Virus record (IMG/VR): IMGVR_UViG_3300025057_000010 | Span: 1-47,546 of that record | Length of the DNA: 47,546 nucleotides | Strand: one strand, 5' to 3' | DNA from: a virus | Shown: piece after piece, positions 1 through 47,546 of the stretch | Layout of the letters: the number at the start of each line of letters is the position of its first letter | How positions within the stretch are numbered: position 1 is the stretch's first letter | The notes under the pieces: generated by a model | What the model saw: only the letters and a program-made list of their open reading frames with translations | Told to the model about the DNA's origin: nothing | The model's database searches: none | Made by a program: the position numbers and the translations under genes

Positions 1-16
1 CCGTCTGTTTACTCTG

Positions 17-83
17 CACAGAAAGACATAGAAAGTTCCTATTGTAAACTATCAATAAGAAAAATACTTTCCGTCTTTCTGTG
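17..83. other. long imperfect hairpin
   Basis: Bases 17-27 pair perfectly with 73-83 (11 bp), and after a small internal loop 31-35 pair with 67-71, leaving a loop of about 31 bases. It could be the end of an upstream transcript or a processing site. There is no T-run directly after it on the plus strand, so a simple terminator is not obvious. Confidence 0.5.
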
Positions 84-123
84 TTGTTAAAGTACCATTC
101 CAACTTCCCAAGGGTTGGCAGTA
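84..123. other. gene-free spacer with small hairpin
   Basis: No open frame of note. CCAAC at 100-104 pairs with GTTGG at 114-118. Together with the hairpin before it and the promoters after it, this makes up the roughly 300-base gene-free left end. Confidence 0.4.
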
Positions 124-154
124 TGTGACCGCATAGTGTCTTAACTTATCTGTG
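124..154 (+). promoter_or_regulatory. promoter-like site P1 (Bacteroidetes type)
   Basis: TGTG at 124-127 and TATCTGTG at 147-154 are 19 bases apart. The second differs by one base from the Bacteroidetes -7 consensus TAnnTTTG. The site lies in the first unit of a 62-base tandem repeat upstream of the gene at 298. It is a prediction from pattern and spacing only. Confidence 0.45.
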
Positions 155-219
155 ATGAGTGTTTGTAAAATGTAAGTAGTAATACTTGACCAAGTAGTGT
201 CTTTATACATTTGTGATGC
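127..219 (+). repeat. 62-base-period tandem repeat in promoter region
   Basis: GACC (127, 189), TAGTGTC (134, 196) and TGTGATG (151, 213) recur in the same order, each exactly 62 bases apart. The intervening sequence has diverged. This looks like an old promoter or operator duplication. TAGTGTaTCTGTGAT at 4514-4528 resembles its core with a shorter gap. Confidence 0.65.
187..214 (+). promoter_or_regulatory. promoter-like site P2 (Bacteroidetes type)
   Basis: TACATTTG at 207-214 matches the Bacteroidetes -7 consensus TAnnTTTG exactly. TTG at 187-189 stands 17 bases upstream, slightly short of the usual spacing. This is the better of the two candidates for driving the gene at 298 with host RNA polymerase. 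Confidence 0.5.
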
Positions 220-297
220 AAATACTTAAGATAAGCATACTGAGTACTGAGGGGCATAACACTTATAGATAACTTATTATAAACTAAAAGAAAAATC

Positions 298-2085
298 ATG
301 AAAGAGATTTTATTGTTCGGCAAAGCACTGAACACACAAGATGTTAGTCCAATTACTGTGAATGAATTGGCAATTAAGAAAGGGTACGTGGTTGACCCAA
401 AATGTTGTAACCAAAGAGTTGTAAACTTTTTGAATAGCATTCCAAACAACTACAATACTACTTTTTACTCATCTGTTGCAGATGTTGTAGAAAGAAATAG
501 ATTTGAACTGTTTGTAGATCAAATCTTACACTATGCTTCTACTTATGGTAGTGAGTATACTGCTACACCTTACATTGTTAATGACAATTTTGGTGCAGAT
601 ACTGATGTTTCTATAGATTTTAGTGACTGTAAAGTTATTAAACCTATTACTCAAACAGAAATTGGTATCAAAGTGCAAGATATGCTTGAGTCTGGAGTTG
701 CTTTGAAAGAAGATACACTTGTTAATTTGTTTAGTCTTATTGAAGAATTCAATTTTCAAATTGATGTCAGTGTTGTTAAAAACATTGAAGCTAAAATGAG
801 ATTATATGCATTACTTGATATCTTACCTAATTCAGCAGATGAAATGGTTAGATTTGTAGTTTATCAATTGACTGGTCGTACTCTTTTGATTAAAAGCAAA
901 GAGTTAGTCTATGATCTGAGTATAAAAACTGCTAATGATAAGATGATTTATATCCATAATCAAATGATTAAATTTGGTTTAGAAGAACTATCTAGTGTCT
1001 TCTTTAGGTATAAGCCAATCTTTCTTGCACTAAGAACTCAAGGTAGTCTTATGCGTAAACTTACTAACAAGTTGAGAAAACTTGCTAATAAGCATCACAA
1101 ACCATTTGTTGCAGGTTACTGGGAAACTATTCTGAGTAAGAAAGAATTTGATGTACAAGATATTTTAAAAAGAGCTAAATCAGTATCTAACTTTAAGTTA
1201 GTAAGATTGATTAAGGCTATTGATGTAAGAATGTCTAATACATCAAGTAAATTCTTTGTGATCAGAAATGGTAAGACTTTTATTAAAGAAGCTGACAATG
1301 CTATTGTTCCTTCTCGTCAAATTTGGTTAAGAGACATTCTTATGTCAGCTCTTATAGATAATTTGAAAGAGAAGCAGATTGGTAGAGTTAAACTTCCTAC
1401 TAATATTAGACTTGCAGTGCCTACTTCAGAGAAGACATATGTTGGTAATATTCCATTTGGTAGCTATATCATTCCTTCAAAATCAAATTCTATTTTTGGA
1501 ATTAACTGGTTTGGACATGATGGGGCTCAAGATTTGGATTTATCATATATGAGTCTTGATGGTCAAAAGATTGGATGGAACAGTAACTATTATACTGACG
1601 AAAAATCTATTGTCTATTCTGGAGATATGACTTCTGCTATTCCTGAAGCATGTGAGTATATGTTCTGTAGACAAGGACTTAAAGATGGTATTATATCAGT
1701 AAATGCATATAATGCACAACCTGATTCTAAATACAGATTCTTCGTTGGTCAAACCTATGATGATTTTACTGTAAGTAGAGAGACTCCAGATCAAAGTATG
1801 ATTGACTTTTCTGCACCAATGACAATTACAGGTGAATCTTGTATTGGATTTTATGTGGATGGTCGTATCTATTTTTCTGATTTAAATCAGGGTGGTGGTC
1901 GTGTTAGTAGATTCACTCAAAAGACAAAAAGTATGATTGAGTATTTTGTAGATACTAAAGATTCTTTTGTTTATTGGGATGAAATACTTACTCTTGCAGG
2001 ATATAAGATTGTTACTGATGATGAAGAATGTGATGTTGATCTTAGTGATGGTGACATCTCTACTATGATATCACTCTTATCATAA
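298..2085 (+). CDS. putative immediate-early protein with TerD-like C-terminal region
   Basis: This 595-residue protein stands alone between promoter-like sites and a strong terminator, so it is probably a separately controlled, early-expressed gene. Residues 1 to about 390 are mostly helical in composition and I do not recognise them. Residues about 395-560 resemble the TerD stress-protein fold: INWFGHDGAQDLDLSYMSLDG (from residue 402; central motif DLDLSYMSLDG) followed by SNYYTDEKSIVYSGD mirrors the TerD order of DLDxSA, FYNN and HTGD. The TerD family binds calcium and is linked to stress and phage resistance, but no role is known here. The C-terminus is acidic. The TerD likeness is by eye and tentative. 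Confidence 0.75.
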   Translation: MKEILLFGKALNTQDVSPITVNELAIKKGYVVDPKCCNQRVVNFLNSIPNNYNTTFYSSVADVVERNRFELFVDQILHYASTYGSEYTATPYIVNDNFGADTDVSIDFSDCKVIKPITQTEIGIKVQDMLESGVALKEDTLVNLFSLIEEFNFQIDVSVVKNIEAKMRLYALLDILPNSADEMVRFVVYQLTGRTLLIKSKELVYDLSIKTANDKMIYIHNQMIKFGLEELSSVFFRYKPIFLALRTQGSLMRKLTNKLRKLANKHHKPFVAGYWETILSKKEFDVQDILKRAKSVSNFKLVRLIKAIDVRMSNTSSKFFVIRNGKTFIKEADNAIVPSRQIWLRDILMSALIDNLKEKQIGRVKLPTNIRLAVPTSEKTYVGNIPFGSYIIPSKSNSIFGINWFGHDGAQDLDLSYMSLDGQKIGWNSNYYTDEKSIVYSGDMTSAIPEACEYMFCRQGLKDGIISVNAYNAQPDSKYRFFVGQTYDDFTVSRETPDQSMIDFSAPMTITGESCIGFYVDGRIYFSDLNQGGGRVSRFTQKTKSMIEYFVDTKDSFVYWDEILTLAGYKIVTDDEECDVDLSDGDISTMISLLS

Positions 2086-2091
2086 ACCTAG

Positions 2092-2120
2092 TGGCAGGGT
2101 GTAAAAACCCTGCCATTTTT
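2092..2120 (+). terminator. intrinsic terminator
   Basis: TGGCAGGG (2092-2099) pairs with CCCTGCCA (2108-2115), followed by TTTTT. It lies 7 bases after the stop of the 595-residue gene and isolates it as its own transcript. Confidence 0.9.
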
Positions 2121-2155
2121 AGGATAGTATTTTATTATTTAATTACAAAATAGTT

Positions 2156-2287
2156 ATGACAACAGAATCAACTTGTTTATTCAAGTATTTTAGAGATGGA
2201 ATTGAGTTATGGACAGGATCAGAAGATCTTGCCGGTAAAAGATCTGATACTGGTGAGTATTGGATTATTCATATTTTAAATGATTAA
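2156..2287 (+). CDS. small hypothetical protein (43 aa)
   Basis: Starts MTTESTCLFKYFRDGIELW and ends LND. It has an A-rich leader and a clean ATG, and the next gene's ATG follows its stop by 2 bases. The coding signal is weak because of the length, but tight packing with the next frame supports it. No function recognised. Confidence 0.5.
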   Translation: MTTESTCLFKYFRDGIELWTGSEDLAGKRSDTGEYWIIHILND

Positions 2288-2289
2288 AT

Positions 2290-2454
2290 ATGATCAATAC
2301 AATTTCAATTTTAGTATTGCTGTTCAACCTAAATTGGCAGAACAGCATAGATAATCCTGCAAATGAAGAATTTGTAGAAGAGGTAGCTTTTAATCTTGAT
2401 ATACCTGTTGAAGAGGTTACTCAAGAACAGTTTAATGAAAGATATCTGAAATAA
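2290..2454 (+). CDS. small hypothetical protein with hydrophobic N-terminus (54 aa)
   Basis: Starts MINTISILVLLFNLNW, a short hydrophobic stretch that could be a signal or membrane anchor. An acidic tail with repeated VEEV follows. It sits 2 bases after the 43-residue gene and is the last gene before the structured gene-free region. No family recognised. Confidence 0.5.
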   Translation: MINTISILVLLFNLNWQNSIDNPANEEFVEEVAFNLDIPVEEVTQEQFNERYLK

Positions 2455-2460
2455 CATTAA

Positions 2461-2570
2461 AACTACCTGTTAAAGGTAGACAAAGTAATTGGGAGAGTAA
2501 AGCGGGATGTAAGTCCTTAAGGCTTTTAATTTCACAAGAGCATGCATCTGCAAGAGACTCTCCCAAACTT
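2461..2570 (+). ncRNA. candidate structured RNA, unit 1
   Basis: No gene fits here. A lead hairpin (CTACCT 2463-2468 with AGGTAG 2474-2479) is followed by a perfect 10-bp stem, TTGGGAGAGT 2489-2498 with ACTCTCCCAA 2557-2566. Inside it lie two smaller helices: AAGC 2500-2503 with GCTT 2522-2525, and GCA 2540-2542 with TGC 2549-2551. The layout is a three-way junction. The stem is much richer in G and C than its surroundings. I know no RNA family with this sequence. Strand is inferred from the neighbouring genes. Confidence 0.55.
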
Positions 2571-2578
2571 CTTATAAT

Positions 2579-2780
2579 ACTACCTGTTGAAGATAGACAA
2601 AGTGAGACACCTGCCTCTTAACTGATTAAGGAAAGCATAAACGGGCTCACTAACACAAACCAAGTAACGTGTTAAGTCTATTGGATGGTGTAAGATAGCA
2701 GAGGGGACTAACCCTTGAATTAGGGAGCGAAAGCATAGAACTGATGTATAGCTTGAACACTCCACTTGGGGGCAGGTAGT
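2579..2780 (+). ncRNA. candidate structured RNA, unit 2 (about 200 nt)
   Basis: The ends close with an 8-bp stem, ACTACCTG 2579-2586 with CAGGTAGT 2773-2780. Inside are AGTGAG 2601-2606 with CTCACT 2646-2651, AACAC 2652-2656 with GTGTT 2669-2673, CTAT 2678-2681 with ATAG 2695-2698, CCCT 2712-2715 with AGGG 2722-2725, a GC-GAAA-GC mini-hairpin, and CTCC paired across ACTT just before the closing strand. Its first 25 bases match unit 1 at 23 positions. No tRNA, RNase P or tmRNA hallmarks are visible. It ends about 17 bases before the next likely start codon, so a leader or riboregulator role is also possible. Confidence 0.55.
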
Positions 2781-2796
2781 GTTTTTTATAAAAAAT

Positions 2797-3033
2797 ATGA
2801 TTATGGGAAATTTAAAATGGATTTTATTAGTGATGGAGTTACAAATAGCTTTATTGGGCTATTTAGTATTTTCATCTGAATTAAAAAAAAGAGATTCTCA
2901 AGATGATTTTAAAACAAACTATGAAATAGACTTAAAGGCGGATCATTACCTAATTAAAGGTGCTTATGACGGTAAAGTTCATAGAGTTGAATTTAATGAT
3001 TTAGAAGAATGGGTTATTAATGATAATATATGA
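2797..3033 (+). CDS. small membrane protein
   Basis: The frame could open at a GTG at 2779, but that lies inside the closing stem of the RNA structure, so ATG 2797 or 2803 is preferred. MGNLKWILLVMELQIALLGYL is one N-terminal transmembrane helix, followed by a charged region of about 50 residues that probably faces the cytoplasm or periplasm. Its stop overlaps the next start (ATGA), so the two are translationally coupled. No family recognised. Confidence 0.7.
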   Translation: MIMGNLKWILLVMELQIALLGYLVFSSELKKRDSQDDFKTNYEIDLKADHYLIKGAYDGKVHRVEFNDLEEWVINDNI

Positions 3034-3857
3034 TTATGAAAGAAGGAAAAGTAACATTTTTAATGGGAGAAAGAGAATATCAAAGATATTATGTAGATCT
3101 TATGTCCCGAGATGATGATTATAAAAGATTGAAATATTATAATCACGGTGTACCACAGTTTTATTTTGCAACAAAGAAAGAAACTGATACTCATATTTAC
3201 TGGAGTGGATGTAGCAAAAATCCAATGTTTGAAAATAGTAAATTGTTTTTCAAACATAATACACATGACGGAGCCACTTATGATAAGCAAAAGCAGACTC
3301 TAAAGATTTGGTTTGGTAAAAGATTGTGTAATTTAGAACATAGTGTAAAAACTGATATTATATCTCAATTTGCACCTTGGTTGGGGGAAGGACATGGTCA
3401 AAATCAATTACAAGTTATGATCAATAACAGAATTTTAAATAAAATTGCTAAAGGTAAAGTTAATTCTAATGAAGAATTAGTTGCTGAATTTTGCAAGAAT
3501 CAACCTTATAAAAGATTAAATATAGATTCTAATTTATTTACTGAGGTCTTAACATGTGGAGCATGGTTACCAGGTAAAGATCTAAGAACAGTTTTAGAAG
3601 CTACTGAAGATGTTAATCGTATGCTTAGATGGATATTAGTTAATGGAAGACTTGATTCTGACATTATAAATTTAAGCAGAATAGCATTAAGTATTGACAA
3701 AAAAGTTCCTACAAACCTCTCTCACGAAGAGAGAAAAAGTCTTAGTAAAGAATACTATTCTATATATAAAAATAGATTAGAAATTTATGAGGGTTTAGAA
3801 GGTTCTTTTCGATCTTATGAAGTTATTCCTGACGATGACGAAGATTTACCTTTTTAA
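3030..3857 (+). CDS. hypothetical protein with SSB-like acidic C-terminal tip
   Basis: 275 residues, coupled to the membrane protein upstream by ATGA. I do not recognise the body, which is basic and aromatic-rich in its first third. The last residues are PDDDEDLPF. Bacterial single-stranded DNA-binding proteins end in the same kind of tip (E. coli SSB: DDDIPF), which docks many DNA-repair and replication enzymes. The tail suggests either that this is itself a DNA-binding protein or that it mimics SSB to recruit or block host enzymes. This is inferred from the tail only. Confidence 0.85.
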   Translation: MIMKEGKVTFLMGEREYQRYYVDLMSRDDDYKRLKYYNHGVPQFYFATKKETDTHIYWSGCSKNPMFENSKLFFKHNTHDGATYDKQKQTLKIWFGKRLCNLEHSVKTDIISQFAPWLGEGHGQNQLQVMINNRILNKIAKGKVNSNEELVAEFCKNQPYKRLNIDSNLFTEVLTCGAWLPGKDLRTVLEATEDVNRMLRWILVNGRLDSDIINLSRIALSIDKKVPTNLSHEERKSLSKEYYSIYKNRLEIYEGLEGSFRSYEVIPDDDEDLPF

Positions 3858-3867
3858 TATTTAAGAT

Positions 3868-4086
3868 ATGGATAATAATATAATTACTTCTGTATTAGGA
3901 TTTGACTTTAATGTCAATTTAGTTGATATAAATGATAATCCTGTAAAATTTGGAGTGGGTAGAACAGTCTATCCCAATGTTTATAGAAAACATGTAAATA
4001 TTAGACAGTTTGATAAAAAATTCTTCACAAGTTTTAATGAAGAACTGCTGCAAAAAATTAAAGATTACAAGCACTTAAATAGTTAA
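3868..4086 (+). CDS. hypothetical protein (72 aa)
   Basis: Opens with an ATG 10 bases after the previous stop and ends 2 bases before the next gene. It has a mixed beta-like composition (VLGFDFNVNLVDINDNP) and a basic centre. No motif or family recognised; the tight packing supports it as a real gene. Confidence 0.7.
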   Translation: MDNNIITSVLGFDFNVNLVDINDNPVKFGVGRTVYPNVYRKHVNIRQFDKKFFTSFNEELLQKIKDYKHLNS

Positions 4087-4088
4087 AT

Positions 4089-4511
4089 ATGAATATCAGA
4101 GTTGAATATGAAGATACAGATGTTGCCAAAATATTATCAGAAATGATTAAACATCATAACAAAGAAGAGCTTGTAAAATTATTTACTCCTTTAATATGCG
4201 AGCATAGTGATGCTGTTCAAAGACTTTTTAAATTAAATATTCCAGGTAATAAGTTACCTAAAGTTTTATTAAACGGTACTATATGTAAAGTTCCCGTTGC
4301 TTCTTTAGGATATGAGGCTAATGAAAAGTTAATTAAGGAAAAATTTGCGGATCAAGATGATAATGTTCCTGTTAAGATTGCAGAATTTCGTGGTTATCAC
4401 GATTATGTTAATTACAGAATTGAATATACTAATGTTTTAGATGATGGAGAAATGGTTACAGCAACAACCAGTGTTAAATTTGCAGAAATAACAGAAATAG
4501 AAGAATTTTAA
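4089..4511 (+). CDS. hypothetical protein (140 aa)
   Basis: Starts MNIRVEYEDTDVAKILSEMI. The C-terminal half has alternating hydrophobic strands (YVNYRIEYTNVLDDGEMVTATTSVKF). It ends with an acidic tail EITEIEEF. It is the last gene before the terminator at 4549. No known function. Confidence 0.75.
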   Translation: MNIRVEYEDTDVAKILSEMIKHHNKEELVKLFTPLICEHSDAVQRLFKLNIPGNKLPKVLLNGTICKVPVASLGYEANEKLIKEKFADQDDNVPVKIAEFRGYHDYVNYRIEYTNVLDDGEMVTATTSVKFAEITEIEEF

Positions 4512-4513
4512 GA

Positions 4514-4528
4514 TAGTGTATCTGTGAT
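4514..4528 (+). promoter_or_regulatory. element resembling the left-end promoter repeats
   Basis: TAGTGT followed by TCTGTGAT repeats the two conserved blocks of the 127-219 tandem repeat, but with one base between them. It sits directly after the stop at 4511 and before a terminator, so it may be an operator-like or processing element rather than a promoter. Confidence 0.3.
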
Positions 4529-4548
4529 ATGCTTTTCCGAATAAATGA

Positions 4549-4577
4549 AACAGGGGGATTTAACATCTCCCTGTTTT
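4549..4577 (+). terminator. intrinsic terminator
   Basis: AACAGGGGGAT (4549-4559) pairs with ATCTCCCTGTT (4565-4575; one G-T pair), a 5-base loop, then a short T-run. It ends the 2797-4511 transcript. Confidence 0.85.
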
Positions 4578-4668
4578 CATTGTTAGCTATATATTATTAA
4601 ATAATATTTGTTTGTTTAAGTATATTACTTTAAATGTCATATATTTATCTGCATATTTATTATGTATA

Positions 4669-4932
4669 ATGATTTATCAGCTTCCAAATGGGAAAATCAT
4701 ACATCTCTCAATAGAAGAGTATTTAAGTCTAACTGAAGAAGATATTCAATATCTAATTTCATTAGACTATGGGGAGCATATTAGAGATCCGTTTTCAGGA
4801 TCAGCAGTCAAAAAAAACAGTAAAGAAAAATATTATGACTTCAGTTCTATGAACGATGAAGACATAGAAGATAATGCATCAGACAATCCTTTTGATGACA
4901 TTGTAGATTTATCGGATAATTTGGATACGTAG
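4669..4932 (+). CDS. small acidic hypothetical protein (87 aa)
   Basis: ATG 4669 (MIYQLPNGKIIHLSIEEYLSL) is preferred over an upstream in-frame TTG at 4612, whose extra residues would read through AT-rich leader. The first 45 residues look folded; the rest is disordered and rich in D, E, N and S. It stands between terminators with its own leader. No family named. Confidence 0.7.
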   Translation: MIYQLPNGKIIHLSIEEYLSLTEEDIQYLISLDYGEHIRDPFSGSAVKKNSKEKYYDFSSMNDEDIEDNASDNPFDDIVDLSDNLDT

Positions 4933-5034
4933 TTTATAGTCCGGAATTTAAACTACTACTTACCTTAACATGAGTAATTAAGGATATAGTATACACTCAA
5001 AAATCAATTTATTTATTAATTAAAACTTAAGATT

Positions 5035-5517
5035 ATGAACTCAAAAGTAGTTGTATTAGCAGATGAAACAACAGGAGCTGTTGTTAATGTTTCACAAAAC
5101 AATCCTGAGTACGGATATCTCCGTGTTCAACAAGTAAGAACAATGATTGATGATAATGGTTTCTTGCGTAGAAAACCAATTTCAGCATTGATTCCGGGTA
5201 CAGTTGATGAGTTAAAAGCATCAGGGTTCTTTGCAGGACAAGAACTTGATGGTAAAATCATTGTAGAAGAATCACTAGAACCATTCAATGAGAAAAATCC
5301 AGATAGAGATTTGAAAATTGCTGGTGAAACTGGTATTGTTTGTACTTTAGGAGGACTACCTATTTACCGAAGAACTAAAATGAGTTTTGATGGTAGTTTA
5401 ACTGACACATTGGTTAAGCACGATAATGTTGAACAGTTACGTGAAGCATATCAAGCTGCTACAAAAGCTAATTCTGAAGGCATTCAAAGTGCAGCTGGAG
5501 CAGACTTTAATGTATAA
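5035..5517 (+). CDS. separately transcribed conserved-looking protein (160 aa)
   Basis: Starts MNSKVVVLADETTGAVVNVS. It has a 100-base leader, its own terminator at 5547, and a richer use of C-ending and G-ending codons than its neighbours, suggesting strong independent expression. Many short strands and glycines (residues about 80-120) would fit a compact beta fold. The position among replication genes would suit a DNA-binding role, but no motif proves it. Function unknown. Confidence 0.85.
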   Translation: MNSKVVVLADETTGAVVNVSQNNPEYGYLRVQQVRTMIDDNGFLRRKPISALIPGTVDELKASGFFAGQELDGKIIVEESLEPFNEKNPDRDLKIAGETGIVCTLGGLPIYRRTKMSFDGSLTDTLVKHDNVEQLREAYQAATKANSEGIQSAAGADFNV

Positions 5518-5546
5518 AAGTTGGAATAACTTATAATATATCTAAT

Positions 5547-5578
5547 AAAAAGGGGGTGTATAGCCCCCTTTTGTTTTA
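5547..5578 (+). terminator. intrinsic terminator
   Basis: AAAAGGGGG (5548-5556) pairs with CCCCCTTTT (5564-5572) across a 7-base loop, with more T after it. It isolates the 160-residue gene. Confidence 0.9.
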
Positions 5579-5591
5579 TTAATTTAATTGT

Positions 5592-6092
5592 ATGATTAAA
5601 ATGGAAAAGTTAAAAAAGCAGGTAAGACATTACCAATTGCATAGTGGTAAAACATATATGCAGTATGAACAAGATAAATACTCAAAATATCAGAACTACT
5701 TGTATAAAAGAGCTCTGTATGGATTAAGTAGTATTGAAAAGGATGAACTAGAGAAAATGTGTGAAAGAAAAAAACACAGGATCAGAACAGTTCATCGTAG
5801 AGCACAGGGGGTTTTAAATATTGCAAAACAGAAAGTTACTATTGCATATAGCAATGATATTTTTCAATATTTTTTCCCAAACTCTAAATTAACAAAGCAG
5901 TTAGCAGAGTTGACAGATACTGATGAAAACTTTAGAAATAGTTTAACTTTTAAAGATTTACTATTGACAAAAGATGATATTATTAGTATCTTTATAGAGA
6001 ACGGAATACTTCCTAAAAACTTTTTAAGTTTAAAAGAAGAACCTGTTAGATTGCCAAGTTTAAAAAATGAAAACAAAACTCAAAGAGTGTGA
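5592..6092 (+). CDS. basic hypothetical protein (166 aa)
   Basis: Starts at ATG 5592, with a second ATG at 5601 as an alternative. The first 90 residues are very rich in K, R, Y and Q and probably helical (KYSKYQNYLYKRALYGL), suggesting nucleic-acid contact. The second half is more acidic. It overlaps the HNH gene by 26 bases. No family recognised. Confidence 0.75.
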   Translation: MIKMEKLKKQVRHYQLHSGKTYMQYEQDKYSKYQNYLYKRALYGLSSIEKDELEKMCERKKHRIRTVHRRAQGVLNIAKQKVTIAYSNDIFQYFFPNSKLTKQLAELTDTDENFRNSLTFKDLLLTKDDIISIFIENGILPKNFLSLKEEPVRLPSLKNENKTQRV

Positions 6093-6471
6093 TGGTTGTA
6101 ATAAAATGACCGTTATATGGAAGAACCATGAGGGATTTAGATACTGTAAGTATTGCTGGAGTTGCCAAAAAAATTCAGATGTTACACAGAAACCAAAAAA
6201 ATCTAAAATCCCTCAGGTCTCTTCTAAAAGAAAAAAGAAAGATCAAGAATATCTTAAATTAAGACAAAGATATCTCACAGAAAACCACTTATGTACTGTA
6301 AATGTAAATGGTTGTACTAATAGTGCAACTGATGTACATCATACATATGCTGGTAGCAATAGAGAAGCGTTTTATTTAGTTCAAAGCACCTGGTTACCAG
6401 TGTGTAGGAATTGTCATGATTGGATTCATGCAAATCCTGCAGATGCTAGAACAATGAAATGGCTAAAATAA
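6067..6471 (+). CDS. HNH-type nuclease with N-terminal zinc knuckle
   Basis: 134 residues. C8-x2-C11, C27-x2-C30-x2-C33 form an N-terminal metal-binding knuckle, followed by a very basic linker. The C-terminal half has the HNH pattern: C-x-V-x4-C before DVHHTYAG, then LPVCRNCHDWIHANP, with the zinc-binding cysteines and the final histidine in place. The knuckle plus HNH order recalls NinG/Rap-type recombination nucleases as well as free HNH proteins. It sits directly before the SF2 helicase, so a role in repair or recombination of phage DNA is likelier than homing. Confidence 0.8.
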   Translation: MKTKLKECDGCNKMTVIWKNHEGFRYCKYCWSCQKNSDVTQKPKKSKIPQVSSKRKKKDQEYLKLRQRYLTENHLCTVNVNGCTNSATDVHHTYAGSNREAFYLVQSTWLPVCRNCHDWIHANPADARTMKWLK

Positions 6472-6481
6472 TTTAAACATT

Positions 6482-7579
6482 ATGACAAAAGATGAAGTTC
6501 AATTAGAAGCATTAGCTGCAACTGATAATAGACAAAGATGTGGAATAGTGTTAGGTACAGGTGTTGGTAAAACTTTAGTTGGTTTAAAACATATAGACAA
6601 GAACACTACTTCTTTAATGAAGTGTTTAATCGTAGCACCTAAAAAATCTATATTTCAATCTTGGAAAGATGATGCCAAAAAATTTGGTATGGAACATTTG
6701 TTGAATCGTATGGTGTTCACTACCTATTTAAGTTTAAATAAACATGATCCAAAAGACTTTGATGCAGTTTATTTAGATGAGTGTCATAGTCTATTAGATA
6801 ATCATAGAGGATTTTTACAACTATATAAAGGTAAGGTACTTGGTTTAACTGGTACACCACCAAAGAGAAGTTATTCTGAAAAAGGTAGATTAGTTAGTGA
6901 GTTTTGCCCGGTCGTTTATACATTTAAGGCCGATGATGCTGTAGAAAATAAAATACTAAATGATTATCAAATAATTGTACATCAAATAAGTTTATCTACT
7001 GACAAGAATTATCTTGTTAAAATGAAAAATAGAAAAGCTTGGATGACAAGTGAAGAACAAAACTATACTTACTGGTCACGTAGAATTGATGTAGGATCTG
7101 GAAATATGCACATGCTTAGAGTTATGAGAATGAAAGCAATGATGGAATATCCAAGTAAAGAGAAGTATACTAAAAAACTACTTGAGAATATTCCTACAAA
7201 ATGCATTGTATTTGCTAATACTCAAGCTCAAGCAGATAAACTTTGTGATTATAGTTATCACAGTAATAATCCAGATTCAGAAGATAATCTTATTGCATTT
7301 AAAAATGGTAATATAACCAAGTTATCTTGTGTATTACAATTAAGTGAGGGTGTTAATATTCCTAATTTAAAACAGGGTATTATAATGCACTCATATGGTA
7401 ATGAGAGAAAAGCAAGTCAAAGAATTGGTAGACTTTTAAGGTTAAATCCAGATGATAAAGCTATTGTACATATACTTTGTTATATGAATACGATAGATGA
7501 AAAGTGGGTTAAAGAGTCTTTAGAAAGCTTTGATCAAAGTAAAATTTTATGGAAGGATTACGGGGTTAATTTATATTAA
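6482..7579 (+). CDS. SF2 DNA helicase (DEAD/H-like)
   Basis: 365 residues, shorter than most SF2 enzymes. Walker A GTGVGKT (residues 25-31), Walker B DECH (99-102), motif III GLTGTPP (about 121-127) and motif VI QRIGR (313-317) are all present, covering both RecA lobes. The family unwinds or remodels DNA using ATP; phage versions act in replication start and recombination. Its stop codon lies inside the stem of the terminator at 7558, so transcription ends exactly with the gene. Confidence 0.93.
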   Translation: MTKDEVQLEALAATDNRQRCGIVLGTGVGKTLVGLKHIDKNTTSLMKCLIVAPKKSIFQSWKDDAKKFGMEHLLNRMVFTTYLSLNKHDPKDFDAVYLDECHSLLDNHRGFLQLYKGKVLGLTGTPPKRSYSEKGRLVSEFCPVVYTFKADDAVENKILNDYQIIVHQISLSTDKNYLVKMKNRKAWMTSEEQNYTYWSRRIDVGSGNMHMLRVMRMKAMMEYPSKEKYTKKLLENIPTKCIVFANTQAQADKLCDYSYHSNNPDSEDNLIAFKNGNITKLSCVLQLSEGVNIPNLKQGIIMHSYGNERKASQRIGRLLRLNPDDKAIVHILCYMNTIDEKWVKESLESFDQSKILWKDYGVNLY

Positions 7580-7593
7580 CCCTGTAATTTTTT
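7558..7593 (+). terminator. intrinsic terminator overlapping the end of the helicase gene
   Basis: TTACGGGGTTAAT (7558-7570) pairs with ATTAACCCTGTAA (7575-7587; one G-T pair), a 4-base loop, then TTTTTT. The 13-bp stem includes the helicase stop codon. Confidence 0.92.
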
Positions 7594-7609
7594 CGTATAT
7601 TATAAGTAT

Positions 7610-7867
7610 ATGATTAATTCAAATTTACATAAGCTAGTTTTATATAACGATAATATTCATACATATCAATATATAATGGCATCATTAATAAAATTTTGTA
7701 ATCATCACCCTCTTCAAGCAGAACAATGTGCTGTTATTACAAATAATAATGGTAAATGTGTAATTAAAGAGGGAAGTGATTTTTTAGAAATCTTAGAAAT
7801 AAAAGAAGAACTAGAAAATCTTGGAATTATAACTGAAATTGAAAGTCATGAAAGTTATATGTATTAA
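7610..7867 (+). CDS. clpS: ClpS-like adaptor of the Clp protease
   Basis: 85 residues, about the size of the ClpS core. HKLVLYNDNIHTYQYIMASL matches the ClpS start (YKVxLYNDDxTPMxxVxxxL), then AEQCAVITNNNGKCVI matches the AEQxxxxIHxxGKC region typical of Bacteroidetes ClpS, and KEELENLGIITEIE the C-terminal strand. ClpS delivers proteins with N-degron ends to ClpAP. The N-D pair that holds the N-degron is kept (YNDN), but the histidine contacting its alpha-amino group appears to be asparagine in TNNNGK. It might retarget or block host proteolysis; this is inferred. Confidence 0.82.
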   Translation: MINSNLHKLVLYNDNIHTYQYIMASLIKFCNHHPLQAEQCAVITNNNGKCVIKEGSDFLEILEIKEELENLGIITEIESHESYMY

Positions 7868-8159
7868 TTCAGAAGGTAAACCAGAAAATATAGCACTTAA
7901 TGAATGGATCCAAGAAGGTGAAATTTATACAGTGTATCAAATAGATAGAATGGGTTTACAGCATGGTAAAATAGGTTATAAATTAGAAGAAATAGAACTT
8001 ACAGATGAATCATTTCCTTATGAATATTATGATGCTGAAAGATTTAGACCTATTGAGCCAATGATAATTTTAGAAACAGTAAAACAAATGTTTGAAACTT
8101 TAACAGAATTAGAAGAAACTAATTCTAAAGAAGAAGACGCAGATCTCAGTAAAATATGA
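7848..8159 (+). CDS. hypothetical protein (103 aa)
   Basis: ATG 7848 (MKVICINSEGKPENIALNEW) is chosen over the in-frame TTG 7839. It overlaps the ClpS gene by 20 bases. The core EGEIYTVYQIDRM...GYKLEEIEL...YYDAERFRPI resembles a common small beta-rich protein of Bacteroidetes phages and mobile elements. The C-terminus is acidic. Its stop overlaps the next start (ATGA). Function unknown. Confidence 0.78.
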   Translation: MKVICINSEGKPENIALNEWIQEGEIYTVYQIDRMGLQHGKIGYKLEEIELTDESFPYEYYDAERFRPIEPMIILETVKQMFETLTELEETNSKEEDADLSKI

Positions 8160-8605
8160 AAGATTATACTATTGAAGAAGTAGTTCAATCTTTATCAAAA
8201 ATCAACAAAAAATCCAGAAAAAGAGTATTAGTAGATCAAAGAAGTTATTTGATTGGCATTCTTATACATAAATTCGGTATTACAGAACATAAGGTAGCTA
8301 AATTAACTGGTTATAATAGAGATACAATCCATTATAATAAAAAACTACCTTTAAATCTATGTAATGACCCTAAATATAAATCTAATGTATATGTTTTAGC
8401 AACACAGTATCCATTTGATTTTGCTCAATACTCTGAAATTGTAGAAAAAGAAAATAAGACAAAAAAAAATGTCAATATATCTTTAGTAATTGACAGAAAA
8501 ACTTATAAGAGATTAAAAGCTGCTGGATGGTTGAGAGGACATAAAGATGTAAGAATTACAATTAAAGAATTAATTGATAAAACATTGAAAGTATGGGACG
8601 AATGA
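8156..8605 (+). CDS. helix-turn-helix protein (149 aa), resembles DnaA C-terminal domain
   Basis: Residues about 20-60 (RKRVLVDQRSYLIGILIHKF, then ITEHKVAKLTGYNRDTIHYN) have the layout of a DnaA-type DNA-binding helix-turn-helix, including a GYNRDTIHY turn like DnaA's GRDHSTVxH. The C-terminal third holds NISLVIDRKTYKRLKAAGW, a possible strand-helix. It could be an origin-binding protein or a transcription regulator. ATGA coupling on both sides puts it in one operon with its neighbours. Confidence 0.7.
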   Translation: MKDYTIEEVVQSLSKINKKSRKRVLVDQRSYLIGILIHKFGITEHKVAKLTGYNRDTIHYNKKLPLNLCNDPKYKSNVYVLATQYPFDFAQYSEIVEKENKTKKNVNISLVIDRKTYKRLKAAGWLRGHKDVRITIKELIDKTLKVWDE

Positions 8606-8838
8606 AAGATTTATATATAGAAATCTGTAATGCAAATAATGGTGAAATACCAAGAGAATTAACTATAGCAGATGCTGCTAGAATGAAAGAATTAGAGATT
8701 TATGAATGGGAATTATATGAGAAAAAGATGGCAAATATTGGATTACAACATTGGAAAGAGAATAATCCTTCAGAAGTTAAAAAGATGGAGTTTGCCGAAA
8801 GAAAATCTAAACGTGTCCACAAAGAAGACGAGGATTAA
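8602..8838 (+). CDS. small helical hypothetical protein (78 aa)
   Basis: ATG 8602 gives an ATGA overlap with the upstream stop, the usual junction here; an ATG at 8593 would add three residues. Sequence is charged and helical (MKDLYIEICNANNGEIPREL onward), ending KRVHKEDED. No family recognised. Confidence 0.7.
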   Translation: MKDLYIEICNANNGEIPRELTIADAARMKELEIYEWELYEKKMANIGLQHWKENNPSEVKKMEFAERKSKRVHKEDED

Positions 8839-8840
8839 TA

Positions 8841-9710
8841 ATGAGCAAGGTAATTAAAACTACTAGAAAGTCTATGGTTATTAGACCTTCTGGTAGATCA
8901 ACAGATTTTATTTCTCCAAGTTTTGGGCACGGGTGTTTGTACAATTGTAGTTATTGTTATATGAAAAGACATAAACCTGATGGTTTAAGTATAGCTACAA
9001 ATACTAATGATATATTAACTGAGATTAACTCTCATTGTTGGTTTGCTGATGTGGACAAGCCAAATCAAACAGGAGAATTTATTACTTATGATATATCATG
9101 TAATGAAGACTTTGCATTACACGCAAAGTATCATGAGTGGGAAAAGATTTTTAACTTTTTTAAAGATCACCCACTTGCTATGGGATCGTTTGCTACTAAA
9201 TATGTAAACAAAAAGCTTTTAAGCTTTAATCCAGAAGGTAAGATCAGAATAAGATTTAGTCTTATGCCTGAAAAAATTAGAAGGAAACTTGAACCAGCTA
9301 CAGCATCTATTGAAAAAAGATTAGGTGCTGTAACTAATTTTTTAGATGCTGGGTATGAAGTTCATTTAAATTTTAGTCCGGTTGTAGTTTATGATGGATG
9401 GTTAAAAGATTATGAAAGGTTATTTGAAGATGTTGGTACAATTGCTTATTGTTCTGGTTGGGATAATAATAATGTCAAAGCCGAAGTAATATTTCTTACT
9501 CATAATGAAGATAAGCATAAGTATAATCTCCATAATAATTTACCAGGAGAAGAATTACTTTGGAATCCAAAACTTCAAGAATCTAAAATATCACAATATG
9601 GTGGTAAAAATTTAAGATATGATCATAACTATAAGCCACAGTTTATAGAACAATGGGTTAAACTGCATGATAAGTATATTCCCTGGAATACAATACGTTA
9701 TATTTTTTAA
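8841..9710 (+). CDS. radical SAM enzyme resembling spore photoproduct lyase
   Basis: 289 residues. C32-x3-C36-x2-C39 in FGHGCLYNCSYCYMKRHKP is the cluster-binding motif of radical SAM enzymes, which bind a [4Fe-4S] cluster and S-adenosylmethionine. The residues around it and the later stretches (FATKYVNKKLL, RIRFSLMPEKIRRKLEPAT, EVHLNFSPVVVYDGW) look like the spore photoproduct lyase (SplB) group. That enzyme reverses a UV thymine dimer in spore DNA; here a phage DNA repair or modification role would be natural but is inference. It lacks the N-terminal extension of spore enzymes. Confidence 0.85.
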   Translation: MSKVIKTTRKSMVIRPSGRSTDFISPSFGHGCLYNCSYCYMKRHKPDGLSIATNTNDILTEINSHCWFADVDKPNQTGEFITYDISCNEDFALHAKYHEWEKIFNFFKDHPLAMGSFATKYVNKKLLSFNPEGKIRIRFSLMPEKIRRKLEPATASIEKRLGAVTNFLDAGYEVHLNFSPVVVYDGWLKDYERLFEDVGTIAYCSGWDNNNVKAEVIFLTHNEDKHKYNLHNNLPGEELLWNPKLQESKISQYGGKNLRYDHNYKPQFIEQWVKLHDKYIPWNTIRYIF

Positions 9711-9712
9711 TT

Positions 9713-10132
9713 ATGGTAAAAGGTTTTAAAGATAAAAAGATCAAAAACCTTATTGCAGATATATGTGAAGAGCACTTTAAACTTTGTTCTGAATTAGAGA
9801 CATATGTTGGTAGTAACTTAGCTTACTTATGGTACATGTATCATTCTGGAACAAAAAAAGGTGATTTTAAACCTTTTATATTTTTAGCTGAAATTAATCT
9901 TTTAATAAATTTTAATTATCTAAATGAAAAGTCAAAAGATAATATTATAAGTATGTTAAAAAGTGAAGATGAAGACAATAATTATCTAGCTGCAATAAGT
10001 ATTTTAGAATTAAGAAAGCAAAGAATTAAAGATTGTAATTTATATACAAAAGAAAATAAGTTTTATGATCATATTAAGTACGATAAAGATATTATAAAAC
10101 TAGAGGATTTTCATAAATCAAAAATAGATTAA
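9713..10132 (+). CDS. hypothetical protein (139 aa)
   Basis: Starts MVKGFKDKKIKNLIADICEE, mostly helical, with a hydrophobic middle (FIFLAEINLLINFNYL) too polar to be a clear membrane helix. It lies 2 bases after the radical SAM gene. No family recognised. Confidence 0.75.
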   Translation: MVKGFKDKKIKNLIADICEEHFKLCSELETYVGSNLAYLWYMYHSGTKKGDFKPFIFLAEINLLINFNYLNEKSKDNIISMLKSEDEDNNYLAAISILELRKQRIKDCNLYTKENKFYDHIKYDKDIIKLEDFHKSKID

Positions 10133-10133
10133 T

Positions 10134-10418
10134 ATGACAAAAATAACTTTAGAAAAGTATATAGATGAACAAATAGCAAAATGTGCTAGATATCCTGATG
10201 AATATACAGCAGGTGTTATAGATGCATTATTAAGAGTTAAGATTTTTATAAAATCTGATAATTATTTAGAAAATCAAAAAGTTAAAAACCTGGAAGATTT
10301 TGTTGACAGAGTTATTAATCATGCTTACATGTATCAATCTGAATTTTATAAAGAAGGTGTTGACTTATTAAATAACAAAGACAATGGAGAAGAGCCAGAT
10401 AAAAAAGAGACAATCTGA
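10134..10418 (+). CDS. hypothetical protein (94 aa)
   Basis: Starts MTKITLEKYIDEQIAKCARY; helical and charged, with an acidic lysine-rich tail. Overlaps the next gene by 35 bases in another frame. Small helical proteins of this kind are common in phage early blocks. No function recognised. Confidence 0.7.
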   Translation: MTKITLEKYIDEQIAKCARYPDEYTAGVIDALLRVKIFIKSDNYLENQKVKNLEDFVDRVINHAYMYQSEFYKEGVDLLNNKDNGEEPDKKETI

Positions 10419-10695
10419 CTTAAAGAATCAGATATATCAGTTTATTATATCTCGAAAACCTGAATATTTTCCTTTTAAACTAGGAGATAAAATTATTCAA
10501 TTAGGTTTAAATAATTGGTCCTTTGATAAAAAAGGAAATGTTTTATCTGAACCATATATGGAAATAACCGGGGTGGGTAGAACATTATATTTTTACGTAT
10601 GGGGTAGTAATGAACATGTAGGTAGTAAAACTACTTCATATAGATTAATGAGATATAATCCAAATGCTAAATCTATAGAGGATTATATAAAATAA
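10384..10695 (+). CDS. hypothetical protein (103 aa)
   Basis: No later start is reasonable, so the 35-base overlap with the preceding gene stands. The N-terminus is basic; the rest is strand-rich with aromatic residues (MEITGVGRTLYFYVWGSNEH), like a small beta-barrel. No family recognised. Confidence 0.65.
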   Translation: MEKSQIKKRQSDLKNQIYQFIISRKPEYFPFKLGDKIIQLGLNNWSFDKKGNVLSEPYMEITGVGRTLYFYVWGSNEHVGSKTTSYRLMRYNPNAKSIEDYIK

Positions 10696-10767
10696 AAAGA
10701 AAATGGGAAAATATAGAAAACAAATTTTTATAGGAATAGGTATTGTTAACTTTAACTCATTAGTACA

Positions 10768-10887
10768 ATGAAGAAAAAACCTTGCTACTCATGTCGTGAA
10801 ATAAAGCCTGTTTCAGAAATGGAAGATATGGGTGTGTGGGTATGCAAAAAATGCCTTGAAAAAAGTGGAAAGAAAAAGAAAAAATGA
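10768..10887 (+). CDS. tiny zinc-ribbon protein (39 aa)
   Basis: Starts MKKKPCYSCREIKPV and ends in five lysines. C6-x2-C9 and C26-x2-C29 form a complete four-cysteine zinc-ribbon pattern. Its stop overlaps the next start (ATGA at 10884), which argues it is a true gene despite its size. It probably binds zinc and perhaps nucleic acid. Confidence 0.65.
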   Translation: MKKKPCYSCREIKPVSEMEDMGVWVCKKCLEKSGKKKKK

Positions 10888-11066
10888 GTAAAGAAAAAGA
10901 CATAAATGCCCAGATAATGGCACTAAAGAGCAAACTAACTGGTGATCTGTATGAAGACATGCAGACACACCAGCAGATATATGAACTAAAGAAGTTACTA
11001 AACCCTGAGATAGTAGATAATCCAGAGCTTGATGATGATGATGAATGTCTCTCATGCGGCTCATAA
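10884..11066 (+). CDS. small hypothetical protein (60 aa)
   Basis: Starts MSKEKDINAQIMALKSKLTG, a helical charged protein ending in DDDDECLSCGS, half of a zinc-ribbon-like C-x2-C. ATGA coupling with the tiny zinc-ribbon gene suggests the two products are made together. Confidence 0.6.
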   Translation: MSKEKDINAQIMALKSKLTGDLYEDMQTHQQIYELKKLLNPEIVDNPELDDDDECLSCGS

Positions 11067-11076
11067 AATAAAAAAG

Positions 11077-11382
11077 ATGAGCAAAGAACAAACACCATTA
11101 GAGGAAGCTAATAAATGGCTTGAAAATATAGACGTAAAAATGTGGCTTCAAACAGTTATAGATGATATTAATCCTAAAGCCTGTCTTGCTGAAGTTTTAT
11201 CTGAATTTGCACAACAACTCCTAAACAAAGAAAAGGAACAAAGAGAGAAACTGATTAAAGAGGTTTGTGTTGAATGTTACAGAGCAGGACAAGACCACGA
11301 AAATTATGACAAAATGGGGTTGAAACCTTATGGTGCTGAACAATACTACAACGAAGTAATTAAACCAAAGTATAAGATATGA
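11077..11382 (+). CDS. helical hypothetical protein (101 aa)
   Basis: ATG 11077 (MSKEQTPLEEANKWLENIDV) is preferred; the longer frame from 11029 starts with five methionines read through the end of the upstream gene. EQREKLIKEVCVECYRAGQD with LLNKEKEQ suggests a long helix. Resembles small proteins of Bacteroidetes mobile elements. Stop overlaps the next start (ATGA). Confidence 0.7.
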   Translation: MSKEQTPLEEANKWLENIDVKMWLQTVIDDINPKACLAEVLSEFAQQLLNKEKEQREKLIKEVCVECYRAGQDHENYDKMGLKPYGAEQYYNEVIKPKYKI

Positions 11383-12023
11383 AAAAAGAACATCAAATAA
11401 TAATGCTTCCAAGTGAGAATTGGTCAAGTATTGTTCTCAGTAACAAAGGAGAATTAGAATATACCTACGGAGAAAAGGTTAACGGATTCCAAAAAAATCT
11501 CTACATACTCTCAGATGAAGAGATCAATAAAGGAGATTGGGTTGTTTTTAGAGCTAATGGCAGAGTAGATGGTGAATGGATTTTGGACCAAGCTAGAGCA
11601 GATGGTCAAGCATATAAGATTCAAAGAAAAATCATAGCCACAACTGATGCTGAGTTATTACCGTATGGATATTCGGCAATGGAAGCACAGGATGAAGGGA
11701 AATATTATCCTGCATTTATATCCCAACACATCATAAAAGCCTATGTTAAAAAGCCATTTGATGAAGTAGAGGTTGAGTATCTAACAAAGCTTAAAAAAGG
11801 GACTGATTTGGGCTATGAGTGTAACTATATTGTGCCTGATAAACCAAAACTAAACCAAGACGGAACACTAGCTGTTAGTTTGGTTGAGGAGAAGTCTGAA
11901 CTTGATAAGTGTAAGGAAAGCTTATGGTATTTTATGACTAACTATGCTACTATAGACGGTAAGCCATTTAAAACCTCAATGAGTGAAGAAGAATGTGAAC
12001 AATGGATTAAAGAAAACTTGTAG
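11379..12023 (+). CDS. hypothetical protein (214 aa)
   Basis: Starts MKKEHQIIMLPSENWSSIVL. Residues 1-130 are strand-rich (GDWVVFRANGRVDGEWILDQ). The C-terminal 50 residues end in CEQWIKENL, whose codons form the first copy of border repeat A. TAG stop. Looks like proteins of Bacteroidetes phages and prophages, but no function is known to me. Confidence 0.75.
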   Translation: MKKEHQIIMLPSENWSSIVLSNKGELEYTYGEKVNGFQKNLYILSDEEINKGDWVVFRANGRVDGEWILDQARADGQAYKIQRKIIATTDAELLPYGYSAMEAQDEGKYYPAFISQHIIKAYVKKPFDEVEVEYLTKLKKGTDLGYECNYIVPDKPKLNQDGTLAVSLVEEKSELDKCKESLWYFMTNYATIDGKPFKTSMSEEECEQWIKENL

Positions 12024-12025
12024 TT

Positions 12026-12187
12026 ATGGAAGAAAAGATTGGAAAATTACTTGAAGAACATTGGGAAGAAAACGGATTCACAAGAGAATCAACAATGAAT
12101 TTTATTGAGGAATTTAAAAGTGCTATGTCTGACCACGCAATAGTAGTTGACATTGATTACGTTTCTCACGAAGTAGATTATGATTAA
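12026..12187 (+). CDS. small acidic hypothetical protein (53 aa)
   Basis: Starts MEEKIGKLLEEHWEENGFTR and ends SHEVDYD. Flanked on both sides by border repeat A, which supplies its leader. Acidic and helical. Too short for any family call. Confidence 0.6.
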   Translation: MEEKIGKLLEEHWEENGFTRESTMNFIEEFKSAMSDHAIVVDIDYVSHEVDYD

Positions 12188-12202
12188 AGAAAACTTGTAG
12201 TT

Positions 12203-12427
12203 ATGAAGATGATAACAATTTACTTAATGGGATTTTTATACTTCTCCTTTTTAGCATTACCGCTAATGATAATTGTATTCTTCCCTATATTACCAATAAT
12301 GCTATTAGCATTTCCTATGACGGTTATGAATGAAGGCACAACTAATGTTCATTGGACACAAAAGCCCTATCTATGGTGGTTTAAAAATGTGTGGTTAAAT
12401 GCAATAAAATTAATTGGTGTTAAATAA
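12203..12427 (+). CDS. small membrane protein (74 aa)
   Basis: Starts MKMITIYLMGFLYFSFLALP. Residues 3-42 form one long or two short transmembrane helices, followed by a tryptophan-rich tail (HWTQKPYLWWFKNVW) likely to lie at the membrane surface. Leader is border repeat A. Function unknown. Confidence 0.7.
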   Translation: MKMITIYLMGFLYFSFLALPLMIIVFFPILPIMLLAFPMTVMNEGTTNVHWTQKPYLWWFKNVWLNAIKLIGVK

Positions 12428-12442
12428 AGAAAACTTATAGTT

Positions 12443-12829
12443 ATGGAAAAAGAATTTGTACCGTATGATATAGCATTAGCTATGAAGGAGTTGGGATTTG
12501 ATGAAAGTTGTGTAGCTCACTACAGAGATAAAGAAACACTCACGTTGTTAGGGTATGGTATTGTAGGAATATCTTACTCTGAATTTAAGGATGAAGGACA
12601 AGTTCTTGCCCCACTATATCAACAAGCGTTTAGATGGTTTAGAGAGAAGTATAACATTGATGCTAGGTTTCATACCTATACCCATCATAAAGAAGGTGTT
12701 AGAACTGATTGGATGTGGGATTATATTGATGGGAAGAAGACTTCATTTGATGGACACGAAAAGTCTGACAAAGAAGCACAAGACGCTTGTCTTAGAAAAC
12801 TAATTGAAATTGTAGAAGAAAACTTGTAG
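12443..12829 (+). CDS. conserved hypothetical protein of Bacteroidetes mobile elements (128 aa)
   Basis: FVPYDIALAMKELGFDESC at residues 4-22 and PLYQQAFRWFREKYNIDARF at about 53-72 are the hallmarks of a protein I recall as very common in Bacteroidetes phages and prophages, with no known function. The C-terminal helix ends EIVEENL, encoded within border repeat A. Confidence 0.8.
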   Translation: MEKEFVPYDIALAMKELGFDESCVAHYRDKETLTLLGYGIVGISYSEFKDEGQVLAPLYQQAFRWFREKYNIDARFHTYTHHKEGVRTDWMWDYIDGKKTSFDGHEKSDKEAQDACLRKLIEIVEENL

Positions 12830-12831
12830 TT

Positions 12832-13098
12832 ATGGAAAAATTAAAGAAGATATTATTAGGAATGGGTTATTTAACCTGGATGATCTGCAACATTGCAGTA
12901 ATATATGGAATAGGATGGGGAGCAATTAAGCTCTTAGAATCTGGATCAGCAGGAGAATTTTTACTGAAGCTTGCTGGTGGTATGATCATGGTGTTGTTAA
13001 TGGTGATATTGAGTATTCTATGCTTAGGATTGGTTGCAATGCTTTTTGGAGATGAAAGGATGGCAAATAAATTTGATGATATATTTCCTGACATGTAA
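12832..13098 (+). CDS. small two-helix membrane protein (88 aa)
   Basis: Residues 6-36 and 47-70 (AGGMIMVLLMVILSILCLGL) are clear transmembrane segments with a short soluble tail (ERMANKFDDIFPDM). It could be a holin or inhibitor by size and topology, but early-block position argues against lysis. Last gene before the structured gap. Confidence 0.72.
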   Translation: MEKLKKILLGMGYLTWMICNIAVIYGIGWGAIKLLESGSAGEFLLKLAGGMIMVLLMVILSILCLGLVAMLFGDERMANKFDDIFPDM

Positions 13099-13438
13099 AA
13101 TAGTATTTACCAAAACAGGGATTTTGTAAAAAGTATTTAAGTGTGACCTTCGGGATGGCAATGTCATGTTAAGGTCTGGGAAGCGTAGTAGAAGTGGCTT
13201 ATTATGGTAGGACTTACCAAATAAGTGAATTTTCTTGTTAAGCGTGGAGACAGATGGGCAACCCAATGGTGACTGAAGGAGCAAAGTGTATGAGATCTTC
13301 TTGGTAATAGAGAAGACGGAGAGCCTAATACACAGTGTTAAGTTAATCAGTTAGTGTGGCTTATTCTTATGGAAAAAAAGAATAAGCAGAAACCTGCTCT
13401 GACTTAACACTACTTAAATTTATTAAAGAAAAACAAAG
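13099..13438 (+). ncRNA. candidate structured RNA region (about 340 nt)
   Basis: No gene fits. Clear helices in order: TTTA plus CAAAA with TTTTG plus TAAA (13106-13130); GACCTT 13145-13150 with AAGGTC 13171-13176; CTTATT-A-TGGTA 13198-13209 with TACCAAATAAG 13215-13225 (11 bp, one bulge); TGGG-CAA-CCCA 13255-13265; TCTTCT 13296-13301 with AGAAGA 13311-13316; AGTGTTAAGT 13334-13343 with ACTTAACACT 13402-13411 (10 bp), enclosing GCTTATTCTT 13359-13368 with AAGAATAAGC 13378-13387 (10 bp). No tRNA, rRNA or known riboswitch motif is recognised. Strand inferred from neighbouring genes. Confidence 0.6.
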
Positions 13439-13546
13439 ATGAAAAAAATAATTAAATGGTTTGAATTAAATTTAGGTTGGTTCTTCATAAATGGAAGAAA
13501 ACAAGAGCAATGGAATGAATATTTAAAACAAAACAAAGATGAGTAG
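13439..13546 (+). CDS. tiny hypothetical protein (35 aa)
   Basis: MKKIIKWFELNLGWFFINGR onward, an amphipathic aromatic helix possibly membrane-associated, ending QNKDE. It follows the structured region directly and opens the border-repeat-B series. TAG stop. Confidence 0.5.
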   Translation: MKKIIKWFELNLGWFFINGRKQEQWNEYLKQNKDE

Positions 13547-13709
13547 CTACGTTTCAGTAAAAATATCTCCAACAGAATATAAACATTTCCCCGTTGATGA
13601 ATATGTTCTAACCTATATTAAACAATTGGAAAGTGCAATCAACGATGAACGTGTTAGAGATACTTTAAAAGAATTATATCCAAGATTAAATCAAAACAAA
13701 GATGAGTAA
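13539..13709 (+). CDS. small hypothetical protein (56 aa)
   Basis: MSSYVSVKISPTEYKHFPVD onward; a short helix LTYIKQLESAINDERVRDTL follows. It ends NQNKDE through border repeat B and overlaps both neighbours by 8 bases. Looks like a fragment-sized folded protein; no family. Confidence 0.58.
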   Translation: MSSYVSVKISPTEYKHFPVDEYVLTYIKQLESAINDERVRDTLKELYPRLNQNKDE

Positions 13710-13857
13710 AGAAACATTGGAAGAATTGTGTTATCAATTATATATGGTAGGAAACACTGATTCATTAAAAAGCATAACAAGAGGTAGAGATCAAGTCATG
13801 ATAATATTTAATGAAAGGCTTAAAACTCTAACTAAAAATCAAAACAAAGATGACTGA
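13702..13857 (+). CDS. small hypothetical protein (51 aa)
   Basis: MSKETLEELCYQLYMVGNTD onward, helical, ending TKNQNKDD through border repeat B. TGA stop overlaps the next start by 8 bases. No family recognised. Confidence 0.58.
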   Translation: MSKETLEELCYQLYMVGNTDSLKSITRGRDQVMIIFNERLKTLTKNQNKDD

Positions 13858-14104
13858 AAAAGAAGTACAACTATTAGGATTTGAAAGAAGAGATGAATCT
13901 GAAGAACCTAATCCATACTACTATTATGTCTACAAAATTGTGGATGGGGTAGATTTTATTACTTCTGCTAATGATGAAGTAGAAAATGGAGAATGGTCAG
14001 TAGAATTTTTAGAAGCAAATCCTAAGATAATATTTACAAAATTTGAAGAAGTTCAAGCATTAATTAATTTGCTTACAAAAAGAATTAAACCAAGACAAAA
14101 ATGA
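13850..14104 (+). CDS. hypothetical protein (84 aa)
   Basis: MTEKEVQLLGFERRDESEEP onward. YYYYVYKIVDGVDFITSAND with ENGEWSVEFLEANPKIIFTK gives a strand-rich core and a C-terminal helix; the LLGF...YYYYV...FITS pattern is common in Bacteroidetes mobile elements. It ends PRQK on the variant of border repeat B; the ATG after it opens only a 7-codon frame. Confidence 0.68.
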   Translation: MTEKEVQLLGFERRDESEEPNPYYYYVYKIVDGVDFITSANDEVENGEWSVEFLEANPKIIFTKFEEVQALINLLTKRIKPRQK

Positions 14105-14159
14105 AGATAACAACATTTAATTAATTTTTAGAACTTTTAGATAATATAATTTGTGAATA

Positions 14160-14513
14160 ATGTTTAGTGGAAAATTTATAAAGAAAAATGGAAAGTTTGT
14201 TTTTGATAGTCCTCAAGACAAACTTGCTTATGAGATATTTTTAGATAAAATATCTGAAGGGCAAAAAGTTGAAATGTATTTAGATCTAGCTAGTGGAGAT
14301 AAAAGTGCAGCTCAACTTGCAAAAGTACATGCGTGTATTAGAGAACTAGCAAAAGAAGCTGGTAATACTTTTGAAGAAATGAAAAATATTATCAAAGAAG
14401 AATCTGGACTTAAGGATAAATCTTTTGCTGATTGTAGTAAACACGAATTGATGCTAGCTATTGAAGCTTGTATAGATCTAGGAAAGACTTATTTTAATTT
14501 GAATCTTCAGTAG
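14160..14513 (+). CDS. possible NinB-like recombination protein (117 aa)
   Basis: Residues about 45-117 (SAAQLAKVHACIRELAKEAG, then FEEMKNIIKEESGL and ELMLAIEACIDLGK) resemble phage NinB/Orf recombination mediators in the order of helices and the final helix before a short tail. NinB-type proteins help load recombinases on single-stranded DNA. Likeness is by eye. The gene starts the replication module and its 3' end overlaps the convergent minus-strand gene by 20 bases. Confidence 0.6.
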   Translation: MFSGKFIKKNGKFVFDSPQDKLAYEIFLDKISEGQKVEMYLDLASGDKSAAQLAKVHACIRELAKEAGNTFEEMKNIIKEESGLKDKSFADCSKHELMLAIEACIDLGKTYFNLNLQ

Positions 14514-14829
14514 AATCTTCTTGAACAGTAGGTTCTACATAACCTTCATCACCAGGTTCAGGAATTTCTCTTTCTATAAAGAGATTGTTTTCAGTAGCTT
14601 GTTTTTCAATTTCAGCAAGTAAAAGAATTATAGTATAAAAAGATCGTTGAGAGTTATCAAGGTTTTCATATTTTTCATTCATTATTTGTTTGAAATATTC
14701 ATCACCTTTATCTTCTATTTTCATATTTTGAAGAATAGTAAAAGATGCAGCTTTAGCCATTAAATAAAAGCTTTTATTAACTTTTATATCTAAAATTGCA
14801 TCGTCTTTTAACTCTTTTACTTTAATCAT
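14494..14829 (-). CDS. lone minus-strand gene in the plus block (111 aa)
   Basis: MIKVKELKDDAILDIKVNKS onward: a short strand, then helices (YLMAKAASFTILQNMKIEDK; QRSFYTIILLLAEIEKQATE) and an acidic proline-glycine tail (REIPEPGDEGYVEPTVQEDS). Protein-like throughout with its own ATG, while the opposite strand has no open frame here. I recall similar small proteins in crAss-like phages; a late or virion role would fit the strand of the late genes, but this is inference. Confidence 0.8.
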   Translation of the reverse strand: MIKVKELKDDAILDIKVNKSFYLMAKAASFTILQNMKIEDKGDEYFKQIMNEKYENLDNSQRSFYTIILLLAEIEKQATENNLFIEREIPEPGDEGYVEPTVQEDSTEDSN

Positions 14830-14861
14830 GATTATTAATTTTAGGTAAAAATAATAAAAAT

Positions 14862-15548
14862 ATGGATTTAGAAAAAATTAAACTTAAATTGTTTGAAAAA
14901 TTAAAACCCAGCGGTTGGGATAGAGTTTTTAAATCTTTTATATTTAGTTCAGATTTTGATAAGATTCTTACAGACTTATGGGAGTTAACTAAAATAGACA
15001 AGAGATTTACACCACCTCTTAAACAAGTATTTAGAGCATTTGAAGAATGTCCTTATAATGATTTAAAAGTTGTTATGATTGGACAAGATCCGTATCCTCA
15101 ATTAGGAGTTGCAGATGGTATTGCATTTAGCTGTAGTAATACAAATAAATTACAACCATCTTTAAGATATATGTTTAAAGAGTTAAATGGAACACAGTAC
15201 GATAGTTTTGATCCGGATCTAAAAAGATGGTCTAATCAAGGTGTTCTTATGTTAAATACAGCGTTAACAGTTGAAGTAGGTAAAATAGGTAGTCATTATG
15301 ATATATGGAAACCTTTTACTGCTTACTTACTTGATTGGTTAAATAGCTATAATACCGGATTAATTTATGTCTACATGGGTAAAAAAGCTGAAGGATGGTC
15401 TGAACTTACTAATGACAATAATCATAAGTTTTTCGTTAAACACCCTGCTTCTGCTGCTTATAACGGCTCTCAATGGGATTGTGATAATTTATTTACTAAA
15501 GTATCTAGGTTATCTAACGAATTAAATGGTAAACATATAGAGTGGTAA
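14862..15548 (+). CDS. ung: uracil-DNA glycosylase (family 1)
   Basis: 228 residues, normal length for the family. GQDPY (74-78) holds the water-activating aspartate, LNTALTVE follows the usual position for the uracil pocket, and HPASAAYNGSQWDCDNLF (H194 on) replaces the usual HPSPLS leucine loop. It removes uracil from DNA. crAss-like phages commonly carry it. The 32-base gap to the minus-strand gene before it holds only AT-rich sequence. Confidence 0.93.
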   Translation: MDLEKIKLKLFEKLKPSGWDRVFKSFIFSSDFDKILTDLWELTKIDKRFTPPLKQVFRAFEECPYNDLKVVMIGQDPYPQLGVADGIAFSCSNTNKLQPSLRYMFKELNGTQYDSFDPDLKRWSNQGVLMLNTALTVEVGKIGSHYDIWKPFTAYLLDWLNSYNTGLIYVYMGKKAEGWSELTNDNNHKFFVKHPASAAYNGSQWDCDNLFTKVSRLSNELNGKHIEW

Positions 15549-15550
15549 AG

Positions 15551-16138
15551 ATGACTGAAATATTTAATTTATTGATTGAGAAAGAATTAACTCCAAATTC
15601 TTTCTATGTTTTGTATTGTATAAAAGAGAAAATTGTTCCTAATAAATTAGTGAATAAAAACTTAGAAACACAAAGATTGATCAATCAAAACTGGTTAACA
15701 GAAAATTTGCAATTGACAGACAAAAGTCTTATTTTTATAACCAAGATTGATGGGTATTTTAAGAAATCTAAAAAGAAGACATCTAAGGACTTAATGGGAG
15801 ATAATTTTATGCAGAAAATTGATGCATATGTAAAACTTTTCCCTAATAAGAAGCTATCCTCTGGTAAATATGCTAGAGTACCTGCTAAAAGTTTAGAAGG
15901 ATCTTTTAGATGGTTTTTTGAGAATTATGATTATGACTGGCAGACAATATTTGCTGCAACACAGAAATATATAAATGAATATGAAACTAAAAATTATGAT
16001 TATATGAGGACTTCTCGTTATTTCTTAAGAAAACAGAATTTAGATAAGTCCTGGGATTCAGATTTAGCTACGTATTGTGAATTCCTAAATGATACCCCCG
16101 ACGTAGATGAAAATCCGTTTGAAGAATTAATTGTATAA
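15551..16138 (+). CDS. possible replication initiation or helicase-loading protein (195 aa)
   Basis: ATG 15551 is preferred to an in-frame GTG at 15542. The N-terminal 70 residues (EIFNLLIEKELTPNSFYVLY) read like a winged helix. The C-terminal half (RWFFENYDYDWQTIFAATQK, then YDYMRTSRYFLRKQ) looks like the conserved tail of phage replication organiser proteins. Its place directly before the DnaB-like helicase supports a helicase-loading role. No catalytic motif. Confidence 0.72.
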   Translation: MTEIFNLLIEKELTPNSFYVLYCIKEKIVPNKLVNKNLETQRLINQNWLTENLQLTDKSLIFITKIDGYFKKSKKKTSKDLMGDNFMQKIDAYVKLFPNKKLSSGKYARVPAKSLEGSFRWFFENYDYDWQTIFAATQKYINEYETKNYDYMRTSRYFLRKQNLDKSWDSDLATYCEFLNDTPDVDENPFEELIV

Positions 16139-16147
16139 ATAAAGACT

Positions 16148-17149
16148 ATGTCTCGACTTTTTGATGGTGCAAGACACTTATTACCAGTTAGTGAAAGAGA
16201 AGCTTTAGAAAAAGGTCTTAGAAAAATGAAGGCAAGAAGAGAGGGTAAGTTACCTTCTTTAGTTAGTGCTTGGCCAAAATTTAATGATGCTTTTTGTGAT
16301 GGGCTTGAATGGAGAACAATTACTGTAGTAGGTGCAAGACCTGGTACTGGTAAAACACTTTTTATGGATCAGTTAGTTTCTGACATTATTAAGAATAATA
16401 CTAATCAAGTATTTAGAGTTCTTAAATTCCAAATGGAAATGGTAGATGAGACTAGCGCAATTAGAAAGTTTGGTTTGATTACAGGTGCTGATTATAATAC
16501 ATTAATGAGTAAAGATGGTAAATTGGTAGATAAAAATATTTACCAAAAATGTGTGGAGTATTATCATGAAAGTGCTAAAAGTGACATAGTAAATGTTATT
16601 TATGATGTGTGTACGGTTAATGAAATGTGTGCTACAATTCATTATGAACTTGAGAGACAAAAAAGACCGGATGGATCATATCCTAACATGCTTGTTACTA
16701 TTGACCACTCAGCTTTATTTAGAGTTGACGTAGGTCAAAAAGACAAGTTTGGAATGTTAGGTGCTTTAGGAGAAGCTTTAACAATGATGAAGAAAAAATA
16801 TCCAGTTGCTTTTGTAGTATTAAGTCAGTTAAATAGGAATATTGATGATCCTAAACGACAGATAGAAGGTACATATGGAAATTATGTATTAGACTCAGAT
16901 ATTTATGGTTCAGATGCATTGTTACAACACGCAGATGTAGTTATGGGAATTAATAAGCCATCTGTAAGAAAATTAAGAAAATACGGACCTGAAAAGTTTA
17001 TAATTGAAGATCCGGATACATTGGTATTTCATTTTCTTAAATCTAGAAATGGCACAACTCGTACAAGTTTCTTTAAACTTGACAGAACTACTATGAGAAT
17101 AATAGAAATGAATACTCCAGCGAGAGAAACAATTAAAACAATGGTATAA
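16148..17149 (+). CDS. replicative DnaB-like helicase (SF4)
   Basis: 333 residues, the RecA-like motor without the N-terminal domain of cellular DnaB. Walker A GARPGTGKT (62-70), Walker B-like TIDHSALF, and SQLNR with the downstream DSDIYGSDALLQHADVVMGI, the DnaB motif H3-H4 region. It would unwind the fork 5' to 3' with the primase and polymerase encoded downstream. Confidence 0.92.
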   Translation: MSRLFDGARHLLPVSEREALEKGLRKMKARREGKLPSLVSAWPKFNDAFCDGLEWRTITVVGARPGTGKTLFMDQLVSDIIKNNTNQVFRVLKFQMEMVDETSAIRKFGLITGADYNTLMSKDGKLVDKNIYQKCVEYYHESAKSDIVNVIYDVCTVNEMCATIHYELERQKRPDGSYPNMLVTIDHSALFRVDVGQKDKFGMLGALGEALTMMKKKYPVAFVVLSQLNRNIDDPKRQIEGTYGNYVLDSDIYGSDALLQHADVVMGINKPSVRKLRKYGPEKFIIEDPDTLVFHFLKSRNGTTRTSFFKLDRTTMRIIEMNTPARETIKTMV

Positions 17150-17162
17150 ATTAAATGCGAAA

Positions 17163-17774
17163 ATGGGTAATTTAAGAAAAGACAAAGAAAGAGAGTTTTA
17201 CATGCAACACATGGATACTTTTAAAGCAATAGGAATTGCTGATCCATTCTTTACAATTAAAACGGCTTTCTTTAAGAAAGGTAAATTTGGTAGACAATGT
17301 CAATTCTTTGAATGGGAATTGAAAAAAGAAGAGGATATCTACATTGAGTTTTATGATAATGTTTATGATGACGGAAATAGTGCCAAAGATATGGTACCTA
17401 TGAATGAAGATAGACAATTATTTAAGCTTAAGTATAATCCTTATTATGATGAAGAATATGATATTATTGAAGGTTATGATAGCAAAGGAAATCCAGATAA
17501 AAAATATTTGGTTCCGGTAAATGAAATGGCAGTAGTATTAAAAAGTGGTCAAGAGATCAGTTATTCTTTATATGAAAAAAGAAAAGAAGAAGAGGAATTA
17601 GCTGTTCCAGAATTACAAAAATCTGTTAGTTTATTTCCTGATTTTGAAGAAGAATTTGCACCTAAAAAAGAATCTGAAGATACATCTGATTTAAAAAGTG
17701 TGCTACTAAAGTTGAGTCATGAGATATCTAACTTAAGTAGTGTTTTAGAAAGTACAATACATAAAATAAAATGA
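17163..17774 (+). CDS. hypothetical protein (203 aa)
   Basis: Starts MGNLRKDKEREFYMQHMDTF. A middle of aromatic and acidic residues (YIEFYDNVYDDGNSAKDM) is followed by a C-terminal helix (LKLSHEISNLSSVLESTIHK), likely a coiled coil. It lies between helicase and Sak4-like genes and overlaps the latter by ATGA, so a replication accessory role is plausible. No family recognised. Confidence 0.78.
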   Translation: MGNLRKDKEREFYMQHMDTFKAIGIADPFFTIKTAFFKKGKFGRQCQFFEWELKKEEDIYIEFYDNVYDDGNSAKDMVPMNEDRQLFKLKYNPYYDEEYDIIEGYDSKGNPDKKYLVPVNEMAVVLKSGQEISYSLYEKRKEEEELAVPELQKSVSLFPDFEEEFAPKKESEDTSDLKSVLLKLSHEISNLSSVLESTIHKIK

Positions 17775-18493
17775 GTACAATAGTATTACCAACAAAAAAA
17801 GTAAAAGCTCAAAGAGTCAATCCAAAAAGATTATTAGTTTATTCTAAACCTAAAACAGGTAAGACAACTGCATTTGCAGGCCTTGAGAATAATTTAATAC
17901 TTGATTTGGAAAACGGAGCTGAATATGTAGAAGCATTAAAAGTTCCTATTTCTGATCTACAAACATTATTGGATGCTGGCAAAGCAATAAAAGAAGCCGG
18001 GAAACCATATAAATATGTAACTGTAGATACTGTAACAGCATTAGAAGAAATGATAATGCCTTTAGCAGTAAAACTTTACCGACAAACACCAATGGGTAAA
18101 AATTATAGTGGTGATAATGTAACTACATTGCCTAATGGTGCTGGATATTTGTATATTCGACAAGCATTTTTCCAAGTATTAGATTTTATTGATACATTAG
18201 CACCCACAATTATTTTATCTGGACATATCAAAGACAAAGTTGTTGATGATAAAGGAGAAATGGTTATGGCTGCAAACATTGATCTTACAGGTAAGATTAA
18301 GTCTTTAATTTGTGCGCAAGCAGATGCAATTGGATATATGTATAGAAAAGGTAATCAAGCTATTCTTAGTTTTAAAACTAATGATGAAGTTACGTGTGGT
18401 GCTAGACCAGAGCATTTACGTAATGAAGAAATAGTAATTACCGAAATGATTGATGGTGTTGTTAAGACATCATGGGATAAAGTTTTTGTTTAA
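17771..18493 (+). CDS. RecA-fold ATPase, Sak4-like recombinase
   Basis: 240 residues. Walker A PKTGKTT (K31-T32), then LILDLENGAEYVEAL and YVTVDTVTALEEM as Walker B, plus TIILSGHIKDKVVDDKGE late in the core, all in the order of the Sak4 group of phage RecA-like ATPases. These anneal single strands with an SSB partner, here the next gene. Overlaps the upstream stop (ATGA). Confidence 0.88.
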   Translation: MSTIVLPTKKVKAQRVNPKRLLVYSKPKTGKTTAFAGLENNLILDLENGAEYVEALKVPISDLQTLLDAGKAIKEAGKPYKYVTVDTVTALEEMIMPLAVKLYRQTPMGKNYSGDNVTTLPNGAGYLYIRQAFFQVLDFIDTLAPTIILSGHIKDKVVDDKGEMVMAANIDLTGKIKSLICAQADAIGYMYRKGNQAILSFKTNDEVTCGARPEHLRNEEIVITEMIDGVVKTSWDKVFV

Positions 18494-18514
18494 TAATTAA
18501 AAAGTAAAAAAAGT

Positions 18515-19192
18515 ATGGCTTTAAGTACAGAAGGTTTAAGTGCAGGAGGAGGTTCAGGATTACCTAAAACAATTAGTCCAGGCAATAACATATTAAAAAT
18601 TAATAGTGTTACCTTAGATCCGTTTAAGTTTATTGATAATGCATATCATTTGATGTTGCATGTAGAAACTAAACCAATTGATGGATTTGAAGGTTTTTCA
18701 ATTGATCGTGATAATCCAGATGCTGGTCATTATAAAGGACAAATTGGTAGAGTAAAAGCAAGTCAATATGCATTTGCAGATGGTGAAACAAAATCTGGTA
18801 TTAAAATTCAGAGAGATAGATCTATTTTAATATTTTTACAAAACCTGTGTAACACATTAGGTATTAATGATTGGATGACTGCGCAACATAATCAACACGA
18901 AACTGTTGAAGATTTTGTTAAAGCATTTAATGACGAGGCACCGTTTAAAGATAAATATCTTGAATATTGTGTTGCCGGTAAAGAGTATGTTGGGAAAACA
19001 GGATATACTAATTACGACATGTGGTTACCAAAAGCAGATAAAGGAAAATATGCTTATGGTGAAATAGAAGGTGGAAAAGTTATAATTTATGACGAAGCTA
19101 AACATCTGAAAAAACTTGAAAACAAAAATGTAGAAAGTTTTGGAAATGATGATTTTAGTAAAACAACTTCAAATGATTTCTCTCTAGACTAA
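18515..19192 (+). CDS. putative single-stranded DNA-binding protein (225 aa)
   Basis: Residues about 20-150 read as an OB-like core (KTISPGNNILKINSVTLDPF; YHLMLHVETKPIDGFEGF), with a tyrosine- and lysine-rich second half and a disordered acidic tail ending NDFSLD. The next gene in such phages after a Sak4-like ATPase is commonly an SSB, as here. A glycine-serine start precedes the core. It is followed by a hairpin at 19202. Confidence 0.7.
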   Translation: MALSTEGLSAGGGSGLPKTISPGNNILKINSVTLDPFKFIDNAYHLMLHVETKPIDGFEGFSIDRDNPDAGHYKGQIGRVKASQYAFADGETKSGIKIQRDRSILIFLQNLCNTLGINDWMTAQHNQHETVEDFVKAFNDEAPFKDKYLEYCVAGKEYVGKTGYTNYDMWLPKADKGKYAYGEIEGGKVIIYDEAKHLKKLENKNVESFGNDDFSKTTSNDFSLD

Positions 19193-19201
19193 ATAAAGAT
19201 A

Positions 19202-19235
19202 AGAGGGGGATCATAGTGATTCCCCTCTAAACTTT
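19202..19235 (+). terminator. probable terminator or pause hairpin
   Basis: AGAGGGGGAT (19202-19211) pairs with ATTCCCCTCT (19219-19228; one G-T pair), followed only by TAAACTTTAAATTTT. The weak T-run suggests partial read-through. Confidence 0.65.
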
Positions 19236-19247
19236 AAATTTTAGTCT

Positions 19248-20225
19248 ATGATTTCAACAAAAAAAATAATTTCCGATCTAAATGATATACCTAGAGAATG
19301 GGTATTTGAGCATTATTTAAATCTTGGGGAAAGACTTTCTGGTCAAAGTTTAAAAATCAAATCTGTATTTAGTAGTAAAGATAAAGTACCCTCTATGTGT
19401 ATCTACATCGATAATGCTGGTAGATATAAGTTTAAAGATTTTTCTTCAGGATATGGTGGTGACGGTCTAAATTTAGTTATGTATTTATTCAACCTATCTA
19501 GTAGAGGTAAGGCATCCTTTAAAATTATGGATGACTACAATGAATTTATATCTAACAATTCATATATACCGTTGGAATATAAACCTCAAAGTAAATATGC
19601 TGTATCTGATTTTGAAATTAGACATTGGACAACATTAGATAAGTCCTATTGGCAAATGTATAAGTTAACTTCTGCAATGTTAGAAGATTACAATGTTCAT
19701 CCTTTATCTTTTTATACTATGGTTAAAGAAGATGAAGGTAGAGTATTAGACTCAATAACTATTGAAGGTAATTTTATATATGGTTATTTTAGAGAAGACG
19801 GGTCTTTGTATAAAATATATACTCCTAAAAATAAAGATAACAAGTTTATTAAAGTTAGAGATTATATACAAGGTTCTGATCAAGTTACTTTTGAAAGTAA
19901 ATATTTAGTTATTCTTTCTTCTTTAAAAGATCTAATGTGTTTTAAAACATTAGGTATTGGTAATGTAGAATGTATAGCTCCAGATAGTGAGAACAGTATG
20001 ATATCAAAGAGTTTTATGAAACCTTATATAGATAAGTTTAGTAAGATTATTATACTGTTTGATAATGACGAGCCTGGTCTAAAATCAGCTAAAAAATACA
20101 AAACTCAATATGGGTTTGATTACATTAATTTAGAACTATCAAAGGATCTGTCAGATTCAGTAAAAGATCACGGTTTAGAAGTGGTTAGAAATGAAGTATT
20201 CAAATTATTAAAAAGTATTTTATGA
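19248..20225 (+). CDS. DNA primase with TOPRIM domain
   Basis: 325 residues. The first 60 residues (WVFEHYLNLGERLSGQ; FKDFSSGYGGDGLNLVMYL) correspond to the DnaG-type N-terminal region, but zinc-binding cysteines are missing. LSSLKDLMCFKTLGIGNVEC and FDNDEPGLKSAKKY (D272-N-D274) are the two TOPRIM motifs; the usual first-motif glutamate is serine, as in some phage primases. It makes RNA primers with the DnaB-like helicase. Ends in ATGA with the next gene. Confidence 0.87.
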   Translation: MISTKKIISDLNDIPREWVFEHYLNLGERLSGQSLKIKSVFSSKDKVPSMCIYIDNAGRYKFKDFSSGYGGDGLNLVMYLFNLSSRGKASFKIMDDYNEFISNNSYIPLEYKPQSKYAVSDFEIRHWTTLDKSYWQMYKLTSAMLEDYNVHPLSFYTMVKEDEGRVLDSITIEGNFIYGYFREDGSLYKIYTPKNKDNKFIKVRDYIQGSDQVTFESKYLVILSSLKDLMCFKTLGIGNVECIAPDSENSMISKSFMKPYIDKFSKIIILFDNDEPGLKSAKKYKTQYGFDYINLELSKDLSDSVKDHGLEVVRNEVFKLLKSIL

Positions 20226-20653
20226 GTTGGTTGTATAAAGGTAAGGAGTTTACGGAAGATATGATTCCTGAAGGAGCTGTTGGCTTTGTGTATGAAATGA
20301 AAGCTATAGTTGATGGTAAAGTGGTTAGATACATAGGTAAAAAGAACTTTTTTTCTGTAAGAAAAAAAAAGTTTGGTAAAAAAGCTCTTGCTCAAATGAA
20401 AGATAAAAGAGCTAAAAAATACACTATGGTATCAAAACCAAGTTATGAAAACTACTATAGCAGTAATAAAGTATTACAAGAAGCTCACAAAAATAATATC
20501 CCTATTCAAAGATATATGATCAGGATATGTTACTCTAAAACAGAGTTGACATATTATGAAACAAAATATCAGTTTAATAGAGAGGTTTTAGAAAAAGAAG
20601 AGTACCTAAATGGAAACATACTAGGTAAGTTTTATAAGTTTAAATCAGAATAG
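20222..20653 (+). CDS. putative GIY-YIG-type nuclease (143 aa)
   Basis: GFVYEM (21-26) and RYIGKKNFFS (36-45) are the paired strands of a GIY-YIG fold, followed by a basic helix, SYENYYSSNKVLQEAHKN and ELTYYETKYQF with a glutamate in the expected metal-binding place. This layout occurs in several small phage endonucleases. The spacing between the two strands is longer than usual. Could be a homing or junction nuclease. Confidence 0.6.
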   Translation: MSWLYKGKEFTEDMIPEGAVGFVYEMKAIVDGKVVRYIGKKNFFSVRKKKFGKKALAQMKDKRAKKYTMVSKPSYENYYSSNKVLQEAHKNNIPIQRYMIRICYSKTELTYYETKYQFNREVLEKEEYLNGNILGKFYKFKSE

Positions 20654-20655
20654 TT

Positions 20656-21081
20656 ATGAAAGAAACAGAAATGATGGCAGTTCTTTTAGAATTGCACCAA
20701 TTAGGTGTTACCGGAATAAACATATATTATGAAGGTAGTGGTGATAGCGGTGGTATTGAAGAAGGGTGGTATACAACTCAAGAATTATCAGATGATATAG
20801 ATATCGCATTTGATACAATTTTAAATGAAGTAGTTGGATGGTCAACGTTATCTACTGCTACTAATATAAAAAGTGAAAATCCTGAAATTTGGGATAAGTT
20901 AGAAAATTTTGCAAGCTCACAACTTCTTGATACTATAGAAGATTGGTGGAATAATGATGGTGGTTATGGTAATCTATGCATATTAGTACCATCTGGAAAG
21001 TATAAGATATATAATAATGTGCGTTATACTCAAATAGAAGATTATTATCATGAAGGTGAGTTAATTGATAAATGTGATTAA
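20656..21081 (+). CDS. hypothetical protein (141 aa), DUF6878-like
   Basis: NIYYEGSGDSGGIEEGWYTT and EDWWNNDGGYGNLCILVPSG are the two parts of a pattern I recall from the DUF6878 group: a GSGDSG loop, and a late tryptophan-aspartate-glycine stretch. Function unknown. Acidic. Two bases after the nuclease stop. Confidence 0.62.
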   Translation: MKETEMMAVLLELHQLGVTGINIYYEGSGDSGGIEEGWYTTQELSDDIDIAFDTILNEVVGWSTLSTATNIKSENPEIWDKLENFASSQLLDTIEDWWNNDGGYGNLCILVPSGKYKIYNNVRYTQIEDYYHEGELIDKCD

Positions 21082-21082
21082 A

Positions 21083-21424
21083 ATGGCACATCCTATTGTA
21101 CATGCAAAATCATCTGTTCGTAAATGGGGAGGATCTGTAGAAGATTATCTTCATATTCATGAGTGGTTTGATGAAACTAAGGCTTGGATAGGTCATAGTA
21201 AACATAGAATGTTCAGACATCACAGTGAAGGTATATTTGAATGTGAAAAGATATTTGGAAAATCCTTTAGAAACTCTGATGATCGTATTGTATATACAAG
21301 ATATGTTGGTGAGCAACATGTAAAAGAAGATTGTAATAATCATATTCCTTCTGCAAAAGAATGGGTTGATAATATTAATAGTCCTAAAGAATGGATGATT
21401 AAAACTTTAAAAATTGAAGACTGA
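21083..21424 (+). CDS. DUF6915-like protein (113 aa)
   Basis: ATG 21083 (MAHPIVHAKSSVRKWGGSVE) matches the conserved start of the DUF6915 group, so the frame from 21065 is too long. DYLHIHEWFDETKAWIGHSK, RHHSEGIFECEKIFG, RYVGEQHVKEDCNNHIPS are its other blocks. Histidine-rich, possibly metal-binding. Occurs in phages and bacteria; role unknown. Confidence 0.8.
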   Translation: MAHPIVHAKSSVRKWGGSVEDYLHIHEWFDETKAWIGHSKHRMFRHHSEGIFECEKIFGKSFRNSDDRIVYTRYVGEQHVKEDCNNHIPSAKEWVDNINSPKEWMIKTLKIED

Positions 21425-21843
21425 TGGATAAAATTGTTTTTGATAAAGAAGAAACTAAAAATTTGTTGAACATGTTTAGATCTCCTGATTCAGATAATCA
21501 TACTATGGCATTTGAGTCATTGAAAAATGTAGATTATAAGAATTATCTAGGGGAACTGATTGTTCTATATAAGTATTCTAATAAACCCTTAGAATATTGG
21601 CAAGAAGGATGTTTGAGTGCATATAAAGTATTATTAAAACACGTACCTTCTGAAAAATTAAGCGGTCCAAAAACATTAAGTCTTATTACTGAGAAAAAAG
21701 GATCAAATGCTTCCATAGAAATATTTATGGAGTACTTTATTAAGGATATGTCAGTAATGCTTGAAGCAATTGGTTATCCAACAGATGCCTTTGAAGTAAA
21801 TGTAAAATTAAAAGAAAATGGACAAGCAGAGAAGTCTAAGTAA
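21424..21843 (+). CDS. hypothetical protein sharing a motif with the 424-aa protein
   Basis: Residues about 10-45 (LLNMFRSPDSDNHTMAFESL, then VDYKNYLGELIVLYKY) share spacing and residues with a stretch of the 24505 gene. The middle (PLEYWQEGCLSAYKVLLKHV) is helical. A basic tail overlaps the VWA gene by 26 bases. Possibly an adaptor for the MoxR/VWA system. Confidence 0.75.
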   Translation: MDKIVFDKEETKNLLNMFRSPDSDNHTMAFESLKNVDYKNYLGELIVLYKYSNKPLEYWQEGCLSAYKVLLKHVPSEKLSGPKTLSLITEKKGSNASIEIFMEYFIKDMSVMLEAIGYPTDAFEVNVKLKENGQAEKSK

Positions 21844-23044
21844 AATTAGTAAAGAGCTAATGTTAAAAGAACCTTTTTATGGGTTCTTTCTTATTATGCT
21901 CAATAAGTTGTGGAGTAATAAACTTTCAACTGCCGGTGTAAGTAAACATAATATAAATTTTCAACTTGCAATTAACCCAGAATTTTGGGAAAGTCTTTCT
22001 GATGATCACAAGATGGGTTTATTAAAGCACGAGCTATTGCATATTGCATTTCAACATCTTACGACATTTAATATGTTTAGTGATAAGAAATTAGCAAATA
22101 TTGCAATGGATATGGAAATCAATCAATATATTAATGAAAATTGGTTACCTGAAGGTGGAATTAATATAAATGATTATCCGGATCTAAATCTTAATAAAAG
22201 AGCTGGTTGTAGATATTATTATGATATGTTAAAACAAGCTAAAGAAGATCATGATAAAAATGGAACCTGCGATGATGCAAATTTTGATAAAGTTTGTGAT
22301 GCTTTAAACGAAGGTACTCAACAAGTTGTTATTTGCAGTGGGAACGGAGATCAAGAGATTGAATTACCCGAACACGGAACTTGGGAGGAGTTTGAAGATT
22401 TACCTGAAGCTGAGAAAAAGTTAATTGAAAAGCAATTACAAAAAGTTCTTAGTGATGCTAAAGAACAAACTATTAAGAAAAGAGGTACTGTGCCAGGTGA
22501 AATTGATGCTGTTATTCATATAAAAGAAATAGTAAAACCTAAATTTGATTGGAGAGGGTTTATTAGAAGATTTACAGGAGTAAGTACAAAAGTTTTTACT
22601 AAAAAGATTAGAAGAAAAGAGAATAGAAGATTTTCTGATAATCCCGGTCTTAAAGTAAAAATGAGACAACACATGTTGTTAGGTATTGATACTTCAGGAT
22701 CTGTAAGTGATAGTGAACTTAAAGAGTTTATGAATGAGATACATCATATTTATAAATGCGGTGTAGATATTACTATTGTACAATGTGATACTCAAATACG
22801 TTCTATTGAACCTTATAAAGGTAAATATGAAGAATTTAGTGTAAAGGGTCGTGGTGGTACTTATTTCGATCCTGTTTTAGAGTATTTTAATGCTAATCTG
22901 AAGAATTTTACAAGTCTTGTATATTTTACTGATGGTGAATGTAGCTGGAGTGTAAAACCTCGTGGTAATGTATTATGGGTGTTATCTGAACAGTCACATA
23001 TGAATAAAGATTTACCAGGTAAAGTAATTAAGTTAGAATTATGA
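21818..23044 (+). CDS. VWA protein with zincin-like N-terminal domain
   Basis: 408 residues. HELLHIAFQH (H71-E-L-L-H75) in the N-terminal half is a zinc-metallopeptidase motif, as in DUF2201-type proteins. The C-terminal half is a von Willebrand A domain with the metal-binding site DTSGS (291-295), GRGGTYFDP and FTDGE. The partner of MoxR AAA ATPases; together such pairs act as chaperones for metal or protein remodelling. Overlaps upstream and downstream genes. Confidence 0.88.
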   Translation: MDKQRSLSKISKELMLKEPFYGFFLIMLNKLWSNKLSTAGVSKHNINFQLAINPEFWESLSDDHKMGLLKHELLHIAFQHLTTFNMFSDKKLANIAMDMEINQYINENWLPEGGININDYPDLNLNKRAGCRYYYDMLKQAKEDHDKNGTCDDANFDKVCDALNEGTQQVVICSGNGDQEIELPEHGTWEEFEDLPEAEKKLIEKQLQKVLSDAKEQTIKKRGTVPGEIDAVIHIKEIVKPKFDWRGFIRRFTGVSTKVFTKKIRRKENRRFSDNPGLKVKMRQHMLLGIDTSGSVSDSELKEFMNEIHHIYKCGVDITIVQCDTQIRSIEPYKGKYEEFSVKGRGGTYFDPVLEYFNANLKNFTSLVYFTDGECSWSVKPRGNVLWVLSEQSHMNKDLPGKVIKLEL

Positions 23045-23244
23045 TTTGTTGTATTTGTGATAAAGAGTTTGATGAGATTGAAGAAATTGAAATCGGACAC
23101 ATGAGATTTAAAAGTAAAGGTGGACATAGCCCTTCTCCTGTTAAAGAAGAAGGAAAATGTTGTAGTGCTTGTAACTTTAATGTAGTACTACCGGCAAGAG
23201 ACAATTTAATAAGAACAAAACTAAAAGAAAAAGGAAATGAGTAA
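23041..23244 (+). CDS. small HNH-like zinc protein (67 aa)
   Basis: C3-C4-x2-C6 region (MICCICDKEFDEIEEIEIGH) followed by GGHSP and GKCCSACNFNVVLPARDN: paired cysteines and histidines as in a reduced HNH or treble-clef fold. It lies between VWA and MoxR genes by 4- and 8-base overlaps, so probably a zinc-binding part of that set. Confidence 0.72.
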   Translation: MICCICDKEFDEIEEIEIGHMRFKSKGGHSPSPVKEEGKCCSACNFNVVLPARDNLIRTKLKEKGNE

Positions 23245-24409
23245 TCAAACACAACTGAATGTAGAAGAGTTAAAAACTTTTATTAAACACATGGTTAATA
23301 ATAACCAGCATATTCAAAAAGAAGGTAAAGTACCTGTAGCGATTAATATAGAAGGTGATGCTGGTTTGGGTAAAACTTCTGCAATTATGCAACTCGGTAA
23401 AGAGTTGGGAATGGACGTTGTAAAGCTGAATTTATCTCAACTTGAAGAATTAGGAGATCTTGTTGGTTTTCCAGTTAAAGAATTTCAAATTCAAAATGCT
23501 GATGGTAAAACAACTTGGATTAATGAATCTCAGATAAATGCAGCTAGTGCAAAAGGATATAAAGTTGTATCTAAAAGAATGTCACATGCTGCACCTGAGT
23601 GGATTGAAGGTAAAGGAGAAGGTGGATTCTTAATCCTTGATGATTATACTCGTGCAGATGCTAGATTTATGCAAGCAACTATGGAGATTCTTGATAGACA
23701 AGAATATGTTTCATGGGCTCTACCAAAAAACTGGCATGTAATCTTAACTACTAACCCAGATAATGGTGATTATAATGTTACTAGTCTTGATGTTGCTCAG
23801 AAAACTAGATTTATTTCAGTAGAGCTTAAATATGATGCGGATGTATGGGCTAAGTGGGCAGAGAATGCAAATATTGATGGTCGTTGTATTAACTTTATGT
23901 TGATGCATCCGGAACTTGTAACTCAAAGAGTAAATCCAAGATCTATCACTACTTTCTTTAATGCTATTAGTTCTATTCAAAAGTTTGATGAAGAGCTTCC
24001 TTTGATTCAAATGATTGGTGAAGGTTCTGTAGGAGAGGATTTTAGTTCTATGTTTACAATGTTTATTAATAATAAATTAGATAAGATCATTAGTCCTAAA
24101 GATATCCTAGAAAAGGATGAGCAATATGTAATGAATACATTAGTTAATGCTGTCGGTAAAGATGATGATTTTAGAGCTGATATTTCTAGTGTGATTGCAA
24201 CTCGTGTGATTAACTATTCTTTAAAGTTAGCTGAAAATGGTTCTATTGGCCAACCTATCATAGAAAGATTAGGTAAACTTGCTACTGAATCTGAAGCATT
24301 CACTGACGATCTTAAATACTATATGATAAAAGAGATTGTAAATGGAAATAAAGTTAAATTCCAGAAATTGATGATGAATCAGAAGGTGGTGAAGATGGCT
24401 GTACAGTAA
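23237..24409 (+). CDS. MoxR-type AAA+ ATPase
   Basis: 390 residues. Walker A GDAGLGKTS (K46, T47), Walker B LILDDYTRAD (D135-D136), sensor-1 TTNPDNGDYNV and arginine-rich later motifs, in MoxR order. MoxR ATPases work with VWA proteins as chaperones that assemble or activate partners. In crAss-like phages the pair is common, but the substrate is unknown. Followed by an intergenic hairpin terminator. Confidence 0.88.
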   Translation: MSNQTQLNVEELKTFIKHMVNNNQHIQKEGKVPVAINIEGDAGLGKTSAIMQLGKELGMDVVKLNLSQLEELGDLVGFPVKEFQIQNADGKTTWINESQINAASAKGYKVVSKRMSHAAPEWIEGKGEGGFLILDDYTRADARFMQATMEILDRQEYVSWALPKNWHVILTTNPDNGDYNVTSLDVAQKTRFISVELKYDADVWAKWAENANIDGRCINFMLMHPELVTQRVNPRSITTFFNAISSIQKFDEELPLIQMIGEGSVGEDFSSMFTMFINNKLDKIISPKDILEKDEQYVMNTLVNAVGKDDDFRADISSVIATRVINYSLKLAENGSIGQPIIERLGKLATESEAFTDDLKYYMIKEIVNGNKVKFQKLMMNQKVVKMAVQ

Positions 24410-24465
24410 AGCTAGCGTAGAAGGTTTCCACTTTAAAGAAACAAAACTTTAATTAAAAACAAATG

Positions 24466-24494
24466 TAAAGGGGGAGTAATTCCCCCTTTATTAA
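24466..24494 (+). terminator. intrinsic terminator
   Basis: TAAAGGGGGA (24466-24475) pairs perfectly with TCCCCCTTTA (24481-24490) across GTAAT. The T-run is within the stem and the base after it is T-rich. Confidence 0.85.
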
Positions 24495-24504
24495 TTAGTA
24501 AAAT

Positions 24505-25779
24505 ATGGAACGTGCATTTAAATTAAACATAACTACTGATTATGATAATAAATATGTAGATGATATTGAACTGGAAAGTTTTATAGTTGAGAGTAAAAAT
24601 GGCTCTTTAATTAATAAAAGTTCTAATTCATACACTCCTAGTAAAGGAGACAAACTGTACTTGTTAAAAGGTGTTTCAATACCAAGAGTTAAACTTAAAG
24701 ATTTGAACTCTAATTTTGATATTAAAGTAACCCGTAGTCTTGATAATGCTACACACGCATTTATTGGAAATAGTACAGAAAATAAAATGAGAGAAAATGT
24801 GTGGATGTATAGTATACATCGTGATTTAGTTCAGCAATTCTACGATCTTCTTGTAGCAGAAGGTAAGTGTGATGATTACTATTTAAACAGATTAAAAGAA
24901 GCAATTAGCATAAACACACATGATTATTTTTATTTTAATTATGAGGTAGCAGGATATTTTAGAAATAACCCGTCTCAATGCTTTGCTGAATTAAGAAAAA
25001 ATGAGGACTTTACAGCAAAATTGCGTAACAGTAAATACTACTCAATAATAGATGAGGATAACTATGATTTAATTTCTCAACTAGAAAGTCTGAATATTGA
25101 AATTTTACATGAATCTGAATTACTTGCTCATATTAACGGAGATGATGCTACTGTAATAGATGCTGATGTCTTTGATCAGATTAGCAAGATGTTTCTGAGC
25201 TCTGATGATGACAATAGAATTTTGGCTATGGAAATTATGGCCAATTGTAACTATACAGATAGTTTGCTGTATCTAGAAATGTTGTTTAAACAGTATTATC
25301 ATTACATGGAAAAATGTAGAACTAAAAATCATGTAAACTTTAAAGGTTTACTTGCATTTTTAGGAAAAAGTAGAAGTTCTATGCATACTGAACTTGATGA
25401 TATTGTCAGATCGCTTAAAGAAAACAATGTATTAACAGTAGAAGCTTTAAATGTTCTTATGGATAATTATCATGAAGAAATAAAGATTCGTGGTAATACA
25501 GCTTGTTTTAAAGTAAAAGATATTTGTTTATCACCAGAATTAATGGAAGAGTTAGACATGCCTTATAACTATAAGTTAATTGATGATTACGTTAAACAAG
25601 AAGAATTAGTAGAAAAACCTGACCCGGATTTTACAATAAGTCATAATAGTCTTGTTGAAATGGGAGATTTAGATGCTAATGAAACTGAGACAGAAGAAAT
25701 AACAGAAAACAACCTCTCTGAAGCTTCGGCCGAAGAGACTAAAACAGATGAAAATGGAGAAGGCTTTGATTGGTTCTGA
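24505..25779 (+). CDS. hypothetical protein (424 aa) with acidic aromatic tail
   Basis: Helical middle (HRDLVQQFYDLLVAEGKCDD onward). ISKMFLSSDDDNRILAMEIM, then CNYTDSLLYLEMLFKQY, at residues about 225-270 parallels the 21424 protein. The last 60 residues are acidic and disordered, ending ENGEGFDWF, like an SSB or gp2.5 tip. It overlaps the RecE-like nuclease by 32 bases. No function recognised. Confidence 0.83.
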   Translation: MERAFKLNITTDYDNKYVDDIELESFIVESKNGSLINKSSNSYTPSKGDKLYLLKGVSIPRVKLKDLNSNFDIKVTRSLDNATHAFIGNSTENKMRENVWMYSIHRDLVQQFYDLLVAEGKCDDYYLNRLKEAISINTHDYFYFNYEVAGYFRNNPSQCFAELRKNEDFTAKLRNSKYYSIIDEDNYDLISQLESLNIEILHESELLAHINGDDATVIDADVFDQISKMFLSSDDDNRILAMEIMANCNYTDSLLYLEMLFKQYYHYMEKCRTKNHVNFKGLLAFLGKSRSSMHTELDDIVRSLKENNVLTVEALNVLMDNYHEEIKIRGNTACFKVKDICLSPELMEELDMPYNYKLIDDYVKQEELVEKPDPDFTISHNSLVEMGDLDANETETEEITENNLSEASAEETKTDENGEGFDWF

Positions 25780-26770
25780 TGAATTGGAAAAATTTTATCA
25801 GAAGAAATTTTATTTTAGTTACAGTGGTTTAAATAAACTACTGTACTCTCCAGCAATGTTTTATAATCATTATGTGCTCAACCAGAGAGAGGATAGTACA
25901 GACCCGCACCTTGTAGGAGGGCGGGTTCTGCACTGTCTGTTGTTTGAGCCTGATAATTATGATGATTACTTTATATCATTGCCTGGAAAAATACCTACAG
26001 ATAGTCAAAGAAAGATTATTGATACTATTTTTAAGAAACACTTGGATATTAAAAATGATTCACTATCTTTGGAAGACTACTCACAAGATATACTCACAGA
26101 ATTACTTACTGTTAACCTTTATCAATCTTATAAAACAGATCAGCAAAGATTAGATAAGATCCTTACCGAAGAAAACAAAGAATACTTTGAATTCCTTAAA
26201 CAGAGTCAAGATAAAACAATAGTAGATCAACCTACTTTGGATGGCTGCAAAGTACAAGTAGAGATACTGAAACAAAATAGTGATGTTAGAGCATTACTAC
26301 AACTTGACAAAACAGATGAAGATACTCATATAGAAGTTTATAATGAGTTCTATCACAAAATGGACCATGAAAAATTAAAATTTGGTCTACACGGTGTAAT
26401 GGACAACATAGTAGTTGATAAAGATTCCCAAACAATATTTATTAATGACTTAAAAACTAGTGGTAAATCAATTCAAGATTTTCCTGATAGTGTTGAATAT
26501 TACAAATATTGGATACAAGCAGCTATTTATTTTATATTAGCTGCGGATAAATTTTTAAAAGATTTACCAGATGCGGAAACTTGGGATATAAAAGTTACGT
26601 TTATTGTAATAGATAAATATAACTTAGTGTACCCGTTTCAAGTGTCAGACAAGACTATGCGCATATGGGGTGAAGATTTTCAAGAAATTATTAGTATTGC
26701 CAATTGGCATTACAGTAACAAAAGATACGATCTACCATATGACTTAGCAAAGGGTAACTTTAAATTGTAA
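25748..26770 (+). CDS. PD-(D/E)XK exonuclease, RecE-like
   Basis: 340 residues. FSYSGLNKLLYSPAMFYNHY and GGRVLHCLLFEPDNYDDYF are the N-terminal blocks of the RecE/exonuclease VIII-like family; D219 (GVMDNIV) and D234-x-K236 (NDLKTSG) with a following YYKYWIQAAIYF helix complete the PD-(D/E)XK site. It would resect duplex ends for the Sak4-like annealing protein. Two in-frame ATGs at the start (25748, 25754). Confidence 0.85.
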   Translation: MKMEKALIGSDELEKFYQKKFYFSYSGLNKLLYSPAMFYNHYVLNQREDSTDPHLVGGRVLHCLLFEPDNYDDYFISLPGKIPTDSQRKIIDTIFKKHLDIKNDSLSLEDYSQDILTELLTVNLYQSYKTDQQRLDKILTEENKEYFEFLKQSQDKTIVDQPTLDGCKVQVEILKQNSDVRALLQLDKTDEDTHIEVYNEFYHKMDHEKLKFGLHGVMDNIVVDKDSQTIFINDLKTSGKSIQDFPDSVEYYKYWIQAAIYFILAADKFLKDLPDAETWDIKVTFIVIDKYNLVYPFQVSDKTMRIWGEDFQEIISIANWHYSNKRYDLPYDLAKGNFKL

Positions 26771-26776
26771 AGTAAT

Positions 26777-27373
26777 ATGGCTTTAAATTCTGTTTATAAG
26801 AAGTACTTTCAAAAATCCAAGGTGTTTTTATATCCGCTTCTTGGAATAAAAAGAGGGGTAAGTGTTGTTCCTAAAGAAACTTATGTTGCTTGGGATGGAC
26901 ACTGCAACTCTGAGGATATGAAGTTGATTTGTGTTTATGATTGCAGAGCTGATGAAGAATATAAGAAATTTGAGAAAAATGTTCTACTAGAACATAATAG
27001 ACTATTTGATTACGTAAAAGTTAAGTCTGAACTTATTCTTACATTTGATTTTTCAGATCTCAATGATGACTGGTTCTATTTTTTAGATGGGAAATACAGT
27101 CAACTAAGTAGGAATTTAAAGCAAAAGATACTTGCCTTCTTTGACAAGTATAGTGGTAACTATGCTTATATGCATAGTTATTTGATACCTGAAAAGTATT
27201 TTGACAACTATGCTGAGTTATTGAAGTGTGAAGTAGATCTACTAATTGCCGTAGGTGAATTATGTAGTAAACCAGATATTGACAAAGAGACATTAATATT
27301 AGAAGCAGCTGATTTAAATAATATAGAAAAAGATAATTTATTAAATTTGTCAAAATCTGAAACCAATGAGTAA
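26777..27373 (+). CDS. hypothetical protein (198 aa)
   Basis: Starts MALNSVYKKYFQKSKVFLYP, followed by a strand-rich middle (DMKLICVYDCRADEEYKKFE) and a long helical end. It overlaps the next gene by 8 bases. Conserved place between the nuclease and polymerase suggests a replication accessory; no motif seen. Confidence 0.75.
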   Translation: MALNSVYKKYFQKSKVFLYPLLGIKRGVSVVPKETYVAWDGHCNSEDMKLICVYDCRADEEYKKFEKNVLLEHNRLFDYVKVKSELILTFDFSDLNDDWFYFLDGKYSQLSRNLKQKILAFFDKYSGNYAYMHSYLIPEKYFDNYAELLKCEVDLLIAVGELCSKPDIDKETLILEAADLNNIEKDNLLNLSKSETNE

Positions 27374-27719
27374 ATCTATGTTAATTGTCCAGACAACCTG
27401 GCAAGAAGATCAAACCTTTAGAATGATTCCTATTGAGGAGTCATGTCCTTATGTAGAATGTATTTATGATCCTAGCACAAATGTATTTGTAGTTATATCA
27501 AAAATCAAAAAAGTTAGCTTACATATGCTACCTCAACTTGATGATTATGGTCAACCTATAACTTCAGCAAAAGGTGCAAAACAAGCTAGACATAAATTAG
27601 AAGTATTTCAAGAATTTTATATTGAAAGTGAAGATTCAATTCACGAATTAGTAGAATTATTTGGAAATAATTCTGACACATTTGATTACAAAAAGTTTAT
27701 GAAGAAAAAGGACAAGTAA
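27366..27719 (+). CDS. hypothetical protein (117 aa)
   Basis: MSKSMLIVQTTWQEDQTFRM onward, a strand-rich start with an acidic helix later and a lysine tail (KFMKKKDK). I recall similar genes just before the polymerase in crAss-like phages. It ends before a terminator. Confidence 0.75.
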   Translation: MSKSMLIVQTTWQEDQTFRMIPIEESCPYVECIYDPSTNVFVVISKIKKVSLHMLPQLDDYGQPITSAKGAKQARHKLEVFQEFYIESEDSIHELVELFGNNSDTFDYKKFMKKKDK

Positions 27720-27743
27720 TACGATATGCAGTCCTTTCCATAG

Positions 27744-27777
27744 AAAAGAGGGTGAAATTTAGTAGCCCTCTTTTTTT
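27744..27777 (+). terminator. intrinsic terminator
   Basis: AAAAGAGGG (27744-27752) pairs with CCCTCTTTT (27766-27774), followed by TTT. It separates the preceding operon from the DNA polymerase gene. Confidence 0.88.
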
Positions 27778-27818
27778 AACTTAAAACGGGGGAACAGCTT
27801 AACTGAACAAAAAATCTT

Positions 27819-29753
27819 ATGAGAACACATTGGGTAATGGATTATGAGACGATGGTTAACTTATTTGTAGCCGTGTTTCAAGATTATGTTTCTAAGGAAA
27901 CACATGTTTTTAAAATACATTCTTCTCTAAATAATGATATCAAACCTTTAATAAAGTTTCTTAAAAGAAATAAAAGTCTTAAAGAGAAACATATATCTTT
28001 TAATGGTTTGTCATTTGACTCTCAGATAACTGAATTTATACTGAAAGAATCTGACAATCTTATTAAAATGGATCAGGAAGATATTGTTGCTGAGATTTAT
28101 GCAGTTGCACAAGAAACAATAGAACTGAGTAATAGTGGTGAGTTTTCTAAATACCCAGAATGGAAACTAAGTATAGATCAAATTGATGTATTTAAGATCA
28201 ATCACTGGGATAACAGAGCTAAAAGAACTAGTCTTAAATGGGCTCAGTTTAGTATGGATTGGCCAAACTTACAAGACATGCCAATTCATCATACTACTAA
28301 AGTTACTACTGAAGTAGAGATAGATATGATTACCAAATATTGTATAAATGATGTAGAGTCAACTAAAAAGATTCTGCATTTGTCAAAACCTCTGGTTAAT
28401 GTAAGAAGAAATATTAAAGAAAAGTATGGTCTTAACTGTATGAATTATTCTAATACTAGACTTGGGTCACAACTTTTGCTAGGACTATATTGTCAAGCAA
28501 CTGAACGTAACAAAAATGAAGTAAAAGAATTAAGAACATATAGATCAGGTATAAATATAAAAGATATTTTGTTTGATTATATATCATTTCAAACCGCACC
28601 GTTTCAATCTTTCTTAGAAAAGTTAAAAGATAAAACAATCTATAACACTAAAAGTGACTTTAAGTTTAATCTAAAGTTCAAAGGTTATGATTTTCATTAT
28701 GGTGCAGGTGGTATTCATCAGTGTATAAAACCTGGTAAATACTATGCGGATGATAATCTGATTATTAAAGACTTAGATGTAGCATCTCTATATCCTAGTA
28801 TAGCATGTGTCAATAACATGTCTCCTGCTCATCTTGGTAATGAATTTTTTCAAGTTTATAAACATGATATTGTTGATGTTAGACTTGCAGAAAAACAAAA
28901 ACCAAAAGATCAAAGAGATATGGCAATTATTGAAGGATTTAAAGAAGCAGCTAATGCTTCATATGGTAATAGTAACAGTGAATACTCTTGGCTATATGAT
29001 CCTCAATATACAATGCAAACTACCATTAATGGTCAGCTGCTGTTAAGCATGCTTGTAGAAGACTTGCTTATTAATATCCCTGAGTCAGTGTTATTACAAA
29101 CTAATACTGATGGTGCAACCTTGCAATTTGATAAAAAATACATAGATATTTATAATCAAATATGTAAAGCTTGGGAAGAGAAAACTAAGTTAGTACTAGA
29201 GTTTGCAGACTATTCTGCAATGTATATCTGGGATGTAAATAATTATATTAGTGTTTATACTAATGGAGCTACTAAATGTAAAGGTAGATTTGAGTGGGAA
29301 GATTTAGAAAACCACAAATATACCCACCTACATAAAAATAAAAGTCATTTGATTATAGCAAAAACTATTTACAATTATTTTGTAAATGGTATAGATCCTG
29401 AAAAGTATCTAAAAGAACATAAGAATATTTATGATTTCTGTGCTGGTGTTAAAATCAAAGGAGAATGGACATTCTATAAATCAGCAATAGAAGCAGGTAA
29501 ACATGTATACGAACCTCTACAAAAAACTCTTAGGTATTATATATCTAATAAAGGTTGTAAAATCCTTAAGATTCATAATCATGATAAAAGAGAAATACAA
29601 GTAGAAGCGGGAAGATGGGAACAAACTATTTTTAATAATTATATAGAAAAACCATTTGAAGATTATAACATCAATTATGATTACTACCTAGGGAATATAA
29701 AAAAAGAAATAGAAACCCTAGAACCAAATGTTCAACAATTAAGTTTATTTTAA
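27819..29753 (+). CDS. family B DNA polymerase with proofreading
   Basis: 644 residues, small for the family. The exonuclease has D8-x-E10 (MDYETM), FNGLSFDSQ and CINDVEST. The polymerase has motif A DVASLYPS (D320), motif B AANASYGN (Y382) and motif C TNTDG (D431). The fingers are very short between A and B. No obvious terminal-protein domain. It copies the phage genome with the helicase and primase upstream. Confidence 0.94.
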   Translation: MRTHWVMDYETMVNLFVAVFQDYVSKETHVFKIHSSLNNDIKPLIKFLKRNKSLKEKHISFNGLSFDSQITEFILKESDNLIKMDQEDIVAEIYAVAQETIELSNSGEFSKYPEWKLSIDQIDVFKINHWDNRAKRTSLKWAQFSMDWPNLQDMPIHHTTKVTTEVEIDMITKYCINDVESTKKILHLSKPLVNVRRNIKEKYGLNCMNYSNTRLGSQLLLGLYCQATERNKNEVKELRTYRSGINIKDILFDYISFQTAPFQSFLEKLKDKTIYNTKSDFKFNLKFKGYDFHYGAGGIHQCIKPGKYYADDNLIIKDLDVASLYPSIACVNNMSPAHLGNEFFQVYKHDIVDVRLAEKQKPKDQRDMAIIEGFKEAANASYGNSNSEYSWLYDPQYTMQTTINGQLLLSMLVEDLLINIPESVLLQTNTDGATLQFDKKYIDIYNQICKAWEEKTKLVLEFADYSAMYIWDVNNYISVYTNGATKCKGRFEWEDLENHKYTHLHKNKSHLIIAKTIYNYFVNGIDPEKYLKEHKNIYDFCAGVKIKGEWTFYKSAIEAGKHVYEPLQKTLRYYISNKGCKILKIHNHDKREIQVEAGRWEQTIFNNYIEKPFEDYNINYDYYLGNIKKEIETLEPNVQQLSLF

Positions 29754-29755
29754 TT

Positions 29756-30997
29756 ATGCCAAAGAAAATTTCAAATACGACAAAAGCACACTTAATTAGT
29801 GTGCCACTTCCACAACATGGTGCTAGCTATACTGTTATTAGTCACCAGTTTGTAATGGATTATGCAACTCAGCAACTTGCAAATGCTGGGTTCAATATTG
29901 TAGATGAAGAATATAGATGTACAGCTGATGGGCAAATTGCTCAAGGTATTTATAGATTGCAGTTTAATAGTGATCCGGATTTATCAATGATGTTTGCTTG
30001 GACTAATAGTTATAACAAGCAAGTTAAATTTAAATGTGTAGTTGGTGCTTATATCAAAAACACAGGGTCTGTAATGATTTGCGGAGATATTGGTAATTGG
30101 GTTAGAAAGCATACAGGTACGGCTGATACAGAAACAAAAGATACTATAGATGATTATATTACAAATGCACATATGTATTATAACCAGCTTGTATCTGATA
30201 AAGCAGCTATGGAAAAAATAGATCTAAACCGTAGAAAGCAATCTCAGCTTTTGGGAGTTCTATTCGCAGAATATGAAATCTTAACTACTGAACAAGCTAG
30301 TTTAGTTAGAGATCAGATTAAGAAACCATTGCATGTATTTGCTAGCTCTGATAGTCTCTGGGCATTTTATAATTATGTCACAGTAGCTCTTCAAAAGTCA
30401 CATCCTAGAACTTGGATGGAAGACCAAAGAATCTTACATTATTTTATTTCAACAATAGCTAATTTCCAACAAACCAACACAGCTCCTGCTGCTGCGGCCA
30501 CGGTCCCTGTTGTTGAAGATAATACAAATGAAGACATAGAAGAGTTTGTAGACCCAAATCAGACTAATATTTTAGATCAGATTGCTGAAACAGAGTCTAA
30601 TGAAGCTGACTTAAATACATTAGAGTTGGAATCTTCAGAAGCAGAACCTGAAAGACTTACTGATGATGAAATAGTTGATCAACTATATGGTGTCGATAAT
30701 AATCCAGAAGTTGTATTTGATTTAGAAGATGATGATGAATCTCCTGTATATGATGAAGATCAAATTAAAGAAAGAATAGCTGAGGATGAAGCAGCTGTTG
30801 CTGAAGTTTGTGATCCAAAAACACATGATAATGGTCCATATGGAGATGAGGATCATATTGATGGTGTAGATGAAATACCAGAAACTGATAATACTCCTAC
30901 AACAGTAGAGGATGAGTTTGCAGAAGAAGATAATTTTGATCTAGACTTCAGTGAAGATACTAATGAGGATCAGGACAATGTACCTGATTTCTTTTAG
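29756..30997 (+). CDS. polymerase-linked protein with long acidic tail (413 aa)
   Basis: Residues 1-240 form a folded part resembling DUF932-type phage proteins (MMFAWTNSYNKQVKFKCVVG, VMICGDIGNWVRKH). Residues about 250-413 are acidic and disordered, ending NEDQDNVPDFF, again an SSB-like acidic-aromatic end. Two bases after the polymerase stop, so produced with it; possibly a DNA-binding processivity or fork factor. The DUF932 likeness is tentative. Confidence 0.8.
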   Translation: MPKKISNTTKAHLISVPLPQHGASYTVISHQFVMDYATQQLANAGFNIVDEEYRCTADGQIAQGIYRLQFNSDPDLSMMFAWTNSYNKQVKFKCVVGAYIKNTGSVMICGDIGNWVRKHTGTADTETKDTIDDYITNAHMYYNQLVSDKAAMEKIDLNRRKQSQLLGVLFAEYEILTTEQASLVRDQIKKPLHVFASSDSLWAFYNYVTVALQKSHPRTWMEDQRILHYFISTIANFQQTNTAPAAAATVPVVEDNTNEDIEEFVDPNQTNILDQIAETESNEADLNTLELESSEAEPERLTDDEIVDQLYGVDNNPEVVFDLEDDDESPVYDEDQIKERIAEDEAAVAEVCDPKTHDNGPYGDEDHIDGVDEIPETDNTPTTVEDEFAEEDNFDLDFSEDTNEDQDNVPDFF

Positions 30998-31015
30998 TTT
31001 GTTAATTTGTTATCA

Positions 31016-31046
31016 GGGGGAGCCTTCGGGTTCCCCCTTTTTTTTT
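31016..31046 (+). terminator. intrinsic terminator with UUCG loop
   Basis: GGGGGAGCC (31016-31024) pairs with GGTTCCCCC (31029-31037) around TTCG, a very stable tetraloop, then nine T. It ends the plus block; read from the other strand it lies just past the last minus-strand stop and may also slow transcripts from that side. Confidence 0.93.
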
Positions 31047-31049
31047 CCT

Positions 31050-31196
31050 TTACGTCCAATTAACTTGAATACTAACTATTGTTAGAAAGAGTTCAAATGT
31101 ATGATACTCTATTTGCTCATCAGGAGCTGTATACCCCCAACCTAAAAGAAACCGGTCATGCGGCCAATTCAAAAATATAGATGCACTATGAAACAT
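31050..31196 (-). CDS. tiny aromatic protein, last gene of the minus block (48 aa)
   Basis: MFHSASIFLNWPHDRFLLGW onward, ending VSIQVNWT. The LNWPxDRFLLGW and PDEQIEY parts recall a small protein of unknown role found in many tailed phages. It begins on TAATG with the previous gene, so translation is coupled. A strand-rich fold with a conserved tryptophan is likely. Confidence 0.72.
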   Translation of the reverse strand: MFHSASIFLNWPHDRFLLGWGYTAPDEQIEYHTFELFLTIVSIQVNWT

Positions 31197-31324
31197 TATC
31201 TACCTTGCCCTCTATAGGCTTTTTTATAATTCCTTGATTTCTTGGAATTAGATGTTTTAGTTTTAGAATGTATCCCTGGACGAGATATTTTATTCTTTTT
31301 TAAAGTTTTTACTGTTGTTGCCAT
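31196..31324 (-). CDS. tiny very basic protein (42 aa)
   Basis: MATTVKTLKKNKISRPGIHS onward, ending NYKKAYRGQGR; nearly one third lysine or arginine. Probably binds DNA, RNA or the capsid interior. It starts on TAATG with the stop of the 2616-residue gene, behind a strong Shine-Dalgarno AGGAGG. I recall similar small basic genes in this place in crAss-like phages, function unknown. Confidence 0.75.
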   Translation of the reverse strand: MATTVKTLKKNKISRPGIHSKTKTSNSKKSRNYKKAYRGQGR

Positions 31325-34300
31325 TATCCTCCTAATTTAGTTTGTCCTTTAAGAATATTTTTAATCACTTGTTCTGGATCATCTGTACCTCCTGAACGAC
31401 CAACTACTTTACGTAATTTATTCCAAATTTTTAATTCACCTTTTTGTTTCCAATCTTGTGTTCCAGCATCTCGTTTATATCTCTCCATCTCTGAAAAAGT
31501 AACAAAATCTAAAACATCACCCATGATATCAATATAAAGTACAATTGTATTATACCATGCTGATGAAGTTTGAGTAATTAACTTAGCATAATCATCCGCA
31601 CCCATGTTAATACCTTTTATAGCTGGTAATGGAACAAATGCAGAAGATTCAGCCTGCACTCCAAGCATTAATAATAACATATGATTAGATAAGAAACCAT
31701 AAGTGTTAAAAGTATCTTGATTTAATGCTCCGGATTTAGCTTTAAGTTTATTCCACTTTTCATCGTCATCAGGATCAAATCCAAATATCATTAATGCAAG
31801 CATGCTTAACCCAATTACAAATAAACCTTCACCTGCCATTTTTCTTAATGCAACTTGTTCTTCTTTCTCTAAGTAACTAGCATCTCTAAACTTAGATTTA
31901 AGTACTTTTAACATTACTTGAAAAGACGTAATATAAAAACCTTTACCATATGATCCAGTTGCCCAATCATATCTTTCTCCTCCACGAGTCCATTCAAGAG
32001 TTTTAGAATCAAAACCAAATCTGTTCATAAACATTGGAGTAAACCATTTTCTCATAAAGAAAAACAATCTATAAAGTAATAATTTATTTCCTTCAGATTG
32101 ACCCATATCATCATAAGCACCAAATAATTTACGAGATGTCCCTTGAATTCTATTCTTCAACCCCATAAATAATTCTGACTTAGCAATAATAAGCTCTTGC
32201 CCGTCTTCTAGTTGAATTTCAGATTTAATTTTATTTTTTGCTTTGAGCTCTTCAACTGGGATATAATACTTTTTAGCAATCTCTTCTAAAGTTTCACCTT
32301 TAGTATAGTCATGCCAAACGGGAAGGTTACTCCACCCCGGGTGAATACCAGGCTTCAATCTAATAATACCATCTTCATCTTTTTCCCAAGCTTCTATATA
32401 TCTAATAGACTTTTTAGTACCATCACTTAAAAGCTGATCTACTTTTTGACCGTACATAAAAGATCCAAATAAAGACATTGCAACTTGCATCTCACCAAAC
32501 TTTCTATGCATGTACATCCACTCAAAGTTAGCTAGATCTTTTACTAATGATCTTTCTACTTCTCTACCAAAATTATCAGTAAATTTAAAAGTAGGATCAA
32601 ACATATGAACAAGCTGAGTTGATATTGCTCCTGGTCCTGTTTGATATATACCTTTAGTAGACCATTCTAACATTGCTTTTTCAGCCCATGGTCTAGCTAA
32701 TGCAAAATCTTTTAATGTAATAAATTCACCTCCCATACCTTCAATAATAAGTTGAACGTATGCTCCATATTTGTTTTTAAGATCGGAAGGTATGTTTAAT
32801 GCTAGTGAACCCATTGCAGATAAACCTTGTAAACTTTGCATCCACTTACCAAATCCCGGGTGAGTTTCTTCAATACCTTCCACAAGTTTCCCATAATATT
32901 CTCTTTCTATTAAAGATTTAACTTGACCAAGCCTATTGTTAGTGGCTCCTTTTTTACCAACTTTTCTTAATTCATTTTTTAAATTAAAAACTCCTTTATC
33001 AAATTTCTCCAACTCTTTCGGAGCATTATCAGGATTCTCTAATGTCTCTAAGATAGAGTTAACAAGAGGTAAACTTTCTAATAACTTAGCTTGAGTCTGA
33101 ATAGATAACGCATATCTAAATAAACCTTGGAAAATGTCAGCATCTGTATTTTCAATTTCTACATTATAAATACCAGACACAGGTATATATGTAATTTGAT
33201 TACCATCTAAATCAGTATTAACCAAGTTATTCTCCGGATTATAATTGAAGTCTAATTCAGCATCCATTACAGATTTACCTAGAGCTTGTTGGTACCATTC
33301 TTTAACATTCTTACCAAGCTCAGAAAATCTTGATCCGTAAGTACCTTTCTGAATTGCTTGCCAAATATCACCTTTTCTTATAGCATATCTAGGCATGTCT
33401 AAGTACAACTTACTGTAATTACTCATACCTTCCTGATTAGATAGGTGGTAATCTGTAATAGCTTCAAGTAACTTAAACTCAGCATTATTAGATGCTTTTA
33501 ATTGGAAGTATCTATCATTCATAAATCTTCCATCTTTAGCACTATATTTTTCACCTGGCTGGAACATTCTAGGTAACCATTGATTCTTGTTATCAATATA
33601 CTCACCTATATAATCAGATTTTTTAGCACCAAATGGTATAGTTCTATATTCATCTTTTACTTCACGTCTAGAATGCCTAGCTCCTGGAGCACCCATTAGC
33701 CTTACTGTCTCACCTTCACGATTTACTATTTCAGTAAACTTAATATATTTCTCATCTCTAGGAATTACTACAGTGTTAGCTCTGGTTCTTTGATACTTAT
33801 CTACATATGCTTTTTCTTCTTTATCCCAAGTTTGTCTAACAACGTGGTTTAACATAAACCATTTTTCAAACTCTTTATCGGCTTCTAGTAGATCTTGAAA
33901 CTCATCAGTATTAATAAAATCATCTACATCTTCCATAGAAACTTCTTTTATATTCTGCTTAGATAGATTATAGTTTAAAGTTTCCATGTACACATTTGTT
34001 GCAAGCTTACTTGTCATTCCACCAAGTTCTGCAAAAATTTCTTTAATTCTTGCAGCATCAGCCGGATCAATACCAGCTTCCTTTTGTAGATCTAATAAAA
34101 AGAAATATCTTTTAGACTCTTCAGATCCTGCTATTAACGTTCCGTTTCTTGCTTTATTAGATAAACCATTAAGCTCTTCAGTTTGAGTTCTGGTTAATCC
34201 AGTAGAGTTATCAAAAGCAAATTGAACATCTATTATTTTTTGTTCTAAGTCACGAATTGTTTCTAATCTAGTTTCACCCATAGCCGAACTATCAGGCTCT

Positions 34301-37300
34301 CCTAATGAATCTCTATAAGTAAAAATAAGATTGCTTATTGTTTTAAAAGCTTCTGCAACATCAAACTCTTCTTTTTGAACTTCTTTCATTTTTGCTTGTA
34401 GAACATTTAACTCTTCTATCAAAGCATTTCTTGATTCCCAATAAGACGGGTCAAGTTCCATTCTCATATTTTGACGTTGCCACTTATCAATCTCTTTTTT
34501 AAAATCTTTAGAGCCTGGAAAAATCTGTTTAGTTGCAAGTAAATCTACAAACTCGTTATAAGCATCTTGTAATAAACCTTCAATTGGCCTCCACTCATAA
34601 AAGTCTTTTGTAGCTTCTCTATGTTCTTGAAGTATTTTAGCAATACTTAGATCGTAAATACCATTAGCTTCATCATCTACTTTAGGTGTACCGTCTTCAT
34701 AATTTAAAGAGTATAATTGTTGAAACTCTCTAAATGCTGCCTGAATAGTTGAATACTCTTGAAATCTTTCAAGTTCATTCTCTGTAGAATTAACAAGGTT
34801 ATTATAAGCATCTAGTTTTTGTTTTCTTATATAGTATGCTAATTTACCTACCTCAGACTTTTTAAAGATATCGTCTTTCTCATAAAACTCTGGGACAAAA
34901 TCTTGCCACATGTAATCACGTTTAAATGTGTCAAGTTCCATCTGAGCTTCTGCCATCTTAGCTTTATCCTCACTTTTTTTAGCTTCTTCTAAGTTCCATT
35001 CTAATAGATCATAGTGGTATCTATAATCTTTAAATGCTCCGAGATAACTCCAAACTTCTCTTTCAATTGGTTTTCCGGTTTCTTTATCTACCCAAAATAC
35101 TTTATCTTTAAAGCCCATCAACTCTCTCATCTTAATAGAGTTGATTTTACTAAATCCTACTTTAGGTAATAACGTCTCTAATTTTTTTCTAAACTTTAAC
35201 GACTTATCCCAAACTAAATTTTGCACTTGGGTTTTTTCATTCTGAATAAACATGGCTAATGGACCCACTATAATATCATTAGAAGAACTATAGCTCTCTA
35301 ACCATCTATTAAACCAAGTTACATCATGAGCTCCTCCAGTCAGAGCTTCTTTAATTTTATCTTCATTTATTACAAGATCTTCATACTGCTTTAAAAATCC
35401 GCGTAGTATAGTGGCCGGAACCCCTCTTTTAATAAGAGCCTCAACATCTTCTTCTTTTAACTTTTGGGTAGTTACTTTATAATATAGATCATCCACGGCT
35501 TTTTCTAATTCTGCCGGGCTAAAAGTTTTCTTTAAAGCAATCCCTAAGTTTTCTCTAAGTCTATCCTGAATATACTTAGACATATAACTTGTAATCTCTA
35601 CATAGAACTGTACATTATTATTCTTAAGTAAATTTGCAATGTTAGTATTTACTCTGGTAATATTCTGTACGATCTCGTTAAGTGTAGAATAGAAAGGATT
35701 ACTTGAATCTACAACATCCCCATTTAAAAATAATGCTTCATCTATTTCCTGCACCATCTTTAACCATGCTTTGGAGTTTTGTTGATAAAGCATTAATAAT
35801 GCTACAGTACTTCTACTATTTATATTAGTCTTATTAATCTTAGATATATCAGATAGCATGTTTTTAATCATGCTGTTAATAGTATCCAGGTTATTTACTA
35901 GTGCTATTGCTTTTTGAAGATCGGCATCTAAAGATTCTTTTGCAGCGTCTAATGCATTTTGAATTTTTTCATCCTCACTCATCTCTTCAATTTCAGTATT
36001 GAGATGATCCTTTAAGTTACTTACTACAGATCTTAAATATCTAGTAGTACCTTTTTGGAAGAGTGTTTCTTTTAAAAACTTTTTAGATACTTTATCTCCT
36101 TTAAAGTTTTCCGCCTCAATTAAGATTCTTTTGGTGGGCTCATATATTTGCTCAACAATCTTTTGAAGAGACTCTTTATTGGAAATTTTTTCTAACTCCT
36201 TTGCTCGATCTAAAGTATCTTTAGCAAACATTACAAGGTCTTCCTCACTTAAATTGTTAGGGACGTCTAACTCAAACTCTTTATCTAAAAGCATGTCTGC
36301 TAATTCCTCTATAGAAGTATCCACATCTAACTTAGACACATCCACTTTACTTCCAAAAATACCACGGAGTATTTTCTTAATGGCAGCGAGAAGTTTATTT
36401 ATAAATCCTTCAAACCCTTCAGTTTCAACCTGATCGTTTATCTTATTGATAGCCTTTAACTGGAGTGCGTATGCTAATACTTCTTCTTTAAATAAACTAG
36501 AATTTTGATCTAGTTCAGGGTAATTAGTTGCTACATAATATTTAATACCTTGACCTTCTTCTGTAGCAATTGCTTGTTCGTATAGATTATCAAATAGTAT
36601 CTTGTTCTTAATTCTTAGTGCTTGTAGTAAAGGGTGTGCGAACTCGTGTACTACTGTTCTAGGATTTATGTTTTCTCCTACAAGATATACAGTACCGGCA
36701 TAATAGAATCCAGGTTCACCGTTATATTTAACTCCTCTGTTTTTTAATATATTTGCGGCTTCTTCTTGAGTAACGTTTTGATATTGTACATCTAGACCTA
36801 GTGATAATTTTTGAGCAATGACTTCGGCTAATTGTTGTGATCTAGCATTATTTAACGTTTCAATGTTTATATCTACCAAAGGAACACCAAACTGCATCAT
36901 GTTTGAGTCATCTTTTTTGATATTAACGTTAGGAACAAATCTATTATAATCCCATATATCTTTATATCTAGCCCAATTTAACTTTGCATTAAATGTATCT
37001 TTCCAATTAGCTAATAAGATTGTGTAACCTTCCTTTGTAGTATAACTAAAAGGATCGTTTCTATTCATTTTTTTGTAGTTATCATAAATGAAAAAGTCAA
37101 TTACTTTTGCTTCTACACCTTCAACTATCTCTTGACCTTCAACGTTTCTATAAGTTCCTACAATCTTACCATTTTTATCTACAACATTATAAGAATCAAT
37201 AATAGTCTTTGCAACACCTTTATCATCAATGTATTTATTTACTTTATAGTCCTCAATACTATGACCTTCAGGAGCAATTATGTATGAATCTGTTCTATAG

Positions 37301-39174
37301 TTATCATTTTCAGAAATTGTTCTTACAAATATAGCATCTGGATAAACTTTTAGAAATTTAGATATAGTTTCTTCTAATGTAAAAGGACTAACCCAATCTA
37401 TATCATGTAACGGATTTTCATCAGGTCTATAAATTGTTCCTTGTTCAGCTAATGAAGTACTACCTGTAAGAATAAAACCTAATTTAGCTAACCGTCTTAC
37501 TATTGAAGCTCCAAATTTATCTTTACTTAAAGCTTCTTCTAGAGATACTTGTGATACTGGTTTACCTATAGCTCCTGGTTTATATAATGATGCAGTTACT
37601 AATTTTTTATTTTGTTGTAAAATATTATTGGTAATGATACCAATATTAGTATTAATCAGCTCTACATTTACTTTTGAAACAATATTGAAAAACTTTTTAA
37701 TTAACTGCTTAATTAGATCTAATAATGAAGCAGAATTCTTTTTATCAATTTTATTTTGTAGGTCTTGAGTAATTAGTTCTCCAATAAGTTTAAAGTATTT
37801 ACTCTTACTTAAACCTTTATAATCATTTGTTTTAGATAATTCAACTATAATATCTTTTATAAGATTATTATGTTGCATCATGTAAGCAATGAATTCTCCT
37901 GCTAATGGAGCAATGCTTTCTTTATCTTTGGTATAAATAATTTTAGATAGCATATCAGCAAACCCAAATTCATCAATACCAATTCTAGATTTCATTTCAT
38001 TGATATCTTTTACAGTAATTCCAAATCCAGATAAATATGTTTGTAAAACTGCTGATGCATCTTTACCAGCTTTTTCTATTAATTCTCCTTTTATTTCAAC
38101 AGGTGTATAACGCAGTTTTTGTGAATTATTATACTCATTTATATCTTTAGCTGAAAGATCTTTTAACGCCTTACCAAAAACTTTTATAGATACATTAGGA
38201 TTGGATACGGCCAGATATTTAAGCATATCTTCTCCTTTAAAATTATAATCAAAACTTTGAGTGCTTAAACTATAACCACTTCTTTTGTATTTATTTGCAA
38301 CATCTATAGGTACAAAAGAAGCGAAATCTATACCTTGCTTTACTAATGTTGGTAAAGCTTCTGCTAATAATTCTTTAGATGAAGGAGAAGAATTTAATCT
38401 TGTAATAAATACCGCGTTATCAGCATCATATTGTCCAAATATATAGGTATCTTTATAATTAAAAACTTGATAGGAACTTAATAAATTTTTAAATACATCT
38501 TTAGATATTTCTTTACCCTTTCTAGCTCTTCCCATTAAAGCAACATAGTTATTATATATCTGATCAATTTGCTCATCTGTTATATTGGGAATTAACTCGT
38601 AAATTGTAGAAGCAATATTAGTTGAAGATTTTTCAGGTGTTTTACCTCCTTCTTCTAAATATTTAGCGTAAACCTTTATGGCTGTGACTCTTTGCTCTTG
38701 AGCCATATTCATAAGATCAACAACTTGATATTTATACCTTTGAGTATCATCCATAAAGCCTAATACAGAATAAACCTGTGATGCAAAGTTCATATCTGAG
38801 TCAAGCATTTCTGCCACAGCAGTTTCTGTCTCAAAACTAACTGGTGTATTAATGTTGTTAGTATTTTCCAAAAGCTCTTTTTGAGTTAATAACTCATTTA
38901 GCTTTTCAAATAGATAAGTTTTTGGTTCAGCAAAATATATTTTCTTCTTATCAGTTCTTCTATAAGAAGTTTTAGCATATTCTTTTTCTACTAAATTTGT
39001 ATCAAACAACAGTTCTCCTTCAGTATCTAAATTATATACGCTTTGAGCATATTTAGTGTATGCTTTATTAAACTGATCAAATCTATCTCTGTTACTGATA
39101 ATTCTAACTTCATCAATAATACCTAACTTTTTTAGGTTATCTAAAGCATTTTGCTGAGTATCACAAGCTGACAT
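31324..39174 (-). CDS. giant virion-associated protein with zincin, NTase-like and LysM-like parts (2616 aa)
   Basis: Possible domains in order: a nucleotidyltransferase-like stretch around 563-600 (ILTGSTSLAEQ, then LHDIDWV); a zincin motif HEFAH at 843-847 with a later glutamate-rich helix; a long coiled, helical middle (about 1000-1900); a LysM-like repeat around 2285-2335 (GETLEEIAKKYYIPVEELKA); and a transmembrane segment near 2447-2465 (FVIGLSMLALMIFGF). crAss-like phages carry such giants with the polymerase as injected capsid proteins; the protease may process them. Start ATG lies 2 bases after the upstream stop. Confidence 0.85.
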   Translation of the reverse strand: MSACDTQQNALDNLKKLGIIDEVRIISNRDRFDQFNKAYTKYAQSVYNLDTEGELLFDTNLVEKEYAKTSYRRTDKKKIYFAEPKTYLFEKLNELLTQKELLENTNNINTPVSFETETAVAEMLDSDMNFASQVYSVLGFMDDTQRYKYQVVDLMNMAQEQRVTAIKVYAKYLEEGGKTPEKSSTNIASTIYELIPNITDEQIDQIYNNYVALMGRARKGKEISKDVFKNLLSSYQVFNYKDTYIFGQYDADNAVFITRLNSSPSSKELLAEALPTLVKQGIDFASFVPIDVANKYKRSGYSLSTQSFDYNFKGEDMLKYLAVSNPNVSIKVFGKALKDLSAKDINEYNNSQKLRYTPVEIKGELIEKAGKDASAVLQTYLSGFGITVKDINEMKSRIGIDEFGFADMLSKIIYTKDKESIAPLAGEFIAYMMQHNNLIKDIIVELSKTNDYKGLSKSKYFKLIGELITQDLQNKIDKKNSASLLDLIKQLIKKFFNIVSKVNVELINTNIGIITNNILQQNKKLVTASLYKPGAIGKPVSQVSLEEALSKDKFGASIVRRLAKLGFILTGSTSLAEQGTIYRPDENPLHDIDWVSPFTLEETISKFLKVYPDAIFVRTISENDNYRTDSYIIAPEGHSIEDYKVNKYIDDKGVAKTIIDSYNVVDKNGKIVGTYRNVEGQEIVEGVEAKVIDFFIYDNYKKMNRNDPFSYTTKEGYTILLANWKDTFNAKLNWARYKDIWDYNRFVPNVNIKKDDSNMMQFGVPLVDINIETLNNARSQQLAEVIAQKLSLGLDVQYQNVTQEEAANILKNRGVKYNGEPGFYYAGTVYLVGENINPRTVVHEFAHPLLQALRIKNKILFDNLYEQAIATEEGQGIKYYVATNYPELDQNSSLFKEEVLAYALQLKAINKINDQVETEGFEGFINKLLAAIKKILRGIFGSKVDVSKLDVDTSIEELADMLLDKEFELDVPNNLSEEDLVMFAKDTLDRAKELEKISNKESLQKIVEQIYEPTKRILIEAENFKGDKVSKKFLKETLFQKGTTRYLRSVVSNLKDHLNTEIEEMSEDEKIQNALDAAKESLDADLQKAIALVNNLDTINSMIKNMLSDISKINKTNINSRSTVALLMLYQQNSKAWLKMVQEIDEALFLNGDVVDSSNPFYSTLNEIVQNITRVNTNIANLLKNNNVQFYVEITSYMSKYIQDRLRENLGIALKKTFSPAELEKAVDDLYYKVTTQKLKEEDVEALIKRGVPATILRGFLKQYEDLVINEDKIKEALTGGAHDVTWFNRWLESYSSSNDIIVGPLAMFIQNEKTQVQNLVWDKSLKFRKKLETLLPKVGFSKINSIKMRELMGFKDKVFWVDKETGKPIEREVWSYLGAFKDYRYHYDLLEWNLEEAKKSEDKAKMAEAQMELDTFKRDYMWQDFVPEFYEKDDIFKKSEVGKLAYYIRKQKLDAYNNLVNSTENELERFQEYSTIQAAFREFQQLYSLNYEDGTPKVDDEANGIYDLSIAKILQEHREATKDFYEWRPIEGLLQDAYNEFVDLLATKQIFPGSKDFKKEIDKWQRQNMRMELDPSYWESRNALIEELNVLQAKMKEVQKEEFDVAEAFKTISNLIFTYRDSLGEPDSSAMGETRLETIRDLEQKIIDVQFAFDNSTGLTRTQTEELNGLSNKARNGTLIAGSEESKRYFFLLDLQKEAGIDPADAARIKEIFAELGGMTSKLATNVYMETLNYNLSKQNIKEVSMEDVDDFINTDEFQDLLEADKEFEKWFMLNHVVRQTWDKEEKAYVDKYQRTRANTVVIPRDEKYIKFTEIVNREGETVRLMGAPGARHSRREVKDEYRTIPFGAKKSDYIGEYIDNKNQWLPRMFQPGEKYSAKDGRFMNDRYFQLKASNNAEFKLLEAITDYHLSNQEGMSNYSKLYLDMPRYAIRKGDIWQAIQKGTYGSRFSELGKNVKEWYQQALGKSVMDAELDFNYNPENNLVNTDLDGNQITYIPVSGIYNVEIENTDADIFQGLFRYALSIQTQAKLLESLPLVNSILETLENPDNAPKELEKFDKGVFNLKNELRKVGKKGATNNRLGQVKSLIEREYYGKLVEGIEETHPGFGKWMQSLQGLSAMGSLALNIPSDLKNKYGAYVQLIIEGMGGEFITLKDFALARPWAEKAMLEWSTKGIYQTGPGAISTQLVHMFDPTFKFTDNFGREVERSLVKDLANFEWMYMHRKFGEMQVAMSLFGSFMYGQKVDQLLSDGTKKSIRYIEAWEKDEDGIIRLKPGIHPGWSNLPVWHDYTKGETLEEIAKKYYIPVEELKAKNKIKSEIQLEDGQELIIAKSELFMGLKNRIQGTSRKLFGAYDDMGQSEGNKLLLYRLFFFMRKWFTPMFMNRFGFDSKTLEWTRGGERYDWATGSYGKGFYITSFQVMLKVLKSKFRDASYLEKEEQVALRKMAGEGLFVIGLSMLALMIFGFDPDDDEKWNKLKAKSGALNQDTFNTYGFLSNHMLLLMLGVQAESSAFVPLPAIKGINMGADDYAKLITQTSSAWYNTIVLYIDIMGDVLDFVTFSEMERYKRDAGTQDWKQKGELKIWNKLRKVVGRSGGTDDPEQVIKNILKGQTKLGG

Positions 39175-39175
39175 A

Positions 39176-42100
39176 CTATTTACATTTAAATGGATCTTCT
39201 TCCAGCTCCATCATTATTTCTATTTCCTCATCTGTAATTGGTTCTACAGATTTTACTAATTCATTAAAACTATCAAACTCTAAAGATCCAGGATTCAGAT
39301 ATCCAAATTCTTCATAAAGCCTCTTAGATAAATATACAAATAATTCTTCAGGCATAAGTTTAGGATCACCATACCCTACTGTTGAAAATGCTATAGGCAA
39401 GTTTTGTTCTAATCTAGCATTCATTTCATCAATTCTTCTCTCCCACAAACCTTTTATTGAATTAAATTTATCAGGACTTAAGTCTTGCATGTTATCATTC
39501 TTCTTCAACATGTCTGTAGGAAGAGATATGTTTCCGGCAGAATCTGCATAATGTAATGCTGACTGACCACCAAATACTTTTAAAGTATCTTCTTTAAGAC
39601 CAAGAATAGGTATTGAATATACCATAGCTACATCAGAGTTATCTTTTGATACTGTTTTGTATTTATCATTATTCCATTCAGAATCATTAAACTCATAAAT
39701 GTTTTCTCTTGAAGTTGTATTAACACCAACTCTTTTAGTTTCTTCATCAACCACTTCAAGTTTTAGCTTTGATAAGTAATCTTTAAAATTATTTTTAGTG
39801 TAGTTATAAGAACTGTTAACTGTCATAAAACTAGTCATATACTCCTCCATTACATTTTCAGGATTACTTTCTAAGGCTTTGATAAACTTTTTAGACTCTT
39901 GAGTCATTATGCTCAAAAAGTCTGACATATCTAACACTTTCATTAAGTTATACTTAGTGTTATTAAAACCTGTCTGCATAAACCCTACTAAAGGAAGTAG
40001 TCTAAAGAACTCTGATATCTCTAGATTCTCTTGAGGATCTGAAGATTTGATTACAGTAACATCAGCTAAATCTTTAAGATTTTTTCTATAAAGATTTGAT
40101 GTAGTACTTGTTAAATCTTTGTCTCCAAAGAATATATTAAATACTGTGTTCTTAGAATTAGAATCTAAAGTTAACCAGTTTAGAACTTCATATTCTGATT
40201 TTAGATTTTTATTCTTTAAAAGTATATTGTTAAGCTTAACTGCATAAGCACTTTCTTTATTTTCAAATAACTGATGCGGATTAAGTAAGTTTTCTAGCGC
40301 TCTTTCAGCAATAAACTTCTCATATACATATCTAGCTTTCTTTTCTTTAGATAGATCTTTTATCTCATCTAAAAGTAAATCTGCTTTAACTGACGGTCTC
40401 TGAAGAACTTCCTCAAAAGAATAAATACTTCTGAGCAATTCTCTTTCTATGACAAAATTTAAGAACTCTGCTCTACCCTCATTCTTATCTTTCAAAAATA
40501 CACCATAGTCTACGGCATACAAACCTCTATTTAGATAAGAGTTTGGTTCATCAGTATCTTTAGCCCAAAGCTTTTTATCATAATCTTTCTTTATTTGCTT
40601 TCTGTCAACATACATTACTACGTTTCCACTTGCATCTTTAACTGCAAAAGCTCCAGTCTTCTTTAACTCTTTAGCTAATTTTACAGGAACAGTCTCTTTT
40701 AAAGTATAAGACTTATAAGACTCTCCCATTTTATACTTACGTACAGCATTTTGGAAAATATAAGATACTAAATCGTTTCTAAAGGTTTTAACAAAAAGCT
40801 CTTTTTGACTTTCTCCAAAAGTTTCTTTAGCTAAATCATAAAGTTGATTTTTATTTTGGATTAAGAAAGATGTTATTTCCGGATGGAATCTTAATTGGAA
40901 AAGTGTTTTACTCAAATCCAAAGCAAGTTTTCCATTAAAGAATGAACTAATTACTGAATCAGTCTCTAATGCTTTTAATAAGTCTTGATCAATCTTAGAT
41001 TCATACAATAATTCATCTAAGTTAGCTTCAGTTTCTTCAACAGCATATATATTAGACTTGGTACTAGTATCAGGATTAGTATTCATTTTTAACTTAGTTA
41101 ATCCTGAGATTTGCTGCTCTATAGTAAGGTAATGCAAGAACATTGTTTTAGACAAGTCAGATCCTGCAACTTCTTCATCTGTTTTAAAATCTTTTATTAG
41201 CTGATACATTTCATCTGTAGTAAACTCAGACTTTTCTCTATCTTCAAAAAATTCAGTTTGTGAACTTTCAAATAGATCATATCTAGCAAAAGTTTTAAGT
41301 TTTTGTAATTTAGGATCAATGTACTTAGCTAAAACATTATTAGCAGATACATGCCTTACTAAACCTAAACTAGAAGGCTTTTTACCTAAGACATCTGCAA
41401 AAGTTGATTTAGCAAGTCTTTGTTCTTCTACATATTTTCTTACAAGAGGTTGTGATACAAAGTATATAGCATCCTTTACAGGAACTCCTGTTTTAATAAG
41501 ATATAATAATACTGGGGCTACCTCATAGTTACCCTGAATGAAGAATATCCAAGCGTCTTTTTCTACGTCCACCCAACCATTCATCATTTGAGAAATGATA
41601 TCTGCTATTTTATTTTCATTATTAGCATCATATCTACTAGCAATTGAAATAACTTCTTTACCATTCTTAACTACAGAATTGTGTTTTAAGAATAGTCTGC
41701 TCATTCTTAGTTGCTTTTTGACTCCTGATACATGGAAATATGAGTTAGGCATTGTTGCACCACCAGGAATATTTAAAGAGTTAATCAAAGAATGGAATGT
41801 GTTTTCAATAGCTCCTAAACCTAAAGTCTTTTTACCTACTACATTTGACTCATGTTTATATAAGTTATACCCAGCCTCTATAATTCTTGTAGGACTAATG
41901 ATTCTTTTTTGTTTACCGTCTTCATCAAGAGGTGTAACATTTTCTTGAGTCATTTTATTTTTCAATGGATTGTAATCCATTACATACTGAGCTAGATCAT
42001 CTGCTATATCTTTTAACAGATAAATACCGTTAGGTTTTATCAGAGATACAAAGTTTTGAGGTAATGCTAATATATTTCTCATGTCATCTATTAGCTCATT

Positions 42101-45100
42101 TTCCAAACCTGCCTTTTGCATCTCAAATAAGAAATCAGTATTCTCTTCAAGCTCTAGTAAGGTATTTAACTCTTCTTCAAACTCTTCCATGCTTGCAGAA
42201 AATTTCTTAGATGTTTTACCATCTGAGTCTATGTTAGTCATAAACATAGTAAGCTTATCAATATCAAAGTCAGCTCCTGATTTGGCAACAATTTCAGCCG
42301 GAGGAACAATAATATTTCCTGCTTGTGGCGGTAAGAAGTGGTATACTTCAAAGAATTCCATTGAGTTAAGACCCTGAACTGGAATACGAGCACCTACCAG
42401 TGTTATTGCTTTTCTAGCATTTTGATCATTAGCATCTAGCCAAGCATCATCTTTAATCTTTTCATTTAGTCTTTCTAATGATTCATTCATTAAGATGTTA
42501 CCTTCTTCATCATATACACCTATTGTTGAATTTTCATCATACATTAAGTTTAAAAGATTCTCATAATCTCCTTGAAGTGCTATCATTACTTTAGCTGCAG
42601 CTGTAGTACCATCAGCATTCTTTTGATAATTTGGTAAAAAGTTTGACCCAGCATACTTTCTAATTTCTTTGTTTGTGGCTTTCTTAAGTTTTTGTAGAGG
42701 TGTTGTAAAACCACCAGCGAGCATAGAAGAAGCAACTTGAACAAGAGGTTCTCCTTTTACTTTTTGTTTAATTACTCTTTTGTTAATTAAAGAAAGCAAA
42801 AGCTTTTCTATCTTTTCTGCTTCAGGATGTAATGATAAGTCATAAAGAACATTACCACTTTCATCTGTATCTATTATTTGTAAAAGATCATCACCTAAGA
42901 TATCTTCTCTTTTTAAATTATTTCTTACTAACTCTACTAACTTAGTAGTACTTTCTTTATTAATTGGTTCGTAAGATCCTTTAACTTCTTTAAATCCTAT
43001 TTCTGTAAGTAGTTCTAGTTTAACAAGTTCAGTATATTCTGATACATCATCTAAATACTTTTTAACTAGATTATTAACTACTTTTGATTCGTCTTTAGTA
43101 GCAATTACACCTTTTTCAAAAAGACCTTCTAAAACAAGCTTACGCATCTGTGTTGAAAAGATTGATACTCCTTTGTATTGCTTGTTTACTTCAGTTTGAT
43201 TTTTTAAATATTCTGCAAAAATTATATTTTTTGTAAAAGTCTTAGTTGTGTAATTACCATCCTTATCAAGGACTGCTTCACCATTACCTAATTGGTTTAC
43301 TTTAGATCCTGATTCAAATAAAACATAATCTAATTGTTGATCCATCATGTCTTTATTCAGCTGCTCTAAAGCTGTGTTTTCCATAACAAACCCTGGAATA
43401 AGAGGCATTAATGAAAACTTATGGAATGAATTCACAGGAAGACCCTCTGCTTTTATATTACCAAAATACTGAACTTTATATGGTGGAAAGTATTCAATAA
43501 TATCCTCTGCTGATACTTGCTCTTTATTTACAATTTTTTGATAAAGTCTTTCTTGTTCTTTAGACCAGTTATCCTCTAAATTCTTTAACATTCTATATGA
43601 ATCTAAATTTATATAACCTTGTCCATCACCAACAGCCATCTTTTTATATTCTTCCATGGCTTTTGTAGCTAATTCTTTAGCTTTCTTTTTATCCTTTATC
43701 CTATCATAAATATCTTTTTCTAGTATTTTGAAATATTCATCATAGTAAATAGACTCAATTTCATCTTCTTTTATAATACCTGTATGTAGAGTTCCGTCAT
43801 AAGCTCTTCTCTTATAACCTTCACTAACTGTATAAGCAGCTCCAAAGTTTACAGAGTTAATAAATGCTTGAGCTCTTAAATCAGCTCTGAATGATCTACC
43901 ACCCGCAGCAAGACCAGCATTTCTTTTATGGAATTCTTCTTTTACATGATTATACTGAACAGCATCTCCGTAAGCCAATATGATAGTTTCAAACTTATGT
44001 ATGAAAGTATTATAAGTATAAGCTTTTGCTACAGTCTCATAGATCTGAGCATCACTTAAACTACCATTATCTATATTTTGTAAGATACCTTCATTAACAT
44101 ATGGATTCTTTAATAATCTATCTAAGTTATCTTGAGTATCTAGATTAAAATATTCTATTAAATCATTTTCTACTTTAATGCTTAGGTCTAAATTATCCTT
44201 AAAGATGTCAGCAAGATTAAAATCTCTATTGTTTTCTACACTATCTTCTATAAGATCATATAGCTCTTCTTGCACTTCTTTGGTCAGCATGTCATCAAAT
44301 ATGGTAAATGCTGCACCAGCTTTAGTAGTTTTACCATCTTTTCTGACAACCTCTTTATTGTAAGCAGCATAGTTAGCAAACTGCTTCTCATTTTTTAAGA
44401 ATCTGAATATTCTGTTAGCTTCCCCAGCTAAATAATCTTTTACTATTTCTACACCTCTTTGCTCACCATAGTTATTACTTGTTGGTCTAAATGCTTCTAT
44501 ATCAATGTAGAGCTTATCTTTAACTTTACCGTCATAAGTTTCAATAGGTGTTGTTGCAGTAGTAATACCCATTGCTGTATTCTTAGAGGCGTGTCTCATA
44601 AATTCTTCAACACCATTAAGCAGCATAGTATTTAACTCTTGTAAGAATTTACTTGTTACATCCGTTGAAGCAGTTAATGATCCTATATTACTTTGAGAAG
44701 AATTTTTAGTAACTAATTGAGTACCTGCTACATTTTGAAGTAAAAGCTTTGCATTTTTCTTTTTATTACCATATCTGGTATCTGTCATTGGTACATTTAA
44801 ATAGAAAATACTATTTAGTAATTTACTAAACGTAGACATAGTGTTGTTTGCTTCTGATAACCAGTACATATGCTGGAATCTCTTGTTAGGATCCGCATTC
44901 TCCATACCAGTTAGCTCTTGCCAACTTTTAGCTTTATTAATAGAAGTTACTATACGTGTAATTGTACTATCTAAGAAGTGTTCCCAAACTCTACTTCCTT
45001 CAGGATTTGTAACACTAAAGTTTGAATAGCTGTCAGAGTATAGCATTTGTAAACGTGCTAGTTTTCTTACAGCAGAGTCTACATCAGTTTGTTTTTCATC

Positions 45101-47546
45101 TTTAACCTTAAGAGAAGAAGGCAGTCCTTTTCTTAAATACTCTATAGGATTTACTTTAAAGTTAGTTGCATCCGCAAGCATTTGGTCAGAAGCATTTTCA
45201 GGAACTGCATTTACTCTCTTGACCATCTCAAAGATTCTCTCTACTTTAAATATCTTTGAGAAGTTATAAGCAGGATCCGTAGCAATAAGTTTAATTGTAT
45301 GACTTGTAGTATCTAGCTCAATACCTAATGCTGCTAAAAACTCTAAAGATTTCTTTTTATTAAACTTACCTTTTACAGAGAAGTCTTTTATTATCTTAGC
45401 GGTATCTAACATATTTCTACCATATTCATCAGTAGTAATATATTTATTAGACTCAGCATCAGCTAAAGTTGTATTTGCTGACCAGTCAGATATCACACGG
45501 AAAACATCATATTCTGTTCTTGCAAGTGTTGACTTATATACAGCCTTTTTGTTTTCATATTCTTTATCAATTCTTAACTGAATATATTTTAGTCTAGGCT
45601 TTTTAAGATCTTGCCAAAAAGAAGTTTCTGTTTTAAATTCACCTTGCGAGTTAATTCCATTTGCAGGATTAGGTAACAATTGTAAAAGTTGATAAAACTC
45701 TGGATAATTCTCTGCTTGCTCCAAGAGTCTGCCGTACATTTCAGTATAATCAAAAGATCCTTCTAAAATTTTAGCTAACCTTTTCCATGTTATATCAAGT
45801 GGCTGAAGCTTTTTATATCCATAAGGGTCTACATCATAAACAGGCTTCCCGTCTACAACTTCTTTTACTTTAAATACTGCAGTTAGCAATGATAAAGTAT
45901 CTAAAGAAGCTACTTTTTTAGAAGAAACAAGATTACCTCCAGAATCTTTAAATATTCTAGACTCTTGAATATTTGTTGGATCATCATCCTCATCTTCTTC
46001 AAATGATTCTTGTAGAAGTTTAAATGCAGAGTTATCCAAATGATAAGCAACAACTCCACTTTTTTGTTTACCTGATAAAGAAAGACCTATGTCCCCGTAA
46101 TTATCTTGAATTTTAATTAAAAGATTTAATCTTTCTGTTAATTCTTTTTCTAACTGAATATCTTCAATAGAAGGAGTTTCTTCTTCAATTAATCTAGGAG
46201 ATAGATCTTGCAAAGCAGCCGCAACCTCTGTGATCTGCTTTTTGATCCCTTCTGCTATTTGAGTATAGAATATTTTTCTATTAGCAGGATTAGTAAGTAT
46301 AGAATTTACACTAGCAAACTTTTTACCTAAATTGGCTGTTTGTATTTGAGCAACTAAAGCAGAATCTAATAAGTCTTTAGCTTTCTGACTTTCTTCAATA
46401 GAAAATTCCGGAGACTTATCAACGTTTTCTTTTGTCAACCCAATAGTATCTTTTGACCTATTTAATTTACCAAAGATTACATTTTTTGTAGAAGGTTTTA
46501 AATTTTGTAGAATCTCAGGATTTTTATCAGCTCTATAAAGTTGATAATAAAGTTCTTTAACTCTAGGGATATCTCTTGGTCTAGTAAAATCTTTTCTTGT
46601 TACTTTAGAGAACATTTTTCTTAAGAAAGTTCCCATCTTAGCAAATATTCTACCTACTATACCAGGAAACTTCTTTTTAAATTTCATATAAGACCTATAG
46701 TCTTCTGCAAGATCTTCTTCTATATCTCTATATAAATCCATAACAGATTCATAAGTTCTGTTCTGATACTTACCAAGTTTTGCTACTGTATCGTATAGAT
46801 CTATTTTATCTTCTTTAGTTAAGAACAACTGACTAAATACGTGATAAGCTTCGTGATATAAGTCTACTGTTGTACCACCATCAGCTTCATAAAGTATTAC
46901 ACCTTTTTCAACAAAAGTTGCAAAGGCATCAGAGTTAACTACTTCTGTTACTCTAGTAAGGTATTCTTTACCTAAAACTTTCCCAAAAGTATTATCCCAC
47001 CACTCCTCAGCTTTTCTCTTATCAGCTTTTGTAGTAAATACTCTATCTAAAAATGATGACATAGTTTTACTTCTATCAAGAAAACTGCTTTGATTACTAC
47101 TGATAAGATCAGTGATAGGTACAGGAGCAATTATCTTAGGAAGTGCTTTAGCTTTAGTAGAACCTTTTGCTTTAGTTACTTTCTTAGCTTTACGAGTTTT
47201 AGTTTTACTTTTACCCTTAACTTTTATACCAAATCTTTTAGCAAAATTTTTCTTACCTTTTACATAGTAGTAACCTTGACCAGTTTTTCTAGGTCTTACA
47301 TGTGTATAAAACTGCAAGGCGTTAATTTGCACAGGTATACCTAATTCACTTGCAGCTTTAGCAAAAGCTTCTTCAACACCGGTTTCTCCTGTAAGGATTA
47401 CTGATTCAATAGGTTGAGCCAAATCTGGACTATTAACTACTTTTTCTAAAAGCTCATAGATATAATCATCAATAGTATCCTGATTAATTTTTTTCTGATT
47501 TAACTCATATAAATTACTAGCAACTAAGTTTAATGTAGAAACTTCA
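39176..47546 (-). CDS. giant virion RNA polymerase protein, partial at the right edge
   Basis: Over 2780 residues in view; the frame stays open beyond TTG 47422 to the edge, so the start is outside. Numbered from 47422: residues 1-35 (VILTGETGVEEAFAKAASEL) recall SLOG/molybdenum-carrier Rossmann folds, then a very basic stretch; HEAYH (190-194) is a zincin motif; around 1690-1730, GARIPVQGLNSMEFFEVYHF and SGADFDIDKLTMFM (D1718, D1720, D1722) match the beta-prime catalytic loop NADFDGDQMAV of RNA polymerases and the crAss-like enzyme of phage phi14:2. It probably enters the cell with the DNA and transcribes early genes. Confidence 0.92.
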   Translation of the reverse strand, partial: EVSTLNLVASNLYELNQKKINQDTIDDYIYELLEKVVNSPDLAQPIESVILTGETGVEEAFAKAASELGIPVQINALQFYTHVRPRKTGQGYYYVKGKKNFAKRFGIKVKGKSKTKTRKAKKVTKAKGSTKAKALPKIIAPVPITDLISSNQSSFLDRSKTMSSFLDRVFTTKADKRKAEEWWDNTFGKVLGKEYLTRVTEVVNSDAFATFVEKGVILYEADGGTTVDLYHEAYHVFSQLFLTKEDKIDLYDTVAKLGKYQNRTYESVMDLYRDIEEDLAEDYRSYMKFKKKFPGIVGRIFAKMGTFLRKMFSKVTRKDFTRPRDIPRVKELYYQLYRADKNPEILQNLKPSTKNVIFGKLNRSKDTIGLTKENVDKSPEFSIEESQKAKDLLDSALVAQIQTANLGKKFASVNSILTNPANRKIFYTQIAEGIKKQITEVAAALQDLSPRLIEEETPSIEDIQLEKELTERLNLLIKIQDNYGDIGLSLSGKQKSGVVAYHLDNSAFKLLQESFEEDEDDDPTNIQESRIFKDSGGNLVSSKKVASLDTLSLLTAVFKVKEVVDGKPVYDVDPYGYKKLQPLDITWKRLAKILEGSFDYTEMYGRLLEQAENYPEFYQLLQLLPNPANGINSQGEFKTETSFWQDLKKPRLKYIQLRIDKEYENKKAVYKSTLARTEYDVFRVISDWSANTTLADAESNKYITTDEYGRNMLDTAKIIKDFSVKGKFNKKKSLEFLAALGIELDTTSHTIKLIATDPAYNFSKIFKVERIFEMVKRVNAVPENASDQMLADATNFKVNPIEYLRKGLPSSLKVKDEKQTDVDSAVRKLARLQMLYSDSYSNFSVTNPEGSRVWEHFLDSTITRIVTSINKAKSWQELTGMENADPNKRFQHMYWLSEANNTMSTFSKLLNSIFYLNVPMTDTRYGNKKKNAKLLLQNVAGTQLVTKNSSQSNIGSLTASTDVTSKFLQELNTMLLNGVEEFMRHASKNTAMGITTATTPIETYDGKVKDKLYIDIEAFRPTSNNYGEQRGVEIVKDYLAGEANRIFRFLKNEKQFANYAAYNKEVVRKDGKTTKAGAAFTIFDDMLTKEVQEELYDLIEDSVENNRDFNLADIFKDNLDLSIKVENDLIEYFNLDTQDNLDRLLKNPYVNEGILQNIDNGSLSDAQIYETVAKAYTYNTFIHKFETIILAYGDAVQYNHVKEEFHKRNAGLAAGGRSFRADLRAQAFINSVNFGAAYTVSEGYKRRAYDGTLHTGIIKEDEIESIYYDEYFKILEKDIYDRIKDKKKAKELATKAMEEYKKMAVGDGQGYINLDSYRMLKNLEDNWSKEQERLYQKIVNKEQVSAEDIIEYFPPYKVQYFGNIKAEGLPVNSFHKFSLMPLIPGFVMENTALEQLNKDMMDQQLDYVLFESGSKVNQLGNGEAVLDKDGNYTTKTFTKNIIFAEYLKNQTEVNKQYKGVSIFSTQMRKLVLEGLFEKGVIATKDESKVVNNLVKKYLDDVSEYTELVKLELLTEIGFKEVKGSYEPINKESTTKLVELVRNNLKREDILGDDLLQIIDTDESGNVLYDLSLHPEAEKIEKLLLSLINKRVIKQKVKGEPLVQVASSMLAGGFTTPLQKLKKATNKEIRKYAGSNFLPNYQKNADGTTAAAKVMIALQGDYENLLNLMYDENSTIGVYDEEGNILMNESLERLNEKIKDDAWLDANDQNARKAITLVGARIPVQGLNSMEFFEVYHFLPPQAGNIIVPPAEIVAKSGADFDIDKLTMFMTNIDSDGKTSKKFSASMEEFEEELNTLLELEENTDFLFEMQKAGLENELIDDMRNILALPQNFVSLIKPNGIYLLKDIADDLAQYVMDYNPLKNKMTQENVTPLDEDGKQKRIISPTRIIEAGYNLYKHESNVVGKKTLGLGAIENTFHSLINSLNIPGGATMPNSYFHVSGVKKQLRMSRLFLKHNSVVKNGKEVISIASRYDANNENKIADIISQMMNGWVDVEKDAWIFFIQGNYEVAPVLLYLIKTGVPVKDAIYFVSQPLVRKYVEEQRLAKSTFADVLGKKPSSLGLVRHVSANNVLAKYIDPKLQKLKTFARYDLFESSQTEFFEDREKSEFTTDEMYQLIKDFKTDEEVAGSDLSKTMFLHYLTIEQQISGLTKLKMNTNPDTSTKSNIYAVEETEANLDELLYESKIDQDLLKALETDSVISSFFNGKLALDLSKTLFQLRFHPEITSFLIQNKNQLYDLAKETFGESQKELFVKTFRNDLVSYIFQNAVRKYKMGESYKSYTLKETVPVKLAKELKKTGAFAVKDASGNVVMYVDRKQIKKDYDKKLWAKDTDEPNSYLNRGLYAVDYGVFLKDKNEGRAEFLNFVIERELLRSIYSFEEVLQRPSVKADLLLDEIKDLSKEKKARYVYEKFIAERALENLLNPHQLFENKESAYAVKLNNILLKNKNLKSEYEVLNWLTLDSNSKNTVFNIFFGDKDLTSTTSNLYRKNLKDLADVTVIKSSDPQENLEISEFFRLLPLVGFMQTGFNNTKYNLMKVLDMSDFLSIMTQESKKFIKALESNPENVMEEYMTSFMTVNSSYNYTKNNFKDYLSKLKLEVVDEETKRVGVNTTSRENIYEFNDSEWNNDKYKTVSKDNSDVAMVYSIPILGLKEDTLKVFGGQSALHYADSAGNISLPTDMLKKNDNMQDLSPDKFNSIKGLWERRIDEMNARLEQNLPIAFSTVGYGDPKLMPEELFVYLSKRLYEEFGYLNPGSLEFDSFNELVKSVEPITDEEIEIMMELEEDPFKCK

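Follow-up and report, generated by a model that had tools for sequence, protein, structure and literature searches.

The 47,546-nt record IMGVR_UViG_3300025057_000010, analysed over its full length and hereafter called the window, carries at about positions 2458–2784 a non-coding stretch of about 325 nt that may well be a stand-alone structured RNA gene of the phage. It lies just downstream of the gene for a 595-aa protein whose homologues have RNA genes as neighbours, and this gene is accompanied in dozens of phages by a clearly conserved small RNA element, which consists of two covarying helices and is absent from Rfam. The features of the locus are listed below; labels beginning with L denote loci.

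16–84, + strand: copy of the small element beside the 595-aa gene (outer stem-AnA-inner 5 bp-UUCCU...UA-inner′-C-outer′)
92–257, + strand: another RNA-like element (CCAACTTCCCAAGGGTTGGCAGT...ACTGAGTACTGAGGGG) preceding the 595-aa gene, shared with L018, L021 and L028
298–2085, + strand: conserved phage protein of 595 aa, with a helical-repeat middle part and no Pfam family
2458–2574, + strand: unit 1 (upstream), with a repeat copy, a local hairpin CTACC/GGTAG (2463–2479) and a helix of about 10 bp, TTGGGAGAGT/ACTCTCCCAA
2458–2486, + strand: direct repeat copy 1 (TAAAACTACCTGTTAAAGGTAGACAAAGT), beyond all shuffles
2575–2784, + strand: unit 2, with the second repeat copy, the closing stem P1 and weakly defined inner helices
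2575–2603, + strand: direct repeat copy 2 (TAATACTACCTGTTGAAGATAGACAAAGT)
2576–2586, + strand: 5′ arm of P1 (AATACTACCTG), from sequence and fold
2773–2783, + strand: 3′ arm of P1 (CAGGTAGTGTT), from sequence and fold
2782–2787, + strand: U6 run, a possible 3′ end or terminator
2797–3033, + strand: ORF of 78 aa, hydrophobic in a stretch near its N terminus (MIMGNLKWILLVMELQIALLGYLVF...), with no relative found
3030–3857, + strand: protein of 275 aa whose acidic tail, DDDEDLPF, is SSB-like

Composition, repeat and fold of the stretch

The G+C content of 2455–2780 is 0.41, against 0.31 for the whole record, and none of 945 sliding windows is higher. Within the stretch, a direct repeat of 29 nt is 26/29 identical between its two copies; when the same DNA is shuffled, the ten highest of 60 values are all only 19/29. 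Because the two copies start at 2458 and 2575, the feature divides into two tandem units, the second of which is the 202-nt structured RNA (2579–2780) of the first-pass annotation. The candidate RNA, at about 325 nt, is larger than in that reading, which had missed the repeat. No plausible ORF lies within the stretch, and a coding reading is out, as both codon changes between the repeat copies are non-synonymous and stops occur in frame.

The ends of the 202-nt RNA had been claimed to pair over 8 bp, and they do so perfectly (ACTACCTG/CAGGTAGT, 2579–2586 with 2773–2780). Outer A–U, A–U and U–G pairs lengthen this stem, P1, to 11 bp, and UUUUUU follows directly 3′ of it. The first ATG, at 2797, lies 16 nt past the stem, where the earlier estimate was about 17 bases. 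The five further helices described inside the stem fared less well: they are present in the minimum free energy (MFE) fold, but this fold accounts for 0.0007 of the ensemble, and most of them are lost in the centroid, which retains P1, a domain at 2601–2651, a CCCU hairpin and one weak helix only. The 3′ arm of P1 has an alternative partner at 2462–2469 in unit 1, which is equally able to pair, and GGGGGCAGGT can pair with ACCTGCCTC (2609–2617). The CTACC/GGTAG hairpin is intact in unit 1 and broken in unit 2, so that a long-range stem would be expected with unit 2.

By absolute MFE, the stretch ranks second lowest among the 188 windows of the record that were scored. Compared with dinucleotide shuffles, the 202-nt piece has a z-score of −1.26, with 18 of 200 shuffles folding equally well; a 336-nt piece reaches −2.55 (1 of 100 shuffles as good), a value as low as that found in 20% of the phage's 330-nt windows. 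A perfect 8-bp helix with the span of P1 arises in 17 of 60 shuffles, and the length of P1 is by itself ordinary. Read as a terminator, the 3′ end offers the 11 bp of P1 around a loop of about 186 nt, then U6, and a local G+C-rich hairpin that is weak.

Elsewhere in the window, a non-coding, G+C-richer region at 13100–13420 gives one of the phage's strongest folding signals (z −5.6) and contains a 10-bp stem, AGTGTTAAGT/ACTTAACACT; no relative of it was found.

Known families and the slot after the 595-aa gene

The first-pass annotation could place the RNA in no known family, and an Rfam search bears this out, with no match even at E ≤ 10; riboswitches, ribozymes and other known Rfam classes gave nothing credible up to that value. 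The tmRNA models RF00023 and RF04321 likewise gave no match up to E 10, and found their positive controls in L144, L095 and L060. ARAGORN called no tRNA cloverleaf with a T-arm in the stretch, and translation in three frames revealed no tmRNA tag frame ending in ALAA-stop. The reported RNA also contains no copy of the small element linked to the 595-aa family.

Searches for relatives were equally empty. No relative appeared in an exact motif scan of IMG/VR, in genome contigs reached via the 595-aa protein, through the 78-aa ORF or with nhmmer, and a covariance model built from the single sequence and run over 19 and 66 sources matched only itself. Several candidates were rejected: all 26 matches of a looser IMG/VR motif scan, among them L059, where the 11-nt complementary arm falls within the coding sequence of the next gene; blastn matches of about 33 nt in phages J2-1 and HM1, of which the J2-1 match runs antisense to a coding gene; and a covariance match in L029 (E 0.014), which lies in an A+T-rich region and breaks P1. 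A common origin of the window RNA, the L002 RNA, the window region 13100–13420 and the L192/L195 RNA was also discarded after a profile test without a match. The RNA matches no known family and, as no relatives were found, does not make up a family of its own either. Large ornate phage-associated RNAs such as GOLLD and ROOL provide a comparison. Similar to them, the reported RNA is a structured orphan phage RNA near RNA genes; unlike them, it is shorter and has neither an Rfam match nor homologues, the comparison being made via Rfam only.

In other loci, the position directly after the 595-aa gene, hereafter the slot, is taken by a variety of RNAs. In L144 the gene ends at 4385 and a permuted tmRNA occupies 4386–4638. 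A tmRNA sits directly downstream of the gene in L254, and in L095 one on the minus strand (2868–3124) lies at the stop codon of the family gene and overlaps it by a few bases; these two loci come from one contig and are counted once. In Phage Phass-1 (L060, 7461–7899) we identified an unannotated tmRNA (RF00023, 77.9 bits) directly after two copies of the small element. L187 has, at about 5388–5590, an Ile-like tRNA whose anticodon loop, as read from the sequence, appears to be interrupted by some 190 inserted nucleotides; ARAGORN does not call it. In L192 and L245 the gene is directly followed by an orphan RNA at least about 500 nt long (L245, 5307–6200; 90% over 552 nt), with a partial and weaker relation to L195 (5360–6290; 67% over 143 nt), and none of the three has an Rfam match.

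In L002, the nearest relative as judged by the flanking 595-aa gene, the slot holds about 480 nt of non-coding, G+C-richer DNA (1945–2425) with a 12-bp stem, CCATTTGTAAAG/CTTTACAGATGG, and a fold z-score of 0.1; it has no Rfam match and is not alignable to the reported RNA. In L004 (the same as L018) no RNA is present at the slot, and repeated RNA elements lie upstream of the 595-aa gene instead. Counted over tRNA and tmRNA genes within 2 kb of the gene, 134 are on its strand and 1 is on the other. As ARAGORN finds a tRNA or tmRNA within 900 nt downstream in only 15 of the 78 family loci, the argument from the slot is only suggestive.

The 595-aa protein family and its small RNA element

Homologues of the 595-aa protein were found with tblastn at 27–32% identity in S-CRM01 (g174), S-CBWM1 (gp22) and Phass-1. 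The first two are encoded inside tRNA clusters; the third has a tRNA and a tmRNA nearby. Alignments of 4, 7 and 11 family members, searched against PDB and Pfam, returned nothing credible, and no match in fold searches with models of the protein rose above background. Predicted helical repeats, together with the appearance of a phage Ro60 (9l5y) in both structure lists, raised the question of a Ro60-like identity; these lists derive from low-confidence models (pLDDT 47 and 59.5), and phiLo Ro60 9l5y (Z 4.7–4.8) and 9kop (Z 4.5) stand in them next to unrelated proteins. According to a review, TROVE proteins, which have a tRNA-like partner in cellular organisms, occur in some jumbo phages (PMC7824862). 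The locus resembles bacterial and phage Ro60 (Rsr) with its Y RNA or YrlA in that many RNAs are grouped next to a protein of predicted helical repeats. It differs in that the TROVE profile PF05731 has no match to the 595-aa family in 7 records at E ≤ 10, where one control genome was matched; such fold similarity as the low-confidence models show is weak and not above that of unrelated proteins. From its genetic company, we infer that the 595-aa protein may handle RNA.

A repeated motif, CATAGAAAGTTCC...ACTTTCCG, lies upstream of the gene in the window and its relatives. The motif forms a small element in which an outer stem, AnA, an inner helix of 5 bp, UUCCU (also written UUCCUnUU), a variable loop and UA are followed by the returning inner strand, a C and the returning outer strand. 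It is present in 68 of the 78 loci fetched by protein alone (L183–L260), or 57 of 66 non-redundant groups. These contain 157 copies, all on the strand of the gene and nearly all within about 1 kb, mostly just upstream. Scans of other viral loci, 203 kb in total, and of shuffled sequence gave no copy. An IMG/VR scan with part of the motif alone revealed new loci with tandem copies, and in 5 of 8 the same protein family adjoins.

Across 37 copies, each of the 11 pairs shows changes in both strands; 91.9% of cells are paired, and covariation scores 0.78, compared with 0.12–0.23 when slid. Because a copy had to form at least 4 of the 5 inner pairs and 3 outer pairs to be selected, these pairing counts are inflated. 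Sequence alone had revealed the initial copies, and the protein linkage does not depend on the pairing requirement. The element has no Rfam match, and no paper on it turned up in the open-access literature searched. Tandem arrays are found at the following positions.

L018: 1654–1787
L021: 2626–2849
L028: 16653–16779
L060: 6987–7452
L062: 3348–3795 and 5657–5716
L083, L090, L095, L107, L144 and L145: further arrays

In S-CRM01 (L062, 3451–3567), a copy of the element encloses a circularly permuted tRNA, with the 3′ half, a CTTCGG linker and the 5′ half in this order. This tRNA is unannotated in the record and, once normal order is restored with a guessed junction, is accepted by ARAGORN.

Other RNA-like features were noted as well. 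The element at 92–257 of the window recurs in L018 (1795–1930 and 2047–2145), L021 (2850–2915) and L028 (16785–16845); its insert varies in length, and it may form a CCC/GGG pseudoknot. L018 (the same as L004), from a related phage, also carries a Hatchet ribozyme (RF02678, 81 bits) at 460–597, upstream of the 595-aa gene, and, at 5660–5751, an odd tRNA call with the anticodon loop 'tttt' and a short insert.

Explanations of the RNA and its setting

The first-pass annotation had offered either an independent RNA or a structured leader of the downstream operon. The independent RNA is the better supported of the two, because the stretch is non-coding and G+C-rich, ends in a stem and U-run and lies where homologous loci can have stable RNA genes. 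The leader fits less well with the layouts of L002, L005 and L006. It would act in cis, the 3′ arm (CAGGTAGT) pairing alternatively with either repeat copy or with 2609–2617, so that an anti-terminator and the P1+U6 terminator form a switch governing the 78-aa ORF and the SSB-tailed gene. We consider such a leader unlikely. Structured mRNA leaders and riboswitches share with the reported RNA the distance of 16 nt to a start codon and the stem and U-run end, and one 3′ arm with three mutually exclusive 5′ partners would suit such a device. As opposed to known riboswitches, however, the RNA has no known or conserved aptamer and no Rfam riboswitch match, and it is not kept before the same genes in relatives. 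An AT-rich start context (AAAAATATGATTATG) is retained before the SSB-tailed gene of L002, although the RNA-like stretch directly before that gene is unrelated there and L002 lacks the 78-aa ORF. In L005 and L006 no such RNA accompanies the SSB-tailed gene; a HAD-like gene occupies the slot instead.

That the stretch encodes no functional RNA, being an intergenic region of odd composition, such as the remnant of a decayed insertion or gene, in which repeat and helices arose by chance, is about as improbable as the leader. The z-scores, ordinary for this phage, the ordinary length of P1 and the lack of a homologue would agree with it; against it stand the record's strongest G+C peak in a non-coding stretch, the similar stretch at the slot of L002 and the RNA-gene neighbourhood. 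Least probable of all, and in our view very unlikely, is a strongly diverged tmRNA, a two-piece tmRNA or an intron-bearing or permuted tRNA. Such genes do occupy the slot in L144, L095, L254 and L187, and the reported RNA resembles tmRNA and permuted tmRNA (RF00023, RF04321) in directly following a 595-aa-family gene on the same strand, in its few hundred nucleotides and in its paired ends. Unlike them, it has no tRNA-like domain, T-arm or CCA, no LAA-stop tag in any frame, and no match to the Rfam models at E ≤ 10 or in ARAGORN.

A stand-alone RNA gene is favoured by the highest G+C and second-lowest MFE in an A+T-rich phage, by a repeat beyond shuffles, by P1 with its U6, by the non-coding stretch at the L002 slot and by the tRNAs, tmRNAs and orphan RNAs beside homologues of the protein. 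It is disfavoured by the failure of searches to find a homologue, by a fold energy near that expected from composition, by the ordinary length of P1 and by the protein gene at the slot in the close relatives L005 and L006. Such an RNA would be transcribed rightward together with the preceding 595-aa gene, its 3′ end presumably fixed where the long-range P1 abuts U6. It would belong to an island of stable RNA genes around that gene, in a slot that can be used for tmRNAs, tRNAs and large RNAs. In the infected cell it would most likely function as a stable RNA, which the 595-aa protein might bind or process.

More tentatively than the RNA gene itself, we suggest that the locus could be part of an undescribed phage ribonucleoprotein system, in which a 595-aa-type protein is tied genetically to the covarying element and the RNAs of the flanking slots, including the reported one, are putative substrates or partners. 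Protection, end joining or processing of RNA during infection are examples of what such a system might do. Taken alone, the reported RNA joins the other orphan RNAs of phages, its function unreadable from sequence; its setting matters more. A protein family that matches nothing in Pfam or PDB and has a conserved RNA element at most of its loci bears the genetic signature expected of a dedicated RNA–protein machine. The linkage spans cyanobacterial and jumbo-size phages as well as crAss-like phages, judged by two giant ORFs; we take the window phage to be one of the latter from its two giant minus-strand ORFs (2616 and 2748 aa). The protein and its element thus form a defined pair that is testable directly in culturable phages, such as S-CRM01.

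Follow-up and report, generated by a model that had tools for sequence, protein, structure and literature searches.

A noncoding insert near-identical in a crAss-like phage and a relative is a candidate accessory RNA cassette

The window analysed here is a virus record from IMG/VR (47,546 bases, classed as linear) with a noncoding insert at positions 13139-13432 (+ strand). The insert has sharp borders, is present in some genomes and absent from others, and is nearly identical in two phages whose core genes have diverged and whose genes downstream of it are unrelated. The reading that we prefer, tentatively and at slightly less than even confidence, is that it is an accessory noncoding-RNA cassette (predicted RNA of about 280 nt) of a crAss-like phage, which would be exchanged as a unit, transcribed from a module immediately upstream and active in trans.

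The phage had been taken as crAss-like in a preliminary description of the sequence, and this is supported by the giant protein encoded at 39176-47422, whose matches (E to 2e-24) are confined to records of crAss-like and similar gut phages. Several of the matches are annotated as putative RNA polymerase, i.e. the giant protein is related to the crAss RNA polymerase proteins. Other genes in the record encode a DNA polymerase, a primase, a DnaB-like helicase and a uracil-DNA glycosylase. A tRNA and tmRNA search of the window gave none, whereas two phage loci found via a 128-aa protein (L049 and L017, about 2200-4450) contain dense tRNA clusters.

The insert lies between an 88-aa membrane-protein-like gene (12832-13098, + strand) and a small ORF starting at 13440. 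No ORF of at least 60 aa was found on the + strand of 13098-13440, which confirms that 13099-13439 is gene-free, and the stretch shows no sign of the remains of a coding gene. An antisense ORF (13024-13284, 86 aa, TTG start), which overlaps both the 88-aa gene and the insert, was dismissed as mechanical. The preliminary description had found 340 gene-free bases outstanding in this genome; the length is not unique, as 2457-2778 and 30998-31323 are similar. It had also correctly placed the stretch between two zones of border repeats, type A ending at about 12839 and type B beginning at about 13428.

Further noncoding stretches were seen in the window and in other phages. The gene-free stretch at 2457-2790 is G+C-rich (40%, z -2.5) and contains a repeated unit, AACTACCTGTTrAAGrTAGACAAAGT, at 2458-2486 and 2575-2603 (90% identical); at its 3' end CAGGTAGTG is complementary to ACTACCTG and is followed by TTTTTT. 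It resembles a further phage RNA that carries a terminator of its own. L192, the record of L163, has a related ACTACCTG terminator hairpin. A strongly folding noncoding stretch at L098 1450-1570 (z -3.7, no Rfam name) has relatives in L131 (95%) and in L017/L018 at about 11476-11565, between tRNA genes.

The 88-aa gene served as a marker for the same locus in relatives, and nine such loci were found in IMG/VR. It is followed by a module at 13095-13140 (+ strand) in which GTAAAA(T)AGTATTTA occurs twice, at a distance of 31 bp here and of 31-32 bp across the genomes with the module. A profile search of the relatives detected the module in L162, L086/L166, L167, L165 and L170, and also in L185. 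In L162, L166/L086 and L167 the gene for the 88-aa protein is followed by a module of about 46 bp that closely resembles 13095-13140, in L170 it is found farther along, ahead of another small ORF, and in L185 it is in an unrelated context. In every genome found, the module precedes either a small ORF or this insert, and, except in the window and L165, no more than about 20 bp separate it from the start of the next ORF. Since the module also precedes protein genes in L162, L166/L086, L167, L170 and L185, the duplicated 15-bp motif is probably a promoter or operator pair. The form seen in L170 and L185, TTGAC...TATTTG, resembles, with an inexact fit, the Bacteroides promoter consensus TTTG / TAnnTTTG (PMC7366714).

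Behind this module the window and L165 (record 3300025057_000038) share the insert, one copy per genome, with 290 of 294 positions identical. The adjacent 88-aa gene is identical at 224 of 267 DNA positions (77% amino acid identity; Fisher p 5e-11 for insert versus gene), and the core genes of window and L165 show 65-73% DNA identity. The insert is absent from the relatives L162, L163, L166, L167, L168 and L170. At the left join, GTATTTAA continues into GTGTGACC in the two carriers and, in L166, where the slot is empty, into ACCAAAAC. At the right end both copies extend to TTATTAAAGAAAA, beyond which comes a type A border (CTTTTAGTTATG) in L165 and a type B border (ACAAAGATGA) in the window. 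In other words, the right edge in the window (13421-13442, + strand) combines type A (TTAAAGAAAACTTGTAGTTATG) with type B (AAACCAAAACAAAGATG) in a hybrid border, which is as expected if cassettes are exchanged. The genes 3' of the insert are unrelated in the two phages, so no single downstream gene goes with the insert; ORFs begin 8-25 nt past its 3' end in both. From the sharp edges, the hybrid border and the unrelated downstream genes we conclude that the segment behaves as an exchangeable cassette. The near-identity of the copies may reflect recent transfer instead of selection, the two being inseparable with two such similar copies.

The border repeats stand at gene starts in the window at 12009-12839 and 13428-13861 (type A TTAAAGAAAACTTGTAGTTATG, type B AAACCAAAACAAAGATGA) and recur before small genes in relatives; they appear to be crossover points of the cassette region. 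A different hairpin-bearing noncoding piece (z -1.6) occupies the same slot behind the module in L167 (3308-3465). A noncoding piece of 55 nt is identical in L165 (3264-3320) and L167 (2758-2812), two phages from one sample, and lies on opposite sides of the 88-aa gene, a further sign of shuffling.

All three stems named in the preliminary description are present where it placed them. The 11-bp stem with one bulge is CTTATT-A-TGGTA/TACCAAATAAG; the two perfect 10-bp stems are nested, the outer one (AGTGTTAAGT/ACTTAACACT) at 13334-13411 and the inner one (GCTTATTCTT/AAGAATAAGC) at 13359-13387. Two perfect stems of at least 10 bp within 80 nt never occurred together in 1000 dinucleotide shuffles; among the 340-nt windows of this genome, 0.7% have two. 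The G content is 26% in the cassette versus 16% in the genome.

In the predicted fold, a multibranch domain (13147-13279, + strand) is closed by CCTTCGG/CTGAAGG (pair probabilities 0.83-0.94) and contains the bulged hairpin at about 13197-13226 (0.93-1.0 at its base). It is followed by a GTGTAT/ATACAC hairpin (13286-13333, + strand; 0.84-1.0) and by the long 3' hairpin (13334-13411, + strand), in which the outer stem reaches 12 bp counting flanking pairs; the outermost predicted helix is 13136-13142/13412-13418. The stability of the whole fold is only modest and by itself would not support the claim: z is -2.35 for the 340 nt, -3.55 for 13133-13420, and for 13135-13418 -2.9 on the + strand and -3.6 on the - strand, against a mean of -1.24 (sd 1.48) for 284-nt windows of the genome, several mostly coding windows of which reach -4 to -5.8. 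The L165 copy folds more weakly (z -1.6).

The collection of homologues that the preliminary description proposed thus comes down to this one further copy, and covariation is not measurable because the copy is 98.6% identical. Of the four differences, three fall at unpaired positions of the predicted fold; the fourth disrupts an A-U pair of the apical 10-bp stem (13359-13387) and is uncompensated. Two such similar copies yield no covariation, so the structure stands as predicted and the function as putative.

Distant blastn against phages and plasmids gave no further copy. Scans with exact and gapped patterns, which covered IMG/VR and 85,000 prokaryote genomes, returned only the L165 contig, as did a covariance model (R1) applied to 40 whole viral records and to related loci totalling about 1.6 Mb. 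Diverged homologues are easily missed by pattern scans, so the insert may be more widespread. Pattern matches in L171-L175, L177 and L188-L191 were rejected as chance by reading and, where it was run, by covariance-model search; in L177 there is an exact match of 20 nt to the insert and the model scores nothing. The Rfam search that the preliminary description suggested gave no match for the window at the gathering score. The group I and group II intron models were also without a match, and those of ROOL and GOLLD left the stretch unmatched even at E 10. The low-scoring Rfam hits, FopS sRNA among them and most of them on the - strand, lie far below the cut-off, at chance level up to E 10. Structured stretches noticed in L049, L017 and L175 are mostly tRNA genes by Rfam or reading.

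According to our preferred reading of an exchangeable trans-acting RNA, the cassette would occupy the slot behind the duplicated-motif module and be transcribed rightward from it, and the RNA would fold into a multibranched structure with a long 3' hairpin. In its exchange between phages, recombination would take place near the module at its left end and at short gene-border repeats at its right end, in the manner of the neighbouring small protein genes. The RNA would then act in trans (host take-over, counter-defence or regulation) and not on the adjacent genes; trans action is favoured because the insert is independent of the downstream genes and is exchanged like a gene. The transcription, its strand and start, the fold and the trans action are what we infer here. 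No terminator follows the last hairpin on the + strand, so a discrete RNA would need processing or would stay within a longer transcript. A -10-like role for the TATTTAA of the module would leave the outermost helix untranscribed, which counts against this reading. The preliminary description had suggested a phage noncoding RNA, which stands as the best reading of the insert; it does not hold for the whole stretch, as the first 40 bases or so are a separate module that relatives carry without the remainder. None of the evidence points to the ribonucleoprotein or decoy roles that were also put forward.

The main rival, which we judge unlikely on balance, is a cis-acting leader of an operon starting at the module, i.e. 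a structured 5' region that alters elongation or termination, as HK022 put does, or the translation of the following small genes. Such a leader fits the position nearly as well as a trans-acting RNA: the insert is directly behind a promoter-like module (the promoter role being probable), no terminator lies behind it, ORFs follow within 8-25 nt in both genomes, and putL too is situated a short way downstream of an early promoter (PMC9378689). Against it, the following genes differ between the two copies, relatives carry the same module without such a leader, and the insert is about four times the length of put (about 70 nt). It is quite improbable that the insert encodes no present RNA function and is a mobile DNA piece or an intron or retron relic. 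The sharp borders, the presence/absence pattern, the high identity between diverged phages, the group II-like GTGTG start and the TTAA-type flanks (a TTAA insertion) would all suit such an origin; nevertheless, there is no group I/II intron, HEARO or other Rfam match, exact terminal repeats or a clear target duplication are lacking, each genome has a single copy, and the border repeats account better for the right edge. Moreover, no reverse transcriptase (PF00078) was found in this record and three related records (G000, G003, G001 and G004), which may be fragments.

Equally improbable, in our view, is that the insert is filler, i.e. recently exchanged noncoding DNA with helices partly due to chance. 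The fold z lies within the range of the coding windows of this genome and is -1.6 in L165, and only two copies were found, all of which filler would explain; the rarity of two perfect 10-bp stems together, the high G content and the position directly behind the module speak for something more. Very small peptides, e.g. MGNPMVTEGAKCMRSSW or MEKKNKQKPALT, are the least probable product. In the window as in L165 the two short frames are uninterrupted, and the neighbouring cassettes are very small genes, but neither frame has a type A or type B start border ahead of it, together they span less than one third of the cassette, and with four changes there is no readable coding signal.

If a noncoding cassette does move like a gene behind a shared module, the accessory region of crAss-like phages trades RNAs besides proteins, and the cassette offers a defined target of 280 nt. 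With low confidence, we also consider that it represents a new family of trans-acting phage RNAs, a selectable cassette among crAss-like phages in an RNA-or-gene slot behind a duplicated operator, used against the host in regulation or counter-defence. It is new as an RNA, since no named RNA family matches. Phage noncoding RNAs without an assigned function are an already known kind (ROOL, GOLLD, phage sRNAs); for crAss-like phages, the literature searched yielded no RNA to which a function has been assigned.

ROOL and GOLLD, structured phage noncoding RNAs without an assigned function (Rfam; PMC12286853), are comparable to the insert, whose structure is predicted. They are larger (many GOLLD exceed 800 nt), are often near tRNA islands and have covariation support (PMC12286853), whereas the insert has about 280 nt, no tRNA nearby and no Rfam match. 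The HK022 put RNA (about 70 nt, two stem-loops, putL just downstream of the early promoter; PMC9378689) acts in cis on RNA polymerase to suppress termination. The insert has no sequence relation to put and its module mostly precedes genes without such an RNA, yet both are structured RNAs, predicted in our case, directly downstream of a promoter (a probable one here) in a phage. The third comparison is with the trans-acting sRNAs encoded by phages (reviewed in PMC12197685). A search for antisense targets within the phage gave runs of at most 16-18 pairs (G-U allowed), which is chance level with no sensible target; the likeness is that of a predicted accessory phage noncoding RNA, possibly aimed at host RNAs.
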